64,000 nt of DNA from Clostridiaceae bacterium (GTDB lineage Bacteria; Bacillota; Clostridia; Clostridiales; Clostridiaceae), in contig JACMJL010000217.1 of assembly GCA_014380625.1 (NCBI GenBank), positions 1-64,000 of the forward strand, written 5' to 3'. The position numbers and the translations under genes were made by a program. Numbering within the stretch: position 1 is the stretch's first letter; each line of letters opens with the position of its first letter. Positions 1-64,000 of the stretch are shown piece after piece. The notes under the pieces were generated by a model. That model did no database searches and was not told the origin of the DNA. It saw only the letters and a list, made by a program, of their open reading frames with translations.

Positions 1-516
1 CAATTGAAAAGTGATCTGGATGTAATAAATAAAACTACTAAAGAGTCAAATTTACAGTATACTTTTTTAGAAGATACATTAAAAGTTACCTCGAGAATCA
101 GTAGTTTTAATTATAACCAGCAAGGGGCTAGACTATTATTATTCACCTCTGGATATTTAGGAATATTTTTTTTCGTCGCAACAGCTATAGTGTTGTTTTT
201 AAAGTTATTATCAGATATAGATAGCGATAAAAAGAGATTTAATTGTATGTACAAAATAGGAATTACAGAGGATGAGATAAAAAAACAGATAGGAAGTGAA
301 CTTAAACCACTATTTTTTATAGGACCCTTTCTTGGGATTCTATTAGCTTTTACTTATACCATGATTTTCAATCAAGACAGTTCAAATAATGTAAAAATGT
401 ATCATTTGTATTCTAATATAATAGTTTCTTTAATATTTTTGTGTATACAAATTTTATATTATTTTATCTGCAAAAGAACTTATTATGATGAGATTTTAGA
501 AGATCATTTAACTTAA
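1..516 (+). CDS. FtsX-like ABC transporter permease, C-terminal part (5' end outside window)
   Basis: The reading frame is already open at base 1, so the upstream part of the gene lies outside the window; the TTG at base 4 is not believed to be the start. The visible 170 or so residues have a first membrane segment at about residues 45-67, a charged loop containing KRFNCMYKIGITEDEI, and two further hydrophobic segments near 100-120 and 135-155. The 'YKIGIT..EI' element followed by two helices is the usual C-terminal layout of FtsX/BceB-type permeases of peptide-antibiotic ABC exporters. The partner ATPase is not visible. Substrate unknown. Confidence 0.7.
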   Translation, partial: QLKSDLDVINKTTKESNLQYTFLEDTLKVTSRISSFNYNQQGARLLLFTSGYLGIFFFVATAIVLFLKLLSDIDSDKKRFNCMYKIGITEDEIKKQIGSELKPLFFIGPFLGILLAFTYTMIFNQDSSNNVKMYHLYSNIIVSLIFLCIQILYYFICKRTYYDEILEDHLT

Positions 517-548
517 ATATAAGAGAAATATAGAGGTGTATTTAAATA

Positions 549-577
549 TTGACAATATATAGAAATGTTGATAATAT
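549..577 (+). promoter_or_regulatory. Sigma-A-type promoter of the valS T-box leader
   Basis: TTGACA at 549-554 and TAATAT at 572-577 are separated by 17 bases. Transcription would start near 584, just before the T-box. Confidence 0.6.
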
Positions 578-604
578 ATATAATAATATTAATATCATAA
601 ACAA

Positions 605-872
605 ATGCATTGATGAGGAAGAGTAATTACGTATTTGAAATAAAGAGAGGGAATGCTGGTGGAAATTTCCCGTGATTTGCGTGATGAATGTAGCCTCGGA
701 GCTTTAAACCGAAAACTTTTTGTGCGTAGGCTTTAACGGAATTCCCACTGTTAAAAGGGAAATAGTATCGGCATATATGCCCGCACTATACTGAGAGTGT
801 ACATATGTACAAAGCTAGGTGGTACCACGGAGTTTTACCCTTCGTCCTATATATTAGGACGAAGGGTTTTTT
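605..872 (+). promoter_or_regulatory. T-box leader (tRNA-sensing riboswitch) of valS
   Basis: Stem I begins with GATGAGGAAGAGTAA (about 610), carries the GGTGGAAA element (about 658) and has the specifier side GAATGTAGCCTC at 686-697. Read by the same alignment as the thrS leader below, the specifier is GTA (Val, 690-692) followed by a purine. The T-box proper GGTGGTACCACGG lies at about 818-830, and a terminator follows (CTTCGTCCTA / TAGGACGAAG, then a T run). Uncharged tRNA-Val is expected to stabilise the antiterminator and turn on the downstream synthetase gene. The T-box identity is certain; the exact specifier triplet is my reading. Confidence 0.93.
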
Positions 873-936
873 GTTTTTCTAATTGTTCAATTAAGTGTAA
901 TAAATTATCTTATTTTAATTTTAGGAGGAATGCGTA

Positions 937-3336
937 ATGTTAAGTAAAAAATACAATCATATTGAGTCAGAAACGAAATGGAGGGAATATTGGAAAAATT
1001 TTAATATATATAAGTATGATTTTGAAAGTGAAAAGGAAACATTCTCCATAGACACACCGCCCCCGACAATAAGCGGAAGCCTTCATATAGGACATATATT
1101 TTCCTATACACAGGCTGAGATAATAGCTAGGTTTCAAAGAATGCAGGGTAAGAATGTATTTTATCCCCTTGGATTTGATGATAATGGGCTGCCTACAGAA
1201 AGACTTGTAGAAAAGGAACAAAATATAAGAGCAGTTGAGATGCCACGGGATGAATTTATTGAAAAATGTCTTATAACAACTAACAAGTATGAAGAAGAAT
1301 TTAAAAATCTTTGGCTTTCAATGGGATTTAGTGTAGATTGGAACCTTCAATATGAAACCATAAACACTAGGGTACAAAAAATATCTCAAAAGGCCTTTTT
1401 AGATATGGCCAGGGCAGGGAAAGCATATATTAAGGAATCACCTGTTTTATGGTGTACAACATGCCAAACCTCAATTGCACAGGCAGAGCTTGAGAGTAAA
1501 GATACGGAAACCACATTTAACTATATACCATTTTTAGTAGATGGAGAGGAGTTATTAGTTGCAACCACAAGACCAGAGCTTCTTTATGGTTGTGTATGTC
1601 TATTTGTAAATCCGGAGGATGAAAGATACTTAAAATATATAGGCAAAAATGCATTAGTTCCATTGTATAATTATAAAATACCAATTCTAGCAGATGAAAA
1701 GGTAAGCCTTGAAAAGGGAACGGGAGTAGTAATGTGTGCCACCTTTGGAGATATAACGGATGTTGAGTGGTATGAAAATCATAAGCTACCCTATAAAAAA
1801 GTTATAGAAAGTGACGGAAAAATAAATGATTATGTTCCATTAATAGGAGGAAGTAAGGTTTCAAAGGCTAGGGGAGAAATAATAGAACTTCTTAAGGTAA
1901 ATAACCTTTTAAGAAAAAGTGAAATAATAACCCATACAGTTTCAATTCATGAAAGGTGTGGAAAACCAATAGAAATAATACATTCAAAGCAGTGGTATAT
2001 AGATATTTTAAGTGAAAGAGAAAGATATTTAAAAGCTGCTGATGAAATAAATTGGTATCCGCCTACTATGAAAAACAGGTACATAGCTTGGGTTGAAAAT
2101 CTGAAATGGGATTGGTGCATATCAAGGCAAAGATACTTTGGCATCCAATTCCCACTATGGTACTGCCGTAAGTGTGGTAAGGTTATACTTGCAAAAGATG
2201 AGGAACTTCCAGTGAATCCGATGGAAGTAAAACCAGTTCTCGCATGTAGCTGTGGTAGTTTAGAATTTATACCAGAGACGGCTGTATTTGATACCTGGGG
2301 TACTTCATCACTAACACCATTAATAAATTCAAGCTGGAATACAGAAAATGATATAACTAAAAAACTTCTTCCAATGGGAATGAGGACACAGGCACATGAA
2401 ATAATTAGGACATGGACATTTTATACAATAGTTAGATGTTTGTTCCATACTGGAAGTCTTCCATGGAAGGATATTATGATATGTGGTTTTGTTTTGGCTA
2501 AGAAGGGCGAGAAAATAAGTAAGTCAAAAAATAATGCACCTTCTTCACCAAAGGAATTAATAGAAAAACATTCTGCAGATGCACTTAGATACTGGGCTGC
2601 TGGAGCAAAACTTGGAACTGATACTATGTTTTCTGAGAATGAACTTAAAATATCAAAAAGGTTTTTAAATAAGCTTTGGAATGCAGCTAATTTCGGTGTT
2701 ATGCAGCTTCAAGATTTTAATGGAGATAAGCCTATGGATATACTACCTATTGATCAATGGATAATTGAAAAAGTTAAAAGATTGGAATCGGTAGTAACAG
2801 TGAATTTAAATCAATACGAGATTGGTGTTGCAAAGCATGAAATAGATGAATTCTTTTGGAATGATTTTTGTGATGATTATCTTGAAATTGTGAAGGATAG
2901 ACTTTATAAACCGGAAATACATGGAATTGCAGAACGATTATCGGGGCAATACGCAATATATAAGGTACTCTTAGAAATTCTAAAGCTTTATGCCGTATAT
3001 GTACCCTATATTACTGAAGAAATATATCAGTCATATTATAAAGATTTTGAAAAAACAGTTTCAATACATACAATGCAGTGGGAAATTAAGTCTGATATTA
3101 GTAATGAAGATATATTATGCTTTGGAGAAAACCTTAAGAAAATTATAGGTGAAGTAAGAAAATATAAGTCGGAAAGGAATCTTTCATTAAAAGAGAAGAT
3201 AAATATACTAAAGATTAGTATCCCAGAAAATCAAGATGGTTACTTGAAAAAAACTTTACTGGACATTAAGGCATGTACATGGGCTGAGAAAATTGATATT
3301 AATTTTAGTGATAAATGTGATGTTGAAATAAATTGA
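937..3336 (+). CDS. valS: Valine--tRNA ligase, archaeal/rickettsial-type
   Basis: Class I aminoacyl-tRNA synthetase charging tRNA-Val. The HIGH motif is at residues 50-53 within PPPTISGSLHIGH, and KISKS is at about 526-530. The connective/editing insertion carries TTRPELL and the zinc-like cysteine pairs WCTTC and CRKCG. The length of 799 residues and the phrases GFDDNGLPTERLV and FSYTQAEIIARFQRM match the shorter archaeal-type ValRS rather than the roughly 880-residue bacterial type with PPPNVTGKLHLGHA. The start is ATG with GGAGG nine bases upstream. It stands alone behind a T-box. Whether a second, bacterial-type ValRS exists elsewhere cannot be seen here. The substrate call is supported by the GTA-like specifier in the leader. 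Confidence 0.92.
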   Translation: MLSKKYNHIESETKWREYWKNFNIYKYDFESEKETFSIDTPPPTISGSLHIGHIFSYTQAEIIARFQRMQGKNVFYPLGFDDNGLPTERLVEKEQNIRAVEMPRDEFIEKCLITTNKYEEEFKNLWLSMGFSVDWNLQYETINTRVQKISQKAFLDMARAGKAYIKESPVLWCTTCQTSIAQAELESKDTETTFNYIPFLVDGEELLVATTRPELLYGCVCLFVNPEDERYLKYIGKNALVPLYNYKIPILADEKVSLEKGTGVVMCATFGDITDVEWYENHKLPYKKVIESDGKINDYVPLIGGSKVSKARGEIIELLKVNNLLRKSEIITHTVSIHERCGKPIEIIHSKQWYIDILSERERYLKAADEINWYPPTMKNRYIAWVENLKWDWCISRQRYFGIQFPLWYCRKCGKVILAKDEELPVNPMEVKPVLACSCGSLEFIPETAVFDTWGTSSLTPLINSSWNTENDITKKLLPMGMRTQAHEIIRTWTFYTIVRCLFHTGSLPWKDIMICGFVLAKKGEKISKSKNNAPSSPKELIEKHSADALRYWAAGAKLGTDTMFSENELKISKRFLNKLWNAANFGVMQLQDFNGDKPMDILPIDQWIIEKVKRLESVVTVNLNQYEIGVAKHEIDEFFWNDFCDDYLEIVKDRLYKPEIHGIAERLSGQYAIYKVLLEILKLYAVYVPYITEEIYQSYYKDFEKTVSIHTMQWEIKSDISNEDILCFGENLKKIIGEVRKYKSERNLSLKEKINILKISIPENQDGYLKKTLLDIKACTWAEKIDINFSDKCDVEIN

Positions 3337-3365
3337 TTTAAACCTATAGCTCTTGTTATTAATCT

Positions 3366-4240
3366 TTACTGTACTCTCTCTAAAGTGAACTTCTGCCAGG
3401 AAAAACCGTTGGCAGGATATTGCTCTAAAGGTACGTTGTTGTCAGTCTGACCTCCAGGAATGTCAAAGCTTTGACCATCATGAGCGAAATAGAACTTGAA
3501 TTTGCCATCCGTTTGTGGTTCTATTCGCACTTTCTGGTCACCCATGAAATTATCTTAAAGTGACCGTTCCCGGCAGGCGCTATAGGCCATCTCTGGTTGC
3601 TGCTATTATAGTCATAGGTCCACTGGTTAATCCTGGCTCCATTAGAGGTATCTCCACCCAAAAGTAGTGGTTGCCAATGCCTTTAAATCAATTCCTGCCG
3701 CACTGCCCCAGAAATATACAAATTCACCCATGTTCATGTTTCTCGTAAAATTACCATTTTTTAAACCACGCTGTTCCGGCTGCAGGGAAGGAATCTGTAA
3801 TTGAAATACAATTGTTGTAGGCCCTCTGTGCTTCACTGGTCATGCCGAGCCCATTATACACGTCATAATTGAATATCTCACACCACTTGCTGTCCTTCCA
3901 GATACCGAAAGCAGGAGAACCCTTGGTTCCCTTGGTTGCACTTTCCACTATATGACCAACTTCATGGGTTACTGCATCCAGGTTCCAGCCAGTCTGGCTA
4001 ACGAAATCACTGCCACTCACGTCAATTACGTTACGGTAGTCATGACTTCCGTCATAGTAGTAAGCAGGGTGACCACCTCCATATTTTTTGTGGAGAATTA
4101 CATATAATCTTCCGTCTCCACCCATTGATCCATATGTTTGTTTTACATATCTCCATAAGTTAGTAGTGTAAGAATTAAGCCATGTTACATTTGTCTTGTT
4201 TATATCATCATCAAGATATACTGCTACATCATCATAATAT
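3366..4240 (-). pseudogene. Decayed secreted zinc metalloprotease with C-terminal lectin-like domain
   Basis: Read on the minus strand, the protein runs from about 4240 (YYDDVAVYLDDDINK) through WLNSYTTNLWRYVKQ and the metalloprotease motif DAVTHEVGHIVE (HExxH), to AGTAWFKKW at about 3751. There the frame shifts and a stretch seems to be missing before NFTRNMNMGEFVYFWG. A second shift at about 3655 leads into a domain with NGARINQWTYDYNSSNQRW, and a third at about 3545 into DGQSFDIPGG and QYPANGFSWQKFTLERVQ, stop at 3366. The N-terminus with a signal peptide is absent. With at least three frame changes and a missing start it cannot make the full protein. Its C-terminal repeat resembles the ricin-type module of the intact GH64 gene next door. 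Confidence 0.82.
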
Positions 4241-4665
4241 TTAAATCACTATAGATGATTAAATTCAAGTATAAACAGAATAATCAGATAATTGTACTAT
4301 TTTTATTAACATATATTACCATATCGTATTCTTTGTGATATAATTTATTCGTAAGCATAGATATTGGAATAATTAAGTGAATGCTTACTTTCTTATACAA
4401 TATGATTTTGACCAATAATATTCAGTGTTTTTTATTAATCAACGATGAGAAAGTAATACACCTATGAGATTAGTGCCCGTAAATTGGTTTGATTTATTAT
4501 GTTAGCTATACTTCTTTATAGAAAAAAGCAATATAGTTAAAAAGCAAGCGAATAGGGAGGTGGTGGAAATGCTTCTAGCGTGATGGGTTTAAATACTAAT
4601 GATAATTTTCAGTTTATAATTTTCTATTCAAAAACAAAATATTGAAAAGAAACGAGGTAATAAGT
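4241..4665. other. 425-base gene-poor stretch before the glucanase gene
   Basis: Holds a possible promoter for the plus strand (TTACCA at 4316-4321, TATAAT at 4339-4344, spacer 17). At 4555-4644 there is a GGGAGGTGG sequence followed by a short open frame reading GGNASSVMGLNTNDNFQF, which looks like a relic of a small glycine-rich protein; it has no convincing start codon (a GTG at 4580 is the only internal option). Nothing else recognised. Confidence 0.4.
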
Positions 4666-6462
4666 ATGTTTAAAAAAATATGTAGATCTGTATCTTTATT
4701 TACAGTGTTTTTGTTATTGTGCTCATTTATTACTAAAACCAATGTTTATGCAGCGGATTTTACAAATGGCGTCAGTGTATCAGGAAACACCTCTACAATT
4801 TGGTTTAAGTTTAACGGCAGTGCCAGCTGGGTAGATGTACATTATAAAATCAATTCAGGTAGTCAACTTAACTATCGAATGACTTACAACAGCAGTAATG
4901 CTAGGTATGAACAAAATGTCACTGTTGCTTCTACTGACAGCCTTAGTTATTCCTTCACCTATAATAATGGCACATCATCTTATGATACTGCATGGTTTAC
5001 TAATACAGTTACATCAGGGTCTGGAATCGTAAGTGGAACTGTTTACAAAATAACTTCTAAAGTTAGTGGGAAAGTGTTAGATGTTGATGGTGTATCAACT
5101 TCAGATAGTGCTAAAATGCATCAATGGACAAGTACTGGAGGCGCTAACCAACAATTCAAAGTTGTAGATGTTGGAGGTGGCTACTATAAATTAATTGCTG
5201 TACACAGTGGAAAGGCTCTTGATGTCCCCGGCTCTTCTAAAGTTAATGGTACTCAACTTCAACAATATACAGATAACGGTACAGATGCTCAAAAGTGGCA
5301 GATAGTAAATATGGGAAACGGCTATTCTAAAGTAGTTTCTAAAGCAAGCGGATTAACAATGGATGTAGCAGCTTCATCTAAAGTAGATGGTGCAGCTGTG
5401 CAGCAGTATACAGATAATGGTACTGACGCTCAAAGATGGTCTTTTACAGCAGTTACAACTCAACCTCAAGGATCAAATTCCATATATTCAATTGCAGCAT
5501 CCTCCATACCAACTCCAGCCATTGCTGGTGCGGTTAATATAAAGGTTATGAATGGAACTAATGGAGCTTATCCAGATAATAAAATATATTGGGCCGTAAT
5601 TGGAATTAATCAAGCAAATGGGAAATGGTCATATCTGGATCTATCCGGAAATCTGATTCCTATTTCTACGGCTATGAATGATGCAAGTGGTCATCTTACA
5701 AAAAATGGTGTTAATTATGCAAATATATACCATACTGTAGATCAAGCGTCTTACACAACCCTACCTAAATTATCTTCAGGAAGAATGTTTTTAAGTGTAG
5801 GTAGCCCTTGCTATATTAAAACATATGACAATGGCTTTGCCGGACCTAATGTTGATAATACATCAGATCCAAATAGGGATATCTATTTTGACTTTGTGGA
5901 ATTTACTGTAAACGATAGCGGATATCATGGAAACACTACTAGAGTTGATGGCTTCGGATTCCCTATACAACATAGGTTAGTAAACAGAGCAGGAAATTAT
6001 GACCAAACTACAGGAGAATTAGAATCTGAAACGCGTTCAGGTTTGTTTACTAAATATCAAAATGAAGTTACAAGCGAATTCAAAGCACTTGCAACATTAC
6101 AAGCTCCTTATAGAATAGTAGCTCCTATGCATGGTTCTTTCCAAGTTGGCGGTGCTAATGCAAATTACTTTGCTGGCTATTCTTCTTATTCTACTCAGGA
6201 TATATTATTGGGTACTAACGGGTTACAGCAAAATCCTCAAACTTGTGCTGCTATTAATAGGCATGTACTTAATGATACAGCTAACTGGAACAATCCTAGT
6301 GCATATTATAAAGCAGGTCCTGCTAACTTTTATGCTCAATTCTGGCACACACATAGTATAAACGCACTTGCATATGGATTCTGCTATGATGATGTAAATG
6401 GACAAGCAGCTTACCTTGAAGTGGGAGATCCAAAAGCATTATTAGTAAGGGTTGGTTGGTAA
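4666..6462 (+). CDS. Secreted beta-1,3-glucanase, GH64 family, with carbohydrate-binding and ricin-type modules
   Basis: A 598-residue exported protein. ATG 4666 is chosen over TTG 4642 because GAGG at 4654 precedes it and it gives a clean signal peptide (MFKKICRSVSLFTVFLLLC, cleavage near VYA-AD). Residues about 35-115 (WFKFNGSASWVDVHYKIN) look like a beta-1,3-glucan-binding CBM56-type domain. Residues 125-260 hold ricin-type repeats with QQFKVVDVGGGYYKL, QKWQIVNMGNGYSKV and QRWSF ends. Residues about 275-598 match the GH64 catalytic fold, including IYFDFVEFTV, FGFPIQHRL and the C-terminal AYGFCYDDVNGQ and DPKALLVRVGW. Likely degrades fungal, yeast or plant beta-1,3-glucan outside the cell. 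Monocistronic, followed by a terminator. Confidence 0.88.
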   Translation: MFKKICRSVSLFTVFLLLCSFITKTNVYAADFTNGVSVSGNTSTIWFKFNGSASWVDVHYKINSGSQLNYRMTYNSSNARYEQNVTVASTDSLSYSFTYNNGTSSYDTAWFTNTVTSGSGIVSGTVYKITSKVSGKVLDVDGVSTSDSAKMHQWTSTGGANQQFKVVDVGGGYYKLIAVHSGKALDVPGSSKVNGTQLQQYTDNGTDAQKWQIVNMGNGYSKVVSKASGLTMDVAASSKVDGAAVQQYTDNGTDAQRWSFTAVTTQPQGSNSIYSIAASSIPTPAIAGAVNIKVMNGTNGAYPDNKIYWAVIGINQANGKWSYLDLSGNLIPISTAMNDASGHLTKNGVNYANIYHTVDQASYTTLPKLSSGRMFLSVGSPCYIKTYDNGFAGPNVDNTSDPNRDIYFDFVEFTVNDSGYHGNTTRVDGFGFPIQHRLVNRAGNYDQTTGELESETRSGLFTKYQNEVTSEFKALATLQAPYRIVAPMHGSFQVGGANANYFAGYSSYSTQDILLGTNGLQQNPQTCAAINRHVLNDTANWNNPSAYYKAGPANFYAQFWHTHSINALAYGFCYDDVNGQAAYLEVGDPKALLVRVGW

Positions 6463-6485
6463 GATAACTTTTTATATTAAAATTT

Positions 6486-6523
6486 AAAGGAACCCCGGAT
6501 GGTAATCATCTGGGGTTTCTTTA
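6486..6523 (+). terminator. Terminator after the glucanase gene
   Basis: GGAACCCCGGATG pairs with CATCTGGGGTTTC around a short loop, with A's before and T's after, so it may act in both directions. Confidence 0.8.
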
Positions 6524-6605
6524 AATAGTTATACCAACTCAGGGGACGAGTAATCCTGCTATAAAAGAGGAACTACTAAATTAAGGTGAATGAAGCAATG
6601 CAAAA

Positions 6606-6642
6606 CAATAATAAATTATTGATAAACAATAATTTATTATTG
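6606..6642. repeat. Perfect 16-bp inverted repeat, AT-rich
   Basis: CAATAATAAATTATTG (6606-6621) and its exact reverse complement (6627-6642) flank a 5-base spacer. No long T run follows, so it is either a weak terminator or a DNA-level dyad. Function unknown. Confidence 0.6.
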
Positions 6643-6723
6643 CTTTATCTTTTGATATATAGTATTATAAGTGTGTCAGTTAGTAACCTTAGAAAGTAAT
6701 TATATAATTTGAGGGGATATTAT

Positions 6724-8070
6724 ATGAAGATTAAATTAATTCAACCTGCCATGATACCGAGACCGATGGATACAAAGTTAAAAACTAGAATGTCTCCATC
6801 ATTAGCCTTGTTAACCTTAGCAAATCTTACACCTAAAAAGCATCAGGTTATTATTGAAAATGAGAATGTCGAAAAGATAGATTTTGATGAACATGTAGAC
6901 TTAGTAGCAATAACTGTTACTGTAGATGTTATGAATAGAGCGGTAGAAATATCAAAGGAATTCCAAAAACGTGGTGTGCCTGTAATTGCAGGAGGTATAC
7001 ATATAACTGCAGATCCAGAGGCGGCTATTAATAATTTCGATGCAATAAATGTGGGAATGGCGGAGAGGGTTTGGAAAAAGATTCTTATGGATAAAGAGAA
7101 TAATTCACTTAAAAAGGTTTATTATGATATGGTAAATATGTCTGGAACAGAGATAGTATCACCAGACTATAATATTATTGATACTAAAAAATATTTATAT
7201 ACAAATATAATAAGTACAAGCAGAGGATGTCCTTTCAAGTGTGATTTTTGCTATAATAGTTGCTTGAATACCCTTAATACCTATATTAATAGACCTATAG
7301 ACCATGTAATTAAGGAGATAAATGCTTTAAAAACAAGGCATATAATGTTCATTGATGATAATTTTATTGGTAATCCACAAAGGACAAAAAAATTATTAGA
7401 GGCTATAAAACCTCTTAAATTAAAGTGGAATGCAGCGGTTACTTCAAATATTGTAGATATGCCTGAATTGTTAGATCAAATGAAGGAAACTGGTTGCCAA
7501 AGTCTTTTTATAGGCTTTGAAAGTATAAATTGCAAATCCTTGGAAAGCATTCATAAGGTACAAAATAGTGTAAGTAGGTACGAGAAACTAGTTGATGAAA
7601 TTCATAAAAGAGGAATAATGATAAATGCAAGTTTTGTTTTTGGGTTGGATGAAGATGATGTTTCTGTTTTTAAAAATACAATAAAATGGATAGTTAAAAA
7701 TAAAATAGAAACTGTAACCTCACATATTCTCACGCCTTATCCTGGTACAAAGTTATACTTATCATTATTAGGAGAAAATAGAATAGTAGATTTTAATTTG
7801 ACTCACTATAATACGGCTCAAGTTGTATATAAACCTAAGAATATGACAGAAGAAGAATTGTATAAGGGCTATATAGGGATATATAAAGAAGTATATAGCT
7901 TTAAAAATATAATAAAAAGAATACCTAAAACTAAAAAGCAAATAGCTCCATTTTTAGCCTTTAATCTATTTTACAGGAAATTCGGAAAATTATCTGAGGT
8001 ACTTTGTAATTTAATTTCATTTAATAAGATAGGAAAGTTTTTTAGATGGCTAACTTACCGAATAAAATAA
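6724..8070 (+). CDS. Radical SAM protein with N-terminal B12-binding-type domain
   Basis: 448 residues from ATG 6724, which follows GAGGGG; the TTG at 6709 lies inside that binding site. The N-terminal 140 residues have the Rossmann-like cobalamin-binding layout (SPSLALLTLANLTP, VDLVAITVTVDVMNRA, VIAGGIHIT). The [4Fe-4S]-binding motif C-x3-C-x2-C is GCPFKCDFC at about residues 168-176, followed by radical SAM strands (HIMFIDDNFIG, CQSLFIGFES, ASFVFGLD) and a C-terminal helical tail. Such proteins methylate or rearrange unactivated carbons; the substrate cannot be told, and there is no operon partner to suggest one. Confidence 0.85.
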   Translation: MKIKLIQPAMIPRPMDTKLKTRMSPSLALLTLANLTPKKHQVIIENENVEKIDFDEHVDLVAITVTVDVMNRAVEISKEFQKRGVPVIAGGIHITADPEAAINNFDAINVGMAERVWKKILMDKENNSLKKVYYDMVNMSGTEIVSPDYNIIDTKKYLYTNIISTSRGCPFKCDFCYNSCLNTLNTYINRPIDHVIKEINALKTRHIMFIDDNFIGNPQRTKKLLEAIKPLKLKWNAAVTSNIVDMPELLDQMKETGCQSLFIGFESINCKSLESIHKVQNSVSRYEKLVDEIHKRGIMINASFVFGLDEDDVSVFKNTIKWIVKNKIETVTSHILTPYPGTKLYLSLLGENRIVDFNLTHYNTAQVVYKPKNMTEEELYKGYIGIYKEVYSFKNIIKRIPKTKKQIAPFLAFNLFYRKFGKLSEVLCNLISFNKIGKFFRWLTYRIK

Positions 8071-8111
8071 AGGACAAAGGGTTGGTACAATTTCCTGTTG
8101 ATAAGCGATGT

Positions 8112-8801
8112 CTATTTTTGAAGTATATCCTTAAGTTCCATCAAATTAGAAATCTCATAAGTGGGTTTTATTGCGGTTTTATTTACAATTTTACTAGGAT
8201 TAAACCAGCATGTATCTATACCAAAATTTAGCCCACCTTGTATATCAGAGGTTAAGCTATCACCTACTAGCAAAACCTTGCTTTTGTCAGTATGCTTTAT
8301 ATTGTTTAAAGCATGTTCAAATATTTTAGGGTCTGGCTTTGAAACTTTAACTTCCTCAGATACTACTATATCCTCAAAGTATTTTGCTATAATAGATTTT
8401 CGTATTCTAGTATCCTGAACATCCTTAAGACCATTTGTAATTATTGTAAGTCTATAATTTTTATGCAGACTTTCTACAAGTTCCATACTATCATCGTACA
8501 AAAATGATGCCAAAGACAAATGTTTTATATATGATTTAGCAAATTCAACCTCATCAAATCCAGCATTTAGGCTATCCGATAATCTTTTAAATCTTTCAAC
8601 CTTTAACTTTTTCTGAGTAATAAGACCATTTTCAAGCTCTTTCCATATAGCAGTATTTATAGCCTTATATACTTTTAAATGGTGATTTTCATCATATTTT
8701 ATATCAAATTCAAGCAAAGTATTTTGAAGGGCCTCTTTTTCAGATTTTTTAAAATCAAATAAAGTTTCATCTGCATCAAATATTATAATCTGGTACTTCA
8801 T
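8112..8801 (-). CDS. yjjG: HAD-superfamily nucleotidase, YjjG family
   Basis: 229 residues. The HAD nucleophile motif FDADETLFDF has its two aspartates at residues 9 and 11; motif II is TIITNGL, the lysine is in KVSKPDPKIF, and motif IV is LLVGDSLTSDIQGG. This matches YjjG/YfnB-type pyrimidine nucleotidases, which clear noncanonical nucleoside monophosphates and so protect the cell from mutagenic nucleotides. It converges with the radical SAM gene and is divergent from the MutS2-like unit; its start is about 50 bases from the promoter of that unit. Confidence 0.82.
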   Translation of the reverse strand: MKYQIIIFDADETLFDFKKSEKEALQNTLLEFDIKYDENHHLKVYKAINTAIWKELENGLITQKKLKVERFKRLSDSLNAGFDEVEFAKSYIKHLSLASFLYDDSMELVESLHKNYRLTIITNGLKDVQDTRIRKSIIAKYFEDIVVSEEVKVSKPDPKIFEHALNNIKHTDKSKVLLVGDSLTSDIQGGLNFGIDTCWFNPSKIVNKTAIKPTYEISNLMELKDILQK

Positions 8802-8851
8802 AATAAATCTCCTTATAGTGTTAGTATTTCTAATTATAACTTAATACAAAG

Positions 8852-8880
8852 TTGTAAACAAGAAACACCCATGTTATAAT
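8852..8880 (+). promoter_or_regulatory. Promoter of the MutS2-like unit
   Basis: TTGTAA (8852-8857) and a perfect TATAAT (8875-8880) with a 17-base spacer. The start near 8887 leaves only about 25 bases before the first leader ORF. Confidence 0.7.
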
Positions 8881-8911
8881 TAATTTAATTCTATACGAAG
8901 GAGAATGTTTT

Positions 8912-8935
8912 ATGGATAAGGTAGTTCTTAACTAA
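8912..8935 (+). CDS. Leader peptide MDKVVLN upstream of the MutS2-like gene
   Basis: A seven-codon ORF (ATG 8912, stop TAA 8933-8935) with a strong GAAGGAG site seven bases upstream, placed right after a good promoter and right before a structured region that ends in terminators. This is the layout of ribosome-mediated attenuators, in which a ribosome stalled on a short ORF changes downstream folding. Being only seven codons it could arise by chance, but the Shine-Dalgarno sequence and context support real translation. Confidence 0.6.
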   Translation: MDKVVLN

Positions 8936-8940
8936 GTAAT

Positions 8941-9088
8941 TAAATATTTAAGTTTAAAAATCCGAAAAGCCTATAAGTAATAGGTTTATTTAGTTGCGAA
9001 TTTTTAAATTTAAACTTAGATGAGAACACGCAGAAACTAAATCCTTTGGTATTTAGCAGATTAACCGCGGGTGAGCGGTATTTTTTTG
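8941..9088 (+). promoter_or_regulatory. Structured attenuator leader with first terminator
   Basis: After the leader ORF a long-range pair forms (TTTAAAAATCCG at 8953-8964 with CGAATTTTTAAA at 8997-9008), enclosing a CCTAT/ATAGG hairpin (about 8970-8984). CTAAAT at 9037-9042 can pair with either of two ATTTAG copies, one upstream (8988-8993) or one downstream (9051-9056), so two folds exclude each other. The leader ends in a GC-rich stem ACCGC/GCGGT (9064-9068, 9075-9079) followed by seven T's. A second mini-ORF, MRTRRN, starts at 9020 but has no clear binding site. No known riboswitch class was recognised. Confidence 0.65.
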
Positions 9089-9120
9089 TTGAATTTTTGA
9101 TTGGTAAATTTAGGATTACT

Positions 9121-9166
9121 AGGACTGTAAATGAATTTGTTTTCATTTATGGTCCTTTATTTTTTG
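9121..9166 (+). terminator. Second, strong terminator in the same leader
   Basis: A 15-bp stem (9121-9135 with 9142-9156, two G-T pairs), loop of six, then TTATTTTTT. It lies between the promoter and the MutS2-like gene, so transcription must pass two terminators in a row. The AGGAC/GTCCT base makes it the stronger of the two. Confidence 0.8.
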
Positions 9167-9182
9167 TAAAGGGGGAATTTAA

Positions 9183-9251
9183 ATGTCAATTGTATTAGGT
9201 GGTATTAAAGTAAAAAATAAAGATATAAATGGAGGAATTAGAGTTGAATAA
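9183..9251 (+). CDS. 22-codon ORF overlapping the start of the MutS2-like gene
   Basis: ATG 9183 follows AAAGGGGG; the peptide begins MSIVLGGIKVKNK and ends NGGIRVE before TAA 9249-9251. It overlaps the proposed TTG start of the next gene (9244) by eight bases in another frame, and the GGAGG for that gene lies inside it. This suggests translational coupling: ribosomes finishing the short ORF re-initiate on the ATPase. No similarity recognised. Confidence 0.5.
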   Translation: MSIVLGGIKVKNKDINGGIRVE

Positions 9252-11178
9252 TAAAACCTTAGAACTATTAGAATTTGATAAAATTAAGGAAATAATAAAA
9301 GGGTACGCCCTTTCTGAAGATGCTAAGGAGCAAATCCAGAAGTTAGAACCCTATTTGGATATTAATATAATAGAAAAGAACATGAATGAAACCATGGAGG
9401 CTAGAGCAATTGTGAATATAAATTCAAGTATTCCAATTCATAGCTTGAGTGGAATAAAGCACTTAAAAGAAAAAATTAATAAGGGTGGGATTCTTTTCCC
9501 CGAAGAGCTAGGAAGCCTATGTGGTTTATTAAAAGAAACTAAGAAATTAAAAAGGTTTATGTTAAATAAAAATGAAGTCGCTCCAATTATAAGTACCTTT
9601 GCACTATCTACCTATGAACTTAATGATTTAGTTGAAGAAATAGAAAAAAGTATAGATGGGTCTAGAGTAACTGATAAGGCCAGTGGGAATTTATCAAAGC
9701 TTAGAAAGCGGATAATAATCTTAGAGGATAGAATTAAAAGTAAGCTAGATACTTTACTTAGAAATGCAAAGTATAAAAACTTTATACGAGACGCACTTGT
9801 TAGTCAAAGAAATGGTAGATATGTAATTCCCGTAAAGAGTGAATATAAAAATAATATTGAAGGAGATGTATTAGATAAGTCAGGTAGTGGTTCTACTGTG
9901 TTCATAGAACCTGAAGAAATTAAGAGATTACAAAATGAATTGAATATATTTAAAATTGAAGAAGAAAATGAAGTATATAAAATTCTCGCTGCCTTAACAG
10001 TGTTGGTTACCAGTTATGAAAGAGAAATAAATATCAATATTGAAACTATGAGTTATTATGATTTTCTCTTTGCAAAGGGAAAGTATAGTAAAACAATTGA
10101 TGGAAGAAGCGTAAAGCTTAATACAAGTAACTATATAAAAATTAATAAAGGAAGGCATCCACTTATTGGAAGTAATGTTGTACCCTTAGATTTTGAAGTA
10201 GGAAAAGCATACAATTCTGTAGTAATAACCGGACCTAATACTGGAGGAAAGACTGTAGCGCTTAAAACAGTGGGACTTTTAACAATTATGGCTCAATGCG
10301 GTTTACAGGTGCCTGTAGCAGCGGAGAGTGAATTTGCTATATTTTTAGATGTATTAGCAGATATTGGTGATGGTCAAAGTATAGAACAAAATTTAAGTAC
10401 TTTTTCTTCTCACATTACAAATATTATAAATATTTTAAATACTGCAGATAAGTACACTCTTGTGATCATGGATGAAATTGGTGCTGGTACAGATCCAGGA
10501 GAAGGCATGGGTATAGCTGTATCGGTATTAGAAGAGATTTACAAAAAAGGATCTATTATATTAGCCACTACCCATTACAGTGAAATCAAGGAATTTGCAT
10601 TAAAAAACCAAGGTTTTATTAATGGTTGTATGGAATTTGATATAGAGACCTTAAAGCCTCTCTATAAATTAAGTATAGGAAAACCTGGAGAAAGTAATGC
10701 CTTTTTAATTGCACTAAGACTGGGGATGAATAAGTTAATTATTGAGAGAGCCCATTTAGTAACTTATAAGGAAAAGAAAAATTATGAAGATTACAAGACT
10801 GAAATTATATTAAAACCTATTATAGAAGAGGACCATAAAGAAAAAATCATAAAGCTACAGAAAATTAATAAAATTTCAGAAAAACAAAAGGCTAAATCAA
10901 AATTTAACATTGGAGATTCTGTGTATATAACTTTTATGAAGAGAAGTGGAATTATCTGTGAACTTGAAAACTCTAAGGGTGATTATGGAGTTATGGTGAT
11001 GAAAAAGAAGCTGAAAATAAATAATAAGAGACTTTCTCTATATATTTTACAGGATGAGTTATATCCAGAGGATTATGATTTTGATATTATTTTTGAAAGT
11101 GTAGAAAATAGAAAAAAAGATAAGATAATGAGTAGAAAACATGTTGATGGAATTAAAATTGTTAAGGAAGATTTTTGA
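9244..11178 (+). CDS. MutS2-like ATPase lacking the Smr nuclease domain
   Basis: 644 residues from TTG 9244, eight bases after GGAGG; ATG 9229 would place the binding site inside the gene. It has the MutS2 order: N-terminal core/lever (LELLEFDKIKEIIKGYALSE), a coiled clamp region, the segment GRYVIPVKSEYK and SGSGSTVFIEPEEI, then the ATPase with Walker A GPNTGGKT (about 330-337), Walker B LVIMDEIGAGTDPGEG (about 404-419) and THYSEIKEFA. About residues 553-600 (FNIGDSVYITFMKRSG) look like a KOW domain. The C-terminal Smr endonuclease domain of full MutS2 (about 785 residues in B. subtilis) is absent. B. subtilis MutS2 acts on collided or stalled ribosomes through its ATPase and KOW parts; a similar role here is inference. 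The gene sits behind a leader-ORF attenuator with tandem terminators. Confidence 0.88.
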   Translation: MNNKTLELLEFDKIKEIIKGYALSEDAKEQIQKLEPYLDINIIEKNMNETMEARAIVNINSSIPIHSLSGIKHLKEKINKGGILFPEELGSLCGLLKETKKLKRFMLNKNEVAPIISTFALSTYELNDLVEEIEKSIDGSRVTDKASGNLSKLRKRIIILEDRIKSKLDTLLRNAKYKNFIRDALVSQRNGRYVIPVKSEYKNNIEGDVLDKSGSGSTVFIEPEEIKRLQNELNIFKIEEENEVYKILAALTVLVTSYEREININIETMSYYDFLFAKGKYSKTIDGRSVKLNTSNYIKINKGRHPLIGSNVVPLDFEVGKAYNSVVITGPNTGGKTVALKTVGLLTIMAQCGLQVPVAAESEFAIFLDVLADIGDGQSIEQNLSTFSSHITNIINILNTADKYTLVIMDEIGAGTDPGEGMGIAVSVLEEIYKKGSIILATTHYSEIKEFALKNQGFINGCMEFDIETLKPLYKLSIGKPGESNAFLIALRLGMNKLIIERAHLVTYKEKKNYEDYKTEIILKPIIEEDHKEKIIKLQKINKISEKQKAKSKFNIGDSVYITFMKRSGIICELENSKGDYGVMVMKKKLKINNKRLSLYILQDELYPEDYDFDIIFESVENRKKDKIMSRKHVDGIKIVKEDF

Positions 11179-11320
11179 GGAATTACCAGGTTAGCAAATA
11201 ATAATATATGTGCAAACTTAAAGTTCTTTTAAAACATATTTAATTATGATACAATGGATATGGAAAAATATGTAAATTAATAATAGTGAATGTTCTAGAC
11301 ATAATCAGCGAAATATTTCT

Positions 11321-11530
11321 AGTTATCATCATATTGAAGGAAATCTATTAATGTTGGGGTATCTAGCTTTTGTTGAGAAATCTGAGTTTGTTATGTCCTG
11401 CGAAGCTGATAAAATTAATTGGTTTTTAATTAAAGAAGCGAGATTAAATTTAAGGGAAGGTAGTATCGGTAAAAAACTTTTTTAAAAAGCTATAGAGGAT
11501 TTAAAGAAACGGGATAGTTCCACTGTGTAA
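11321..11530 (+). pseudogene. GNAT acetyltransferase relic
   Basis: An open frame without a start reads YHHIEGNLLMLGYLAFVE and later SIGKKLF, an in-frame TAA at 11483-11485, then KAIEDLKKRDSS. The pattern SIGKKLF-x-KAIEDLKKR resembles the acetyl-CoA-binding motif A of GNAT enzymes. The start, N-terminus and C-terminus are missing. The rest of the 11179-11647 interval shows nothing else recognisable. Confidence 0.5.
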
Positions 11531-11647
11531 GATACTACATAAATAAATTTTGATAATTATATTGATTTAATCTATAATAATGTTATGGTGAATTGTATAG
11601 GTAAATTTATAATGAAAATAAATAATGCAAAGGATGAGTGATTTATA

Positions 11648-12112
11648 ATGGATAAAACGATATTAACACACAACGGAGTAAAGAAACTAGAGGAAGAATT
11701 AGAATTTCGTACTGGAATAAAAAGAAGAGAAATTACGGCTTCAATCAAAGAAGCAAAAGCACATGGTGATTTAAGTGAAAATGCAGAATATGACGCAGCT
11801 AAGGATGATGAAGCAACGAATAATGATAGAATACTAAAGATTCAAGATTTGCTTAATAATTGCACTGTAGTAGAGGATGAAGCTAATGATGGTAAATTAG
11901 GTCTTGGAGGACAGGCTGATATTAAATTCCTTGATACTGATGATGTTGAAAAGGTGTGTTTAGTATCTACAGTAGAAACTAACCCAGAAACAATGGCTAT
12001 TAGTATAGAATCACCATTAGGAATTGCAATATACAGAAAAACAGTTGGAACAAAATGTGTGGTTGTATCGCCTGAAGGAAATTATGAAGTTGTTATTGAA
12101 AAAATCTATTAA
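11648..12112 (+). CDS. greA: Transcript cleavage factor GreA
   Basis: 154 residues, close to the family's usual 158. The N-terminal coiled-coil (to about residue 75) carries the tip motif HGDLSENAEYDAAKDDEA, whose acidic residues reach the RNA polymerase active site and trigger cleavage of backtracked RNA. The C-terminal domain (VCLVSTVETNPETMAISIESPLG) is the FKBP-like half. It has its own terminator and no operon partner. A second greA elsewhere in the genome is possible. Confidence 0.88.
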   Translation: MDKTILTHNGVKKLEEELEFRTGIKRREITASIKEAKAHGDLSENAEYDAAKDDEATNNDRILKIQDLLNNCTVVEDEANDGKLGLGGQADIKFLDTDDVEKVCLVSTVETNPETMAISIESPLGIAIYRKTVGTKCVVVSPEGNYEVVIEKIY

Positions 12113-12171
12113 ATAGTTTTAAAGTAAAAAATATTTAATAGATCATAAAACTAATTTGAGAAAAGGTGTGT

Positions 12172-12216
12172 CTTAAAATGATTTAAAGTCATTTTAAGAG
12201 GCAGCTCTTTTTTTTA
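12172..12216 (+). terminator. Terminator after greA
   Basis: CTTAAAATGA (12172-12181) pairs perfectly with TCATTTTAAG (12189-12198); AGGCAGCTC and a T8 run follow. Confidence 0.75.
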
Positions 12217-12264
12217 GTATAAAAAAGTTAAATATATTAATCCTATATACAAGGAGATGATATT

Positions 12265-12441
12265 TTGAATAAAGAAAGAGTAAAGGAAATACTTCAGTCT
12301 AAAGGTGTTATAAATGTTTTGTACAAAAATAATCCTGTGTGGATTGAAAGTATTAGCACCGATAGAGACGGAGTGATACAAGTTAGAAATCTAAAAACTG
12401 ATGAAACCTTAATGGTGGATATAAAAGATTTGAAGGATTAA
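12265..12441 (+). CDS. sspH: Small acid-soluble spore protein, H type
   Basis: 58 residues starting at TTG 12265 with AAGGAG nine bases upstream. The sequence begins MNKERVKEILQSKGVINVLY and continues NNPVWIESI, the conserved pattern of H-type SASPs (MN..R..EIL.S...NV.Y...PV.I). These small proteins are packed into the spore core, and the gene is expected to be transcribed in the forespore. This is direct evidence that the organism sporulates. Confidence 0.88.
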   Translation: MNKERVKEILQSKGVINVLYKNNPVWIESISTDRDGVIQVRNLKTDETLMVDIKDLKD

Positions 12442-12452
12442 GTAAATGTGGG

Positions 12453-12493
12453 GAGGATAATATTTACTCGTTACAAATTTAAATATTATCCTC
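12453..12493. terminator. Hairpin between sspH and the convergent YcgQ-like gene
   Basis: GAGGATAATATTT (12453-12465) and its exact complement at 12481-12493 form a 13-bp stem. Few T's follow, but the position between two convergent genes fits a shared terminator. Confidence 0.6.
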
Positions 12494-12564
12494 GAGATGG
12501 TTTTGTGTGCATTATTAATTATTGACAGATAATTTTATTTTATACATTAAAAATAAAATTTTAG

Positions 12565-13323
12565 TTATTCAGTATAAAGATAAGGTATAGCTGGTTTCTC
12601 TACAGGGTCAACTTTTTCTACTTTTATATAAGGTATTTCTTGAATTTTACCAGAATTTAAATGAGGCAATTTCCCTATAGTTCCGGTTACATTTACCCAC
12701 TGATCAGCATTAAAAGAACTTGCTCCGTCCCATTCGCAAAGAAGGCCTATAATCTCTGAATCTGCTGCACAGCAAATAATCATTATTCTTCCTACAATAA
12801 ATTCATTTTTAGAGGTTGTTTCATCTCTATATACAAATCCAGTAATATTAATTTTCTGTCCAATATACTTATCAGTGTTAGTGTTCATTACGCCATCAGT
12901 TATATCAATAAAGTTGTTATTATTAACCTCTAATAAGGAATTTTCATTATCAATTTTTAATATTGTAACATTTTCTTTATTTGAAGGCGAATTAGATTTT
13001 GCTATATTATTTTGAGATAAAGAAAGCTTTTTTTTACCAGCAATTTCTCCACTTAGACCTTGGGGATCTACTAATAGACCTAAGATTATAGGAATAAAAA
13101 ATATGGAAAAGGAAATTTTCCTGTTTTCCGATATTGTAAACAATCGTTTAAGTTGAAGTAAAGTTAATATTATTAAAAAAATAAAAGACAGGTAAGTATA
13201 TTTTATCATCCTTGGATGAATAAAATAGTATATTCTTCTCGTTGATAATAACATATAAAGGTAATAGGTTAAGCCAATTAGTATTAGCTGCCATTTCAAT
13301 TCACTTTTATTAAATTTAACCAT
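12565..13323 (-). CDS. TIGR03943/DUF1980 family membrane protein (YcgQ-like)
   Basis: 252 residues. Two or three N-terminal membrane segments (LIGLTYYLYMLLSTRR, LSFIFLIILTLLQLKRL, IFFIPIILGLLV) precede a soluble part with YIGQKINITGFVYRDE, IICCAADSEIIGLLCEW (paired cysteines) and WVNVTGTIGKL. This is the standard partner of the DUF318 permease encoded just upstream; the two genes overlap by 28 bases. The start follows AAAGGAGG. The pair is often linked to zinc or other metal homeostasis, but its exact transport reaction is not settled. Confidence 0.8.
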   Translation of the reverse strand: MVKFNKSELKWQLILIGLTYYLYMLLSTRRIYYFIHPRMIKYTYLSFIFLIILTLLQLKRLFTISENRKISFSIFFIPIILGLLVDPQGLSGEIAGKKKLSLSQNNIAKSNSPSNKENVTILKIDNENSLLEVNNNNFIDITDGVMNTNTDKYIGQKINITGFVYRDETTSKNEFIVGRIMIICCAADSEIIGLLCEWDGASSFNADQWVNVTGTIGKLPHLNSGKIQEIPYIKVEKVDPVEKPAIPYLYTE

Positions 13324-14450
13324 TGCAAACCTCCTTTGTACTCAATAAGGTTTATAAGGACGCCTAGGATGAAACATACAGTAAATATAATAAATATTAA
13401 TGTTATTACGAATTTAGCTTTAAAGGTACTACTAAGCATAAGGGTATTTTTTATATCTATCATAGGGCCAAATATCAAAAAAGCAACAATGGAGCCTGTA
13501 GTAAATTGACCAACAAAAGTTCTAGCAATAAATGCATCGGTCTCTGAGCATATAGCCAGTAAAAATGCTAAAACAATCATAGCTAACACTGAATATAAGT
13601 TATCTTGTCCTACAAATAAGATGTATTTTCTAGGCAAAAAGGTTTGCATTATAGAGGATAAAAATGCACCAAATATTAAAAATCTACCTACATCATGTAA
13701 TTCCATACTTGTATGTTCTAATACATTCATTATTTGAGAAAGTTGGTGAGTGTTTTTCTTTGTATGTTCATGTACGTGTACATGTTCATGTACATGTACA
13801 TGTTCATGACCACAACTACAACTAGCATGAGAATGATTATGTAAATGTGCATGGTTATCAGCTGCTTCAAATTCTTTTAGAATTTCATTGTTTCCTTGAA
13901 AAATTCCAATTAAGTTTCCAATAATCATAGCACTTATAAACCCTAAAAATCCCCTTAAAAACACCATAGATAGGTTATTTGAAAAAGCATAATATGTAGA
14001 GGATAATACTATTGGATTTAAAATCGGTACTGCAAGCATAAATGTTATCCCAATATGTAGAGGGACTCCTTTTTTTAGTAATCTTCTAACAATGGGTACT
14101 ATAGCGCAATCACAGACGGGAAATATTAATCCGATAAGTGCTGCACACAAAATCCCAATAAATCTATTTTTCGGGATAAGTGTAGCTATAAAATCCTCAC
14201 TAATAAAAATTTGAATTAATGAAGATATAAAGGTACCTAATATTATAAAAGGAAGTGCCTCTAAAATGATACTGATAAAAATTGTTGTAAAGCCCTGCAG
14301 GGATTTGTTATCAATTATGTAATTGTAATATTGAAAATTAATGTTAAAATGACTTAATAATAAGGGGATACTTAGAAATATAACCAAAAACAATGGAAGG
14401 ACACTACTAAATAATAAAAAGTTACGTGCAGTTTTTGCCTTATGAAGCAT
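13296..14450 (-). CDS. DUF318/ArsP_1-type permease (YcgR-like) with histidine-rich loop
   Basis: 384 residues with about eight membrane helices. The conserved helix FPVCDCAIVPIVRRLLKKG carries the C-D-C motif of this permease family, repeated in spirit by AICSETDAFIARTF in the second half. Between the halves lies a strongly histidine-rich loop (about residues 196-240; HEHVHVHEH repeated), typical of a metal-binding segment. The DNA of this loop is a near-perfect tandem of ACATG/TCATG units. First gene of a two-gene operon with the YcgQ-like protein; AGAGGTGAT precedes the ATG. Zinc is the likely ligand by analogy, not shown. Confidence 0.8.
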   Translation of the reverse strand: MLHKAKTARNFLLFSSVLPLFLVIFLSIPLLLSHFNINFQYYNYIIDNKSLQGFTTIFISIILEALPFIILGTFISSLIQIFISEDFIATLIPKNRFIGILCAALIGLIFPVCDCAIVPIVRRLLKKGVPLHIGITFMLAVPILNPIVLSSTYYAFSNNLSMVFLRGFLGFISAMIIGNLIGIFQGNNEILKEFEAADNHAHLHNHSHASCSCGHEHVHVHEHVHVHEHTKKNTHQLSQIMNVLEHTSMELHDVGRFLIFGAFLSSIMQTFLPRKYILFVGQDNLYSVLAMIVLAFLLAICSETDAFIARTFVGQFTTGSIVAFLIFGPMIDIKNTLMLSSTFKAKFVITLIFIIFTVCFILGVLINLIEYKGGLQWLNLIKVN

Positions 14451-14595
14451 TAATTGAATATCACCTCTTTAACTAAATGTTGTATGTTTAATAATATCCG
14501 TATAAGAGGTTAAATATTACAAATTTCATTATTTTGGAATATTCTATTTTAAGTTTTAATAATTATACTATATCTTTTCAGAAAGGAGATTTAAC

Positions 14596-15372
14596 ATGGA
14601 TATAGTAAATGCTACTAAAAAAATCTTCAATGTATTTATTACTTTAGTATTATTTATTTTAATTTTTTCAATAATAATTAATCCGAAAATAAATATAAAG
14701 AAAGAAAAAAGTATAATCCCATTCTCATTTAATGATAAGAATATTACCTATGACAATGATAATAGTTTGAATTTGATTACTGACTCAGAAACAGATAAAG
14801 ACCTTGAAGTTAAAAGAACAGATGTTATTAACAGGGCAAAGGCCATGGCAGAGGTGAAATGGATACCTAAATACGACATTAAGAATAGCTATGGGAACTA
14901 TACTTTTAAAAAAGGAAAAACCTATACAGGTATACCTTATACAATGGACATTTATCAAGTATCCTCCGTTAGCGATTTTTTAGCTAAGATTAAAGATAGT
15001 AAAGAGGTATATGGTAATGACTGTTCTGGGTTTGTAAGTATAGCATGGGGAATAAGTAGACAAACCACTCTAACCCTATTTAATTCGGTTAAACATGGAA
15101 GTATAATAGATGGGCACTTAATATCAGAAATATCTTGGGATGATTTAAAACCAGGAGATGCATTACTTAAAGACAATGGAAAAGGTGATGGTCATATTAT
15201 TTTATATAATGAAACTGACGATAATAATTCTGATAACATATTTGTATATGAACAAAATATATCAACGAAAGCACCTTTTGAGACACTTCCCGTAGCAAGA
15301 AAAGGTACAAGATCAAAGGTGAATCTTAAAAACAATGGTTATTTTCCTATAAGATTACAGGGATTAATTTAG
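14596..15372 (+). CDS. NlpC/P60-like cysteine peptidase, membrane-anchored or secreted
   Basis: 258 residues. A hydrophobic segment at about 10-32 (VFITLVLFILIFSIIIN) acts as a signal anchor. The catalytic region shows DCSGFVSIAWG with the cysteine near residue 143, then LKPGDALLK and the histidine in GDGHIILYNE near 199, which together fit an NlpC/P60-type papain fold acting on cell-wall peptides. The family match beyond these motifs is weak, so the substrate is uncertain. GAAAGGAG precedes the start. Confidence 0.68.
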   Translation: MDIVNATKKIFNVFITLVLFILIFSIIINPKINIKKEKSIIPFSFNDKNITYDNDNSLNLITDSETDKDLEVKRTDVINRAKAMAEVKWIPKYDIKNSYGNYTFKKGKTYTGIPYTMDIYQVSSVSDFLAKIKDSKEVYGNDCSGFVSIAWGISRQTTLTLFNSVKHGSIIDGHLISEISWDDLKPGDALLKDNGKGDGHIILYNETDDNNSDNIFVYEQNISTKAPFETLPVARKGTRSKVNLKNNGYFPIRLQGLI

Positions 15373-15389
15373 AAAATTAAAAAATAAAG

Positions 15390-15418
15390 TTTACATATTT
15401 CAAAAAGGACTTTATAAT
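15390..15418 (+). promoter_or_regulatory. Promoter of transketolase gene
   Basis: TTTACA (15390-15395) and TATAAT (15413-15418), spacer 17; the start codon lies 38 bases downstream of the -10 box. Confidence 0.6.
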
Positions 15419-15455
15419 AACTAATGAAAAGCATAAAAATACTAGGAGGTAGTTT

Positions 15456-17438
15456 ATGAGAAATATAGATACATTAGCTATAAATACCATAAGAGTAGTT
15501 TCTGCAGAAGCAATTGAAAAATCAAAATCAGGTCACCCAGGCCTGCCACTTGGAACTGCAGCTATGGCATACACATTATGGTCTAAGCATTTAAAGCATA
15601 ACCCAGGGAATTCAAAATGGATTGATAGAGATAGATTTGTTTTATCCGCAGGTCATGGTTCTATGCTTATTTATTCACTATTGCATATTTTTGGTTATAA
15701 GGTTTCCATGGATGACATTAAAGAATTTAGACAATACGGAAGTAAGACCCCAGGGCATCCTGAGTTTGGACATACGCATGGTGTTGAAACTACCACCGGA
15801 CCACTTGGTCAAGGAATTTGTAATGCAGTTGGTATGGCAATTTCTGAAGCATATATGGCAAAAAAATATAATAGACCTAATTATAAGGTGGTGGACCATT
15901 ATACTTATGCTATAGCGGGGGATGGTTGTCTTATGGAAGGTATTTCTTCTGAAGCTTCTTCTCTAGCGGGTACACTTGGTCTAGGAAAACTTATACTTTT
16001 GTATGATTCAAACAACATATCCATTGAAGGAGATACAGATATAGCCTTTAGAGAAAATGTTGGCTTAAGGTATGAAGCCTACGGCTTCCAGGTTATTAAT
16101 GTAGATGATGGTAATGATATAGTTAAAATTAATGCTGCAATTGAAGCTGCAAAAGCTGAGATTTCAAAGCCAAGTTTAATAATAGTTAAAACCATAATAG
16201 GATTTGGATGTCCTTTAAAGCAGGGTAAGGCTTCTGCTCATGGTGAGCCTTTAGGTGCAGAAAATTTTAAAGCTCTTAAAGAAAATTTAGATTGGAACTA
16301 TGAACCGTTTACTGTACCAAATGAAGTTCAAATTGAAATTGAAGGCTTTAAAAAAGAAGCAGAAAATAAAGAAGTAGCTTGGAATAATTTATTTGAAGAA
16401 TATTCAAAGGAATATCCAGAATTAGCAGAAGAATGGGAACTATGGTTTAGTGGTAAAATTTCTAAAGATTTATTATTAGATAAGGATTTTTGGAGTTTCG
16501 ATAAATCCTTAGCTACAAGAGATGCCTCTGGTATTCTTATAAATAGATTGGCTAAATTAGTTCCAAATCTTATTGGTGGGTCAGCAGATCTTGCACCTTC
16601 AAATAAGACTTACATGAATGGAAAGGGTGATTTCTCCGCAGAAGATAGATCTGGTTCAAACTTACATTTTGGAGTAAGAGAACATGCTATGGCAGCTATT
16701 GCAAATGGTATTTATTTACATGGGGGATTAAAGGTATTTGTATCTACATTCTTCGTATTTAGTGACTATATGAAAGGTGCTATGAGATTATCTGCACTTA
16801 TGAAGCTTCCAATCACTTATGTACTTACACATGATAGTATTGGAGTTGGAGAAGATGGACCAACACATGAACCAATTGAACAATTGGCTGCATTAAGAAG
16901 TATTCCTAATATGATAGTGTTTAGACCCGCTGATTCAAAGGAAACTGCAGCAGGCTGGTACTTGGCTGTTACTAAAAATGATGCACCCATTTCTCTTGTG
17001 CTAACGAGACAGGCTTTACCACTGTATGATAACACAGGTATTGAAGCTTTAAAAGGAGCGTATATTTTAAAGAATTCTGAAAAAGAAACTCCAGACCTTA
17101 TACTTATGGCTTCAGGTTCAGAAGTTGAACTTATTTTTAAAGCAGCGGATGAATTAAAGAAAAAGGGTATAGATGCTAGAGTAGTTAGTATGCCATCTTT
17201 TGAATTATTTGATGCTCAGAGTAACGAATATAAGGAAAGCATTTTACCTGGTAAGGTAAGAGCAAGACTTGCTGTGGAAGCTGCTACTTCTTTTGGATGG
17301 CATAAGTACACTGGGTTAGATGGAACTATAATTTCCATAGATCATTTTGGAGCATCAGGAAAAGCTGAGGTTCTATTTGAGAAATTTGGGTTTACCGTTG
17401 AAAAAGTAGTAATTGAAGCAGAAAAGATAATTAAATAG
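15456..17438 (+). CDS. tkt: Transketolase
   Basis: 660 residues, full length. Thiamine-diphosphate enzyme of the non-oxidative pentose phosphate pathway, moving two-carbon units between ketose and aldose phosphates. Visible are the N-terminal SGHPGLPLG, the diphosphate-binding [18 protein letters not shown] with the [10 protein letters not shown] end, the glutamate-bearing [14 protein letters not shown], and [17 protein letters not shown] of the pyrimidine domain. The start follows AGGAGG. Monocistronic, with a shared terminator downstream. Its cofactor depends on the thiamine salvage genes found 4 kb away, but the two are not one operon. Confidence 0.96.
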
Positions 17439-17453
17439 AAATATAACTTTAAA

Positions 17454-17487
17454 TATAAAAGAAGGAGGAAATCCTCCTTCTTTTATA
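17454..17487. terminator. Bidirectional terminator between tkt and the flotillin-like gene
   Basis: A perfect 16-bp stem (17454-17469 with 17472-17487) containing GAAGGAGGA/TCCTCCTTC, with A's on one side and T's on the other. Confidence 0.85.
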
Positions 17488-19600
17488 TTTTTGTGATTTT
17501 AGTGTCTCCAGTAGGTGAGTTACTAATTTTTTCCAAGAGTTCTTTTTTAATTTTTTCGATTTCTGGTGAACTTGGCGTAGTTTCTGATTTAATTTCTCCT
17601 AATTTTTCAGTTAATAATAAAGTTAACATACTTTCAAAGGCATTTGGTATTTTAGTTTCCCCATCCTTACCGCCATTCATAATAACTGTTTTAGGAACAA
17701 TGTCAATTTTGGATTGTTTAATAGCTTCTGCAAAGTTCTTTAATACATCCTGCATAATTTGATACTGTGCTCCGCCATAAGCTTTTACCTGTTCAGTGGC
17801 AGCTATAGCCTTAGAAATACCTACTCGAGCTTCTCTATCAGCCTCTGCTGCACCTACAGATTGAATCTTAAAGGCTTCTGCTTTACCAAGTAACTCAGTT
17901 CGTTTAGCTTCAGCACCGGCTTGTTGTTCTATGGTAAAGGCATTTGCTTGAGCTTGCTGTTTAATTTTGTAGGCATCAGCTTCAGAAAGCCTTTGGATTT
18001 TTTCTGCATCTTGTCTTGCCTTTTGAAGTTCTGCTTTTCCGGTGTTCTCTTGAATTCTAATATTGATATCAGATTCACTTAGACTAGTTTGCATTTTAGC
18101 AATTGCTTGTGCCTCATTAAGTTCTTTTTGTTTTTCAGAGGCCTTTTGTTGTTTGGCGTAGGTCTCTAATTGTTCAGTAGCAACTTGTCGGTCTCTTAAC
18201 TGAGTAAGGATAAATTCAACCTTATTATCATTAGAGGAGTTAGGGGTACCAATCAATACTTCCTCTAATTCAATATTATAATGATCAAATTTTTGTTTCA
18301 TCTCATTAGAAGATTGGTTCTGTATATCGCTTCTTTGTTGAATTAATTCAATTAACGTTTTAGTTTGACCAACATTTTTAAAATAAGCACTTACCATTGG
18401 ATCAAGAGTTTGGTCCACCAGCATTTTTATGTCCCCAAATCTTTGAATAACCAATGGAGCTTTTCTATAATCTATATGAAAAACTACGGATAATGGTAAA
18501 GATGGTTCAAAAGCATCTTTTGTGATTAAGGACACTTCCTTTAAATTTTCATCATATTTGTGTGAACCAACCTGGTCAAATATCCATTTTAAAATTACAT
18601 TTGTGGTTGGAATTTTGAAAATACTGCCTGCAAAGGTATTGAAGGCATATTTACCTGGCATTAGAGCATCCTTCCACACACCTCTAAAACCATTTGGTAC
18701 TAACTCACCATGTTTGTAGTCATCGCCTGTACTATCAATTCCTTTAGGACCAGTATAGGAAACAACAACGCCTACAAATCCAACAGGAATTACAGTTTTT
18801 CTTATTAATTCAATAGTTGCAAAAAATCTGTTAATATAATAAGTACCATCGGCTAGTACTTGATATTGTCTTCCTCTAAAGCCACCTGCAGAGAGGAATT
18901 TTTCGATATCTTGGAAGTTGTTGTGATAGTTTAAATCATCAGAATCATCACCAACCGTTGGCGCTATAATATTATCCTTTGCAAGAGAGGGGCCATCATG
19001 AACTGTAACAACTGCCACCATATCTTCATCACCTTTAATAATTACAGGTGTAAAACCTTTATTTTGGATAAGTTGTTGAGACATTTGTTTAATTACATCT
19101 AGTTCAGCTTTACCTCCTGTTGGCAAATAGTAAGTCCTATTTTCAGTAATTATAATAAATTGTGCTAAGTTAAAGGCATAGGTACCCTCCCTAATAATTC
19201 CTCTTTGTGGACCTCTCTGTCCACCAAATTCAAAGAACTTTTTTACGTTTTGAAAATTATCTGCTTCTCGAACAATTTTACCCAGAGTTTGAGTTGGTTC
19301 TAAGGGTTGACCATCCTTTGCGAATACATATCCTATTTTCCCTTGAGGGATGGTAACCAAAGGAACAATATGAATTTTGTACATTAAAGGTGATTTAAAT
19401 ACGATACCTCCTCTTAGTACAAGAGGTTGGAAACCAGCCTCTTCATTCAAGGCTATGATTTGGTTTTGAAGAGAACCTTTTGGTGACCACCATTTCTCTA
19501 CGATACCAACTTGATTACTTCCGATAATCCTAAAACCTGAAAGCCAGATAAGAATAAAGACAGCAAAAATTACGCTGCCAATGACAATTAAAACATCCAT
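17483..19600 (-). CDS. Flotillin-like SPFH/band 7 membrane protein, large
   Basis: 705 residues, longer than the roughly 500 of YuaG-type flotillins. A single membrane segment at about 4-24 (VIGSVIFAVFILIWLSG) is followed by an SPFH region (GIVEKWWSPKGSL, FKSPLMYKIHIVPLVTIPQGKIGYVFAKDGQPL), a second SPFH-like part (VIPVGFVGVVVSYTGPKG, FRGVWKDALMPGKYAFNTF), and a long alanine-, glutamate- and glutamine-rich coiled coil near 480-610 (KQQAQANAFTIEQQAGAEAK). Such proteins scaffold ordered membrane domains. GGAGG lies ahead of the ATG. No NfeD-like partner is next to it, so its exact role is open. Confidence 0.8.
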   Translation of the reverse strand: MDVLIVIGSVIFAVFILIWLSGFRIIGSNQVGIVEKWWSPKGSLQNQIIALNEEAGFQPLVLRGGIVFKSPLMYKIHIVPLVTIPQGKIGYVFAKDGQPLEPTQTLGKIVREADNFQNVKKFFEFGGQRGPQRGIIREGTYAFNLAQFIIITENRTYYLPTGGKAELDVIKQMSQQLIQNKGFTPVIIKGDEDMVAVVTVHDGPSLAKDNIIAPTVGDDSDDLNYHNNFQDIEKFLSAGGFRGRQYQVLADGTYYINRFFATIELIRKTVIPVGFVGVVVSYTGPKGIDSTGDDYKHGELVPNGFRGVWKDALMPGKYAFNTFAGSIFKIPTTNVILKWIFDQVGSHKYDENLKEVSLITKDAFEPSLPLSVVFHIDYRKAPLVIQRFGDIKMLVDQTLDPMVSAYFKNVGQTKTLIELIQQRSDIQNQSSNEMKQKFDHYNIELEEVLIGTPNSSNDNKVEFILTQLRDRQVATEQLETYAKQQKASEKQKELNEAQAIAKMQTSLSESDINIRIQENTGKAELQKARQDAEKIQRLSEADAYKIKQQAQANAFTIEQQAGAEAKRTELLGKAEAFKIQSVGAAEADREARVGISKAIAATEQVKAYGGAQYQIMQDVLKNFAEAIKQSKIDIVPKTVIMNGGKDGETKIPNAFESMLTLLLTEKLGEIKSETTPSSPEIEKIKKELLEKISNSPTGDTKITKI

Positions 19601-19931
19601 TTTTCGCCTCCATTATTATTTGATAATTAGCTTATACTTTTATATAAGCATAATATAATTATACATTATGTGTAAAAACAAGAAAAGATGAATATCTCTA
19701 CCAAACAATGATATATAAGGCGATTTTATTAATGCTAGGTATAAGGGAGCACCAAAGCTCATTCAATGTTAATGAATCCAGGTTTCTTGTTATGTAATTG
19801 TTTTCACGAATGAAAATAGTATAATAATTTATTTTAAATTGATAATACTATACGTAAATGCTCAAATAAAATATGAAAGGAGTTGAATTCGTTAATACAA
19901 ATATTTTTAGTGTTTATATTAACGTAAAATT
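19601..19931 (+). promoter_or_regulatory. Promoter and structured 5' leader of the cold-shock gene
   Basis: TTGTTT (19798-19803) and TATAAT (19820-19825), spacer 16, start the transcript near 19832 and give a leader of about 100 bases. The strong site AAAGGAG is at 19876-19882, about 50 bases from the ATG, too far for normal use. Between them GTTAATA (19891-19897) and TATTAAC (19917-19923) form a hairpin; when folded it would bring the site to about 16 bases from the ATG. An in-frame TAA at 19920-19922 rules out an earlier start. The upstream part (19601-19797) holds only a short dyad GCTTATA/TATAAGC. Confidence 0.5.
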
Positions 19932-20135
19932 ATGAAAATGGGAACAGTTAAATGGTTTAATACTGAAAAAGGTTATGGATTTATTACTTTAGATGGGGAA
20001 GATGACGTGTTTGTACATTATTCATCAATTAAAGAGGAAGGGTCAAGAAAAAATCTAGAACAGGGTCAGGAGGTTAAATTTGATGTGGTTGATGGTACAA
20101 AAGGAGTTCAAGCTTCTAATGTTCAAAAAATGTAA
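19932..20135 (+). CDS. cspA: Cold-shock protein, CspA family
   Basis: 65-67 residues: the ATG may be 19932 or 19938, the latter giving the usual N-terminus MGTVKWFN. The RNP1 motif KGYGFI and RNP2-like DVFVHYSSI of the OB fold are intact. Binds single-stranded RNA and DNA and keeps mRNA unfolded, especially after cold shock. The leader with a displaced ribosome binding site suggests control at translation. Confidence 0.95.
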
Positions 20136-20169
20136 AAAAAGTGTAAATGTGCGATTTTAGACATATTTT

Positions 20170-20225
20170 ATAAAATAACAAGTCAAAATGCTAATTTATT
20201 TTGCATCTTAGACTTGTTATTTTAT
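20170..20225. terminator. Terminator between cspA and the small minus-strand genes
   Basis: A 15-bp perfect stem, 20170-20184 with 20211-20225 (ACAAGTC/GACTTGT core), loop about 26 bases. It serves either or both convergent genes. Confidence 0.7.
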
Positions 20226-20234
20226 ATGTTTAAA

Positions 20235-20369
20235 TTAATGATGTTTTTTATTTTTGTAACTTTTATCTATATGAGTTTCTTCTTCAGCTTTAAAATTTGC
20301 AGATCTTGAATGAAATTGATCACTATCTGGTCTCTCCGGCTTTTTTAGTTTTTCATCTTTCTTACTCAT
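20235..20369 (-). CDS. Small hydrophilic protein of unknown function (44 aa)
   Basis: Starts MSKKDEKLKKPERPDSDQFH and ends DKSYKNKKHH; highly charged, with no membrane segment. GGAGGAGC lies just ahead of the ATG. Lies between a 54-residue orphan and an alpha/beta-type spore protein gene, all on the minus strand, so a role in the spore is a fair guess. No family recognised. Confidence 0.6.
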   Translation of the reverse strand: MSKKDEKLKKPERPDSDQFHSRSANFKAEEETHIDKSYKNKKHH

Positions 20370-20391
20370 AAAAGCTCCTCCATTTGTATGC

Positions 20392-20556
20392 TTATTTATT
20401 GTGAGATAGTTTCGAACGTTTTGTAAATTTACTTTCTGTATTACCTACTTTTTCACCATGTTCAATTCCAATGTTTCCTCCATTTTTAAAGTGAATTTTT
20501 CTAAGTTCTGCATTTGTTTTATCATCACTTCGTATTAAACCTTTATTATTATCCAT
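20392..20556 (-). CDS. Small protein of unknown function (54 aa)
   Basis: Starts MDNNKGLIRSDDKTNAELRK, includes HFKNGGNIGIEHGEKVG, and ends KLSHNK. The CGGAGGAA ribosome binding site is strong. Glycine- and charge-rich with no membrane segment. The tandem, same-strand placement with two other tiny genes suggests forespore expression, but nothing in the sequence proves it. Confidence 0.6.
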   Translation of the reverse strand: MDNNKGLIRSDDKTNAELRKIHFKNGGNIGIEHGEKVGNTESKFTKRSKLSHNK

Positions 20557-20661
20557 TTTATTCCTCCGTAAAATTATTTTATCTAATTTTTATCAATTTA
20601 CAAGAATAGAAAAGCAAATAAAAACAAATAATGATAGAAGATAAGAATAAGGATTAGTAAA

Positions 20662-20687
20662 ACGCACAGAGTATAAATTCTGTGCGT
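20662..20687. terminator. Hairpin after the alpha/beta SASP gene
   Basis: ACGCACAGA (20662-20670) and TCTGTGCGT (20679-20687), nine perfect pairs; on the minus strand a short T run follows. Confidence 0.65.
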
Positions 20688-20693
20688 GAAACC

Positions 20694-20888
20694 CTAAAGC
20701 GTTCTTTCGTATTTTTCGACCATACGCTTAACCATTTCTCCACCAATAGATCCATTTTGTCTAGAGGTTAAATTTCCTTTGTCAATAGTTTCATAATCAC
20801 TAATACCTATATTATTTGCTACCTCTAATTTAAATTTATTTAAACCATGTTTTGCTTCGGGAATTAAGGTTCTATTTGTCCTTGCCAT
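20694..20888 (-). CDS. Small acid-soluble spore protein, alpha/beta type
   Basis: 64 residues. The two hallmark blocks are present: KFKLEVANNIGISDYE around the germination-protease site, and DKGNLTSRQNGSIGGEMVKRMVE for DNA binding. These proteins coat spore DNA and are degraded on germination. The N-terminus with RTLIPEAKHGLNK resembles the divergent SspF-like branch. GGAGGAGTTATGA precedes the start. Confidence 0.9.
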   Translation of the reverse strand: MARTNRTLIPEAKHGLNKFKLEVANNIGISDYETIDKGNLTSRQNGSIGGEMVKRMVEKYERTL

Positions 20889-21035
20889 TCATAACTCCTC
20901 CTTAATCTTACTTCCTTATTATTTTGTTCAAAAGTTAAAACTATATGTTGGTTAACTATAGGGTGGAAAGGAAAAGTAATGATAAAGAAGAAATAATATA
21001 TAAATTTTTCAAGAAAGTTAAAGGGTGTCATAGTA

Positions 21036-21257
21036 ATGATAAAAATTAATAAAAATAAAGTAATAAAGTACTTTAAGCTTTTTATTATTATATTTATTAT
21101 AATACTAGTAGCTTTTTCTCAAAAGTTAGAGGATAGAAATGCTAGTAATAGATTATCACCAAAGGATGTATGGTTATTAATTATATATATTGGCGGAATA
21201 ATACTTATACCAACTATAGTTTATTTCATTAGTATTATTAAAAAGCAAAAATATTAG
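21036..21257 (+). CDS. Small two-helix membrane protein of unknown function
   Basis: 73 residues with two hydrophobic segments (FKLFIIIFIIILVAF, about 13-28; VWLLIIYIGGIILIPTIVYFI, about 46-66) separated by a charged linker, and lysine-rich ends. A moderate AAGGGTG site precedes the ATG. No family recognised. Confidence 0.5.
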   Translation: MIKINKNKVIKYFKLFIIIFIIILVAFSQKLEDRNASNRLSPKDVWLLIIYIGGIILIPTIVYFISIIKKQKY

Positions 21258-21315
21258 TTAAAATTTTCTTGTATGAAAATAATTTTTATGTTAGTATTAT
21301 GAAGAAATTAAATAA

Positions 21316-21410
21316 TAAGCAGGGGAGCTAGTTTGTCTAGCTGAGAGTAAGAATTTAAGTCTTTGACCCTTAACCTGATCTAGATAATGCTAGCGTAGGA
21401 AGTTTTTAAA
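21316..21410 (+). promoter_or_regulatory. TPP (THI-box) riboswitch
   Basis: Conserved parts in order: AGGGGAGCTAG (21321), GCTGAGAGTAAG (about 21340), TTGACCCTTAACCTGATCTAG (21363 onward), ATAATGCTAGCGTAGGAAG (21385 onward). Binding of thiamine diphosphate is expected to favour the terminator that follows and so switch off thiD. Confidence 0.95.
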
Positions 21411-21421
21411 TGTGATTTATT

Positions 21422-21450
21422 AACACAAGCCTAGGAGCTTGTGTTTTTTT
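21422..21450 (+). terminator. Expression-platform terminator of the TPP riboswitch
   Basis: AACACAAGC (21422-21430) and GCTTGTGTT (21437-21445) followed by a T7 run, placed between the aptamer and the thiD start. Confidence 0.85.
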
Positions 21451-21492
21451 ATTTGTGTAAAAAAAGGTTTTATGAATTTAGGAGGGGAACGA

Positions 21493-22317
21493 ATGAAAAA
21501 AGTATTAACTATAGCCGGTTCTGATTGCAGTGGTGGTGCAGGTATTCAAGCTGATTTAAAGACCTTTAGTGCTCAAGGGGTATTTGGAATGAGTGTTATA
21601 ACTGCAATCACAGCTCAAAATACAATGGGAGTTTTTGCAGTGGAGGACATTTCACCAGAAATTATTGGTAAACAAATTGATGCCATTTTTCAGGATATTG
21701 AAGTGGATGCTGTAAAAATTGGTATGGTATCACAAATTGCCTCTATAGAAATAATAAGTGAAAAATTAGAGCAATATTTACCTAAAAATATTGTTTTAGA
21801 TCCTGTTATGATTTCAAAAAGTGGATTTTCCCTGCTTCAACCGGATGCAAAACAAGCTTTGATTGAAAAACTTCTTCCAAAGTGCCAAATGCTTACACCT
21901 AACCTTCCTGAAGCAGAGGAAATTTTAGAATATGCTTTAGGAAAACCTTACAGAATATGTACTTTAGAAGAAATGGTAGTTGCAGCTAGAGAAATATATA
22001 AATTAGGACCAAAATATGTCCTAATTAAAGGGGGTCACCTTGAAGGAAAAGCCATTGATGTGTTATTTAATGGCGAGGAAATAACTTACTTTGATTGTGA
22101 AAGGATACCAACTAAAAACACCCATGGCACAGGATGTACTCTTTCCTCTGCAATTGCCGCAAATATAAGTTTAGGAAACTCAATAACTGAAAGTGTGAGG
22201 ATTGCTAAGGCATATATCACCGATGCCATTGAACATTCCCTTGATATTGGTAAGGGCGTTGGGCCTACAAATCATTTTTATTCACTCTATAAGAAGGCAG
22301 GTATGAAATATGAATAA
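21493..22317 (+). CDS. thiD: Hydroxymethylpyrimidine/phosphomethylpyrimidine kinase
   Basis: 274 residues from ATG 21493, which follows GGAGGGGAACG. An upstream start at 21439 would lie inside the riboswitch terminator and is rejected. The start TIAGSDCSGGAGIQADLKTF binds the pyrimidine, DPVMISKSG and TPNLPEAEEIL follow, and the catalytic cysteine/anion hole is NTHGTGCTLSSAIA. It phosphorylates HMP and HMP-P for thiamine synthesis. First gene of thiD-thiM-thiE under the TPP riboswitch. Confidence 0.95.
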   Translation: MKKVLTIAGSDCSGGAGIQADLKTFSAQGVFGMSVITAITAQNTMGVFAVEDISPEIIGKQIDAIFQDIEVDAVKIGMVSQIASIEIISEKLEQYLPKNIVLDPVMISKSGFSLLQPDAKQALIEKLLPKCQMLTPNLPEAEEILEYALGKPYRICTLEEMVVAAREIYKLGPKYVLIKGGHLEGKAIDVLFNGEEITYFDCERIPTKNTHGTGCTLSSAIAANISLGNSITESVRIAKAYITDAIEHSLDIGKGVGPTNHFYSLYKKAGMKYE

Positions 22318-22428
22318 TGATCAAAACAAGTTGTCCTTTTGGAGTTTCGCATTTTTATGATGTAGAACAGCTCATTGTATGATATTAACAGGAATAATAT
22401 ATTATTTTAGTTGGAGGTATACAAATAA

Positions 22429-23241
22429 ATGGAAATTAATGAGAAAATAGTAGGATTTTTATCTGAAGTTAAGAAAATGAAACCTTTAGTTCATAATATT
22501 ACAAATTATGTTACTACTAATGATTGTGCTAATATAATTTTGGCAATTGGTGGATCTCCAGTTATGGCTGATGCTATAGAAGAAGTTGAGGATATGGTAA
22601 ACATAGCCTCAGCACTTGTTATAAACATAGGAACCTTAAACAGTAGAACTGTAGAAGCAATGATTCTTGCTGGTAAAAGGGCTAATAAAAATGGAATCCC
22701 AGTAGTATTAGACCCAGTGGGAGTTGGAGCTACTCCTTATAGAAAGGAAGTAGCCTTAAAGCTAATAAAAGAAATAAACTTTTCTATTATTAGAGGTAAT
22801 ATGGCGGAAATTAAAGTATTAAGTGGACTTGAAGCATTATCAAAGGGCGTAGATTCTGAGGAAAGTTCAGAAGATGGAAAAGAAGTTGCTATAAACTTAT
22901 CAAGGGCACTTAAAACCGTAGTGGCAATCACAGGAGTTATAGATTTCATTTCTAATGGAGAAAAGGTAATTGCAATTGAAAATGGACATGAAATGCTTAC
23001 TAAGGTCACTGGAACTGGATGCATGAGCACCTGCCTTATTGGAGTTTATGCTGGGGTTACAAAAGATTACCTTGCCGCTGCAACTGCTGGAATTATGACT
23101 ATGGGAATAGCAGGAGAAAAAGCATATGAAAAATTAAACAAATCAGAGGGTAACGGAAGTTTTAAAGTACTGCTAATGGATAATATATATAATTTTTCCT
23201 CACAGGATATTATTAAGAGAGGGAAGGCAAATGAATTATAA
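22429..23241 (+). CDS. thiM: Hydroxyethylthiazole kinase
   Basis: 270 residues. MKPLVHNITNYVTTNDCANI, GGSPVMADAIEEVEDMV, VLDPVGVGATPYR and the catalytic TGTGCMSTCLIG match ThiM, which salvages the thiazole half of thiamine by phosphorylation. 111 bases follow thiD and 11 bases overlap thiE. Together with ThiD and ThiE it allows synthesis of thiamine phosphate from salvaged parts; no thiC or thiG is in view. Confidence 0.95.
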   Translation: MEINEKIVGFLSEVKKMKPLVHNITNYVTTNDCANIILAIGGSPVMADAIEEVEDMVNIASALVINIGTLNSRTVEAMILAGKRANKNGIPVVLDPVGVGATPYRKEVALKLIKEINFSIIRGNMAEIKVLSGLEALSKGVDSEESSEDGKEVAINLSRALKTVVAITGVIDFISNGEKVIAIENGHEMLTKVTGTGCMSTCLIGVYAGVTKDYLAAATAGIMTMGIAGEKAYEKLNKSEGNGSFKVLLMDNIYNFSSQDIIKRGKANEL

Positions 23242-23842
23242 TTTAAATTATTCCCTCTATTTAGTTACTGATAGAGAAGTTTTAAAGGGAAGAGACTTAA
23301 TCTCCTCGGTAGAAGCTGCTATACTTGGTGGTGTTACTTTAGTTCAGCTCAGAGAGAAAGATATTTCTTCTTTAGAATTTTATAATATTGCAGTTAAAGT
23401 TAAGGAACTCACTGATAAATATAACCTACCACTAATAATAAATGATAGGGTTGATGTTGCATTAGCAATAGATGCTGCAGGAGTGCATTTAGGACAATCA
23501 GATTTCTCCTGTGAAGTGGCTAGAAAAATAATGGGTGAAAATAAGTTAATAGGAATATCCGCAGGGTCACTTGAGGAAGCACTAATAGCTGAGGAACAGG
23601 GAGCAGATTATATTGGTGTAGGAGCTATATTCCCAACGGGAACAAAGTTAGATGCACAAGCAGTTAGTATTAATACTTTAGAAATCATAAAAAGAGGTAT
23701 TAAGATACCTGTAGTTGCAATAGGTGGAATAAATGAAAAAAATTATGTCCTATTAAAAAATACGGGTATAGATGGAATTGCTGTAGTTTCCGCAATACTA
23801 GGGAAAGATAACATTAGAGAAGCAGCTAAAATATTTTTATGA
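23231..23842 (+). CDS. thiE: Thiamine-phosphate synthase
   Basis: 203 residues. YLVTDREVLKGRD, VTLVQLREKDISS, PLIINDRVDVALAIDAAGVHLGQ and DYIGVGAIFPTGTK are the usual ThiE blocks, which bind HMP diphosphate and thiazole phosphate in a TIM barrel. It joins the products of the two genes upstream. Overlaps thiM by 11 bases, so translation is probably coupled. Confidence 0.95.
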   Translation: MNYNLNYSLYLVTDREVLKGRDLISSVEAAILGGVTLVQLREKDISSLEFYNIAVKVKELTDKYNLPLIINDRVDVALAIDAAGVHLGQSDFSCEVARKIMGENKLIGISAGSLEEALIAEEQGADYIGVGAIFPTGTKLDAQAVSINTLEIIKRGIKIPVVAIGGINEKNYVLLKNTGIDGIAVVSAILGKDNIREAAKIFL

Positions 23843-23850
23843 TTTAATAC

Positions 23851-23878
23851 TTGAATCTGTATTATTTAGTGATATAAT
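23851..23878 (+). promoter_or_regulatory. Promoter of the thrS T-box leader
   Basis: TTGAAT (23851-23856) and TATAAT (23873-23878), spacer 16, immediately ahead of the T-box stem I. Confidence 0.6.
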
Positions 23879-23895
23879 AATATATAATAAACTAA

Positions 23896-24125
23896 AACGA
23901 TGAAGAGAAGAGTAAACTGTGTCTGGTTTTCAGAGAAAAGATAGAAATGGTGTAACTATTTTTAAACTAAGGCAGTTGAAGACTACCTCGGAGTGACTTT
24001 AATACAGTCCGGTAATTCCGTTATAATTATAACAAGTGTTTATTTTTATAAACTAACTGGGTGGAACCACGGGATTTATACTCTCGTCCCTTTTCTAAAT
24101 TTTAGAAAAGGGACGAGAGTTTTTA
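23896..24125 (+). promoter_or_regulatory. T-box leader of thrS
   Basis: Stem I opens with GATGAAGAGAAGAGTAA (about 23899); the specifier side is GAAGACTACCTCGG at about 23979-23992. Aligned with the valS leader (GAA, one base, triplet, purine, CC/CTC), the specifier reads ACT (Thr). ACC, two bases further on, is the alternative. The T-box core GGGTGGAACCACGGG is at about 24058-24072, and the terminator stem is CTCGTCCCTTTTCT with its complement and a T run. Senses uncharged tRNA-Thr. Confidence 0.93.
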
Positions 24126-24168
24126 TTTTCATAAAAAAATAAAAACTCTATAGAAAGAAGGAAATAAA

Positions 24169-26103
24169 ATGATAAAGATAAAATTAAAAGGCGATATGGT
24201 TAAGGAATATCCTTCAGGAATTTCTATAATAGAAATTGCAAAAGACATAAGTGAAGGACTTGCAAGAGTGGCTTGTGCGGCTACCGTTAATGGTAAAACT
24301 GTTGATTTAAGATATAAACTTACTGAAGACTGTGAGGTTAGCATATTAACCTTTGAAGATGAAGACGGGAAGAAGGCTTTTAGGCACACAACTTCACATA
24401 TACTGTCTCAAGCGGTAAAAAGACTGTTCCCTGGGGTAAAGTTAGCTATAGGACCTTCTATAGAGGCAGGCTTTTACTATGACTTTGATTATGAAAAATC
24501 TTTCTCTGCTGAAGATATACTGAAAATAGAAGCAGAAATGAAGAAAATAGTAAAAGAAGACCTACCTATAAATAGGTTTGAACTTCCTAGAGATAAGGCC
24601 ATAGAATTAATGCAAGAAAAGGGTGAAAGTTATAAGGTAGAGTTAATTGAAGATTTACCAATTGGAACTGACCTCTCTTTCTATCAACAAGGAGAATTTA
24701 TTGATCTTTGTGCTGGACCTCATTTGCTTTCAACTAAATATGTAAAGGCATTTAAACTTACTTTAGTGGCAGGCGCATATTGGAGAGGTAGCGAGAAAAA
24801 CAAAATGCTTACTCGTGTTTATGGAACCTCTTTTACTAAGAAAGCTGACTTAGATGCTCATTTAGAAAAATTAGAAGATGCTAAGAAAAGGGATCATAAT
24901 AGATTAGGAAGAGAACTAGAGTTATTTACAACTTCAGATATAATTGGTCAAGGGCTTCCGTTAATGATGCCTAAGGGAGCAAAGATTCTTCAAATTCTAC
25001 AACGTTTTGTAGAGGATGAGGAAGAAAACAGAGGATATGTGTTAACTAAAACACCATTTATGGCGAAGAGTGATTTGTATAAGGTATCAGGCCATTGGGA
25101 TCATTATAAAGATGGAATGTTTATACTTGGAGATGAAGCAAAAGGTGAGGATCTTATGGCACTTCGTCCAATGACTTGCCCCTTCCAATTTACCATATAT
25201 AATGCAAGTCAAAAAAGTTACAGAGATCTTCCAATTAGGTATGCAGAAACTTCTACCTTATTTAGAAATGAATCTTCAGGGGAAATGCATGGACTAATTA
25301 GAGTACGTCAATTTACAATTTCTGAAGGACATCTTGTTGTTACACCAGACCAACTTGAAGAGGAATTCAAAGGGGTTGTAGATCTAATTAATTACATGAT
25401 GAAGACTCTTGGAATTGAAGAAGATGTTTCTTATCAGTTTTCAAAATGGGATCCAAATAATAAAGAAAAGTATATAGATAATCCTGAAGCTTGGGAAGCA
25501 ACTGAAGCAAAAATGAAAAATATATTAGACCACTTAGGCATTAACTATAAAGAAGCTATAGGCGAGGCAGCCTTTTATGGCCCTAAATTAGATCTTCAAT
25601 TTAAAAATGTTCATGGAAAAGAGGATACTATTATAACCGTTCAAATTGATTTTGCTTTAGCTGATAGGTTTGGAATGACATATATTGATTCAGATGGAGA
25701 GAAGAAGAGACCATTAGTTATTCATAGGACTTCTATTGGATGTTATGAAAGAACTCTTGCTATGCTAATTGAAAAATTTGGAGGAGCTTTTCCAACATGG
25801 TTATCGCCGGTTCAGGTAAAGGTACTTCCAATATCAGAAAAATATCATGATTATGCTGATGAGGTAGTTGCAAAATTAAAAAATAGCAGAATAAGAGTAG
25901 AAGCAGACTATAGGGCTGAGAAAATCGGATATAAAATCAGAGAAGCCAGAAATGAAAGAGCTCCTTATATACTTGTGGTAGGAGAAAAGGAAGCGGAAAT
26001 GAAAGAAGTTGCAGTTAGAAGTCGTAAGGGAGATGAAGGTGCGATAAATCTAGAGGTTTTTGTGGAGAGAATTGTAAAAGAAATTGCTAATAGAGAAAAA
26101 TAA
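24169..26103 (+). CDS. thrS: Threonine--tRNA ligase
   Basis: 644 residues, full length. N-terminal TGS domain (MIKIKLKGDMVKEYPSG, to about 62), the editing/SAD domain with HTTSHILSQAVK and the later LCAGPHL, class II motif 2 FRNESSGEMHGLIRVRQFT, motif 3 IGCYERTLAMLIEKF, and a C-terminal anticodon-binding domain (VQVKVLPISEKYHDYADEV). Start follows AGAAGGAAA. Controlled by the T-box directly upstream; a hairpin AAAGCACTTAA/TTAAGTGCTTT follows at 26112-26137. Confidence 0.97.
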   Translation: MIKIKLKGDMVKEYPSGISIIEIAKDISEGLARVACAATVNGKTVDLRYKLTEDCEVSILTFEDEDGKKAFRHTTSHILSQAVKRLFPGVKLAIGPSIEAGFYYDFDYEKSFSAEDILKIEAEMKKIVKEDLPINRFELPRDKAIELMQEKGESYKVELIEDLPIGTDLSFYQQGEFIDLCAGPHLLSTKYVKAFKLTLVAGAYWRGSEKNKMLTRVYGTSFTKKADLDAHLEKLEDAKKRDHNRLGRELELFTTSDIIGQGLPLMMPKGAKILQILQRFVEDEEENRGYVLTKTPFMAKSDLYKVSGHWDHYKDGMFILGDEAKGEDLMALRPMTCPFQFTIYNASQKSYRDLPIRYAETSTLFRNESSGEMHGLIRVRQFTISEGHLVVTPDQLEEEFKGVVDLINYMMKTLGIEEDVSYQFSKWDPNNKEKYIDNPEAWEATEAKMKNILDHLGINYKEAIGEAAFYGPKLDLQFKNVHGKEDTIITVQIDFALADRFGMTYIDSDGEKKRPLVIHRTSIGCYERTLAMLIEKFGGAFPTWLSPVQVKVLPISEKYHDYADEVVAKLKNSRIRVEADYRAEKIGYKIREARNERAPYILVVGEKEAEMKEVAVRSRKGDEGAINLEVFVERIVKEIANREK

Positions 26104-26231
26104 AAAATATTAAAGCACTTAAATAGTTAAGTGCTTTAAGCATCTGAAATAATATAAAGTTGTTGAGTTTTATAGCATTTTACACTATAATTAAAACATA
26201 ATAGTGGGAGAAAATTTGGGAGGGTGAGAGT

Positions 26232-26453
26232 ATGGAAAAGCAATTTAAACATAAGGATGGCAACATAAAGATTACACAAGAAGAATTTAGCATAACTGTT
26301 GATCCTTTAGAGAAAAAAGAAGTGATTAAGGTTGATAGTGATCAATCTAAAGAGTCATTACTAAATGAAATAGAGGATAAATTAAACCTCATATACACGG
26401 GTTCTCCAGCAATTATTAAAGAATTTATCAAGTGGTTAGAAGACGTAGTTTAA
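26232..26453 (+). CDS. Small protein of unknown function (73 aa)
   Basis: Starts MEKQFKHKDGNIKITQEEF and ends IIKEFIKWLEDVV; acidic, with no membrane segment or cysteine. GGGAGG is well placed ahead of the ATG, and a strong terminator follows. It stands alone between thrS and the chemotaxis-like pair. Not recognised. Confidence 0.6.
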   Translation: MEKQFKHKDGNIKITQEEFSITVDPLEKKEVIKVDSDQSKESLLNEIEDKLNLIYTGSPAIIKEFIKWLEDVV

Positions 26454-26471
26454 GTTAAAAATTTTGTCGTT

Positions 26472-26507
26472 AAGATTTAGTAGTACATGCTACTAAATCT
26501 TTTTTTT
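26472..26507 (+). terminator. Terminator after the 73-aa gene
   Basis: AAGATTTAGTAG (26472-26483) and CTACTAAATCTT (26490-26501), 12 perfect pairs, then T8. Confidence 0.85.
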
Positions 26508-26657
26508 ACTTTAAAGTAAATTATATGACAAATTACATCAATTTATTACGGGATTTATTTTATATATTTAATGTAATTTGATAATGTAATTGTAAAAAAA
26601 AATAAAGTAATATATAATTAATTATAGTTATTCACAATTAAGGGAGCAGGTGTACAA

Positions 26658-27533
26658 ATGGAAAAAATAAATATAGTAATAGTAGATGACTCTCCTTTCC
26701 AAATTTCAATCTTAAGTGAGGTTCTTTCTGAAAACGGCTTCAATGTTGTAGGTGTCGCTAGCTCGTTAGAAGAAACAAAGGAAGTAGTAGGACGATTAAG
26801 GCCAGACCTTGTAACAATGGATATGACAATGACTGGAACTGACGGAATTGAATGTACAAAAGCAATACATGAAATTGATTCTAGTATTAAGGTAATAATA
26901 GTTAGCTCTATGATGGATGAAGAAATTGTAAGAAAAGCTAGAAAAGCGCATGTATCTGGATATATACAAAAACCAGTTGATAGTGAAGAAATAAGTTTAT
27001 TGATTAATAGAATAATTTCAAGTGAAGAAGTTTTTATAGAATTAGAACAAATGTATAGTAAAATGTTTAAGGAATCATTTTCTGATGTTTTTAATAAACT
27101 TACGAAAACTGTTCCGCAATTTGTAAGTGAAAATAATATTAATATTGAACAGAGTTCCAGAGGAATTGCTATTGTTTTAGGTATAATAGGGCAATATTCG
27201 GGACGAATGATTTATGATATGTCCTTCGAAACAGCTAAGAAAATGTCTTGCAATATTTTAAGAAGAGTGCCTAAAAACAGTGAAGAAGTGTTAAATGCAA
27301 TGGGCGAAATTTCCAATATGGTGGCTGGAAATGCTTGTTCAATGATTAATAAAAGGAATAAAATTTTGGGGCTAAGAGTTGCACCCCCAACTATATTTTA
27401 TGGAGAGTCTATCAGTATTTCTAAAGCAGTACTTGAAACGAATTTTTCTGCAATAACTAAAACAGAATTTGGTGAAATTGCTATAAATATAGGATTTAAA
27501 AGAGGTGAGGAAGAATGGATGTCAAACATATAA
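26658..27533 (+). CDS. Response regulator fused to a CheX-like phosphatase domain
   Basis: 291 residues. Receiver domain at 1-120: acidic pair D10-D11, phosphoacceptor D55 in LVTMDMTMTG, and the lysine in YIQKPVD near 107. Residues about 135-291 form a CheX/CheC-like domain with the signature EEVLNAMGEISNMVAGNACSM, where the E...N pair is the phosphatase site for CheY-P. A receiver tied to the enzyme that dephosphorylates receivers could limit its own signal. Overlaps the following cheX-like gene by 19 bases; no kinase or flagellar gene is near. Confidence 0.85.
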   Translation: MEKINIVIVDDSPFQISILSEVLSENGFNVVGVASSLEETKEVVGRLRPDLVTMDMTMTGTDGIECTKAIHEIDSSIKVIIVSSMMDEEIVRKARKAHVSGYIQKPVDSEEISLLINRIISSEEVFIELEQMYSKMFKESFSDVFNKLTKTVPQFVSENNINIEQSSRGIAIVLGIIGQYSGRMIYDMSFETAKKMSCNILRRVPKNSEEVLNAMGEISNMVAGNACSMINKRNKILGLRVAPPTIFYGESISISKAVLETNFSAITKTEFGEIAINIGFKRGEEEWMSNI

Positions 27534-27976
27534 ACCCATTTCTAGATTCTTTTACATCCATAATGCCTCAATTAGGATTAATTGATGTAAAAAAGAAGGG
27601 AATTACGCTTAGGGGAAGATTTATTGAGAGTCCTGGTGTAATGATTATAGTTGGCATAATTGGAGATATTAAAGGAAACGTAATTTATGCAACTACAATA
27701 GATAATGCTAAAAAAATTGCATCCGTAATGATGATGGGAATGCCTGTAAATGATTTAGATGAACTTGCTCAAAGTGCAATTTCAGAACTAACAAATATGT
27801 TAACTGCAAATGCAGCAATAGGTTTTTCAAAGCAAGATATAAATATTAACATCTCAACCCCAACATTAATGCATGGTAAATTTACAGCCAATTCAAGCTC
27901 TGATAAAGTACTATGTGTAGAAATGCTTATAGATGGAATGGCTTTTGAAGTAAACTTAGCATTAGAAAAGAACTAA
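27515..27976 (+). CDS. cheX: CheX-like chemotaxis phosphatase
   Basis: 153 residues. DELAQSAISELTNMLTANAAIGF carries the E...N phosphatase pair, and VMIIVGIIGDIKGNVIY is the first CheX strand pair. Dephosphorylates CheY-type receivers. Its start lies within the end of the receiver-CheX gene, preceded by GAGGAAG, so the two are translationally coupled and are likely partners. Away from any che operon in this window. Confidence 0.85.
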   Translation: MDVKHINPFLDSFTSIMPQLGLIDVKKKGITLRGRFIESPGVMIIVGIIGDIKGNVIYATTIDNAKKIASVMMMGMPVNDLDELAQSAISELTNMLTANAAIGFSKQDININISTPTLMHGKFTANSSSDKVLCVEMLIDGMAFEVNLALEKN

Positions 27977-27989
27977 AAAGTAAATTATC

Positions 27990-28023
27990 AAACTACTTTT
28001 GTAAAAACGAGAGTAGTTTTTTT
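27990..28023 (+). terminator. Terminator after cheX-like gene
   Basis: AAACTAC (27990-27996) pairs with GTAGTTT (28013-28019), followed by a run of T's. Confidence 0.6.
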
Positions 28024-28233
28024 CTCGAATATGAGTAAATAGAGTAATTTTTGGCTATAATAACTGTAGTTATTAAAATCTTTATATGTAAATGATAGTC
28101 AACAAAATTGATAAATGATTTATTTTGTGATATAGTTAGTATAAGTGTAATTAAAGCTATGTGATTTAATAGCTTAATATAATTTTAAAAATAAAACCAC
28201 TAATAATCCTAAATGATAAGGAGAATAATTATT

Positions 28234-28725
28234 TTGAAAAAAAATTACAATATAAAAAAGACCATTTCAATGAAACAGTTTGTTTTAGAGTTCGGAAATA
28301 CTTTCTCGAATCACATGAAAGATAGGTTGCTTGAATTAGAATTAGGTAGTGTATTAATAAGAAAAGAAGAAACATATAGACTTAACCTTAAACATGTTGA
28401 ACATATAAAATACGACGCAAGCGCACAAGACAGTGGTAAAGGTCAGAAGGAAAATGTTTATGGACAGTTCATAGTAATCGAAGAAATTCTATACTATGCA
28501 GAAAATTGCACTGAAAGTAATCAAGTAATGCAAGCGCCTGTTGTATCTAAGATATATAAGGGTTTAAGTGATGAGGGTATAATTTCAGTTGAAGGTGTAA
28601 ATGCAAAAAAAATAGATGATAGTAATATTGACTTTGTAATAGATTCTATTTTAGCTGTCTTTCCTGAAGTTTCAAAGGAATATTTAAAAATAGTAAAAGG
28701 TATGCTTTCACTATCAAGGAAATAA
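28234..28725 (+). CDS. Protein of unknown function (163 aa)
   Basis: TTG 28234 is taken as the start because AAGGAG at 28218-28223 precedes it by ten bases; ATG 28213 would place that site inside the gene. Soluble, mixed helical protein with MKQFVLEFGNTFSNHMKDR and a C-terminal region IDSILAVFPEVSKEYLKIVKG. No cysteine motif or membrane segment seen, and no family recognised. A terminator (AAAGACTC/GAGTCTTT) follows. Confidence 0.55.
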   Translation: MKKNYNIKKTISMKQFVLEFGNTFSNHMKDRLLELELGSVLIRKEETYRLNLKHVEHIKYDASAQDSGKGQKENVYGQFIVIEEILYYAENCTESNQVMQAPVVSKIYKGLSDEGIISVEGVNAKKIDDSNIDFVIDSILAVFPEVSKEYLKIVKGMLSLSRK

Positions 28726-28735
28726 TTAATAAAAA

Positions 28736-28766
28736 AGACTCAGGCGTAAAGCTCGAGTCTTTATAA
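28736..28766 (+). terminator. Terminator after the 163-aa gene
   Basis: AAAGACTC and GAGTCTTT flank a loop of about 14 bases. Confidence 0.6.
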
Positions 28767-28801
28767 AAGTTAAAGCTTTTGTCTTTAATTATATAATAAA
28801 A

Positions 28802-28842
28802 GTAACCGAGGCTAAAATAATAGTTGCTTGGTTATTTTTCAT
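28802..28842 (+). terminator. Second hairpin with T run upstream of the merR-methyltransferase promoter
   Basis: TAACCGAG pairs with CTTGGTTA (one G-T) around a loop of about 19 bases, then TTTTT. It may end a short transcript or back up the terminator just before it. Confidence 0.5.
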
Positions 28843-28894
28843 TTAAAGAATTGATAGTTATTCTAAAAAAATATAACTTAAAAATAAAAAACTA

Positions 28895-28925
28895 TTGTAC
28901 ATGACGTTACGTAATGTATTACAAT
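28895..28925 (+). promoter_or_regulatory. MerR-type promoter with 19-bp spacer
   Basis: TTGTAC (28895-28900) and TACAAT (28920-28925) are separated by 19 bases, the stretched spacing typical of promoters activated by MerR proteins. The spacer contains the palindrome TTACGTAA, and the outer TTGTA/TACAA are inverted repeats. The MerR-fusion gene begins about 20 bases downstream, so autoregulation is likely. Confidence 0.65.
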
Positions 28926-28944
28926 CTAATTGTGAGGTGATATC

Positions 28945-30132
28945 ATGTCGGAGTTATATTCTATAGGCCAATTCGCAGAAATTGCAGGAGTTACACTAAG
29001 GACATTAAGATATTATGATAAAATTGGATTATTAAGACCCTGTTCTCATACAGATTCAGGTCATAGGTTATATAGTAGACAGGATTTTGCTAGACTTCAA
29101 AAGGTATTAACCTTAAAATATATTGGACTTTCACTTGAAGAAATATCAAATGTAATCAAATTTGATATTTCAGATAAAGATTTTAAAAAATCCTTAGAAA
29201 TTCAACGAAAGATTATTGATGATAAGATGCATCATATGCATTTAATTACTAAAGCTATTGACGAGACCCTAACCATGATTAATAAAGACTCGATTTTAAA
29301 TTGGCGCAGATTTGTTAATATTATTAATGTATTAAATATGGATAGTAGATGGTTAGAACAATATGAAAATGCTTCCAATTTAAAATCGCGTATAAGAATT
29401 CATGAATTATTTAGTACAAATAAAAAAGGGTGGATGGAATGGTATTTTAAACAGCTGAATATTCCACTAAAGAGTAAAGTATTAGAATTAGGCTGTGGAG
29501 ATGGTTCCTTTTGGTATAAAAACATAGATAAGATTCCAAAGGGATGGGAAATCACGCTTACAGATTTTTCACAAGGAATGCTGAGGGATGCAAAAAAAAC
29601 TTTAGAAAACAAAAAAGTAACCTTTCAATTTAAAAAGGTTGATGCAGAGGACATCCCCTATGAGGATGAGAGTTTTGATGCCGTGATTTGTAACCATGTA
29701 CTGAGCCATGTTTCTGATATTGACAAAGTACTAGGTGAAATTTATAGAGTAACAAAAGACGGGGGCCATATCTATGCCTCTACTGTTGGTCAAAATCATA
29801 TGAAGGAAATGAGAGATATAATCGAAGATTTTGATTCTAAAGATATTACCACCGAGAGTTGGGGGTTAACAGAAAAGTTTCAACTTGAAAATGGTTATGA
29901 AAAAGTTAACAAATTCTTTAAAGCTGTGGAGTTAGTAAGATATAGTGACAATCTTGTGGTTACTGAGGCTAGACCCTTAATAGATTATATTTTTTCAGTA
30001 CCAGGAAATGTTAAACAGATTTTTAATGAAGAAAAATTAAATAAATTAATAGATTATTTAGAAAACCAAATATTAAAAACCGGTGGGATCTTTATCACCA
30101 AGGATACAGGTTTTTTTAAAGGAATAAAGTAG
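28945..30132 (+). CDS. MerR-family regulator fused to a SAM-dependent methyltransferase
   Basis: 395 residues. Residues 1-115 are a MerR DNA-binding domain (YSIGQFAEIAGVTLRTLRYYDKIGLLRP, then the dimerisation helix). Residues about 170-280 are a class I methyltransferase: motif I KVLELGCGDGSFWY, then TLTDFSQGM, and AEDIPYEDESFDAVICNHVLSHV. The C-terminal 100 residues complete the fold or bind substrate. The enzyme part may sense or modify the inducer. It leads an operon (15- and 15-base gaps) with two DegT-type aminotransferases and has a MerR-type promoter. Confidence 0.88.
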   Translation: MSELYSIGQFAEIAGVTLRTLRYYDKIGLLRPCSHTDSGHRLYSRQDFARLQKVLTLKYIGLSLEEISNVIKFDISDKDFKKSLEIQRKIIDDKMHHMHLITKAIDETLTMINKDSILNWRRFVNIINVLNMDSRWLEQYENASNLKSRIRIHELFSTNKKGWMEWYFKQLNIPLKSKVLELGCGDGSFWYKNIDKIPKGWEITLTDFSQGMLRDAKKTLENKKVTFQFKKVDAEDIPYEDESFDAVICNHVLSHVSDIDKVLGEIYRVTKDGGHIYASTVGQNHMKEMRDIIEDFDSKDITTESWGLTEKFQLENGYEKVNKFFKAVELVRYSDNLVVTEARPLIDYIFSVPGNVKQIFNEEKLNKLIDYLENQILKTGGIFITKDTGFFKGIK

Positions 30133-30147
30133 AAAGAAGGAATTATA

Positions 30148-31326
30148 ATGGCCATTAAAAAAATCCCATTTTCACCACCAGACATAACTGACAAAGAAAT
30201 TGCTGCTGTGGTAGAGGTGCTAAAATCAGGTTGGGTTACCTCAGGACCAAAGGTAACAAATTTTGAGAAAGCTATCTCAGACTACTGTGATGTAAAAAAA
30301 TCAATTGTTTTAAGTAGTGCTACTGCCGGGATGGAAGTGCTATATAAAGTTTTGGATATAAAGGAAAATTCAGAAGTGTTAACGACACCCTACACATATA
30401 CAGCAACAGCTAGCTCGCTATTGCATAGGGGAATCAAACCTACTTTTGTGGATGTAAAAAAAGACAGCTTCCTTATTGATGAGGAAAAGTTGGCTGAAGC
30501 AATTACTCCAAACACTAAGTTAATTTCTACCGTTGATTTCGCTGGTGTACCTGTAGATTATGATAAAATTAAAGATATGTTAAGTTCCATTGGTAGAAAG
30601 GACATAGTTCTGATGTCTGATTCTGCTCATGCATTCGGTGCTTCTTACAAAGGTAAGAAGGTAGGCGGACAATTTGATTTTCACATTTTTTCTTTTCATG
30701 CAGTAAAGAATTTAATCACTGCAGAAGGTGGAGCAGTAACCTTTAATGATAATAATTATCTAGGAAAAGAGGATCTTTTTAAAAAGTTTAAACTTGAATC
30801 TCTTCATGGACAGTCCAAGGATGCATTTTCAAAGGTAAAACCTGGTGCCTGGAAATATGATATTCTAACGGATGGTTACAAATATAATATGACTGATATT
30901 CAGGCTGCTTTGGGACTTGTTCAGTTGGAACGTTACGAGGAAATGTTAAGTAAAAGAAAAGAATTATTCAACATTTATACGGATGAATTAAAGGGAAAAG
31001 AATGGGCAATAACTCCTTTTCAAAAAAATTCAATAATGGAGACATCTTACCATCTTTATCCATTACGAATTAGAGGCTTTAAAGAAGCTCAGCGTGATCA
31101 GTTAATTGAAATGCTTGCAGAGTTAGATATTGCAACAAATGTACACTTTATACCTCTTCCTATGTTTACATTATATAAAAATTTAGGATATGATATTAAA
31201 AATTATCCGAATGCCTATGAAGTATATTCAAATGAAATAACATTACCTCTTTACTCAACTCTTTCAAAAGAGGATGCAGGTTATGTTGTACAAAAACTTA
31301 TAGAGTTTGTAGAAAAAATAAGATAA
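30148..31326 (+). CDS. DegT/DnrJ/EryC1-family aminotransferase (first of two)
   Basis: 392 residues. PLP fold with SGWVTSGPKVTNFEKA at the N-terminus, SSATAGMEVLYKVL for phosphate binding, SDSAHAFGASYKGKKVGG with the aspartate that contacts the pyridine nitrogen, and the Schiff-base lysine in FSFHAVKNLITAEGG. Enzymes of this family usually aminate or dehydrate nucleotide-linked keto-sugars. No sugar-nucleotide gene is nearby, so the substrate is unclear. The second copy follows 15 bases later and is only distantly similar. Confidence 0.85.
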   Translation: MAIKKIPFSPPDITDKEIAAVVEVLKSGWVTSGPKVTNFEKAISDYCDVKKSIVLSSATAGMEVLYKVLDIKENSEVLTTPYTYTATASSLLHRGIKPTFVDVKKDSFLIDEEKLAEAITPNTKLISTVDFAGVPVDYDKIKDMLSSIGRKDIVLMSDSAHAFGASYKGKKVGGQFDFHIFSFHAVKNLITAEGGAVTFNDNNYLGKEDLFKKFKLESLHGQSKDAFSKVKPGAWKYDILTDGYKYNMTDIQAALGLVQLERYEEMLSKRKELFNIYTDELKGKEWAITPFQKNSIMETSYHLYPLRIRGFKEAQRDQLIEMLAELDIATNVHFIPLPMFTLYKNLGYDIKNYPNAYEVYSNEITLPLYSTLSKEDAGYVVQKLIEFVEKIR

Positions 31327-31341
31327 CAGGAGGGTCATAAA

Positions 31342-32460
31342 TTGAAAGTTGATTTTTATACTTCCAAGAGAGAATATAACGAAAATAAAAAAGAATTTGA
31401 TGATGCGGTAATTAACGTTATGCAAGCAGGAATTGCAACTCTTGGAAAAGAGGTAGTTGATTTCGAAAAATCTATTGAAGAATTTACTGGTGCTAAGCAT
31501 GCCATTGCTGTTGCATCTGGTACTGATGCATTAATTTTAGCCTCTGATATTTTAGGATTTGAAAATGGAAAAGAAGTCATTACGTCCCCATTTACTTTTC
31601 TTGCTTCTACTTCTTGTATAACAAGAAGAGGAGGCAAGCCAGTTTTTGTAGATATTGATGAAGAAACCTTTAATATTGATACAAATAAAATTGAAGAAAA
31701 GATTACAAAGGATACTGTTGGAATAGTTCCAATTCATCTTTTTTCACAAATGGCTGATATGGATAAAATAATGGGCATAGCGGGAAAATATAACTTAAGA
31801 GTACTAGAAGATGCTGCGGAGGCTTTCGGAATGCAGTGGAAGGGTACTGGAGCTGAATATAGTCATGCAGGTACCATTGGAGACTTTGGAGTTTTCTCTT
31901 TCTTTCCAACTAAAACTATTGGTGCGTACGGTGATGGTGGAATGATAGTAACTAACAATGATGAACTTGCTAGTTTAGCAAGGATGTATAGAGTACATGG
32001 AGCATCAAAAAAATATCACTATGATTATATTGGTTACAATTCAAGGTTAGATACTATGCAAGCAGCTATACTTCAAGTGAAGATGAAATACATAAGAGAA
32101 AACATTAAAAAAAGGGAAACCGTTGCAAATTGGTATTTTGATAGATTAAAGGGTTGTGAAGCTATAAAGTTTGCTACTTTAAAAGGTAACCAAAACCCTG
32201 TATATTATGTATTTAACATATTAACAGAAAAAAGAGATGAACTTGCAGAATATTTAAAGAAGAATCAGGTTCAATTTAGTATTTATTACCCAATACCTTT
32301 ACATCTTCAAAAGTGTTTTAGTTATTTAGGTTACAAAAAAGGAGATTTCCCAGTTACTGAAAGTATATGTGGAAAGATTCTTGCACTTCCTATATATCCT
32401 CAAATAACAGAAATGGAAGTTGACTTTGTATGTGAAACAATTAGAAATTTTTTCAAATAA
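31342..32460 (+). CDS. DegT/DnrJ/EryC1-family aminotransferase (second of two)
   Basis: 372 residues from TTG 31342, preceded by AGGAGGG. Contains GTDALILASDIL, LEDAAEAFGMQWKG and the Schiff-base lysine in FSFFPTKTIGAYGDGGM, closer to the WecE/VioA-like sugar aminotransferases than is the upstream copy. The two proteins could form a heteromer or act in order on one substrate; this is inference. Followed by a terminator, so the operon has three genes. Confidence 0.87.
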   Translation: MKVDFYTSKREYNENKKEFDDAVINVMQAGIATLGKEVVDFEKSIEEFTGAKHAIAVASGTDALILASDILGFENGKEVITSPFTFLASTSCITRRGGKPVFVDIDEETFNIDTNKIEEKITKDTVGIVPIHLFSQMADMDKIMGIAGKYNLRVLEDAAEAFGMQWKGTGAEYSHAGTIGDFGVFSFFPTKTIGAYGDGGMIVTNNDELASLARMYRVHGASKKYHYDYIGYNSRLDTMQAAILQVKMKYIRENIKKRETVANWYFDRLKGCEAIKFATLKGNQNPVYYVFNILTEKRDELAEYLKKNQVQFSIYYPIPLHLQKCFSYLGYKKGDFPVTESICGKILALPIYPQITEMEVDFVCETIRNFFK

Positions 32461-32471
32461 TGTTATCAATC

Positions 32472-32510
32472 TTAGGCATACTAAACTTAAATTTAGTATG
32501 CCTAAATTTT
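32472..32510 (+). terminator. Terminator of the merR-methyltransferase operon
   Basis: TTAGGCATACTAAA pairs with TTTAGTATGCCTAA, 14 perfect pairs with a short loop, T-rich tail. Confidence 0.85.
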
Positions 32511-32535
32511 ATTTATAATTTAGGGAGGGATTAAA

Positions 32536-32880
32536 ATGAACTTACAGGAATTCAGGGAATATTGCTCTTTTAAAAAAAATGTAACAGAATCATTTCCTTT
32601 TGATGAGGAAACTTTAGTTATTAAGGTAAAATCTAAGATGTTTGCCTTAACTAATATAAATAATAAGGACTTTAGTATAAATTTAAAATGTGACCCAATG
32701 CTTTCACAAGCTTTAAGGCAAGAGTATAAAGCTATAACTCCTGGGTATCATATGAATAAGACACATTGGAACACTATTATTATTGATGGTTCAATTAATA
32801 AAGAGAAGTTATTATTTTTAGTGGATCTATCCTATGATTTAGTAGTAAAAGGCTTAAAAAAAAGCGAAAGGTGGGAATAG
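32536..32880 (+). CDS. MmcQ/YjbR family protein
   Basis: 114 residues. Begins MNLQEFREYCSFKKNVTESFPF, then DEETLVIKVKSKMFALT, LKCDPMLSQALRQEY, ITPGYHMNKTHWNT and a C-terminal LVDLSYDLVVKGL, the usual order in this CyaY-like fold family often found near resistance genes. May bind DNA; function not established. GGGAGGG precedes the start and a terminator (GCGAAAG/CTTTCGC, 32867-32906) follows. Confidence 0.85.
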   Translation: MNLQEFREYCSFKKNVTESFPFDEETLVIKVKSKMFALTNINNKDFSINLKCDPMLSQALRQEYKAITPGYHMNKTHWNTIIIDGSINKEKLLFLVDLSYDLVVKGLKKSERWE

Positions 32881-32908
32881 GCATTATTATGCCAGCTTTC
32901 GCTTTTTA
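32866..32908 (+). terminator. Terminator after the MmcQ/YjbR gene
   Basis: GCGAAAG and CTTTCGC enclose a second inner stem GGCAT/ATGCC; TTTTT follows. Confidence 0.75.
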
Positions 32909-33109
32909 GTTAACTTCAGTGTTTTTAAACTTAAAAGCCTTACATAATAAATATTATGTAAACTAATTTTAATGTAAACCAGTGTTAATTGATACTTTTT
33001 TTAAAATCCAGACACAGTTTTATTATTTTATTAATACTTTATTTACTAAAGTATAAAGTATTTGATATAATATACATGTTAAATAATATAAATAAGAGGA
33101 GATCTTTTT

Positions 33110-34273
33110 ATGACAGATATGAGTATGGGCGATATGTTAGATTCACTAGAAGGAACTTTAAAGAGAATTAATAGTGGAGATGTAGTTAAAGGTACGGTTA
33201 TTTCTTTAACTGAAGAGGAGGTTTTTGTAAATATTGGATTTATGTCTGATGGAATAATAAGTAGTGAAGAACTTTCACAGGACACTGCAATTAAGCCTAA
33301 GGATATTCTTAAGGTTGGGGATGAAATAGAAGTATATATCCTTAATGTTAATGATGGGGAAGGTAATGTGGCTTTGTCTTTAAAGAAAGCAGAATATTAT
33401 AAGGTTTGGGACGAATTTGAGGATTCTTTCAATAAGGGTACCTTAATTAAAGTTACAGTTGCTGAAGTGGTTAAGGGGGGAGTAATAGCATTCGTTAAGG
33501 GTGTTAGAGGATTTATACCAGCTTCCCAGGTTTCTGCAAGCTATGTTGAAAATCTTCAAGAATATGTTGGTAAAGTACTTGAAGTAAAAGTAATCGAATT
33601 AGATAAAGAAAATGAAAAAGTTATATTATCAAGAAAAGAAGTTGAAAAGGTTGAACTTGAGGAAAAGAAAAGTAAGATATGGGATACCTTAGTAAAGGGT
33701 GAAAAACGAACAGGGGTAGTGAAAAGACTTGTGAAGTTTGGTGCTTTTGTAGATATCGGAGGAATGGATGGACTAATACATATTTCGGAAATGTCTTGGA
33801 AAAGAATTTCTGATCCTTCTGAAGTAGTTTCTGTTGGAGATAAGGTAGAAGTTTATATAATTGATTTTGATAAGTCAAAGGATAGAATTTCATTGGGATT
33901 AAAAGAAGTAACTGAAAATCCTTGGAATGTTATTTTTCAAAAAATTAAAGTAGGTAGCATTGTGGAAGGTACTGTTGTAAATCTATTAGATTTTGGGGCA
34001 TTTGTAGAGATAGAGGCTGGAGTAGAAGGATTAGTTCATATTTCTAATATTTCAGAAGAAAGAATTTCAAAACCTTCAAGTGTTTTAAATATAGGGGATA
34101 AAGTAAAGGTAAAGATTATTGAAATAGATGAGAAAAGTAAAAAAATTGGATTAAGTATTAAAGATGCTGAGTTTAAAGAAGAAGAAAATTATGCATCTTA
34201 TAATAATAATAATAGTAATTTAGGAACTACAATAGGTGATTTGTTTAAAGATAAGTTTAAAGATTTTAAATAA
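33110..34273 (+). CDS. rpsA: Ribosomal protein S1-like, four S1 domains
   Basis: 387 residues with four S1 RNA-binding repeats at about 20-90 (GDVVKGTVISLTEEEVFVNI), 103-170 (GTLIKVTVAEVVKGGVIAF), 188-258 (KRTGVVKRLVKFGAFVDIGG, DGLIHISEMSW) and 275-345 (GSIVEGTVVNLLDFGAFVEI, EGLVHISNIS). Length and number of repeats match the Firmicute YpfD-type protein rather than the six-domain E. coli S1. Binds mRNA; whether it is a true ribosomal subunit protein in clostridia is debated. AGAGGAG precedes the ATG. Often fused to ispH in clostridia; here it is separate. Confidence 0.88.
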   Translation: MTDMSMGDMLDSLEGTLKRINSGDVVKGTVISLTEEEVFVNIGFMSDGIISSEELSQDTAIKPKDILKVGDEIEVYILNVNDGEGNVALSLKKAEYYKVWDEFEDSFNKGTLIKVTVAEVVKGGVIAFVKGVRGFIPASQVSASYVENLQEYVGKVLEVKVIELDKENEKVILSRKEVEKVELEEKKSKIWDTLVKGEKRTGVVKRLVKFGAFVDIGGMDGLIHISEMSWKRISDPSEVVSVGDKVEVYIIDFDKSKDRISLGLKEVTENPWNVIFQKIKVGSIVEGTVVNLLDFGAFVEIEAGVEGLVHISNISEERISKPSSVLNIGDKVKVKIIEIDEKSKKIGLSIKDAEFKEEENYASYNNNNSNLGTTIGDLFKDKFKDFK

Positions 34274-34274
34274 T

Positions 34275-34312
34275 AATAAGGATACGCCTTTTGGCGTATC
34301 CTTATTATTATT
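34275..34312. terminator. Bidirectional terminator after rpsA-like gene
   Basis: AATAATAAGGATACGCC and GGCGTATCCTTATTATT pair over 17 bases around TTTT; it serves both convergent genes. Confidence 0.9.
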
Positions 34313-35415
34313 TATAGAACTTTTTGGTTTTTAATTCTTTTATCCATAAAATCTTCAAGTAAGGTTTTTATTAAGGCAATAGTGGGAACTCCAAGTAACA
34401 TTCCTAGAATTCCGAAAAGCCCTCCACCGAGTACAATACCTAATATAATTAATAAGGGACTAAGTCCAACCTTATCTCCAATGATTTTTGGGGATATGAA
34501 CCATCCATCAATATTACTTAAGGTTATTATAAATAGTACTAGCTCCACAGATTTTATTGGGCTAAAGAATATAGTTATCACGGCTGCAGGGACCATTCCA
34601 ATAATGTTTCCAAAGTAAGGAATCATATTTGTAACTCCGATTACTAAACTAAAGGGTAAAGCATAAGGTATTTTCAGAATAAAGAATCCGATAAAAGTAA
34701 TAATACCAAAAATAATAGAGTCAATCATTTTTCCAATAAAATATTTATTAAAAGTAGTATTAACTATTTTCCCGAAATAAATTAATTTTAAAGCATGGTT
34801 TTCATTTAAAATTGAGTAAATAAATTTCTTAAGATTGAAAATAATAGATTCCTTGTCCATTAGAAAATAAACAGATATTACGATTCCAGACAGTAACTTC
34901 ATAAAGAAAGAACTTAAACTCATTAGGTTATTAATAATAATTTGTAAACCTGGAGTAAAGTATGTAGTAATATCTTTATTAAAAGTAGTAAGGTAATCTT
35001 TTAAGTAAGTAGTAACGTCGAATTTGTTTAATAGTTCATTTTCAGATAGAAAATCAGTAGACCATTTATAGGCTTTATCTGCGAACTGAGGAGTATTATT
35101 AAATAAATCAACGGCACTTTTTATAAAGTTAGGAGTAACCAAGGTTATTATTAAAATTATGATACCTACAAATAATGTATAAATAATACCTATACTGTAT
35201 ATCCTTTCCATTTTTGTCTTCTTTTCAATGTATACCATTAGGGGATTAAGTATATATGCTATAACGAAACCCCAAATAAAATAGCTGAGTAAAGAAGAAA
35301 TTTTGTGAAGAATTGAACCTATATTTTCAATGTTATTTACTACTCTATAAAGAAGAAAAGTGATAATGATTATAGGGATAAGCTCTATGTATGGTATTTT
35401 TTTAAATTTAATCAA
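34312..35415 (-). CDS. AI-2E family transporter
   Basis: 367 residues with about eight membrane helices. The family signature is seen in SYFIWGFVIAYILNPLM near the N-terminus, VISVYFLMDKE in the middle, and GVTNMIPYFGNIIGMVPAAVI and ILGIVLGGGLFGILGMLLGVP toward the C-terminus. Members export small molecules such as AI-2 or act as Na+/H+ antiporters; the substrate here is not known. Monocistronic. Confidence 0.85.
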   Translation of the reverse strand: MIKFKKIPYIELIPIIIITFLLYRVVNNIENIGSILHKISSLLSYFIWGFVIAYILNPLMVYIEKKTKMERIYSIGIIYTLFVGIIILIITLVTPNFIKSAVDLFNNTPQFADKAYKWSTDFLSENELLNKFDVTTYLKDYLTTFNKDITTYFTPGLQIIINNLMSLSSFFMKLLSGIVISVYFLMDKESIIFNLKKFIYSILNENHALKLIYFGKIVNTTFNKYFIGKMIDSIIFGIITFIGFFILKIPYALPFSLVIGVTNMIPYFGNIIGMVPAAVITIFFSPIKSVELVLFIITLSNIDGWFISPKIIGDKVGLSPLLIILGIVLGGGLFGILGMLLGVPTIALIKTLLEDFMDKRIKNQKVL

Positions 35416-35544
35416 TGTAATTCCCCCAATTAAGATTTATATATTCAAGTATAGCAGTTAAAAACAATTAATTGAAGGGTTTTATGATATTTACATAAGA
35501 TTAGTACTAGAATCCATACTTAAAAATGACTAAAAGTAATATAG

Positions 35545-35556
35545 TGACAAATGTCA
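35545..35556. promoter_or_regulatory. Possible operator TGACA-AA-TGTCA
   Basis: A perfect 5-bp inverted repeat with a 2-base centre, 90 bases before the ABC operon that encodes its own NarL-type regulator. The spacing and symmetry suit a dimeric LuxR/NarL-type response regulator. Candidate only. Confidence 0.4.
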
Positions 35557-35645
35557 TTGTAAATCCTTATATCTGTAACTAATAAGTACTTAAATATTAA
35601 TATAAGATTAGATTAAAGAAAAATTATATAAAAAGGGTGATGAAA

Positions 35646-36575
35646 ATGATTGTTGAAGTTAAAAATCTTAATAAAAGATACGGGGATAAACTTGCTGTAG
35701 ACAATATGAATATAAACATTAAAAAAGGTGAGATTCTTGGACTTTTAGGACCAAATGGAGCAGGTAAAACTACCTTAATTAATTCTATTATCGGTATTAC
35801 AGAAATTCAATCTGGTGAAATAAATATATTTGGTAAAAATATGCGAAAGGATTCTATGGAAGTTAAAAAGAATATCGGTGTAGTACCACAAAATATAGCC
35901 CTTTTAAATGAGTTTACTGCAATTGAAAATGTTACCTATTTTGCTAGGTTATATGGGCTTAAAGGTAAAGAATTGAGAGAAAGTGTGCAGCAAGCCTTAG
36001 AATTCACAAATCTTTGGGAGAGAAGAAAGGATTATCCGAAAAAGTATTCTGGAGGAATGCAGAGAAGATTGAACATTGCCTGCTCAATTGTTCATAAACC
36101 TGAACTAATAATAATGGATGAGCCTACAGTGGGAATCGATCCTCAGTCAAGGAACCATATTTTAGAATCCATTAAGAAATTAAATAAATTAGGGGCTACC
36201 ATTATCTACACTTCACATTATATGGAGGAGGTTGAAGCCATATGCACAAGGGTGGCAATTATGGACAATGGAAGACTTATTGCTGAAGGCTCTAAGGAAG
36301 AATTATCTCAATACATTCTTGATGACCAAGTTGTGGAAATGGTATTGAGTAATCCAGGATATACAATTATTGAGGCTGTTAAAAATGTTTCAGGAGTTAA
36401 AGAATGCACACTTTCCGCTAATAAATTGTCTTTAGTACTTGAGAAGAGTTGTAATATTTCAAAAGTAATAAATACTATAACAAATAAAGATGGGATTATA
36501 GTAAAAATTAATATGGAGGAAGCAACATTAGAGGATGTATTTTTATCTTTGACAGGTAAAAAGTTAAGAGATTAA
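35646..36575 (+). CDS. ABC transporter ATP-binding protein (ABC-2 exporter)
   Basis: 309 residues from ATG 35646; the GTG 35637 and ATG 35640 lie within the AAAAGGGTG binding site. Walker A GLLGPNGAGKTTL, signature YSGGMQRRLNIA, Walker B LIIMDEPTVGID and the H-loop TSHYMEEVE are intact. Drug- and lantibiotic-type C-terminal domain. Starts a five-gene operon: ATPase, two ABC-2 permeases, histidine kinase and response regulator, with spacings of 16 bases or overlaps in the first three genes. Confidence 0.92.
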   Translation: MIVEVKNLNKRYGDKLAVDNMNINIKKGEILGLLGPNGAGKTTLINSIIGITEIQSGEINIFGKNMRKDSMEVKKNIGVVPQNIALLNEFTAIENVTYFARLYGLKGKELRESVQQALEFTNLWERRKDYPKKYSGGMQRRLNIACSIVHKPELIIMDEPTVGIDPQSRNHILESIKKLNKLGATIIYTSHYMEEVEAICTRVAIMDNGRLIAEGSKEELSQYILDDQVVEMVLSNPGYTIIEAVKNVSGVKECTLSANKLSLVLEKSCNISKVINTITNKDGIIVKINMEEATLEDVFLSLTGKKLRD

Positions 36576-36591
36576 GGGGGTGACAATTATA

Positions 36592-37713
36592 ATGGTTATA
36601 ATTGTAGCGTATTATGAATTTTTAAAAAATTTAAGAGATATAAGATTGTTTGCTATTTTAGTGATATTTCCAATACTGACCACATTAATATTAGGAAATG
36701 CTATTGGGGGTTATTTTTCTAATGACATCAAGGATAAGATTTCTGTGGGTTACATTAATGAAGATGCAGGAGATGTAGGACAGGCTTTTAATAAATTTTT
36801 AGCTAATGAAGAATTAAAAAAAAGAATGAATGTAATAAATTATGAAGATAGAAATCAAGGTCATATTGATCTAAAGGCTGGAAAGATTAATAGCTTAATA
36901 TACTTACCATCAGAGTTATCAAAAAATATTGTTGCTTCTAAAAAACAAGTTATACAGATATCTGGAAGTAAGGATGTAGAATATGCTGAAAGTATTGTAA
37001 GTAGTTTTATTACTTCTTACAATGGTGTTAACGCTTTAATATCAGTACAAGGAATACCTTCAGATAAGGATACTATAAGCAATATAAAGAGGGTTTTTTA
37101 TAATAAAACTCAGGTTAAACTTTCAGCTACAGATTATTATGCAGTGTTAACCTTACTTCAAATGTTAATAGTAGGTGCAATATTAGGTATACTTATTACC
37201 ACTAAAAACTATGGATCGGATATTCATATTAGAATACATTCATTACCGGTAAATAACCTAATATTAATTCTTGGTAAAATTATTGGAAGTACCCTTTATT
37301 TGTTTTTAGCAGCTGGCATAAATATATTGTTTACTAAAATAGTATATGGAGTTAACTGGAACGGTAATCCTCTAATAATAATAGGAACAATTTTGGTGTA
37401 TTGTAGTATTACCATTGGTATTGGCGTGATTTTAGGACTTCTTATTCCGAGTTTTTCAACTTCACTCATGATTGTAATGTTAATGATGATCTTTTTCGGA
37501 ACTCTATCTGGGGCGGTGTCACCAGCGAATGTAAATGATAATATAAGCTTTCTCATACCTAATTATCATGCTAAAATTCTGCTGTTTGGTACAATTTATG
37601 GCTACTCACAGGAGATTATGCTTAATGCTGCACTGTGGCTTTTAGGCATTATGGCATTTGTATATAGTATTGCTGCAATTTTTATTAGGAGGGTTTCCTA
37701 TGATAATATTTAA
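36592..37713 (+). CDS. ABC-2 type permease (first)
   Basis: 373 residues from ATG 36592, nine bases after AGGGGGTG; GTG 36580 lies in that site. One N-terminal helix (LFAILVIFPILTTLILG), a 140-residue outer domain, then five helices in the C-terminal half (LTLLQMLIVGAILGILI, ending YSIAAIFIRR). Works with the ATPase upstream as an exporter. The next permease begins 14 bases before this one ends, which points to a heterodimeric channel. Confidence 0.87.
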   Translation: MVIIVAYYEFLKNLRDIRLFAILVIFPILTTLILGNAIGGYFSNDIKDKISVGYINEDAGDVGQAFNKFLANEELKKRMNVINYEDRNQGHIDLKAGKINSLIYLPSELSKNIVASKKQVIQISGSKDVEYAESIVSSFITSYNGVNALISVQGIPSDKDTISNIKRVFYNKTQVKLSATDYYAVLTLLQMLIVGAILGILITTKNYGSDIHIRIHSLPVNNLILILGKIIGSTLYLFLAAGINILFTKIVYGVNWNGNPLIIIGTILVYCSITIGIGVILGLLIPSFSTSLMIVMLMMIFFGTLSGAVSPANVNDNISFLIPNYHAKILLFGTIYGYSQEIMLNAALWLLGIMAFVYSIAAIFIRRVSYDNI

Positions 37714-38803
37714 TCAAGTAATAAAAAGAATTTTTAAAAACAAAATAAAACTGATAATCATATTATTTATGCCAGTAATCTTTATTCTAATGTTTGCAAT
37801 GCAGCAACAAAGTACTTTAACAGTTGGAGTGGTAGATAAGGATAATTCAACTATTTCAAAAGGTTTAATAAATAATCTCAGACAACTTAAAAAAGTGCAA
37901 GTGTTAATGCTAAAGGAAGATAAGGTTTATGATAAAGCAGTAAGTTATGGAACTGATTATTCAATAATAATTCAAGAAGGTTTTGAAGATAAATTAATGG
38001 CAGGTGAAGCTTCACTAATAAAGGAATTTTATTTAAATCCAAAAGAAAAACTTTTTTATGCGAGACTATATGTGGATAACTACCTTAGTAATATGAAAAT
38101 GCTAGCAAAAGGAACTGGTTATGACAAAATTAAATTTTCCACAGCATTTAAAGTTTTCCAGGAAAGTAAATTAAGTTTTGAAAATGCTGCTGACAGTGGT
38201 AAAAGCAAAGATCAGTCAAGGATTGCGTTAGCGTTTTTAGTTCAATTTATGCTTTATATGTCTGTAATTACAGCAGGACTAATTTTGGAAGACAAAAATA
38301 GCGGAGTTTTTTATAGAGTATTTTATGCTCCAGTTTCAATAAAAAAGTATTTGTTTCAAAACTTAGCTGCTTTTCTAATTATAGCTATAATACAAGTTGT
38401 TATGATTCTTTTAATTATTAAGGAGGTTCTTGGACTAGGGCTTGGTGAACATCCTTTTAATATGTTTATATTATTTGTAGTTTTTTCTTTGGTATGTGTT
38501 TCTTTAGGATTGTTTGTAGTTTCCTTATTTAAAAAGTCAATATATGCCTATACTTTAATTCTTTTTATTACCACGCCTATAGTTATGCTTGGAGGCTGTT
38601 ATTGGAAAAAGGAAATGATGCCTGATATTATGCAGAAAATAGCACTATTTCTGCCAACAACATGGCTAATGGATGGAGTAGATAAGTTACTTTTTGAAAA
38701 TAAAAGTATAGCAAATGCATTTGTGGAGATAATGGTTCTTTTCATATTTGCTGGTATATTTCTGGCGGCAGGCCTAGTTAAGAAGGTTGATGTTTCAAAA
38801 TAG
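37700..38803 (+). CDS. ABC-2 type permease (second)
   Basis: 367 residues from ATG 37700 with AGGAGGG upstream; the longer frame from 37658 lies inside the previous gene. Same layout as its neighbour: N-terminal helix (IILFMPVIFILMFAM), outer domain, five or six C-terminal helices including CVSLGLFVVSLFKKS and TTPIVMLGGCYW, as in ABC-2/YhgE-like exporters. Likely the second half of the channel. Confidence 0.87.
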   Translation: MIIFNQVIKRIFKNKIKLIIILFMPVIFILMFAMQQQSTLTVGVVDKDNSTISKGLINNLRQLKKVQVLMLKEDKVYDKAVSYGTDYSIIIQEGFEDKLMAGEASLIKEFYLNPKEKLFYARLYVDNYLSNMKMLAKGTGYDKIKFSTAFKVFQESKLSFENAADSGKSKDQSRIALAFLVQFMLYMSVITAGLILEDKNSGVFYRVFYAPVSIKKYLFQNLAAFLIIAIIQVVMILLIIKEVLGLGLGEHPFNMFILFVVFSLVCVSLGLFVVSLFKKSIYAYTLILFITTPIVMLGGCYWKKEMMPDIMQKIALFLPTTWLMDGVDKLLFENKSIANAFVEIMVLFIFAGIFLAAGLVKKVDVSK

Positions 38804-38868
38804 AAACTATATAATTAGTTTAGGAAAAGCTATTTTTAGAATTAATAGTATTATTGTTAGGAGAAAAA

Positions 38869-39948
38869 ATGAAGCATATATATGGTGCCCTAGTTATTGC
38901 ATGGATTGCAGTGGAACTAGTTTTTAAATCAAATTCAAATATAACTGCTATAGCATCCTTATTGGGTGCTTTATGGCTTTTTATCATAAAGGAAAAGTAT
39001 ATTGATAATATTTATTCTAGCATAATATTTCTTATGGTTATATTAATCTTATCTCAATTTTACCCGGATTTTATAGTGCTAACGGGAATAGTCCTCTTTG
39101 ATAGTGCATACTTTAAAAAACGTACTTTAGGTATAGTGGTCTTTATTATTATAGGAGTTATATACAGTACAAATTATCCTCTATTGTTTCATTTAATATA
39201 CTCATTATTTTTGGGTTACGTGCTTGGTGAAAAGGATTTTAACTCAAAGAATAATTTTGAATTACTAGATAAGGAGAGAAAGCTAAGGTACAACTTAGAA
39301 CAGACTCAAAACCAATTAATTAAATCTAAGGTGGAAATAGAAGAGTTAACTAAAATAAGGGAAAGAAACAGGATAGCTCATGAACTTCATGATAATATGG
39401 GACATAGTATAGCTGGTGTGATTTTTCAATTAGAAGCAGCCCTAAGGATTATTAATAAAGATAAGGAAAAAGCAGAAGGTATCTTAAAACTATGTAGTAA
39501 AAAGTTATCTGAAGCCTTAGAGCTCACCAGGGATACAGTTTACAATATGAAGGTAGATAAAAAATTAGGTGTTGATTCTATTAAAAAAATTATAAGCGAT
39601 TTTAAATTTTGTCCGGTGGTATTTGAACATACTGGAGACTTCAGTAATGTTTCCTTTTTTATTATTCAAATCATGGAGTCAAATATAATGGAATTTCTCA
39701 CTAATGCCTCAAAATATTCTCAGGCAACGGAAATAGAAATCAGAATAGATATTAATGCGAAAAATCTAAGGCTTTTTTATAAAGATAATGGAATTGGCTG
39801 TGAAAACATAAAAGCAAACGTTGGGATAACTGGAATAAGGGATAGAGTAAGGGCTGCTGGAGGAACTATATCTGTTGATGGTAAGGTCGGATTTCTAATA
39901 GTATGTAATTTGCCAGTGAATAATGAAAAAAGGGAGGAACCGTTTTGA
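38869..39948 (+). CDS. Sensor histidine kinase, LiaS/NarX-like (HisKA_3)
   Basis: 359 residues from ATG 38869 after TAGGAG (TTG 38854 is upstream of that site). Four or five N-terminal membrane helices with almost no outer loop, so it may sense the membrane or its own transporter. The phosphorylated histidine is in ERNRIAHELHDNMGHSIAG, and the ATP-binding part has FLTNASKYSQATE and DNGIGCENIKANVGITGIRDR. Its stop codon overlaps the start of the response regulator. Confidence 0.9.
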   Translation: MKHIYGALVIAWIAVELVFKSNSNITAIASLLGALWLFIIKEKYIDNIYSSIIFLMVILILSQFYPDFIVLTGIVLFDSAYFKKRTLGIVVFIIIGVIYSTNYPLLFHLIYSLFLGYVLGEKDFNSKNNFELLDKERKLRYNLEQTQNQLIKSKVEIEELTKIRERNRIAHELHDNMGHSIAGVIFQLEAALRIINKDKEKAEGILKLCSKKLSEALELTRDTVYNMKVDKKLGVDSIKKIISDFKFCPVVFEHTGDFSNVSFFIIQIMESNIMEFLTNASKYSQATEIEIRIDINAKNLRLFYKDNGIGCENIKANVGITGIRDRVRAAGGTISVDGKVGFLIVCNLPVNNEKREEPF

Positions 39949-40574
39949 AAATTCTAATTGTTGATGACGATGATTTAATTAGAGATGGTCTTAAAATGAT
40001 TCTTGAAACAGAAGAGGGTTTTTCTGTAGTTGGAACTGCAAGTAATGGTGAAGAAGCTGTAAAAATATGTTGGTCTACCCAACCTGATATAATTCTTATG
40101 GACATAAGAATGCCTATTATGGATGGGGTACATGCAACTAAACTTATTAAAGAACAATTTAAAAATATTAAAATTTTGCTTTTAACTACCTTTAAGGATA
40201 CAGAATACATAAGAAGTGCTGTAAAGTATGGTGCTGAGGGTTATGTGCTTAAAAGTAATTCCACACTAAGCATTATTGAAAGTATAAAGACAATTTTTGA
40301 AGGAAATGTAGTATATGAAAAGCAGATAGCAGGTTTGTTGTCGGAGATGCTTATCAAGGAAAAAAAAATCCCCAAGGAGTTTCCCAATATAACATCGAGA
40401 GAATATGAAATTATGGAGTTTTTAAGTAAAGGCTCTTCTAACAAAGAAATTTCTGAAAAACTTTTTATTGGTGAAGGCACAGTAAGAAATAATATATCAG
40501 TTTTGCTGGACAAGTTAAATCTTAGGGATAGGACTCAACTTGCAATATATTTTATCCGCAATTTAGAAAAATAA
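39945..40574 (+). CDS. NarL/LuxR-family response regulator
   Basis: 209 residues, TTG start after GGGAGGA and overlapping the kinase stop. Receiver domain with D53 in IILMDIRMPIMDG, lysine in YVLKSNS, and a LuxR-type HTH near 145-205 (TSREYEIMEFLSKGSSNKEI, EGTVRNNISVLLDKL). Partner of the kinase directly upstream; probably controls the ABC operon that carries it. Confidence 0.92.
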   Translation: MKILIVDDDDLIRDGLKMILETEEGFSVVGTASNGEEAVKICWSTQPDIILMDIRMPIMDGVHATKLIKEQFKNIKILLLTTFKDTEYIRSAVKYGAEGYVLKSNSTLSIIESIKTIFEGNVVYEKQIAGLLSEMLIKEKKIPKEFPNITSREYEIMEFLSKGSSNKEISEKLFIGEGTVRNNISVLLDKLNLRDRTQLAIYFIRNLEK

Positions 40575-40618
40575 AGATTTTATTAATGAATTTTTTTAGA
40601 AATTATTGGTGAAAATAA

Positions 40619-40646
40619 TTGACAAATATAAAAGATTTGTTAAAAT
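40619..40646 (+). promoter_or_regulatory. Promoter of htpG
   Basis: TTGACA (40619-40624) and TAAAAT (40641-40646), spacer 16. The CIRCE element begins four bases after the -10 box and covers the start site. Confidence 0.75.
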
Positions 40647-40650
40647 GAAA

Positions 40651-40677
40651 TTAGCACTCAACAACATAGAGTGCTAA
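40651..40677. promoter_or_regulatory. CIRCE operator (HrcA-binding site)
   Basis: TTAGCACTC (40651-40659), nine bases, GAGTGCTAA (40669-40677): an exact match to the consensus TTAGCACTC-N9-GAGTGCTAA. Placed over the transcription start of htpG, so HrcA should repress the gene until heat shock. Confidence 0.96.
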
Positions 40678-40745
40678 TAAAAAATACCTGCCACTATGAT
40701 AGGTATAGTTTATAATATTTTTATTAACGGAAGGAAGCAATAAAG

Positions 40746-42620
40746 ATGGAAACAAAACAATTTAAATCCGAATCAAAAAGATTACTTGACCTAATGATTC
40801 ATTCAATCTACACTCATAAAGAGATATTTATGAGAGAGCTAATATCAAACGCAAGCGATGCAATTGATAAAAGTTATTATCGTTCCCTTGTAGATGAAAA
40901 TATTAGCTTTAACAAAGAGGATTTCTATATTAGAATTACTGCAGATAAAGAAGCAAGAACACTGACAATTACTGATACAGGAATTGGTATGACAAAAGAG
41001 GAACTTGAAAATAACTTGGGGACAATTGCTAAAAGTGGTTCTTTAGCATTTAAAAATGAAAGCGAAGTAAAAGATGGCGTTGATATAATAGGTCAATTTG
41101 GTGTTGGATTTTATTCTGCCTTTATGGTAGCAGATGTATTGACTGTAAAAAGCCGTGTACTTAACTCTCAGGAAGCTTATATATGGGAATCTAAGGGGAC
41201 TGAAGGATATACCATTGAACCCTGCGTGAAGGATTCAGAAGGTACTGAAATTATATTAAAAATTAAAGAAAACACTGAAGATGAAAAATATGATGATTAC
41301 TTAGATGAATATAAACTAAAAACCTTAATTAAAAAATATTCAGATTTCATAAAATATCCTATTAAGATGCTTGAAAAGAAAAGTAAACTTAAAGAGGGTA
41401 GTGAAACAGAACACGAAGACTATTTCGAAGATGAAACTTTAAATAGTATGGTACCAATTTGGAGAAAAAATAAAAATGAATTAAAGCCTGAGGATTATGA
41501 TAACTTCTATATGGATAAACATTTTGGTTATGAAAAACCTCTTAAGGCAATTCACTCAAGTGTTGATGGAGTGACAAGTTATAATACTATACTTTACATT
41601 CCTGCTAAAGCACCCTATGATTTTTACACAAAAGAGTTTCAAAAGGGTTTAGAGCTTTATTCAAACGGTGTGTTAATTATGGAAAAATGTCCAGATTTAC
41701 TACCAGATTATTTTAGTTTCGTTCAAGGTTTGGTAGATTCTGCAGATTTATCTCTGAATATTTCTAGAGAACTTTTACAGCATGACAGACAACTTAAATT
41801 TATTGCTAAGAAAATTAAGGATAAAATTAAAAGTGAACTTGAAGGAATGATTAAAAATCAACGTGAGAAATATGATGAGTTCTACAACAATTTCGGAAAA
41901 CAGCTTAAATATGGTGTTTACTCTGATTGGGGAACCAACAAAGAGGATTTACAGGATTTATTAATGTTCTACTCTTCTACAGAGAAAAAATTGGTAACTC
42001 TTGGTGAGTATGTTTCTCGTATGAAGGAAGAGCAAAAATATATCTATTATGCAACCGGTGAAAGCATTGCAAGAATTGAAAAATTACCACAAACTGAAAT
42101 TATTACAGAAAAGGGCTTTGAAATATTATACTTTACTGATGATATTGATGAGTTTGCAATTAAAATGCTTACAAAGTACAAGGAAAAAGAATTTAAATCA
42201 GTTTCTAGTGGTGATTTAGGCTTTGAGGTTGATGATAAAGAGACCCCTGAAGAAGCAGAAGGAAATAAAGAATTATTTAATTTTATAAAGGAATCGCTAG
42301 CAGGTAAAGTTAAAGATGTTAAAGCCTCAAAACGATTAAAGAGTCACCCTGTTTGTCTTTCCTCAGAGGGTGAGTTATCTATTGAAATGCAGAAAGTGCT
42401 TAGTATGATGCCAAATAACTCTAATGTCCAGGCAGATAAAATTTTGGAAATAAATATTAATCATGAAATGTTTACTGCTGTTAAGCGCACCTATGCTGAT
42501 GACAAAGAAAAGCTAAAAACCTTTGCAAATATTTTATACAATCAGGCCTTGCTAATTGAAGGGCTTCCAATTGAGGATCCAGTTCAATTTGCTAATGATG
42601 TTTGTAACTTAATGAAATAA
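40746..42620 (+). CDS. htpG: Chaperone HtpG (bacterial Hsp90)
   Basis: 624 residues, full length. The GHKL ATPase domain shows [24 protein letters not shown] and [15 protein letters not shown]; middle domain with [16 protein letters not shown]-terminal dimerisation domain to the end. ATP-driven folding chaperone of the cytoplasm. AACGGAAGG precedes the ATG. Under a perfect CIRCE, whereas the B. subtilis htpG gene is known to be outside the HrcA regulon. A terminator follows. Confidence 0.97.
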
Positions 42621-42623
42621 TTA

Positions 42624-42660
42624 AAAGGGACTATCTCAAGATTTGAGATAGTCCCTTTTT
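42624..42660 (+). terminator. Terminator after htpG
   Basis: AAAAGGGACTATCTCAA and TTGAGATAGTCCCTTTT pair around a minimal loop, with T's after. Confidence 0.9.
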
Positions 42661-42727
42661 ACTTTAGGTACAAATATTAAAGGATAATAATGGATAAGTG
42701 TAGAATTACATAGCATGATTAATTTGA

Positions 42728-42955
42728 AAAGAAGGTAATAGTATTCCATTGTCATTAATTGCATTAATGGAAAATAAATGTGTTGGAGTAGTTTTAATTT
42801 TTGAAAATGATTTACAGCCTAGATCCGAACTAACGCCATGGCTTGCTGGTTTGTATGTAGATGCTGAGTACTATAAAAGGAGAGGGTGGACACTTCTCGA
42901 AGAAACAATAGATGAATATGGTCAAGATACAAGTGTCTTCTATATGGAACTATGA
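42728..42955 (+). pseudogene. GNAT acetyltransferase with internal deletion
   Basis: The frame reads EGNSIPLSLIALMENK, GVVLIFENDLQPRSELTPW, LAGLYVDAEY and then jumps directly to YYKRRGWTLLEET and a C-terminal TSVFYMEL. In intact relatives the acetyl-CoA motif (R/Q-x-x-G-x-G) and the following helix lie between DAEY and the terminal YYKRRGW; about 40 residues are gone, still in frame. The N-terminus is missing as well: an in-frame TGA at 42725-42727 precedes it and no good start exists. It can hardly bind acetyl-CoA. Confidence 0.75.
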
Positions 42956-42980
42956 AATATAATATTACTAAAAAGGAGAA

Positions 42981-43424
42981 ATGAAAATGGAAGAAACAAT
43001 AAGATTTCTACTCAAAGCTAAAAAGGCTACTTATGCGGGGAAGGGTCCAGAGTTACTATCCTCACGTCCAAAGGCTCATGATTTAGAGTATGTTGAAAAG
43101 GATCTAAGGTATATGGATACCTATTTAGGTGGAGAAAAGTTCTTAGGCGAAGAAGTTTTATGGAGGAAGAATATTCCATTTTGGGCTATGAACTATTGTG
43201 GACGTGTTATTTCAGAAGAATTCAATGGAAACTTTTTAAAAGAAGCCTTATTAAATGTTAATGCTGACATGCCCTTTAGGGGACCCAGTGAATATAAATC
43301 TGATAATTTTACTTATAAGTGTAAGGTGGATGGTTCTTTTGAATGGTTTATGGGTTCAGAACAGATATTTTACAATGAAGAAATGGTGTATGAGTGCATG
43401 TTTCATGGTGGAATAGTTAAATAA
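42981..43424 (+). CDS. DUF5680 family protein
   Basis: 147 residues. The family blocks are SSRPKAHDLEY, YMDTYLGGEKFLGEEVLW, PFWAMNYCGRVI, NGNFLKEALLNV, FRGPSEY and the C-terminal VYECMFHGGIV. Soluble, with no signal peptide; biochemical role unknown. AAAAGGAG lies ahead of the ATG. It follows the broken GNAT by 25 bases. Confidence 0.75.
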   Translation: MKMEETIRFLLKAKKATYAGKGPELLSSRPKAHDLEYVEKDLRYMDTYLGGEKFLGEEVLWRKNIPFWAMNYCGRVISEEFNGNFLKEALLNVNADMPFRGPSEYKSDNFTYKCKVDGSFEWFMGSEQIFYNEEMVYECMFHGGIVK

Positions 43425-43494
43425 CAGATTTTTTGTAGTGACTTGATAAAAACTACTATTAAAAAATCATTTGAGTATACGGGGGCAATAAATA

Positions 43495-44529
43495 ATGAAA
43501 GATGACATTTCAACAAAAATTAAGAAAAAAGCTTATGAATCAGGATATGATTTGTGCGGAATTATTGAGGCAAAGCCCTTTAATGAGTTTAATGATCATA
43601 TTAAAATTCGAGTAGAGAAGTTCCCAAAATCAACATATTTATATGAGAGTCTTTATAGTTTAGGGGAACCCTTAGAAAAGGCTAATTGGGCAAAGTCAAT
43701 TATTGTATGTATAAGAAGATATAATAAATATAAGATTCCTCAAAGTCTAGATAAGCTTTTTGGAAAAGTGTATCTTTTTGACGGGAGATTAAACTATTCG
43801 AAAGAGTATGTAGAAAAAAATCTTTTTGAAGATTACCTTAAAGAACAAGGTATGAAAACCTATAGAGATGGTGTAACAGCCAGATGGGCAGCGGTTAAAG
43901 CAGGCTTGGGTCATTTTAGGAAAAATAATTTTATTTATACTGAGTTTGGTTCATACGTTTGGATAGATACCTGGATGGTAGATGTCGAAATGGAATATGA
44001 TAAGGAATATGATAAGGTTATAAAGGATTGTCCTGAAAAATGTAATAAATGTATTGAATCTTGTCCTACAAAAGCTTTATCAGAAGATTTTACTATGGAT
44101 AGGGGTTCTTGCATTGCACAATTGTCATTTTTCTCCACAGATTTACCCTCAGAGGAAATAAGAGAAAAAATGGGGACTTGGGTATATGGATGTGATGTTT
44201 GCCAGGATGTATGCCCCATGAATATAAATAGATGGAGTGAAGAAGAAGAATTCCCCGAGTTAAACGAGATTTCAGAAATTATCTCATTGGAAAAAATATT
44301 TACAATGGACGAAAACACATTGATGAATGTATTAAAACCTAGATTTTGGTACATCAGTGAAGATAGAATTTGGTTATGGAAGTGTAATACATTAAGAGCA
44401 ATGGCCAATACTGGAGATAATAAGTACAGTAAATTGATTAAGGATGCCTGCAATGATAATAATGACAAGGTTAGGAAAATGGCTTTATGGGCATTAAAGA
44501 AATTTGATACTTATAAATTTAATAAATAG
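43495..44529 (+). CDS. Epoxyqueuosine reductase-like double [4Fe-4S] protein
   Basis: 344 residues. N-terminal DUF1730-like part (SGYDLCGIIEAKPF), GVTARWAAVKAGLGHFRKNNFIYTEFGSYVW as in QueG, then CPEKCNKCIESCPTKAL and CDVCQDVCPMN, eight cluster-ligand cysteines in two groups, and a C-terminal helical repeat (DACNDNNDKVRKMALWALK) like the HEAT segment of QueG. Reduces epoxyqueuosine in tRNA in the true family; the sequence differs enough that another reductase role is possible. GGGGG site ahead of the ATG. Confidence 0.72.
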   Translation: MKDDISTKIKKKAYESGYDLCGIIEAKPFNEFNDHIKIRVEKFPKSTYLYESLYSLGEPLEKANWAKSIIVCIRRYNKYKIPQSLDKLFGKVYLFDGRLNYSKEYVEKNLFEDYLKEQGMKTYRDGVTARWAAVKAGLGHFRKNNFIYTEFGSYVWIDTWMVDVEMEYDKEYDKVIKDCPEKCNKCIESCPTKALSEDFTMDRGSCIAQLSFFSTDLPSEEIREKMGTWVYGCDVCQDVCPMNINRWSEEEEFPELNEISEIISLEKIFTMDENTLMNVLKPRFWYISEDRIWLWKCNTLRAMANTGDNKYSKLIKDACNDNNDKVRKMALWALKKFDTYKFNK

Positions 44530-44539
44530 GGGTGAAATA

Positions 44540-45114
44540 ATGGGTATTTTAAAAACAGAAAGATTAATACTTAGGAAATTCACTGGTGATGATTGGAAAG
44601 ACTTGCATGAATATCTATCTCAAGTAAAAGTAGTTATGTATGAACCCTATAACATATTTAGCGAGGAAGAATCTAAAAAAGAGGCAATAAATCGATCTCA
44701 GAATGATGCCTTTTGGGCTGTTTGTCTTAGAGAAACCAATAAATTGATAGGTAATGTATATTTCCAACTACAAGGACCAAAAGAATTTAGTACATGGGAA
44801 ATTGGGTATGTGTTTAATCCTTTATATTATGGAAAAGGTTATGCTACTGAAGCCTGCCAAAAGGAATTTTACAGTATGGTTTTGAACAAATCGGTGCACA
44901 CCGAATTATTGCTAAATGTAATCCTGAAAATATTGCTTCGTGGAAGTTAATGGAACGACTGACTATGAGAAGGGAAGGGCATTTTAAGAAACCAGCCTTT
45001 TTCAAAAAAACAGATGAAGGAAAGCCAATATGGCATGACGCTTATCTATATTCCGTATTACAAGAAGAATGGGTCAATTTATTGGCAGAGAAAAATGTTT
45101 CTACGAAATATTGA
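44540..45114 (+). pseudogene. RimJ/RimL-type GNAT acetyltransferase with frameshift
   Basis: Frame 1 from ATG 44540 reads LKTERLILRKFTGDDWKDL through GYVFNPLYYGKGYATEACQK and then goes out of frame at about 44864. The second frame continues ILQYGFEQIGAHRIIAKCNP, ENIASWKLMERLTMRREG to YSVLQEEWVNLLAEKN, stop at 45112-45114. Adding one base at AAAGG-AATTTT restores CQKAILQYGF, so a single-base deletion is the simplest cause. Motif A (YYGKGYATEA) is intact. Either a real pseudogene or a sequencing error. Confidence 0.8.
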
Positions 45115-45253
45115 TTCATGAATATGAGAATATTTTTAAAATTGATTTGTGAATGAATTATCATTAAATAAATTAGTGAAATCACTGATATATTTAAAAT
45201 AAAAGAAGCTATATAAGGTTTATTCGGGAAATGATATTTGAAAAGGAGTTAAA

Positions 45254-45964
45254 ATGAAAAAGAAAGCCTCATTATTTATACTTATAATGTTAATAATACT
45301 TGGATATTCATTTTATAATGGATATGTGTGGTTTAATAATCCCGATTCAAAAAAATATCAAGTTAGGGGAATTGATGTTTCTAATCATCAAGGAATAATT
45401 AATTGGAAACTTGTAAAAGAACAAGGTTATACTTTTGCCTATATAAAAGCAACAGAAGGGAATGATTATAAAGATAAATACTTTAATGATAATTGGAAAA
45501 ATACAAAAGCTTTAGACATTTCAAGAGGGGCGTATCATTTTTTTACTTTTGGAAGTTCTGGTGTAGAACAAGCTAAAAACTTCATTAGTACAGTGCCTAT
45601 AGAAAAGCATATGTTACCTATAGTTATTGATATAGAATTTGGTGGTAATTCAAAGAATATACCTACTAAGGATAAATTAAAAAAAGAATTAACAGACTTT
45701 ATTTATGAAATAGAAACTAAATATAAGTCTAAACCAATACTTTACTTAACATACGACTCATATGACGAATATATAAAAGGGGATTTTGAAGAATATCAAG
45801 TTTGGATAAGAGACATATTTAAGTTTCCTAAATTTCAAAATACTCAGGAATGGATATTCTGGCAGTACTGTAATAGAGGAAGAGTAAAAGGAGTTAAGGG
45901 ATTAGTGGATTTAAACGTATTTAATGGTAATTCCTCAGAATTCAATAAGATGATATCAAAATAA
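45254..45964 (+). CDS. GH25 lysozyme-like muramidase
   Basis: 236 residues with an N-terminal membrane anchor (LFILIMLIILGYSFYNGY). The GH25 barrel shows RGIDVSNHQGIINW (first catalytic-site aspartate), YIKATEGNDYKD, GAYHFFTF, the acidic pair in LPIVIDIEFGG, and IFWQYCNRGRVKGV and VDLNVFNG near the end. Cuts the glycan strand of peptidoglycan. GGAG site precedes the ATG. It stands alone and is not part of a phage lysis cassette. Confidence 0.88.
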   Translation: MKKKASLFILIMLIILGYSFYNGYVWFNNPDSKKYQVRGIDVSNHQGIINWKLVKEQGYTFAYIKATEGNDYKDKYFNDNWKNTKALDISRGAYHFFTFGSSGVEQAKNFISTVPIEKHMLPIVIDIEFGGNSKNIPTKDKLKKELTDFIYEIETKYKSKPILYLTYDSYDEYIKGDFEEYQVWIRDIFKFPKFQNTQEWIFWQYCNRGRVKGVKGLVDLNVFNGNSSEFNKMISK

Positions 45965-46050
45965 GATTGTAACTTTTAATTTCAACGAAGAAAACCTCGT
46001 ATGTAGTGGTAATGCTAATTAAAAAATAGTAGAAATGAGGTAAAGATTAA

Positions 46051-46692
46051 ATGGAAAATTTACATGTTTGGAATGGAGTTCCTTCCTTGACTGAATCGAA
46101 ATTATTATTAGAAGACGGAGGAAAATTAAATCCTGGCCCTTGGGTAGAACATTCTATGTATGCAGGTAAAGCTGCTGAAATAATTGCTGGGAATTGTCCG
46201 AGTCTAAATTCAGATATAGCGTATATATTAGGAATATTACATGACATAGGAAGAAGATTTGGAGTGACAAGCATGCGACATAGCATAGATGGGTATAATT
46301 TTCTTATTCAAAAAGGATATTACATGCCAGCTAAAATTTGCATCACGCACTCTTTTCCTTATAATAATGTAAACGCCGTATTTGGGAAATGGGACTGCAA
46401 TGATGACGAGTATAAGTTTGTTGAAAGTTTTTTGTCTAAGATAGAATTTGATGATTATGATAAGCTAATACAATTATGTGACGCATTAGCATTTCCAGAG
46501 GGTTTTTGTCTTATAGAAAAAAGAATGATAGATGTTGCTCTAAGACATGGTTTAAATGAATATATAGTTCGAAAGTGGAAATCAACATTCAAAATCCAGG
46601 GATATTTTGAAGATATCATGGGGAAATCGTTATATAGTATACTACCTGGAGTTATTGAAAATACGTTTAACATTCGAAAGAAGCATTCTTAG
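46051..46692 (+). CDS. HD-domain hydrolase
   Basis: 213 residues. The metal-binding HD motif is ILGILHDIGRRFG, preceded by WVEHSMYAGKAAEII (first histidine) and followed by ICITHSFPY and LIQLCDALAFPEG (last aspartate). Probably a phosphohydrolase on a nucleotide or similar; the substrate is unknown. GAGGTAAAG precedes the ATG. Confidence 0.78.
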   Translation: MENLHVWNGVPSLTESKLLLEDGGKLNPGPWVEHSMYAGKAAEIIAGNCPSLNSDIAYILGILHDIGRRFGVTSMRHSIDGYNFLIQKGYYMPAKICITHSFPYNNVNAVFGKWDCNDDEYKFVESFLSKIEFDDYDKLIQLCDALAFPEGFCLIEKRMIDVALRHGLNEYIVRKWKSTFKIQGYFEDIMGKSLYSILPGVIENTFNIRKKHS

Positions 46693-46895
46693 GAGGACAT
46701 ACAATAGAAATTGATGAAAATGGAGTGGGGTACGAAGCATAAAGCAAGAGAAAAAAAACATTTATATTTTTCTGGATACCATTTTTGCACATATTATACC
46801 TTTGAGGTCTTTTATATCAGAAAGTGAAGCAGTTGAATTTTATTAGGCTGCACAAAATTATTGGACAATATATAATTTTTAGGAGGAGAAAATTA

Positions 46896-47744
46896 ATGAA
46901 AATTCTGAAGTTCTTGTCCATGTTTTTAATAATGCTTCCACTTGTGATTACGGGGTGTAATAATACTGACATGAAAACAAATACTCAAGTAGAAATAGAA
47001 CTTCGACAACTTAACCTAGAAAACGATAAACTCAAGGAACAACTTAGTAGTTCGAGCACAGTGGGAAACACAAATAAAAATATGATTGATGAGGAGAATT
47101 ATCGCTGGGCTAAAGAAGAAGAATGGGATAAGATATTAGTTTATAAAAGTGGTTTTTCTAATGATAAAATTGAAATTAAGGAAAAAGTATTTATGAAAAA
47201 TATATATTTTGAAAATCTTATGCTCCAGCAATCAGAACCTCCTAATGGACCACAAAGTGACGTGGAATATTATACTTATGAATTTATCAAAGGTGATAAA
47301 ACTTACAAAGTTAATGTGGTAGGGAGAGATACTATAGAATATGCTGGGGGGAATTTTCTTACCAATAAATACATTTATAATTTGGGTAAGTCATTATTAC
47401 CTAGACCAAAGTTCATAATAACTGATTCAGTAATTAATAAGATATATGAAAGTGGTGCATTACATGGAGAGCGGGAATTTAATTATTTAGTCTTAAATTC
47501 TTTTCGTATCCATGGATTTGCTAATGCTCTTCAGGATGGAATAAGTAAAGGAGATATTGTCGACATTTCAAAATCTCCAGTTAATTTTGGAGACATGAAG
47601 GAAAAATTCACCTTCTATTACTATGGAGAAAAAATTCATATGGAAGTATACCAAAATTATCTCTGCATTAAAGATGGTAATAAAACTTATTGGTACAAAT
47701 ATGAATCTGAGCTGTTAATATTTACTATTCTTAGCGCTGGATAA
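46896..47744 (+). CDS. Lipoprotein of unknown function
   Basis: 282 residues from ATG 46896, after AGGAGGAG; the longer frame from 46824 lacks a binding site. A lipobox LVITGC (cysteine near residue 23) follows a hydrophobic signal, then a coiled stretch (VEIELRQLNLENDKLKEQL) and a soluble domain with no recognised fold. Attached to the outer face of the membrane. Confidence 0.72.
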   Translation: MKILKFLSMFLIMLPLVITGCNNTDMKTNTQVEIELRQLNLENDKLKEQLSSSSTVGNTNKNMIDEENYRWAKEEEWDKILVYKSGFSNDKIEIKEKVFMKNIYFENLMLQQSEPPNGPQSDVEYYTYEFIKGDKTYKVNVVGRDTIEYAGGNFLTNKYIYNLGKSLLPRPKFIITDSVINKIYESGALHGEREFNYLVLNSFRIHGFANALQDGISKGDIVDISKSPVNFGDMKEKFTFYYYGEKIHMEVYQNYLCIKDGNKTYWYKYESELLIFTILSAG

Positions 47745-47883
47745 TATATTTAAAATAAAAGAAGAAGTTAACTTTACAAAGAGTAGATTAAATATACTTA
47801 TGGTCTATGAAAGTTTAATTACTCAGTTAGCGATTATTCATATTGGTATTTTATGACATCATAATATTAAAGGGGGATAAATA

Positions 47884-48735
47884 ATGGTTGAAAAAATTGA
47901 ACCTTATAAGGGAATTTCTGCTATATATGATGAAATAAGACCTACTTATCCAGAAAAATTAATTCAAGATGTGATTTCTAAGACTAACTTAAAGTTGGGT
48001 AATGAGCTATTAGAAATTGGTGCAGGAACTGGGAAAGCAACTATACAATTTGCTGAAAAGGGATTTAAAATCCATGCTATAGAGTTAGGCAAAGATATGG
48101 CAGAGATACTAAAGGATAAGTGTGCTAATCTTCCTAAGGTTTCACTTGAAGTAGTTTCTTTTGAGGATTGGAACTGTCCCCATAATGAAAAATATGACAT
48201 GATTTATTCGGCTCAGGCATTTCACTGGCTTGACATTAATATAAAATATAAAAAATGTCATAAACTTTTAAAAGACAATGGATATCTTATTCTGTTTTGG
48301 TATAATGCAAGTGATTTTAATTTGCCTATAACACGAGAAATAGAAGAAAAAGTTGGAGATATAGTTAAAAAATTTGCTTCTAATTATTCTTTGGATAAGG
48401 GAAAACCTGAAAGGCGTGCACATGATGGAGTATCAAAACAGGATGAAAGAAAAGCAGAGATAGAAGCATCTAGCTTGTTTGAGGTAGTTGAAAAAATTGA
48501 CTATACACAAGAAAGAAGGAACAATTCCAATCAGTATTTAAAAGTTAAAAAATCAATACCGGAATTTGCTTCTATCCTTGATGGATTAGATGATAGAATT
48601 ATTGAAAAGATGGATAGTGAAATTGAAGGAGTTATCAATAATTATGGTGGGTATGTTAGTACATTTTTCAAATTTTCTTTGTATATAACTAAAAAGGTAA
48701 TACCACATGATAATGCTTTAAAGAAGGAGAGTTGA
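47884..48735 (+). CDS. Class I SAM-dependent methyltransferase
   Basis: 283 residues. Motif I LLEIGAGTGKATIQFAEKG, acidic post-I residue in HAIELGKDMAEIL, and MIYSAQAFHWLDI, as in the ubiE/trans-aconitate-like methyltransferases. Substrate not predictable. One base separates it from the next GNAT gene, so the two are co-translated. Confidence 0.85.
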   Translation: MVEKIEPYKGISAIYDEIRPTYPEKLIQDVISKTNLKLGNELLEIGAGTGKATIQFAEKGFKIHAIELGKDMAEILKDKCANLPKVSLEVVSFEDWNCPHNEKYDMIYSAQAFHWLDINIKYKKCHKLLKDNGYLILFWYNASDFNLPITREIEEKVGDIVKKFASNYSLDKGKPERRAHDGVSKQDERKAEIEASSLFEVVEKIDYTQERRNNSNQYLKVKKSIPEFASILDGLDDRIIEKMDSEIEGVINNYGGYVSTFFKFSLYITKKVIPHDNALKKES

Positions 48736-48736
48736 A

Positions 48737-49618
48737 ATGATTAGTTACCGTAAATTTAGTAATGAGAGTGATTATAGGGTCATGCGTAGCATAGTCCAAC
48801 ATAATTGTCTACAGGTTGGACATCTATATCCTCAGTTGCATATAGGTAATCTGGATTTCGAAAGATATGCCCTAGAAGAAAACCCAAATATATTGTATAA
48901 GACAATTTGGCTAGTGTATGAAGGGGAAATGGAAATTGGATTTATCACAGTATTAGAAATTGAATTTTCACTCACCCTTCTTTCAGACTATGAGAATTTT
49001 ACACAGGAAATACTAGATTATATAGAACATAATTGTTATAATCACGGTGTTACCATCCTAACCAATGCCAATAGTGAGGATATGTTATTAAATAATATTT
49101 TGGAACAACGAGGGTACACGAAAACAACTAGATTTAGATTTAATGGTATGTGTGATTTATCTAAAATATCATCATGTCCTTCACTATCCTATGGATTCAG
49201 TATCCGTTTAACTCAGAAGACCGATGTGGCTAAGCGAGTAGAATTATTTAGACTAGCCACTGGGGGAAGAGGAACAACCTCAGAATGTTATGAAAGAATG
49301 ATGAATTCTCCCTCATACTCTGATGCACTAGATTTAGTAGTTCAGTCTCATAATGAAGAGATCATTGCTTACTGTACAATATGGGACGATCCGATCAGTA
49401 AGATAGCGATATTAGAACCTGTTGCCTGCGTAGCAGAATATCGTCGTAAAGGGATTATGAAAAACACCTTATTATATGGGATGAACCTGTTGAAACAGCG
49501 TGGAACTAGATACCTATACGTTGGAACGGGCGGGAAAAACATTGCTTCACAGACTCTGTATAAGAGTGTTGGATTTTTAGAATATGGGAGAAACTGTGAA
49601 TGGCAGAAAACACTATAA
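48737..49618 (+). CDS. GNAT-family acetyltransferase (two GNAT-like halves)
   Basis: 293 residues. The second half has an intact acetyl-CoA site, AILEPVACVAEYRRKGIMKNTLL, and the terminal LYVGTGGKNIASQTLYKSVGF. The first half (YRVMRSIVQHNCLQVGHLYP, ILYKTIWLVYEGEMEIGFI) looks like a degenerate GNAT lobe, a layout seen in two-domain acetyltransferases. Probably co-transcribed with the methyltransferase directly upstream. Confidence 0.8.
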   Translation: MISYRKFSNESDYRVMRSIVQHNCLQVGHLYPQLHIGNLDFERYALEENPNILYKTIWLVYEGEMEIGFITVLEIEFSLTLLSDYENFTQEILDYIEHNCYNHGVTILTNANSEDMLLNNILEQRGYTKTTRFRFNGMCDLSKISSCPSLSYGFSIRLTQKTDVAKRVELFRLATGGRGTTSECYERMMNSPSYSDALDLVVQSHNEEIIAYCTIWDDPISKIAILEPVACVAEYRRKGIMKNTLLYGMNLLKQRGTRYLYVGTGGKNIASQTLYKSVGFLEYGRNCEWQKTL

Positions 49619-49661
49619 TTGCAGTAAAATGATAATTTGCAAATTTGAGTATATGAAATTA

Positions 49662-49690
49662 TTGACAAATAACCTATAACATTGTAAAAT
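49662..49690 (+). promoter_or_regulatory. Promoter of the nitroreductase leader
   Basis: TTGACA (49662-49667) and TAAAAT (49685-49690), spacer 17; transcript start near 49697. Confidence 0.7.
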
Positions 49691-49702
49691 ATTTTATAAG
49701 TA

Positions 49703-49800
49703 GTGAGTGTACCAAATGTAAATTTGCGGTACAGGGAACTTTTCTTACACGTAGATAACTCTGCGGAGTCACTTTTTCGGTGGTTTTGCGGAGTTTTTTT
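49703..49800 (+). promoter_or_regulatory. Unassigned structured leader or small RNA ending in a terminator
   Basis: TGTACC (49708-49713) pairs with GGTACA (49728-49733), but GTGTA (49707-49711) can instead pair with TACAC (49746-49750). A 16-bp terminator stem follows (49757-49772 with 49780-49795, several G-T pairs) and a T7 run. It starts within ten bases of a strong promoter and ends 65 bases before a nitroreductase gene, so it is either an independent RNA of about 100 bases or a small riboswitch or attenuator. No known class recognised. Confidence 0.6.
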
Positions 49801-49864
49801 ATTTTAGCGTATTGCAGTTTAGTGCTATAAAGGTAAATTTAATAGATTATGAAGGAGTAAAAAA

Positions 49865-50479
49865 ATGGAGTTAATAGAAGTTATAAATCAGAGAAGAACT
49901 GTTAGAGATTTTTCTAAGGAAAAGGTGCCATATGAAATCATTGAAAAAACATTAGAGGTTGGATTGAAAGCACCAAGTTACAATCATCTTAAACAATGGG
50001 ATTTCATTTTAGTCAAAGAACAGAATATAAGACTAGCATTAACAAAAACAGAAGAAATGATAGAAAGTGTAACGGACGAATTAAAACAAATTTTTGAAAA
50101 ACATGATACTCTTGCTAAAGATATGTATTTGGAGGCTATACCAAAACAGAAAAAAATGATATTAACTGCACCTGAGTTATTAGTTATAGTATATAAACCA
50201 AAGACACAAGTGGGTGAAAGCAAAAGAGTATATGACTTAAATTGTTTAGCTTCTGTGTGGTGCTGTATAGAGAATATCTTGCTCAGTTTTGCAGAAAATC
50301 AAGTTTATGGCGTTACTTTCGTTCCTAAAAATACATCTTTGGTAAAACGGATTCTTAATATTCCAGAGGAACTTGAAGTAGCAGCGATAATTCCATTTGG
50401 ATATATGCAACCTAACTCTAAAATCATTACTCAAAAGAAAGTAAAATTAGAATCAAGATTACATATTAATAATTGGTAA
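49865..50479 (+). CDS. Nitroreductase-family flavoprotein
   Basis: 204 residues. N-terminal VINQRRTVRDFSKEKVPYEI contains the RR.R pattern that holds FMN phosphate; KAPSYNHLKQWDFI and the later IPFGYMQPNSK complete the site. Reduces nitro compounds, quinones or similar, using NAD(P)H. Start after GAAGGAG. Possibly regulated by the terminator-bearing leader upstream. Followed closely by a methyltransferase gene. Confidence 0.82.
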   Translation: MELIEVINQRRTVRDFSKEKVPYEIIEKTLEVGLKAPSYNHLKQWDFILVKEQNIRLALTKTEEMIESVTDELKQIFEKHDTLAKDMYLEAIPKQKKMILTAPELLVIVYKPKTQVGESKRVYDLNCLASVWCCIENILLSFAENQVYGVTFVPKNTSLVKRILNIPEELEVAAIIPFGYMQPNSKIITQKKVKLESRLHINNW

Positions 50480-50498
50480 TATTAGGAGATGATGAGAA

Positions 50499-51086
50499 AT
50501 GAAAATAACAGACCAATTAGTTCAACAATGTAAAGAGCCAAAGGGTTTATTAGGTATTATTATGATTAGGATTATGAATGTTATGGATGTAGGACTAAAC
50601 AAATGGGCTTTGATGCAAATAAATTGTACGGATGATAAAATATTAGATATAGGATGTGGTGGTGGACAAACAGTTTATATGTTATCAAAAATGTATCCTA
50701 AATCAAACATATTCGCTATTGATTACTCAGAAGCAGCTGTTAAAACTACAATTAAAAAAAATAAACGAAAGGTTAAAGATGGTGACCTTATAATCAGTCA
50801 AGCCAGTGTTTCAAAAATACCATTCGGTGATAATTTTTTTAATTACATTACAGCTATTCGAACTCATTATTTTTGGCCAAACTTAAAGCAGGATATAAAA
50901 GAAGTATTTAGAGTTTTAAATAAGGGTGGAAAGTTAATGATTTTCTCCGAATTATACAAAATAGATTATCATATGAAACAGTATAATACAAATAACTTAC
51001 TTAGACAATTACTTAAGGATACAGGCTTTGAATCAATTGAAATTTATGAAAAAAATCAATGTATTTGTGTCATAGCTGAAAAATAG
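50499..51086 (+). CDS. Class I SAM-dependent methyltransferase
   Basis: 195 residues. Motif I ILDIGCGGGQTVYMLSKMYP, acidic FAIDYSEAAVK, ASVSKIPFGDNFFNYITAI and the typical VFRVLNKGGKLMIFSE strand. Nineteen bases follow the nitroreductase gene, and AGGAGATG precedes the ATG, so the pair is probably one transcript. Substrate unknown. Confidence 0.86.
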   Translation: MKITDQLVQQCKEPKGLLGIIMIRIMNVMDVGLNKWALMQINCTDDKILDIGCGGGQTVYMLSKMYPKSNIFAIDYSEAAVKTTIKKNKRKVKDGDLIISQASVSKIPFGDNFFNYITAIRTHYFWPNLKQDIKEVFRVLNKGGKLMIFSELYKIDYHMKQYNTNNLLRQLLKDTGFESIEIYEKNQCICVIAEK

Positions 51087-51119
51087 AGAAAAGATTAAAT
51101 ATAGATGGAAGGTGATAGG

Positions 51120-51779
51120 GTGTTTATAAAAACTGAAATTTTTCAAAGTGTTAAGGCACAATGTGTAATTGATTATAATTGCCAATTATCTGATTTTGAA
51201 AAAGAAAAAAGTACTGTTGTTGAAAACAATCTAATGGATGCCAGGCGTATTTATGATAGTGATGGATGCTTTTGTAATATTCGTTATGCAAATAAAGAAG
51301 ATGCTGATACCTTAGCATTTATAAATTCAAAATCATTTCAAAAAGCATTTGAAGATATTATACCAACAGATTTCTTAAAAGAAAAGTTTTCTATTGAAAG
51401 ATTAAAAGATAGATTATACAAAGAATTAAATGAAGGGATTACTAAAAGTTGTATTATGTATAAGGATGAGATACCTGTTGGAATGCTAACCTTTGCAAAA
51501 GATGATTATAAAGAACGTGATTGTTCAGAAATTGACATATGGAGAATATATTTATTACCTGAGTATTGGGGGAAAGGTATAGGAATAGAATTTATGGATT
51601 GGGCAATAAAAGAACTTAAGGGCCAGGGATATTTAAAAGTTGCACTTTGGGTAGTTATAGAAAATAAACAAGCACTAAGGTTTTACGAAAAGTTTAGTTT
51701 TTTCCATGATGGTGAAATACGAGTGATAAATGTAGGTGGGGAATTAAAGGAGTATAGATATATTAGGCATTTAAATTAA
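51120..51779 (+). CDS. GNAT-family acetyltransferase with N-terminal extension
   Basis: 219 residues from GTG 51120, chosen because AAGGTGAT sits just ahead of it; ATG 51105 is the alternative start. About 60 N-terminal residues (FQSVKAQCVIDYNCQLSDFE) form an extra domain seen in some clostridial GNATs. The catalytic domain has motif A LLPEYWGKGIGIEFMDWAI and a C-terminal VALWVVIENKQALRFYEKFSF. Confidence 0.84.
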   Translation: MFIKTEIFQSVKAQCVIDYNCQLSDFEKEKSTVVENNLMDARRIYDSDGCFCNIRYANKEDADTLAFINSKSFQKAFEDIIPTDFLKEKFSIERLKDRLYKELNEGITKSCIMYKDEIPVGMLTFAKDDYKERDCSEIDIWRIYLLPEYWGKGIGIEFMDWAIKELKGQGYLKVALWVVIENKQALRFYEKFSFFHDGEIRVINVGGELKEYRYIRHLN

Positions 51780-51811
51780 AAGTTCAAAGCAAAAAGGAGG
51801 TTTGATATTAG

Positions 51812-52441
51812 ATGAAGAAATCTTTTGTTAAAGTAAAATCCAGTTGGGGTCATGATATAAATAATACGCTCTTAAGTCAGCCAATAAAATCTGATTCTAT
51901 TGTTATTCTCTTTCCTGGAGGAACATACAGTTGTGATAAACCATTACTTCATTATGCAAAAAAAGTATCTTCACTTCTGGGGTGTGATGTACTTAGTTTA
52001 GAATATGGTTATTATAAACTAGATAAATCATTTAACCCTGAATTTATTAATAGTATAATAGAAGAATCCCTGGTTGCAATAAAATTAGTTCTTTCCAATA
52101 ATTATAATAACATTTATTTTATTAGTAAGAGTCTTGGGACAGAGATAGCAGGAGAAATAAGTAAAAAACTTGGTTATAATAAAATTAAGAATTTATTTCT
52201 TACACCTATTCCAAACAGTATTACTCATATAGAAAATTCAAAATGCATTGTAGTAGTCGGAACAAATGATCAAGTTATTTCTAAAGAAGTGGTTTTTAAA
52301 TTAGGGACAAACCCATTAGTAGATTTGAAAATTATTGAGGGTGCTGTACACTCTCTAGAGATAGAAGATGATTATATAAAAAGTCTGGATATTTTAAAGG
52401 AAATTACAGGATTGTATACAAGTTTTATAAGCAATAAGTAA
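51812..52441 (+). CDS. Alpha/beta-hydrolase-like protein
   Basis: 209 residues. The oxyanion side IVILFPGGTYSCDKPLLHY, the nucleophile elbow ISKSLGTEIAGEIS (serine near residue 111), an acidic residue in VVGTNDQVISKE and the histidine in GAVHSLEIEDDY suggest a full Ser-Asp-His triad. Esterase-like; substrate unknown. AAAAAGGAGG precedes the start region. Confidence 0.72.
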   Translation: MKKSFVKVKSSWGHDINNTLLSQPIKSDSIVILFPGGTYSCDKPLLHYAKKVSSLLGCDVLSLEYGYYKLDKSFNPEFINSIIEESLVAIKLVLSNNYNNIYFISKSLGTEIAGEISKKLGYNKIKNLFLTPIPNSITHIENSKCIVVVGTNDQVISKEVVFKLGTNPLVDLKIIEGAVHSLEIEDDYIKSLDILKEITGLYTSFISNK

Positions 52442-52446
52442 TTTAA

Positions 52447-52671
52447 AATAAAAATGGTGTGCTTATTATTTCAGCAGGTGGGGATACTCAAGATTATGGT
52501 CCTCCATCAAGAATAGCAAATATTATTTTTCATCAAATGAATACAATACTAATCGGTAGTGTCAGAACTATACATACAAATGAAAAACCTGCCAATGAAG
52601 ATACTGAGGCATTAGGTACAGCTAAAGAACTTTCATTAAAATTAAATCAGCTACATAATTTATCATACTAG
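52447..52671 (+). pseudogene. C-terminal relic of a flavodoxin-like oxidoreductase
   Basis: The frame reads KNGVLIISAGGDTQDYGPPS, NIIFHQMNTILIGSVRT and ELSLKLNQL, resembling the last strand and helix of NAD(P)H-dependent FMN reductases or iron-sulfur flavoproteins. No flavin-binding N-terminus is present and there is no ribosome binding site, so this is a remnant. Family assignment is tentative. Confidence 0.45.
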
Positions 52672-52845
52672 AATAAGGGAGATTAGTGGAAGTTTCAGGT
52701 CTATAAAAGATTATTAAGACATAACATTATTAGTAGTAGCAAGGGTCATAAAAAAGAAGTAACAAAAGATTTTTTATAATTATATAAATAATTATAAAAT
52801 AATGGAAAACGTTTACTGCAAGAACTAATGAAAGGAAGCATGAAT

Positions 52846-52968
52846 ATGAAAAAATTATCAAAAGCTCTTTTAAATCAATTAAATAGTTATATGAATACAG
52901 AAGTCAGACCATTGGAAAGAGTTATATTTAATTATTATTTTAATGATTCAAAAGTTGTTATTATGTAA
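52846..52968 (+). pseudogene. Truncated N-terminal fragment of a larger protein
   Basis: ATG 52846 follows AAAGGAAG at eight bases. The 40-residue product (MKKLSKALLNQLNSYMNTEV, then RPLERVIFNYYF and a stop) looks like the start of prenyltransferase/squalene-like repeat proteins whose next blocks (a KFQN..DGGFG element) are missing. The gene appears cut off. The assignment rests on a short stretch. Confidence 0.4.
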
Positions 52969-53006
52969 GTTTAATCGAATATAGATTAGGAAATGGAAGG
53001 TTAGAT

Positions 53007-53980
53007 ATGGAAAGTATAACAAAATCAAAATTAACAATGGAACAAATTAATAAGATTGCTAAACAGGCCTTCGGAAATGACTCAAAAGCAGAAATAATAA
53101 CAGAATTAACAGATGGATATTTTAATACTGCCTATATGTTATCCCTTAGCAATGGACTTAAAACAGTACTTAAGGTTTCGCCGCCAAAGGATGTGCGGGT
53201 GATGAGATATGAGAAAAATATTATGGAAACTGAAGTGTATGTTTTAAATAAAATCAAAGCAAAGGGAGATGTACCGGTTCCAAAGGTACTATATTATGAT
53301 AGAAGTGGACAAACCATCGAAAGTGATTTTTTTTTTTCATGGAATTTATAAAGGGTGTACCACTTAATAAGATACATGAAAAACTCACCCAAAAACAGTA
53401 TATAGAAATCTCATCAGAGCTTGGTATACTTGTTAAACAAATACACAGTATAGAAGGAAGCTATTTCGGAAATTTATCTCAGGAGGATAAGAGATTTCAC
53501 ACCTGGGAGGAGGCATTTTTATGCATGATAAAGGAGTTATTAGAAGATGCCATAGATGCTAAGGTTGTACTTCCTTATAACTACGATAAAATTTATAATA
53601 TGATATATGAAAAGCGTAAGGTATTAAACATAGTTAAAACGCCATCACTTATACACAAAGATTTATGGGAAGGAAACATATTTATAGACCCTAAGACAGC
53701 AAAAATAACAGGTCTACTTGATTGCGAACGTGCCCTATACGGAGATAAACTACTTGATCCTGTATGTGGTTTTCTTTTACAGAATCAGGAATTCATGCAA
53801 AGTTATACAGGAAGAGTATCCATTGGTAAGGAGGAAGAAATAAGGTCTGTACTTTACCAGATATATCTTTATTTAATAATGGTTATCGAATGCACCTATA
53901 GGAGCTATCCTAACGAAAATTCCTCGAAATGGGCAAGTTCTCAACTTAAGGGAGCACTAGTTGACCTTTTGAAATTATGA
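53007..53980 (+). pseudogene. APH-family small-molecule kinase split by a frameshift at an 11-T tract
   Basis: Frame 1 from ATG 53007 carries the N-lobe (DGYFNTAYMLSLSNGLKTVL, PVPKVLYYDRSG, IESDFF). At a run of eleven T's (53327-53337) the frame is lost (stop 53349-53351) and a second frame resumes with MEFIKGVPLNKIHEK, LIHKDLWEGNIFID (the Brenner-type catalytic loop) and GLLDCERALYGDKLLDPV (metal-binding). Twelve T's, or nine, would join the two into about 323 residues ending at 53980. Similar to aminoglycoside- or choline-kinase-like enzymes. Could be a true break, a reversible slip or a sequencing error. Confidence 0.8.
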
Positions 53981-54050
53981 TAACTAATCCCATTTTAGAT
54001 AGGAAGGAGAACATATATTTGATGATATTACTTAAGAATGAGGAGATAAA

Positions 54051-54581
54051 ATGGACTTATTAAAACCCGAACTTTTAAAAACAGGAGATAAAGTGGCAAC
54101 TATTAGTTTGTCATGGGGTGGTGCCGGCGATAAAGATTTTTTATGGAGATACAATATTGGGAAAAAGCGATTAGAAGAATTTGGACTTACAGTTATTGAA
54201 ATGCCACATACACTAAGTGGTAATATTAATTCATCAACAATTTGGACAAGCAAATACTTACATTGGGAAGAAAAAAATAAACTAGTAGGAAGAAATACAC
54301 TATCAAATAGCGGTTATGAGCTTCTACAAGGCAAGGGAATTGCAAAAAGACATTTAATAGGTGGATGGATGGAAGCACTTGAAATGATCAAAGGAACTGT
54401 TATATGGCCATCTAATGTAATAAGTGAGGAACTTAAATTAGTTAATTTGCCTATTCTTTATAATATGAATTTCGGACACACTGCACCTAGTATAACAATA
54501 CCCTATGGCGCTATAGCAGAAATAGATTGTAGTAAAAAAACTTTTGTATTTTGGATACAGCAGTATGTTAAGTATGTTTAA
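54051..54581 (+). pseudogene. LD-carboxypeptidase (S66) gene with two internal in-frame deletions
   Basis: Starts as the family does (LLKPELLKTGDKVATISLSW, then LWRYNIGKKRLEEFGLTVIE), then jumps from MPHTLSG straight to NINSSTIWTSKYLHWEEKNK, skipping roughly 110 residues that include the nucleophile serine (GYSD) region. GWMEALEMIKGTVIWPS jumps again to NVISEELKLVNLPILYNMNF, losing a second block with the catalytic acid. Only 176 of the usual 340 or so residues remain. The frame stays open, but the enzyme cannot be active. Confidence 0.75.
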
Positions 54582-55047
54582 CAGCAAGTTAACTAGGATT
54601 CATAACAAAAATTATAGAAGGATATTTTTATTTCTCCTCACAAGTATTTTGATACTATCTTTGATTTTGTATCAATTGTATATGGGTTACAAAAATATTA
54701 CATTGATAAAGGAACCATTTTCTATAGAATATATTTTATCTGGTGGTATAGCGGGATTCATGGACAAGGCTACCATAAAATCAACTGGTGAGTTTGTATA
54801 TATAATGGGCGATAAAATTATAGCAGAAGGGGTAATTGACAAAAGTGGTGTTAATACAATAAGAAAATATGCTATTCTAGACAATAATTTTAAGTATAAA
54901 AGAAGTGTTTCAGATGAGACAGTTGGTTATCCTGACATGCTCACAGAAGAACTTACAGTAAAATTAAAGGATACAGTTGGAACTTCGAAAGAGAGCAAAG
55001 AGATAATTAAATTAATAAATAAATATAAGGATAAGTTTAAAAAATAG
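54565..55047 (+). CDS. Membrane-anchored protein of unknown function
   Basis: 160 residues if ATG 54565 is used (ATG 54574 possible); no good binding site is seen and its start overlaps the broken S66 gene, so its true 5' region may be lost. One membrane segment near 22-45 (IFLFLLTSILILSLILYQLY), then an outer domain with EYILSGGIAGFMDKATIKST and a lysine-rich C-terminus. Not recognised. Confidence 0.45.
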   Translation: MLSMFNSKLTRIHNKNYRRIFLFLLTSILILSLILYQLYMGYKNITLIKEPFSIEYILSGGIAGFMDKATIKSTGEFVYIMGDKIIAEGVIDKSGVNTIRKYAILDNNFKYKRSVSDETVGYPDMLTEELTVKLKDTVGTSKESKEIIKLINKYKDKFKK

Positions 55048-55211
55048 GTATGGTGAAAGAAGGTGAATTTAGAAGGCAAGGTTTAATACATTCAAAATTA
55101 TGTGATAGAGTTGAATACAAAAACTCTGCATATAATTTCACATTTTAAATTATAAATATTGAAGATTAAGTTATTTAATATTAAATATTAAATATTATGT
55201 GGGGTGAAGAT

Positions 55212-55424
55212 ATGAATGAACAAATGTTATTTACCAATCGTTTAAGATTTAGAGAGTGGCTAATCAACAATCACATTAATTATAATGGAATATGGCTAAT
55301 TTTTGCTAAGTCGGAAATATTGAAAACTTTACAGCCAGATAAGGCACTACAGGAAGCTTTATGTTCAGTTGAATTGAAGGATAAATCATCTGCAAATTTT
55401 GAGAATGCAAGAAATGATAGATAG
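55212..55424 (+). pseudogene. Truncated YdeI/OmpD-associated family protein
   Basis: ATG 55212 follows GGGGTGAAG. The start MNEQMLFTNRLRFREWLINN, NYNGIWLIFAKSE and LQPDKALQEALC match the N-terminal 50 residues of YdeI-like proteins (about 190 residues in full). After ALC the expected FGWIDG block is replaced by unrelated sequence (SVELKDKSSANFENARNDR) and a stop. Likely a deletion relic. Confidence 0.6.
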
Positions 55425-55486
55425 AATTATCGCAACGGGAGATAAGTTTAAAATAATAAAGCAAAGAACATATAAGGAGGAATATT

Positions 55487-55831
55487 ATGCCATACATAAA
55501 TTCAACATTAACAGTAAAAGTAACAGATGAAAAGAAAGAAATTATAAAATCAAAGTTAGGTGAAATAATCACAGAAATACCAGGAAAAAGTGAAGAATGG
55601 CTTATGGTAGGTTTTAAAGATGATCATACTCTATTCTTTAGAGGTGAAAGAAAAGAAAAGGCGGCTTTTGTAGAGATTAAAATATTTGGAACAACAGATA
55701 AAAAATATAAAGAGGTAATAACTTCAAAAGTATCAATTTTAATTGAAGAAGAACTTAATATACCAAAAGATAGCATATACATAACTTTTGAAGAGGTAAA
55801 AGACTGGGGATGGAATGGTAGCATGTTTTAA
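55487..55831 (+). CDS. MIF/tautomerase-superfamily protein
   Basis: 114 residues. The initiator methionine precedes Pro-2 (MPYINSTLTVKV), which after processing is the catalytic base of this superfamily. PGKSEEWLMVGFKDDHTLFF, KAAFVEIKIFG and the C-terminal WGWNGSMF match phenylpyruvate tautomerase/MIF relatives. Cytoplasmic; natural substrate unknown. AAGGAGG lies ahead of the ATG. Confidence 0.85.
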   Translation: MPYINSTLTVKVTDEKKEIIKSKLGEIITEIPGKSEEWLMVGFKDDHTLFFRGERKEKAAFVEIKIFGTTDKKYKEVITSKVSILIEEELNIPKDSIYITFEEVKDWGWNGSMF

Positions 55832-55859
55832 CAACTTTAAGGCTTGGTAATATCTACTA

Positions 55860-55903
55860 CCATATTTTGTGCCATATAAGTCACCTTGTATGGCACAAAA
55901 TAG
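55860..55903. terminator. Bidirectional terminator between tautomerase and helicase genes
   Basis: ATTTTGTGCCATATA pairs with TGTATGGCACAAAAT around an eight-base loop. Confidence 0.8.
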
Positions 55904-55943
55904 ACCTGGTAGCTTTGACTTGTTTGTTGTTCTTACTATTAAT

Positions 55944-57050
55944 CTATAATAATTCTCTTCTAGGAATTTTTAAATTAATAGCTTTTTCTATTTCTTCCAA
56001 AGTTCTTTTATCTTTTGGGTCAACGAATAGGCAAGTGGAACCTTCATCACCAGCTCTTCCGGTTCTACCAATTCGATGAATGTAAGCTTCAGTATTTTCT
56101 GGTATATCATAATTATAGATATGACTGACACCACTTATATCTAATCCTCTAGCAGCAACGTCAGTAGCTATTAAATACTGAAAATCGGCTTTTCTAAAGG
56201 CTTTCATTATTCTTTCACGTTTTGATTGAACCAAATCACCATGTAATTTTTCACAATCATATCCACGTTTATAAAGTACTATTTCAAGCTCATCCGCTCT
56301 TCTTTTGGTTCTACAAAATATAATAGCCATAAATGGATTATCTTGATCTAAAACACTGCATAATGCGTTTTGCTTTCCTCTATCTGTTGTCTCTACTACG
56401 AATTGTTTAATATTATTAAGGGTAACTTCTTCTTTTTTAATAGCTACCTCAATAGGATTAGTCATATATCTATAGGCTAACTTCTTAACTTGAGAATCTA
56501 TAGTAGCGGAAAAACAAAGGGTCTGATGATTTTTGGAAGTTTGTTTTATAATATTTTCAACATCATTTTTAAAGCCCATTAATAACATTTGATCTGCTTC
56601 ATCCAATACTAAGGTTTTTAACTTACTTAAATCAATTGTCTTTCTCTCAAGATGGTCTAAAAGTCGCCCGGGAGTTGCAATGATTAAGTGAAGGTTACCC
56701 TTTAATTTTTTTAGTTGGGAGCCTATATCCTTACCCCCATAGGCTGCTAAAATATTTATTTCTTTCCCCTCTTTAAGCTTTAAAGCTTCTTCAGTTATTT
56801 GAATAGCAAGCTCTCTAGTGGGAGTGATGATTAGTACTTGGACAGTATTTATATCCGTGGATATATTTTCAAAAATGGGGAGCAAAAATGCTAGTGTTTT
56901 TCCAGTACCTGTTTGTGCTTCTGCTATAACATCCTTGCCTTCCTTAATTAAAATAATACTCTCCTCTTGAATTGGAGTGGGTTTTGTAATGCCTGAGTTA
57001 TTTAATATCTTTACAAAATATTCATTAATACCTAATTCTATAAAATTCAT
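55944..57050 (-). CDS. DEAD-box ATP-dependent RNA helicase
   Basis: 368 residues: the bare helicase core without a C-terminal RNA-binding tail. Q motif TKPTPIQEESI, Walker A AQTGTGKT (45-52), PTRELAIQI, VLDEADQMLLMGF, SATI, then ATDVAARGLDI and HRIGRTGRAG. Unwinds RNA in ribosome assembly, mRNA decay or cold adaptation; RhlE-like in layout. Monocistronic, minus strand. Confidence 0.93.
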   Translation of the reverse strand: MNFIELGINEYFVKILNNSGITKPTPIQEESIILIKEGKDVIAEAQTGTGKTLAFLLPIFENISTDINTVQVLIITPTRELAIQITEEALKLKEGKEINILAAYGGKDIGSQLKKLKGNLHLIIATPGRLLDHLERKTIDLSKLKTLVLDEADQMLLMGFKNDVENIIKQTSKNHQTLCFSATIDSQVKKLAYRYMTNPIEVAIKKEEVTLNNIKQFVVETTDRGKQNALCSVLDQDNPFMAIIFCRTKRRADELEIVLYKRGYDCEKLHGDLVQSKRERIMKAFRKADFQYLIATDVAARGLDISGVSHIYNYDIPENTEAYIHRIGRTGRAGDEGSTCLFVDPKDKRTLEEIEKAINLKIPRRELL

Positions 57051-57163
57051 TATTTCCTACCTTTCGTTACTAACAGAGATAATAATACCACAAAGTTGCT
57101 AAGGGGACTATCAATTTATTTTGAAATAGTATTGAATTAATAAAATCATTGGGAGGTCAAGTA

Positions 57164-58360
57164 ATGAATAATCAAAAAGAGGATTTGCATGTTATAGTAA
57201 TGTATATTTTAGCCTTTTGGGGCCTATTAATTATTGTTTTATCTAATCTTGACGCTTTATGGATGAACTTGTTAATTGCTTTGAGCTGGCTTTTTTTCTT
57301 TACTTTAAGAAATTTATATATATATAAAATAGATAAATATAGAATTTTGCCTTTCTTTACATATGCTATAGAAATTATTTTATTATGCTTTATCAGTATT
57401 TATGGCGCAGGAGATTCAACGAAGTTATTACTCTATATAACTATAGCAGATTGTTACATTGCATATGGTATTTTGTATGGTACCCTTTGTGCAGTGGTAG
57501 CCTTTGTTTTTTTCGTTTTCCAATTTTTTTTTAAGGTTCCCATAGATATAAAATACATATTGAGTGTAATTGGAAAAGAAGCTCCAGCTTTTATGCTGGT
57601 GGGGCTTATTTCATATTTAATGGGACAAGTATTGAAAAGCAAAACGCTTATTGTAAAATCAATGAGGGAAACTGAAATTAGAGAAGTTGAACTAAAGGTA
57701 GCCTACGATGAGCTTAGTAGAGCCTATGAAAACTTGGAGGAAATGTCAGCGTTAAAGGAGAGAAATCGAATATCAAGAGAAATTCATGATACCGTCGGAC
57801 ATACAATTACTACTGTTATTGTGGAAATGGAAGCAGGTAGAATGCTTGCGGCTAAAGACGCAAGACTTGCATTGGAGAAGTTTTCAATGGCTCATAGCCA
57901 GGCATTAAAAGCATTAGAGGAACTTCGCGGTTCAGTAAGATTACTGTCAAAAAGGAATGAAATTACAAATCTTAGTCATGCTGTTTTAGAAGCCGTTAAA
58001 GAAACAGAAAAACATGCGGATGTAAAAATAAAGAGTTTAGTAGAGGTACCTGAGGATATAGAACAGGAGGTATCAGCCTTAATCATCAGAATCCTAAAGG
58101 AGGGGTTATCAAATGGAATCAGGCATGGAGGTGCAACAGCATTTATATTAAAGCTTTTAAAAGAAAAAGATAATTTATTTTTCTTACTTCAGGATAACGG
58201 TAAAGGATGCATTTCTATTTTTCCCGGCTTTGGTCTTAATAATATGAAAAAGAGTATTTTTAAGTTAGATGGTCATATAGAATTTATCTCAGAACAGGGA
58301 GAGGGCTTTGAAATTAAAATTTTTATACCGCTAAGAAAGGTTGTGATGATATGCAAGTAA
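57164..58360 (+). CDS. Sensor histidine kinase, HisKA_3 family
   Basis: 398 residues from ATG 57164 after GGGAGGTC (TTG 57149 lies upstream of that site). About five N-terminal membrane helices, a coiled linker (REVELKVAYDELSRAYENLE), the phosphorylated histidine in ERNRISREIHDTVGHTITT, then ILKEGLSNGIRHGGATAFIL and DNGKGC in the ATPase domain. Ten-base overlap with the regulator gene. Same overall plan as the kinase at 38.9 kb but only distantly alike. Confidence 0.9.
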   Translation: MNNQKEDLHVIVMYILAFWGLLIIVLSNLDALWMNLLIALSWLFFFTLRNLYIYKIDKYRILPFFTYAIEIILLCFISIYGAGDSTKLLLYITIADCYIAYGILYGTLCAVVAFVFFVFQFFFKVPIDIKYILSVIGKEAPAFMLVGLISYLMGQVLKSKTLIVKSMRETEIREVELKVAYDELSRAYENLEEMSALKERNRISREIHDTVGHTITTVIVEMEAGRMLAAKDARLALEKFSMAHSQALKALEELRGSVRLLSKRNEITNLSHAVLEAVKETEKHADVKIKSLVEVPEDIEQEVSALIIRILKEGLSNGIRHGGATAFILKLLKEKDNLFFLLQDNGKGCISIFPGFGLNNMKKSIFKLDGHIEFISEQGEGFEIKIFIPLRKVVMICK

Positions 58361-58998
58361 TAAAAGTTTTGCTAGTTGATGATCAAATTATTTTACTAGA
58401 TGGTCTTAGGGCTATACTTGAAACCGATGAAAGGATTAAGGTTATTGGTGGATTAACAAATGGAGAGGAAGCCTTAGCTGCAATTAAGAGTGATATTCCA
58501 GATGTAGTGCTTATGGATATTCGTATGCCTGGAATGGATGGAGTTTTGTGCACTAAGAAGATAAAAGAAACATGGCCTCAAATTGCAGTTTTAATGCTTA
58601 CAACCTTTAATGATGAGGAATACATAGTAGACGCTTTAAAATATGGGGCATGTGGGTACCTTTTAAAGGATATTAAAGGTGAAAAACTTATACAGGCAGT
58701 AAAAGATGCACAGCAAGGAGATACTATACTTCCCTCTAAAATTGCAGCATTAATCGCAAATCATATCACTGTAAAACCTAAAAGTAATGAAGAAAAAATT
58801 AAGGCTGAGTTATCCTTGTCAGATAGAGAAGCAGAATTAGCAGTAATGCTTTCACAGGGCTTTACAAATAAGCAGATTGCTACAGCACTTTTTATATCAG
58901 AGGGTACTGTAAAGAATTATATTAGTTCAATTTATAGGAAACTAGGTGTAGAAGATAGAACTATGGTAGCAATTAAAATAAGTAAGATAATAAAGTGA
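58351..58998 (+). CDS. NarL/LuxR-family response regulator
   Basis: 215 residues. Receiver with D56 in VVLMDIRMPGMDGV and lysine in YLLKDIKG; LuxR HTH with LSDREAELAVMLSQGFTNKQ, and SEGTVKNYISSIYRKL. Start overlaps the kinase gene, giving coupled synthesis. The likely target is the ABC operon 150 bases downstream. Confidence 0.92.
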   Translation: MQVIKVLLVDDQIILLDGLRAILETDERIKVIGGLTNGEEALAAIKSDIPDVVLMDIRMPGMDGVLCTKKIKETWPQIAVLMLTTFNDEEYIVDALKYGACGYLLKDIKGEKLIQAVKDAQQGDTILPSKIAALIANHITVKPKSNEEKIKAELSLSDREAELAVMLSQGFTNKQIATALFISEGTVKNYISSIYRKLGVEDRTMVAIKISKIIK

Positions 58999-59026
58999 GC
59001 CAATTAATATTGGCCGCTTTTTTTAT
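58999..59026 (+). terminator. Short terminator after the response regulator
   Basis: CCAAT-TAAT-ATTGG followed by a T8 run separates the two-component pair from the ABC genes. Confidence 0.55.
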
Positions 59027-59028
59027 TA

Positions 59029-59056
59029 CTGAAGTCATATAGAGTTATTACTTCAG
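59029..59056. promoter_or_regulatory. Possible operator CTGAAGT-N14-ACTTCAG
   Basis: A perfect 7-bp inverted repeat with centres 21 bases apart (two helical turns), placed between the regulator and the ABC genes. A TATAAT is seen at about 59085. Fits a site for the upstream NarL-type regulator; not proven. Confidence 0.4.
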
Positions 59057-59144
59057 CTACTATTTTGAAATAAAAAGGATTGCTATAATACATGTAGAGT
59101 AATCTAAATTAGAAATAAAATTGATATTTAAGAGGTGAATTGTT

Positions 59145-60290
59145 TTGAGAAAACCTTTAGGACTATCTGAAATAAAACCACTGTCCTTTATAAAATATTT
59201 TCATAATAATGTAAAGAAATCTTTAGTTATAATGTTGGCATTAATTCTGAGTATATTCATGATTATAATTTTTCAAATGGTGATGTTCGCAGTAAACGAG
59301 CCTGCAAGAATTGCTGATGTAGAAGTATCTAATTATGCAACTAAAATTTTTGAAGGTAAGTCAGGAAAAATTGATGCGGGTGTTATTAAACAAATGCAAG
59401 AAAATGAGAAAGTTGAAAGGTTTATACCAACATCTGAACAAGATATGGATTACAATCATTTATTTGGGACCTGTAATATAAGTGTATTTTCAATCAGGGA
59501 GAGTGATATTAAATATGTTTTAGAAAAACTTGGTTTAAAGCTTAGAGAAGGGAGAATGCCTGTTGTTGGAAAAAATGAAATTCTTCTTGACTGGAGATTA
59601 GCAAATAATAAAAATAAGAAAATTGGGAATTTTATTGGAAAAGAAATTAACCTACAGGAAAAGTTAACCGGTAAATATAAAATTGTTGGGATATTAGAGG
59701 GGAAAAGTATTATAGGAGTCATTCCTACTTGGGAGAGCCAAGAGTTATCTATGAATAAGTTATTAGTTTTTCCAAAGGAGGGACAACTTGAGAAAATTAA
59801 TGAAGAATTTAGTAAAGTAACAGCAGAGAAAGCCTACTTCTGGACTAAAGAGAAGGCAGAGGATAATTATACTAAAAATGAGAAATCCTTAAAGGATATG
59901 TTCGGAATAATGTCTATAGCAGTTATATTAGTAATGTCCTTTGCTTCAGGAAATTCAAGTTATGCACAGTATTTTTCTCGTAGAAATGAGTTTGCATTAT
60001 TACAATCTATAGGATATACCAGAGGACAAATATTACTCAGGGCAGCTAAGGAAATCGCTTTGCTCAATCTTGTAGGTTTAGCGGCTGGTGTCACATTAGG
60101 ATTCGTTGCAGGGTTGATTTTAGATAGGACGTTCTTTATACCAAATGGTTACCCCTTTGTGTTAATGCAGTCAAATGGAATGATAGAAGCCCTTACCATA
60201 CCTCTATGTACAGCGTTGTTTGGTTTAATCCCCGCTGGCTGGTTACTTTCAACGATCGATCCTATGACGGTGGTAGAAAAGAGTGAATAA
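59145..60290 (+). CDS. FtsX/MacB-type ABC permease (first)
   Basis: 381 residues, TTG start with AGAGGTGA upstream. N-terminal helix near 28-50 (SLVIMLALILSIFMIIIF), a large outer domain, then three C-terminal helices, including FGIMSIAVILVMSFASGN and the FtsX-like ALLQSIGYTRGQILL loop. Works with the ATPase 22 bases downstream and the second permease. Export of a peptide or antibiotic, or stress sensing, is likely. Confidence 0.87.
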   Translation: MRKPLGLSEIKPLSFIKYFHNNVKKSLVIMLALILSIFMIIIFQMVMFAVNEPARIADVEVSNYATKIFEGKSGKIDAGVIKQMQENEKVERFIPTSEQDMDYNHLFGTCNISVFSIRESDIKYVLEKLGLKLREGRMPVVGKNEILLDWRLANNKNKKIGNFIGKEINLQEKLTGKYKIVGILEGKSIIGVIPTWESQELSMNKLLVFPKEGQLEKINEEFSKVTAEKAYFWTKEKAEDNYTKNEKSLKDMFGIMSIAVILVMSFASGNSSYAQYFSRRNEFALLQSIGYTRGQILLRAAKEIALLNLVGLAAGVTLGFVAGLILDRTFFIPNGYPFVLMQSNGMIEALTIPLCTALFGLIPAGWLLSTIDPMTVVEKSE

Positions 60291-60311
60291 GTTTCAAGGA
60301 GATGATATTTT

Positions 60312-61016
60312 ATGTTCAAATTTAAAAATGTAAATCTTGTTTACGACCTAGGTAAGGAAGATACAACCTATGCCCTTCGAAATATTAACTTTAGTCATGA
60401 AAATAAAGGACTGCTTGGGATAATTGGCCCCTCAGGAAGTGGGAAAAGTTCCCTGTTGTACCTTATGTCAGGGCTAAAAACTGCAACCTCTGGTGAAGTA
60501 TTTTATAAGGGGAGAGAACTAGGAAAGCTGACTTCTGATGAAAGGGCAAGATTAAGACATAAAGAATTTGGTTTTGTGTTTCAAAGAGGATATCTCCTTG
60601 AATATCTATCAGTTTTGGATAATGTACTAGTACCAGTAAATGTTGCTTCTGAGGAAGCTAGGAAAAAGGCATTAATACTGCTTGAAAGACTGGAAATTGA
60701 AAAGTTGGCTGCAAAAAAACCTTATCAGCTTTCAGGCGGACAAAGGCAAAGAGTTACTATAGCTAGAGCACTTATAAGTGATCCAGAGATTATTTTTGCA
60801 GACGAGCCTACCGCAGCATTAGATCATAAAACCGCCTTTCAGGTTATGAGTCTGTTTTCAGAAATTTCAAAGGATAAGCTAGTAGTAGTAGTGACTCATG
60901 ATAAGAGTATCTTAAATAAAAATTGTGAAGTTATAGGAATATGGGATGGAGAAATTGACACTTCCAAGACTCAGGATGAATTCAAATTTAATAAAGAGCT
61001 GGTGAAGTTAAGATGA
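60312..61016 (+). CDS. ABC transporter ATP-binding protein, MacB/LolD-like
   Basis: 234 residues. Walker A GIIGPSGSGKSSLLYLMSG, signature LSGGQRQRVTIARAL, Walker B IIFADEPTAALD and H-loop VVVTHDKS. Size and motifs match the ATPases that pair with FtsX-like permeases (MacB, LolD, BceA). CAAGGAGATG precedes the ATG. Its stop overlaps the next start (ATGA), so the second permease is coupled. Confidence 0.94.
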   Translation: MFKFKNVNLVYDLGKEDTTYALRNINFSHENKGLLGIIGPSGSGKSSLLYLMSGLKTATSGEVFYKGRELGKLTSDERARLRHKEFGFVFQRGYLLEYLSVLDNVLVPVNVASEEARKKALILLERLEIEKLAAKKPYQLSGGQRQRVTIARALISDPEIIFADEPTAALDHKTAFQVMSLFSEISKDKLVVVVTHDKSILNKNCEVIGIWDGEIDTSKTQDEFKFNKELVKLR

Positions 61017-62122
61017 AACCATTATCTATATTAAAATTTATTAGGGGAAGTGGAGGTAAGCTTTTTTCACTAGCTATAAGTGTCACTCTGGCTGTTACGT
61101 TGTTATACTTTCTCTCCATTATAATTAGTCATGTGGTAAATCAAAATGTTGAATTGAATGTAAATCCTCTATTAAATATGTCAGTAATAAGTGGAACAGA
61201 TGTGGAAGTTTCAAAAGAACATTTAGATAAGGATTTAGATAAGTTAAAAGGCAATAAAGATATTAAAGGTTGGTATATTACTAGTTTTAAGTATATAGAT
61301 TTAAAAACACATTCAAGTAGTAATAACATGTTTTTATTTCAACTGCCCATTAAAGATATAACAACTATGATGAAATGGCAGAAATTGAAGCTTACTGAAG
61401 GAAAAATACCTGAAAATCAGGGAGAGGTAGTGCTACACAAAAAGCTTGCGGCAAACTATTCATTAAGAATTAATGATCTAGTTAAAAAGAGTACAAATGG
61501 GTGGAATCTTAATAATGATATTAAGGTAGTGGGCATATTTGAAGGACCAGCTATAATGGGATTTGAATATGTTGAGGAGAATAGTTTAATGCTAGGAAAT
61601 ACTGATATTTCGGTTATAACCCTGGCAGCGGATAAAGATGTTACTGCTATGAATCGTTTTATTATAGAGAATTTTGGAAATAGATATGAAATTCGTACAA
61701 TAGATATGGTGAAAAAAATCATAAGTGAAAAAAACAAGAATATCAATTTCATTATTATTTTTATTGGAGTTATTGTAGTTATAGTTTTAAGTGTGCTATT
61801 AGGAAATATCTGCATGATACAATACACTCAGCGAAGTAAGGAATTTGAGTTATTATATGCTATTGGGTATACAAAAAAATACATTGCGATTAAAGTTTTT
61901 AAAGAAATAGGTATTTGTACACTTTTAGGTTATTTTGTAGGTCTACTTCTTGCAATGGTAATAGGGTGGCTTATGAATATTTTTCTCTTAGATGAAAATC
62001 TTTTGGGCATGTCCATCGTTAATGTAAATAATCTGCTTTGGATATTGCTTGTCCCTATACTTGTAACATTCTCAGGGATGATAACCCCAATGGAAATACT
62101 TAAGTTTAGGGATATAATGTAA
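61013..62122 (+). CDS. FtsX/MacB-type ABC permease (second)
   Basis: 369 residues, sharing ATGA with the ATPase gene. N-terminal helix (FSLAISVTLAVTLLYFLSIII), outer domain with the phrase LTEGKIPENQGEVVLHKKLA, and C-terminal helices including the YAIGYTKKYIAIKVFKEIG loop. Related to the first permease; the two should form a heterodimer. Confidence 0.88.
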   Translation: MKPLSILKFIRGSGGKLFSLAISVTLAVTLLYFLSIIISHVVNQNVELNVNPLLNMSVISGTDVEVSKEHLDKDLDKLKGNKDIKGWYITSFKYIDLKTHSSSNNMFLFQLPIKDITTMMKWQKLKLTEGKIPENQGEVVLHKKLAANYSLRINDLVKKSTNGWNLNNDIKVVGIFEGPAIMGFEYVEENSLMLGNTDISVITLAADKDVTAMNRFIIENFGNRYEIRTIDMVKKIISEKNKNINFIIIFIGVIVVIVLSVLLGNICMIQYTQRSKEFELLYAIGYTKKYIAIKVFKEIGICTLLGYFVGLLLAMVIGWLMNIFLLDENLLGMSIVNVNNLLWILLVPILVTFSGMITPMEILKFRDIM

Positions 62123-62152
62123 TTAAATGAGTTCATATAATCATTAGGAAAT

Positions 62153-62187
62153 AAAGGCTCTATAAGTAGATAACCTATAGAGCCTTT
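62153..62187. terminator. Bidirectional terminator between the ABC operon and tyrS
   Basis: AAAGGCTCTATA (62153-62164) and TATAGAGCCTTT (62176-62187), 12 perfect pairs. Confidence 0.85.
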
Positions 62188-62207
62188 TAATAATAATCCA
62201 AAATTTA

Positions 62208-63416
62208 TCACCTTTTTTCGAGTATTTTAATGAATGTTTTTTTACCAAGTTGTATAACCATTTCAGATTCCAGTTTTAATCCAATAATATTTAATTTCTT
62301 TTCATTGTTTATGGTAAGCCCTCCCTGAGTTGCTAATCTTCTTAATTCACTTTTGCTTTTAATCAAATTATTTTCAAGTAGTGTCCGAGCTAAGTCAAAG
62401 CTTGCACTTGATACCTGAAGAGTTTTCATATTCATAGGAATTTGCTTTTCTTGATACACTCTGATAAATCTTATTTCTGCTTTTAGTGCATCTTCTTTTC
62501 CGTGATATAGTGTAGTTATCTCTTTTGATAGATTCATTTTAATATCCCTTGGATTTTTATCACCATTTAATAGTTGAATTTTTATTGCATTAAGCTCAGA
62601 AGGGTGAAGGTCAGTTACTAATTCAAAATATTTAATTATCATAGAATCTGGTATACTCATAACTTTCTCATACATAACCTCAGCTGTATCATCAATTCCA
62701 ATATAATTTCCAAGGCTTTTGCTCATTTTTTCTTTTCCGTCAATACCCTCTAATAAGGGCATAAAAATGGTGACTTGAGCTTCTTGGTCATATTCCTTTT
62801 GCAGCATTCTTCCAGTTAATAAGTTAAATCTTTGATCAGTTCCTCCTAATTCTATGTCCGCTTTTATCTCTACTGAATCATAGGCCTGCATTAAAGGATA
62901 AAAAAATTCATGTATGAAAATGGGCAATTGACCTTGAAACCTGTTTTTAAAATCCTCTCTTTCCAGCATTCTAGCCACAGTCATTTTAGAAGTTAATTGA
63001 ATTACATCTAGTAAATCTAACTTTGCTAACCATTGGCTGTTAAACCTAACTTCGGTTTTTTCTTTATCTAGTATTCTAAAAATCTGTTCTTCATAGGTTG
63101 TGGCATTTTCTAATACCTGATCTCTTGTAATAGCTTTTCTGGTTTTGGACTTTCCTGTAGGGTCCCCAATCATTCCAGTAAAATCACCAATTATAATAAC
63201 TACCTTATGCCCTAAATCTTGAAGTTGTTTAATTTTTCTGAGTACTACGGCGTGACCTAGGTGAATGTCAGGCGCAGTAGGGTCTAATCCTAGTTTTACA
63301 GTTAGAGGACGGTGCTCATTATAAGATCTTTTAAGCTTCTCTCTCAGTTCTTCCACATCAATAATTTCTACAACTCCTTTCTGAATAATTTGGATCTGTT
63401 CTTCTACTGTTTTCAT
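62208..63416 (-). CDS. tyrS: Tyrosine--tRNA ligase
   Basis: 402 residues. Class I synthetase with the HIGH-type motif PDIHLGHAVVLRKI, VVIIGDFTGMIGDPTGKS, the KMSKS loop in GKEKMSKSLGNYIG, and an S4-like RNA-binding domain at the C-terminus (ENNLIKSKSELRRLATQGG). The HLGH.VVL and DPTGKS features suggest the TyrZ-like branch rather than TyrS proper. Regulated by the T-box upstream on the same strand. AAGGAGG precedes the ATG. Confidence 0.95.
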   Translation of the reverse strand: MKTVEEQIQIIQKGVVEIIDVEELREKLKRSYNEHRPLTVKLGLDPTAPDIHLGHAVVLRKIKQLQDLGHKVVIIIGDFTGMIGDPTGKSKTRKAITRDQVLENATTYEEQIFRILDKEKTEVRFNSQWLAKLDLLDVIQLTSKMTVARMLEREDFKNRFQGQLPIFIHEFFYPLMQAYDSVEIKADIELGGTDQRFNLLTGRMLQKEYDQEAQVTIFMPLLEGIDGKEKMSKSLGNYIGIDDTAEVMYEKVMSIPDSMIIKYFELVTDLHPSELNAIKIQLLNGDKNPRDIKMNLSKEITTLYHGKEDALKAEIRFIRVYQEKQIPMNMKTLQVSSASFDLARTLLENNLIKSKSELRRLATQGGLTINNEKKLNIIGLKLESEMVIQLGKKTFIKILEKR

Positions 63417-63439
63417 ACAAAATACCTCCTTAAAAATAA

Positions 63440-63735
63440 AAAAACCCCCGTCCTTAATTAAAAGGACGAGAGTGAATTTCCCGTGCTACCACCTTAGTTT
63501 ACTATTATCTCACGATAACAATCTTTTCAAGTTCGCCAATGTTTAATTGGGTATACTCTAGCACTATAACGGGTGCAAAAATCCGGCATCCACCTACTTG
63601 CATAACAGCTTTTATCTAGCAAATGCGTTCAGAGTGCAGCTCAGAGACGTATTCAGATTAAACAGCTTTGCCCCTCTCACCAACCGGGAACTCTCTTTTA
63701 AGCTTTATTAATCTTACTTTTTCTCATCAAAGCCT
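63440..63735 (-). promoter_or_regulatory. T-box leader of tyrS
   Basis: Read on the minus strand: stem I starts with GATGAGAAAAAGTAAG (about 63728), the specifier loop is CTGAATACGTCTC with TAC (Tyr) at 63651-63649 followed by G, the T-box core is AAGGTGGTAGCACGG near 63495-63481, and the terminator is CGTCCTT/AAGGACG with a T run at about 63440. The specifier agrees with the gene product. Confidence 0.95.
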
Positions 63736-63746
63736 TATAAATTTTT

Positions 63747-63775
63747 ATTATACAGCTTATTTAATGATATTTCAA
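63747..63775 (-). promoter_or_regulatory. Promoter of the tyrS T-box leader
   Basis: On the minus strand TTGAAA (63775-63770) and TATAAT (63752-63747), spacer 17. Confidence 0.65.
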
Positions 63776-63850
63776 TAGTTTTATTATTAATTGGAAACAT
63801 ATAGATATAAGGAAACCCTATATGTAAGAAAGTGAATCAAGCATATTAAA

Positions 63851-63880
63851 TTGGAAAAATAGAATAATATGGTATATAAT
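63851..63880 (+). promoter_or_regulatory. Possible promoter of the ABC ATPase gene at the window end
   Basis: TTGGAA (63851-63856) and TATAAT (63875-63880), spacer 18, 68 bases before the GTG start. Confidence 0.5.
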
Positions 63881-63948
63881 ATAAGTGTCTTGGTCTTTTA
63901 CTGAGGCAATTATTTTTATAATTAAATAACATATGAGGGGGGAGCAAA

Positions 63949-64000
63949 GTGATTGAGTTAAAAGAAATATCTAAATCATTTTTGGTCTCAAAAAGAAGTG
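63949..64000 (+). CDS. ABC transporter ATP-binding protein, N-terminal start (3' end outside window)
   Basis: GTG 63949 follows GGGGGGAG. The 17 visible residues, MIELKEISKSFLVSKRS, are the usual first strand of an ABC ATPase (I.L..ISKSF). Nothing more can be said; the Walker motifs lie beyond the window. Confidence 0.6.
   Translation, partial: MIELKEISKSFLVSKRS

Follow-up and report, generated by a model that had tools for sequence, protein, structure and literature searches.

A predicted ribosome-mediated attenuator ahead of an Smr-less MutS2 paralog, a candidate inducible ribosome-rescue factor

Introduction

Bacillus subtilis MutS2 splits stalled ribosomes without cleaving mRNA, an activity that requires its ATPase, and cells that lose it become more sensitive to chloramphenicol, tetracycline and erythromycin (PMC10897456). 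Deletion of its Smr domain strongly reduces ribosome binding, and contact between the KOW domain and uS10 has been suggested to suffice for partial activity without Smr (PMC10897456). HflXr provides a precedent: a paralog of a ribosome-splitting factor that is controlled by uORF attenuation (PMC6310831). Among resistance genes, tet(M) is listed as attenuator-controlled with tetracycline as the inducer (PMC5418344), ABC-F leaders of similar logic answer lincosamides and pleuromutilins (PMC9226507, PMC10201436), and a NusG-dependent pause motif, TTNTTT, has been defined and is known from vmlR (PMC9226507).

Here we analyse a locus within a 64,000-nt stretch of a Clostridiaceae contig (JACMJL010000217.1), the whole of which we call the window. 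We read this unit as probably a ribosome-mediated transcription attenuator followed by a MutS2-type factor for ribosome rescue or drug tolerance that is induced by stress and has no nuclease. The protein resembles canonical MutS2/RqcU (B. subtilis MutS2, TIGR01069; PDB 7qv3, 8qpp, 8r55) in its core/lever/clamp, its ABC ATPase with Walker motifs and its KOW-type domain, with ~40% identity over residues 1–550, but it is a paralog without Smr that belongs to a separate clade, has a unique ELYPEDYDFDI tail and lies behind an attenuator leader. Like HflXr (Listeria lmo0762), it would be a splitting-factor paralog under uORF transcription attenuation, and putatively a drug-inducible one; HflXr, however, is an HflX-family protein rather than a MutS-fold ATPase, and its uORF has 14 codons with an RLR motif.

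The leader itself has described counterparts. That of tet(M) shares the Shine-Dalgarno sequence (SD), a 7-codon ORF (MRQGILK), the P1 pairing described below and terminators, but its ORF ends I-L-K and its client is an EF-G-like protection protein. The vmlR and cplR leaders (PMC9226507, PMC10201436) likewise have a uORF, an anti-antiterminator and a terminator, to which vmlR adds a pause hairpin with TTNTTT; unlike the leader studied here, both have 3-codon ORFs (MIN, MRI), a single terminator and an ABC-F client. The KamC reactivase ATPase (NF052383) is also MutS2-like and without Smr, but the window protein scores below the KamC cut-off, and its match to that 508-position model ends before the KOW region.

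Results

All parts of the unit lie on the forward strand. A promoter-like site at 8852–8880 (TTGTAA-17-TATAAT, with TG ahead of the second hexamer) matches at 10 of 12 positions. An earlier sequence-only reading had called it a good promoter; the site exists, but it is plausible only, since the density of such sites in the region (18) is at the level of shuffles (18.6). Downstream, the leader ORF ATGGATAAGGTAGTTCTTAACTAA (8912–8935) encodes MDKVVLN and a stop, and is preceded by an SD, AAGGAG (8898–8903), as is the ORF in relatives. Its last 12 nt, GTTCTTAACTAA (8924–8935; codons V-L-N-stop), are the 5′ arm of a pairing, P1, whose 3′ arm TTAGATGAGAAC lies at 9016–9027. Folding places a hairpin, P2 (8948–9013), between the two arms, enclosing a further hairpin, P3 (8967–8987; AAGCCTAT...ATAGGTTT), which is also supported by alignment. 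Immediately 3′ of P3, TTATTT (8986–8991) fits the NusG-dependent motif, and relatives carry TTTATTT, which contains TTNTTT, after the same hairpin (conserved in alignment A3).

Hairpin searches located terminator 1, ACCGCGGGTGAGCGGT (9064–9087; stem 9064–9079, followed by a T-run), and terminator 2, AGGACTGTAAATGAATTTGTTTTCATTTATGGTCCT (9121–9166; hairpin 9121–9156, followed by a T-rich tail), in agreement with the tandem terminators and SD-preceded 7-codon ORF of the sequence-only reading. The region holds three terminators, where shuffles give 1.1 ± 1.1. The window's terminator 1 stem, ACCGC/GCGGT, has diverged from the CCGTGC..GCACGG form of relatives. Beyond what had been described, we found the pairing of the leader ORF with 9016–9027 and a second short ORF at 9183–9251 (MSIVLGGIKVKNKDINGGIRVE and a stop; SD AAAGGGGG), whose stop overlaps the TTG start of the gene. 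Similar ORFs occur in the closest relatives only, and the overlap with the gene start suggests possible translational coupling there. No Rfam family matched the leader; elsewhere the window holds three T-box leaders (601–852, 23891–24094 and 63459–63739) and one TPP riboswitch (21311–21418).

The leader ORF is not a chance occurrence. An SD-preceded ORF of 6–9 codons ending [VI][LFVI][NK] was found in 59 of 94 distinct upstream regions, against 0.7% in dinucleotide shuffles and 0/94 on the opposite strand, and none of 18 canonical mutS2 genes carries it. The ORF end is nearly invariant at the DNA level, and its exact complement, TTAGTTAAGAAC, sits 80–135 nt downstream (about 90 nt) in the leaders of relatives; such a complement is present in 51/94 leaders versus 0.3% in shuffles. 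In alignment A3, 94.4% of P1 cells pair, falling to 24–51% on sliding, and three pairs have changed on both sides. Both the P1 and the antiterminator sites were located by complementarity, and it is therefore on the slide and swap controls that these tests rely. Pairing is kept in leaders with altered ORF ends, MSESVHN (GTGTTCATAACT/TATTATGAACAC) and MSASVLI (TTCTTATCTAAC/GTTAGATAAAGA), which serve as illustrations rather than a test because the complement was picked as the best match. RNAalifold returned no structure on a MAFFT alignment because the P2 region does not align, and P1 was therefore set by hand. In part of the distant clade the leader peptide is a different one (MSGVVSK, MFSI) or was not found; in a distant Clostridium clade, ORFs read MSGVVSK, MSV or MFSI, and the pairing GTATCT/AGATAC replaces GTTCTT/AAGAAC.

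Every one of the 51 leaders with both ORF and P1 has at least one terminator and 46 have at least two, compared with 6 and 0 in shuffles; the automatic call of the window's own terminator 1 in this survey is a hairpin-finder artefact. Conservation of the leader ORF and terminators upstream of homologues, on which the sequence-only reading depended, is thus borne out. The segment after P1 (AAGAACACGGA in Clostridium, AAGAACAGCGGAT in Paenibacillus) complements the 5′ arm of terminator 1 (TCCGTG, ATCCGTGCTGTT), and the resulting antiterminator duplex is stronger with its own partners (−8.27 kcal/mol) than with swapped ones (−7.33 ± 0.22 kcal/mol). P1 overlaps the leader ORF, and folding and pairing suggest that a ribosome there would block P1, consistent with an anti-antiterminator role. 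With the transcript ending short of terminator 1's 3′ arm, occupying the ORF with a ribosome raised the mean modelled probability of the antiterminator from 0.05 to 0.81 (45/49 leaders); for the window leader, no strong antiterminator was predicted (modelled probability 0.00). In equilibrium folding, terminator 1 stays formed even with a ribosome on the ORF. Since equilibrium favours the finished terminator and only transcript-length-limited folding shows its loss, the switch has to work kinetically.

An AT-rich genome contains many short ORFs and weak hairpins, and the window's antiterminator is not predicted, which could mean that these features are unrelated, the terminators ending upstream transcripts and the ORF being there by chance. 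Conservation and the shuffle, opposite-strand, slide and swap controls contradict such a coincidence, which we regard as highly improbable, and matching architecture stands ahead of unrelated resistance genes.

That last observation comes from a covariance model, R1, built solely from MutS2-paralog leaders, whose E-values are rough. Across 207 family genomes, R1 found 44 sites at E ≤ 0.001, ahead of 26 MutS2 paralogs, 7 tet(M)-type genes, 5 ABC-F genes, 3 bpsA genes and 3 others. Among 398 phylum-spread genomes, where clients were identified from blastp matches to known ones or by reading the frame, there were 21 sites (14 MutS2 paralogs, 4 ABC exporters, 1 ABC-F, 1 tet(M) and 1 serine hydrolase), and sites in 49 named genomes were mostly ahead of MutS2 paralogs, plus bpsA operons. 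Searching for an SD and the pattern MxxxVLN with a stop further placed the leader ahead of a Vat acetyltransferase (NF000311 score 345.7, cut-off 300), an ABC-F protein, MBL-fold hydrolases and methyltransferases. The Tet(M) client scored 1508 against a cut-off of 1420, with a 644-aa frame at all seven tet(M)-type loci; one complete ABC-F gene was above its cut-off (456.6 versus 380); and the bpsA-speD clients were confirmed by the BpsA_C and SpeD models. R1 matched tet(M) leaders at E 3e-6 to 1e-5. The leader class is thus common to resistance genes, namely tet(M), ABC-F, Vat and drug-exporter genes, as its kind had suggested to the earlier reader.

Several loci in these surveys stand out individually. 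At eight tet(M)-type loci, the end of the leader ORF MRQGILK pairs with a downstream CA(G/A)TTTAAGAAT, as in MutS2-paralog leaders. The ABC exporter behind the leader is a half-transporter found in four genomes of one genus. The gene for branched-chain polyamine synthase, bpsA, recurs behind the leader at eight loci in Paenibacillus and clostridia, with speD next in at least two cases; at one of these loci, bpsA is split in two overlapping frames (151 + 252 aa) by a frameshift or sequencing error. A search of open-licence PMC papers turned up none that ties branched polyamines to ribosome-stress attenuation.

The polyamine genes bpsA-speD share the leader, so its clients go beyond drug resistance; together with the nearly invariant V-L-N codons, they would also suit a classical amino-acid attenuator or a translation-speed sensor (Val/Leu/Asn codons), through which the paralog would answer starvation or any slow-down rather than drugs. 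We judge this unlikely: no single regulatory codon is repeated in a row, the ORF of tet(M) leaders ends in I-L-K and that of other leaders in V-S-K or V-L-I, the P1 pairing explains the nucleotide conservation, and the tet(M), ABC-F and Vat clients are drug-resistance genes. A leader that responds to stalled ribosomes is the reading that we carry forward to the protein.

TTG 9244 is the most likely start of the gene: it has an SD (GGAGG, 9231–9235), whereas the alternative ATG 9229 has none. The gene ends at 11178. Profile searches, a structure model and alignments identify its product as an Smr-less MutS2 paralog of 644 aa, the length and family given by the sequence-only reading. It scores 608 against a cut-off of 400 with the NCBIfam mutS2 model TIGR01069, in a match that spans only model positions 1–521 of 790. 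The layout comprises core/lever/clamp, an ABC ATPase, a KOW-like domain (~553–601) and a conserved tail with ELYPEDYDFDI. Walker A (~330–337) and Walker B (410–411) are intact, with GPN(T/A)GGKT and DE kept. An AlphaFold2 model (pLDDT 84.5) has B. subtilis and Thermotoga MutS2 as Foldseek neighbours.

A domain-model search of the window protein gave no Smr match, as the sequence-only reading had claimed, and the HGxGTG motif of Smr is present in 0/107 Smr-less homologues versus 18/18 canonical MutS2 proteins, all 18 of which have DxRG...HGKGTG. We file the protein in the Smr-less paralog clade rather than with canonical MutS2 because the C-terminal Smr domain is missing. The KOW-like region noted earlier is likewise upheld: the C-terminal region forms a KOW/SH3-type barrel, and hhalign identifies it as a homologue of the KOW region in canonical MutS2 (probability 96.8, E 3e-10). 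The Pfam family MSSS (MutS2 and Smr-associated SH3) matches 18/34 members, and the best Foldseek match of the region is B. subtilis MutS2 on a collided disome (E 1.4e-3). KOW residues touching uS10 are kept only partly, and the tail that follows the barrel, ELYPEDYDFDIVFESKENRKK, is clade-specific.

A stress attenuator of the kind described could also serve a protein whose target is not the ribosome, one acting in DNA recombination or, as KamC does, in radical-enzyme reactivation. The MutS fold and the match to the KamC model NF052383 (E 5e-58) would allow this, the ribosomal function of the clade being a predicted one. We consider it quite unlikely. The KamC score of 197 is under its cut-off of 300 whereas the TIGR01069 score exceeds its own, and the protein keeps the KOW-type domain and lacks the MutS mismatch domains I and II; the MutS1 model scores 106 against a cut-off of 642, with homology confined to the core and domain V. 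In addition, structural comparison ranks MutS2 bound to collided ribosomes first, and the leader is common to ribosome-protection genes. Models of defence systems gave no match.

Among 148 relatives, canonical MutS2 (~790 aa) occurs in most genomes and a second copy of ~640 aa in many, the Smr-less paralog co-occurring with canonical MutS2 in the same genomes. Such second copies occur in many Clostridiaceae and also in Paenibacillus and other Bacillota. A GTDB signature scan found 524 loci, of which 80 were kept, in Clostridium, Paenibacillus, Alkaliphilus, Geosporobacter, Fictibacillus, Petroclostridium and others. By these counts, drawn from representative genomes, the predicted paralog is present in hundreds of soil and gut bacteria, with plasmid-borne copies in Cytobacillus and Paenibacillus. 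A tree built from 89 Smr-less proteins and 18 canonical ones splits the two groups by a branch with support 100, which places the Smr-less clade apart from canonical, Smr-bearing MutS2. A close homologue (57%) in a record titled Calditrichales groups with Bacillota on the tree, by transfer or through a misassigned bin. We did not find a canonical MutS2 in the genome that the window comes from, an absence that is not interpretable because the assembly is 81% complete.

Beyond the gene itself we found no conserved neighbourhood, other recurrent matches being antisense frames of the gene or near-relative synteny; the leader is therefore the only element that accompanies the gene. Directly downstream in the window lies a gene for a GreA/GreB-type transcription elongation factor (11648–12112), which is not a conserved neighbour elsewhere.

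Discussion

We propose that the cell probably makes the Smr-less paralog only when drugs or stress stall ribosomes. The sequence-only reading, which had inferred the same trigger, is supported in part, by the comparative results. In the off state, the 7-codon ORF would be translated quickly and its ribosomes would leave, so that the ORF end could pair with its complement ~90 nt downstream to form P1, the putative anti-antiterminator; RNA polymerase would pause at the P3 hairpin and TTNTTT, and the tandem terminators would end transcription. In the on state, a drug-stalled ribosome on the leader ORF would block P1, and the freed 3′ flank would pair with the 5′ arm of terminator 1 and let the gene be read. 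The MutS2 ATPase would then act on stalled ribosomes, probably by splitting them. Because Smr deletion from B. subtilis MutS2 strongly cuts ribosome binding, an Smr-less protein needs another anchor, which the KOW-type domain and the clade-specific C-terminal tail may provide in place of the Smr collision sensor.

We infer drug induction, antitermination in vivo, and ribosome binding and splitting by the paralog. There is about an even chance, in our estimate, that these proteins form a dedicated and widespread drug-inducible MutS2 ATPase family that clears antibiotic-stalled ribosomes without Smr, as a client of a Bacillota attenuator class shared with tet(M), ABC-F, Vat, exporters and, surprisingly, bpsA-speD. 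Literature searches of open-licence PMC papers gave no description of such a leader paired with an Smr-less MutS2, consistent with the sequence-only reading, which knew of no case.

If this reading is true, many environmental and gut bacteria would have turned MutS2-type splitting into an inducible response to drugs, and HflXr would be joined by a second splitting-factor paralog whose attenuation responds to drugs. The Smr collision sensor would then be dispensable when expression is itself conditional, and a family annotated as 'endonuclease MutS2' would gain a testable function. The R1 leader model could be used to find further resistance or rescue genes, and its polyamine clients would make branched polyamines candidates for a connection to ribosome stress.
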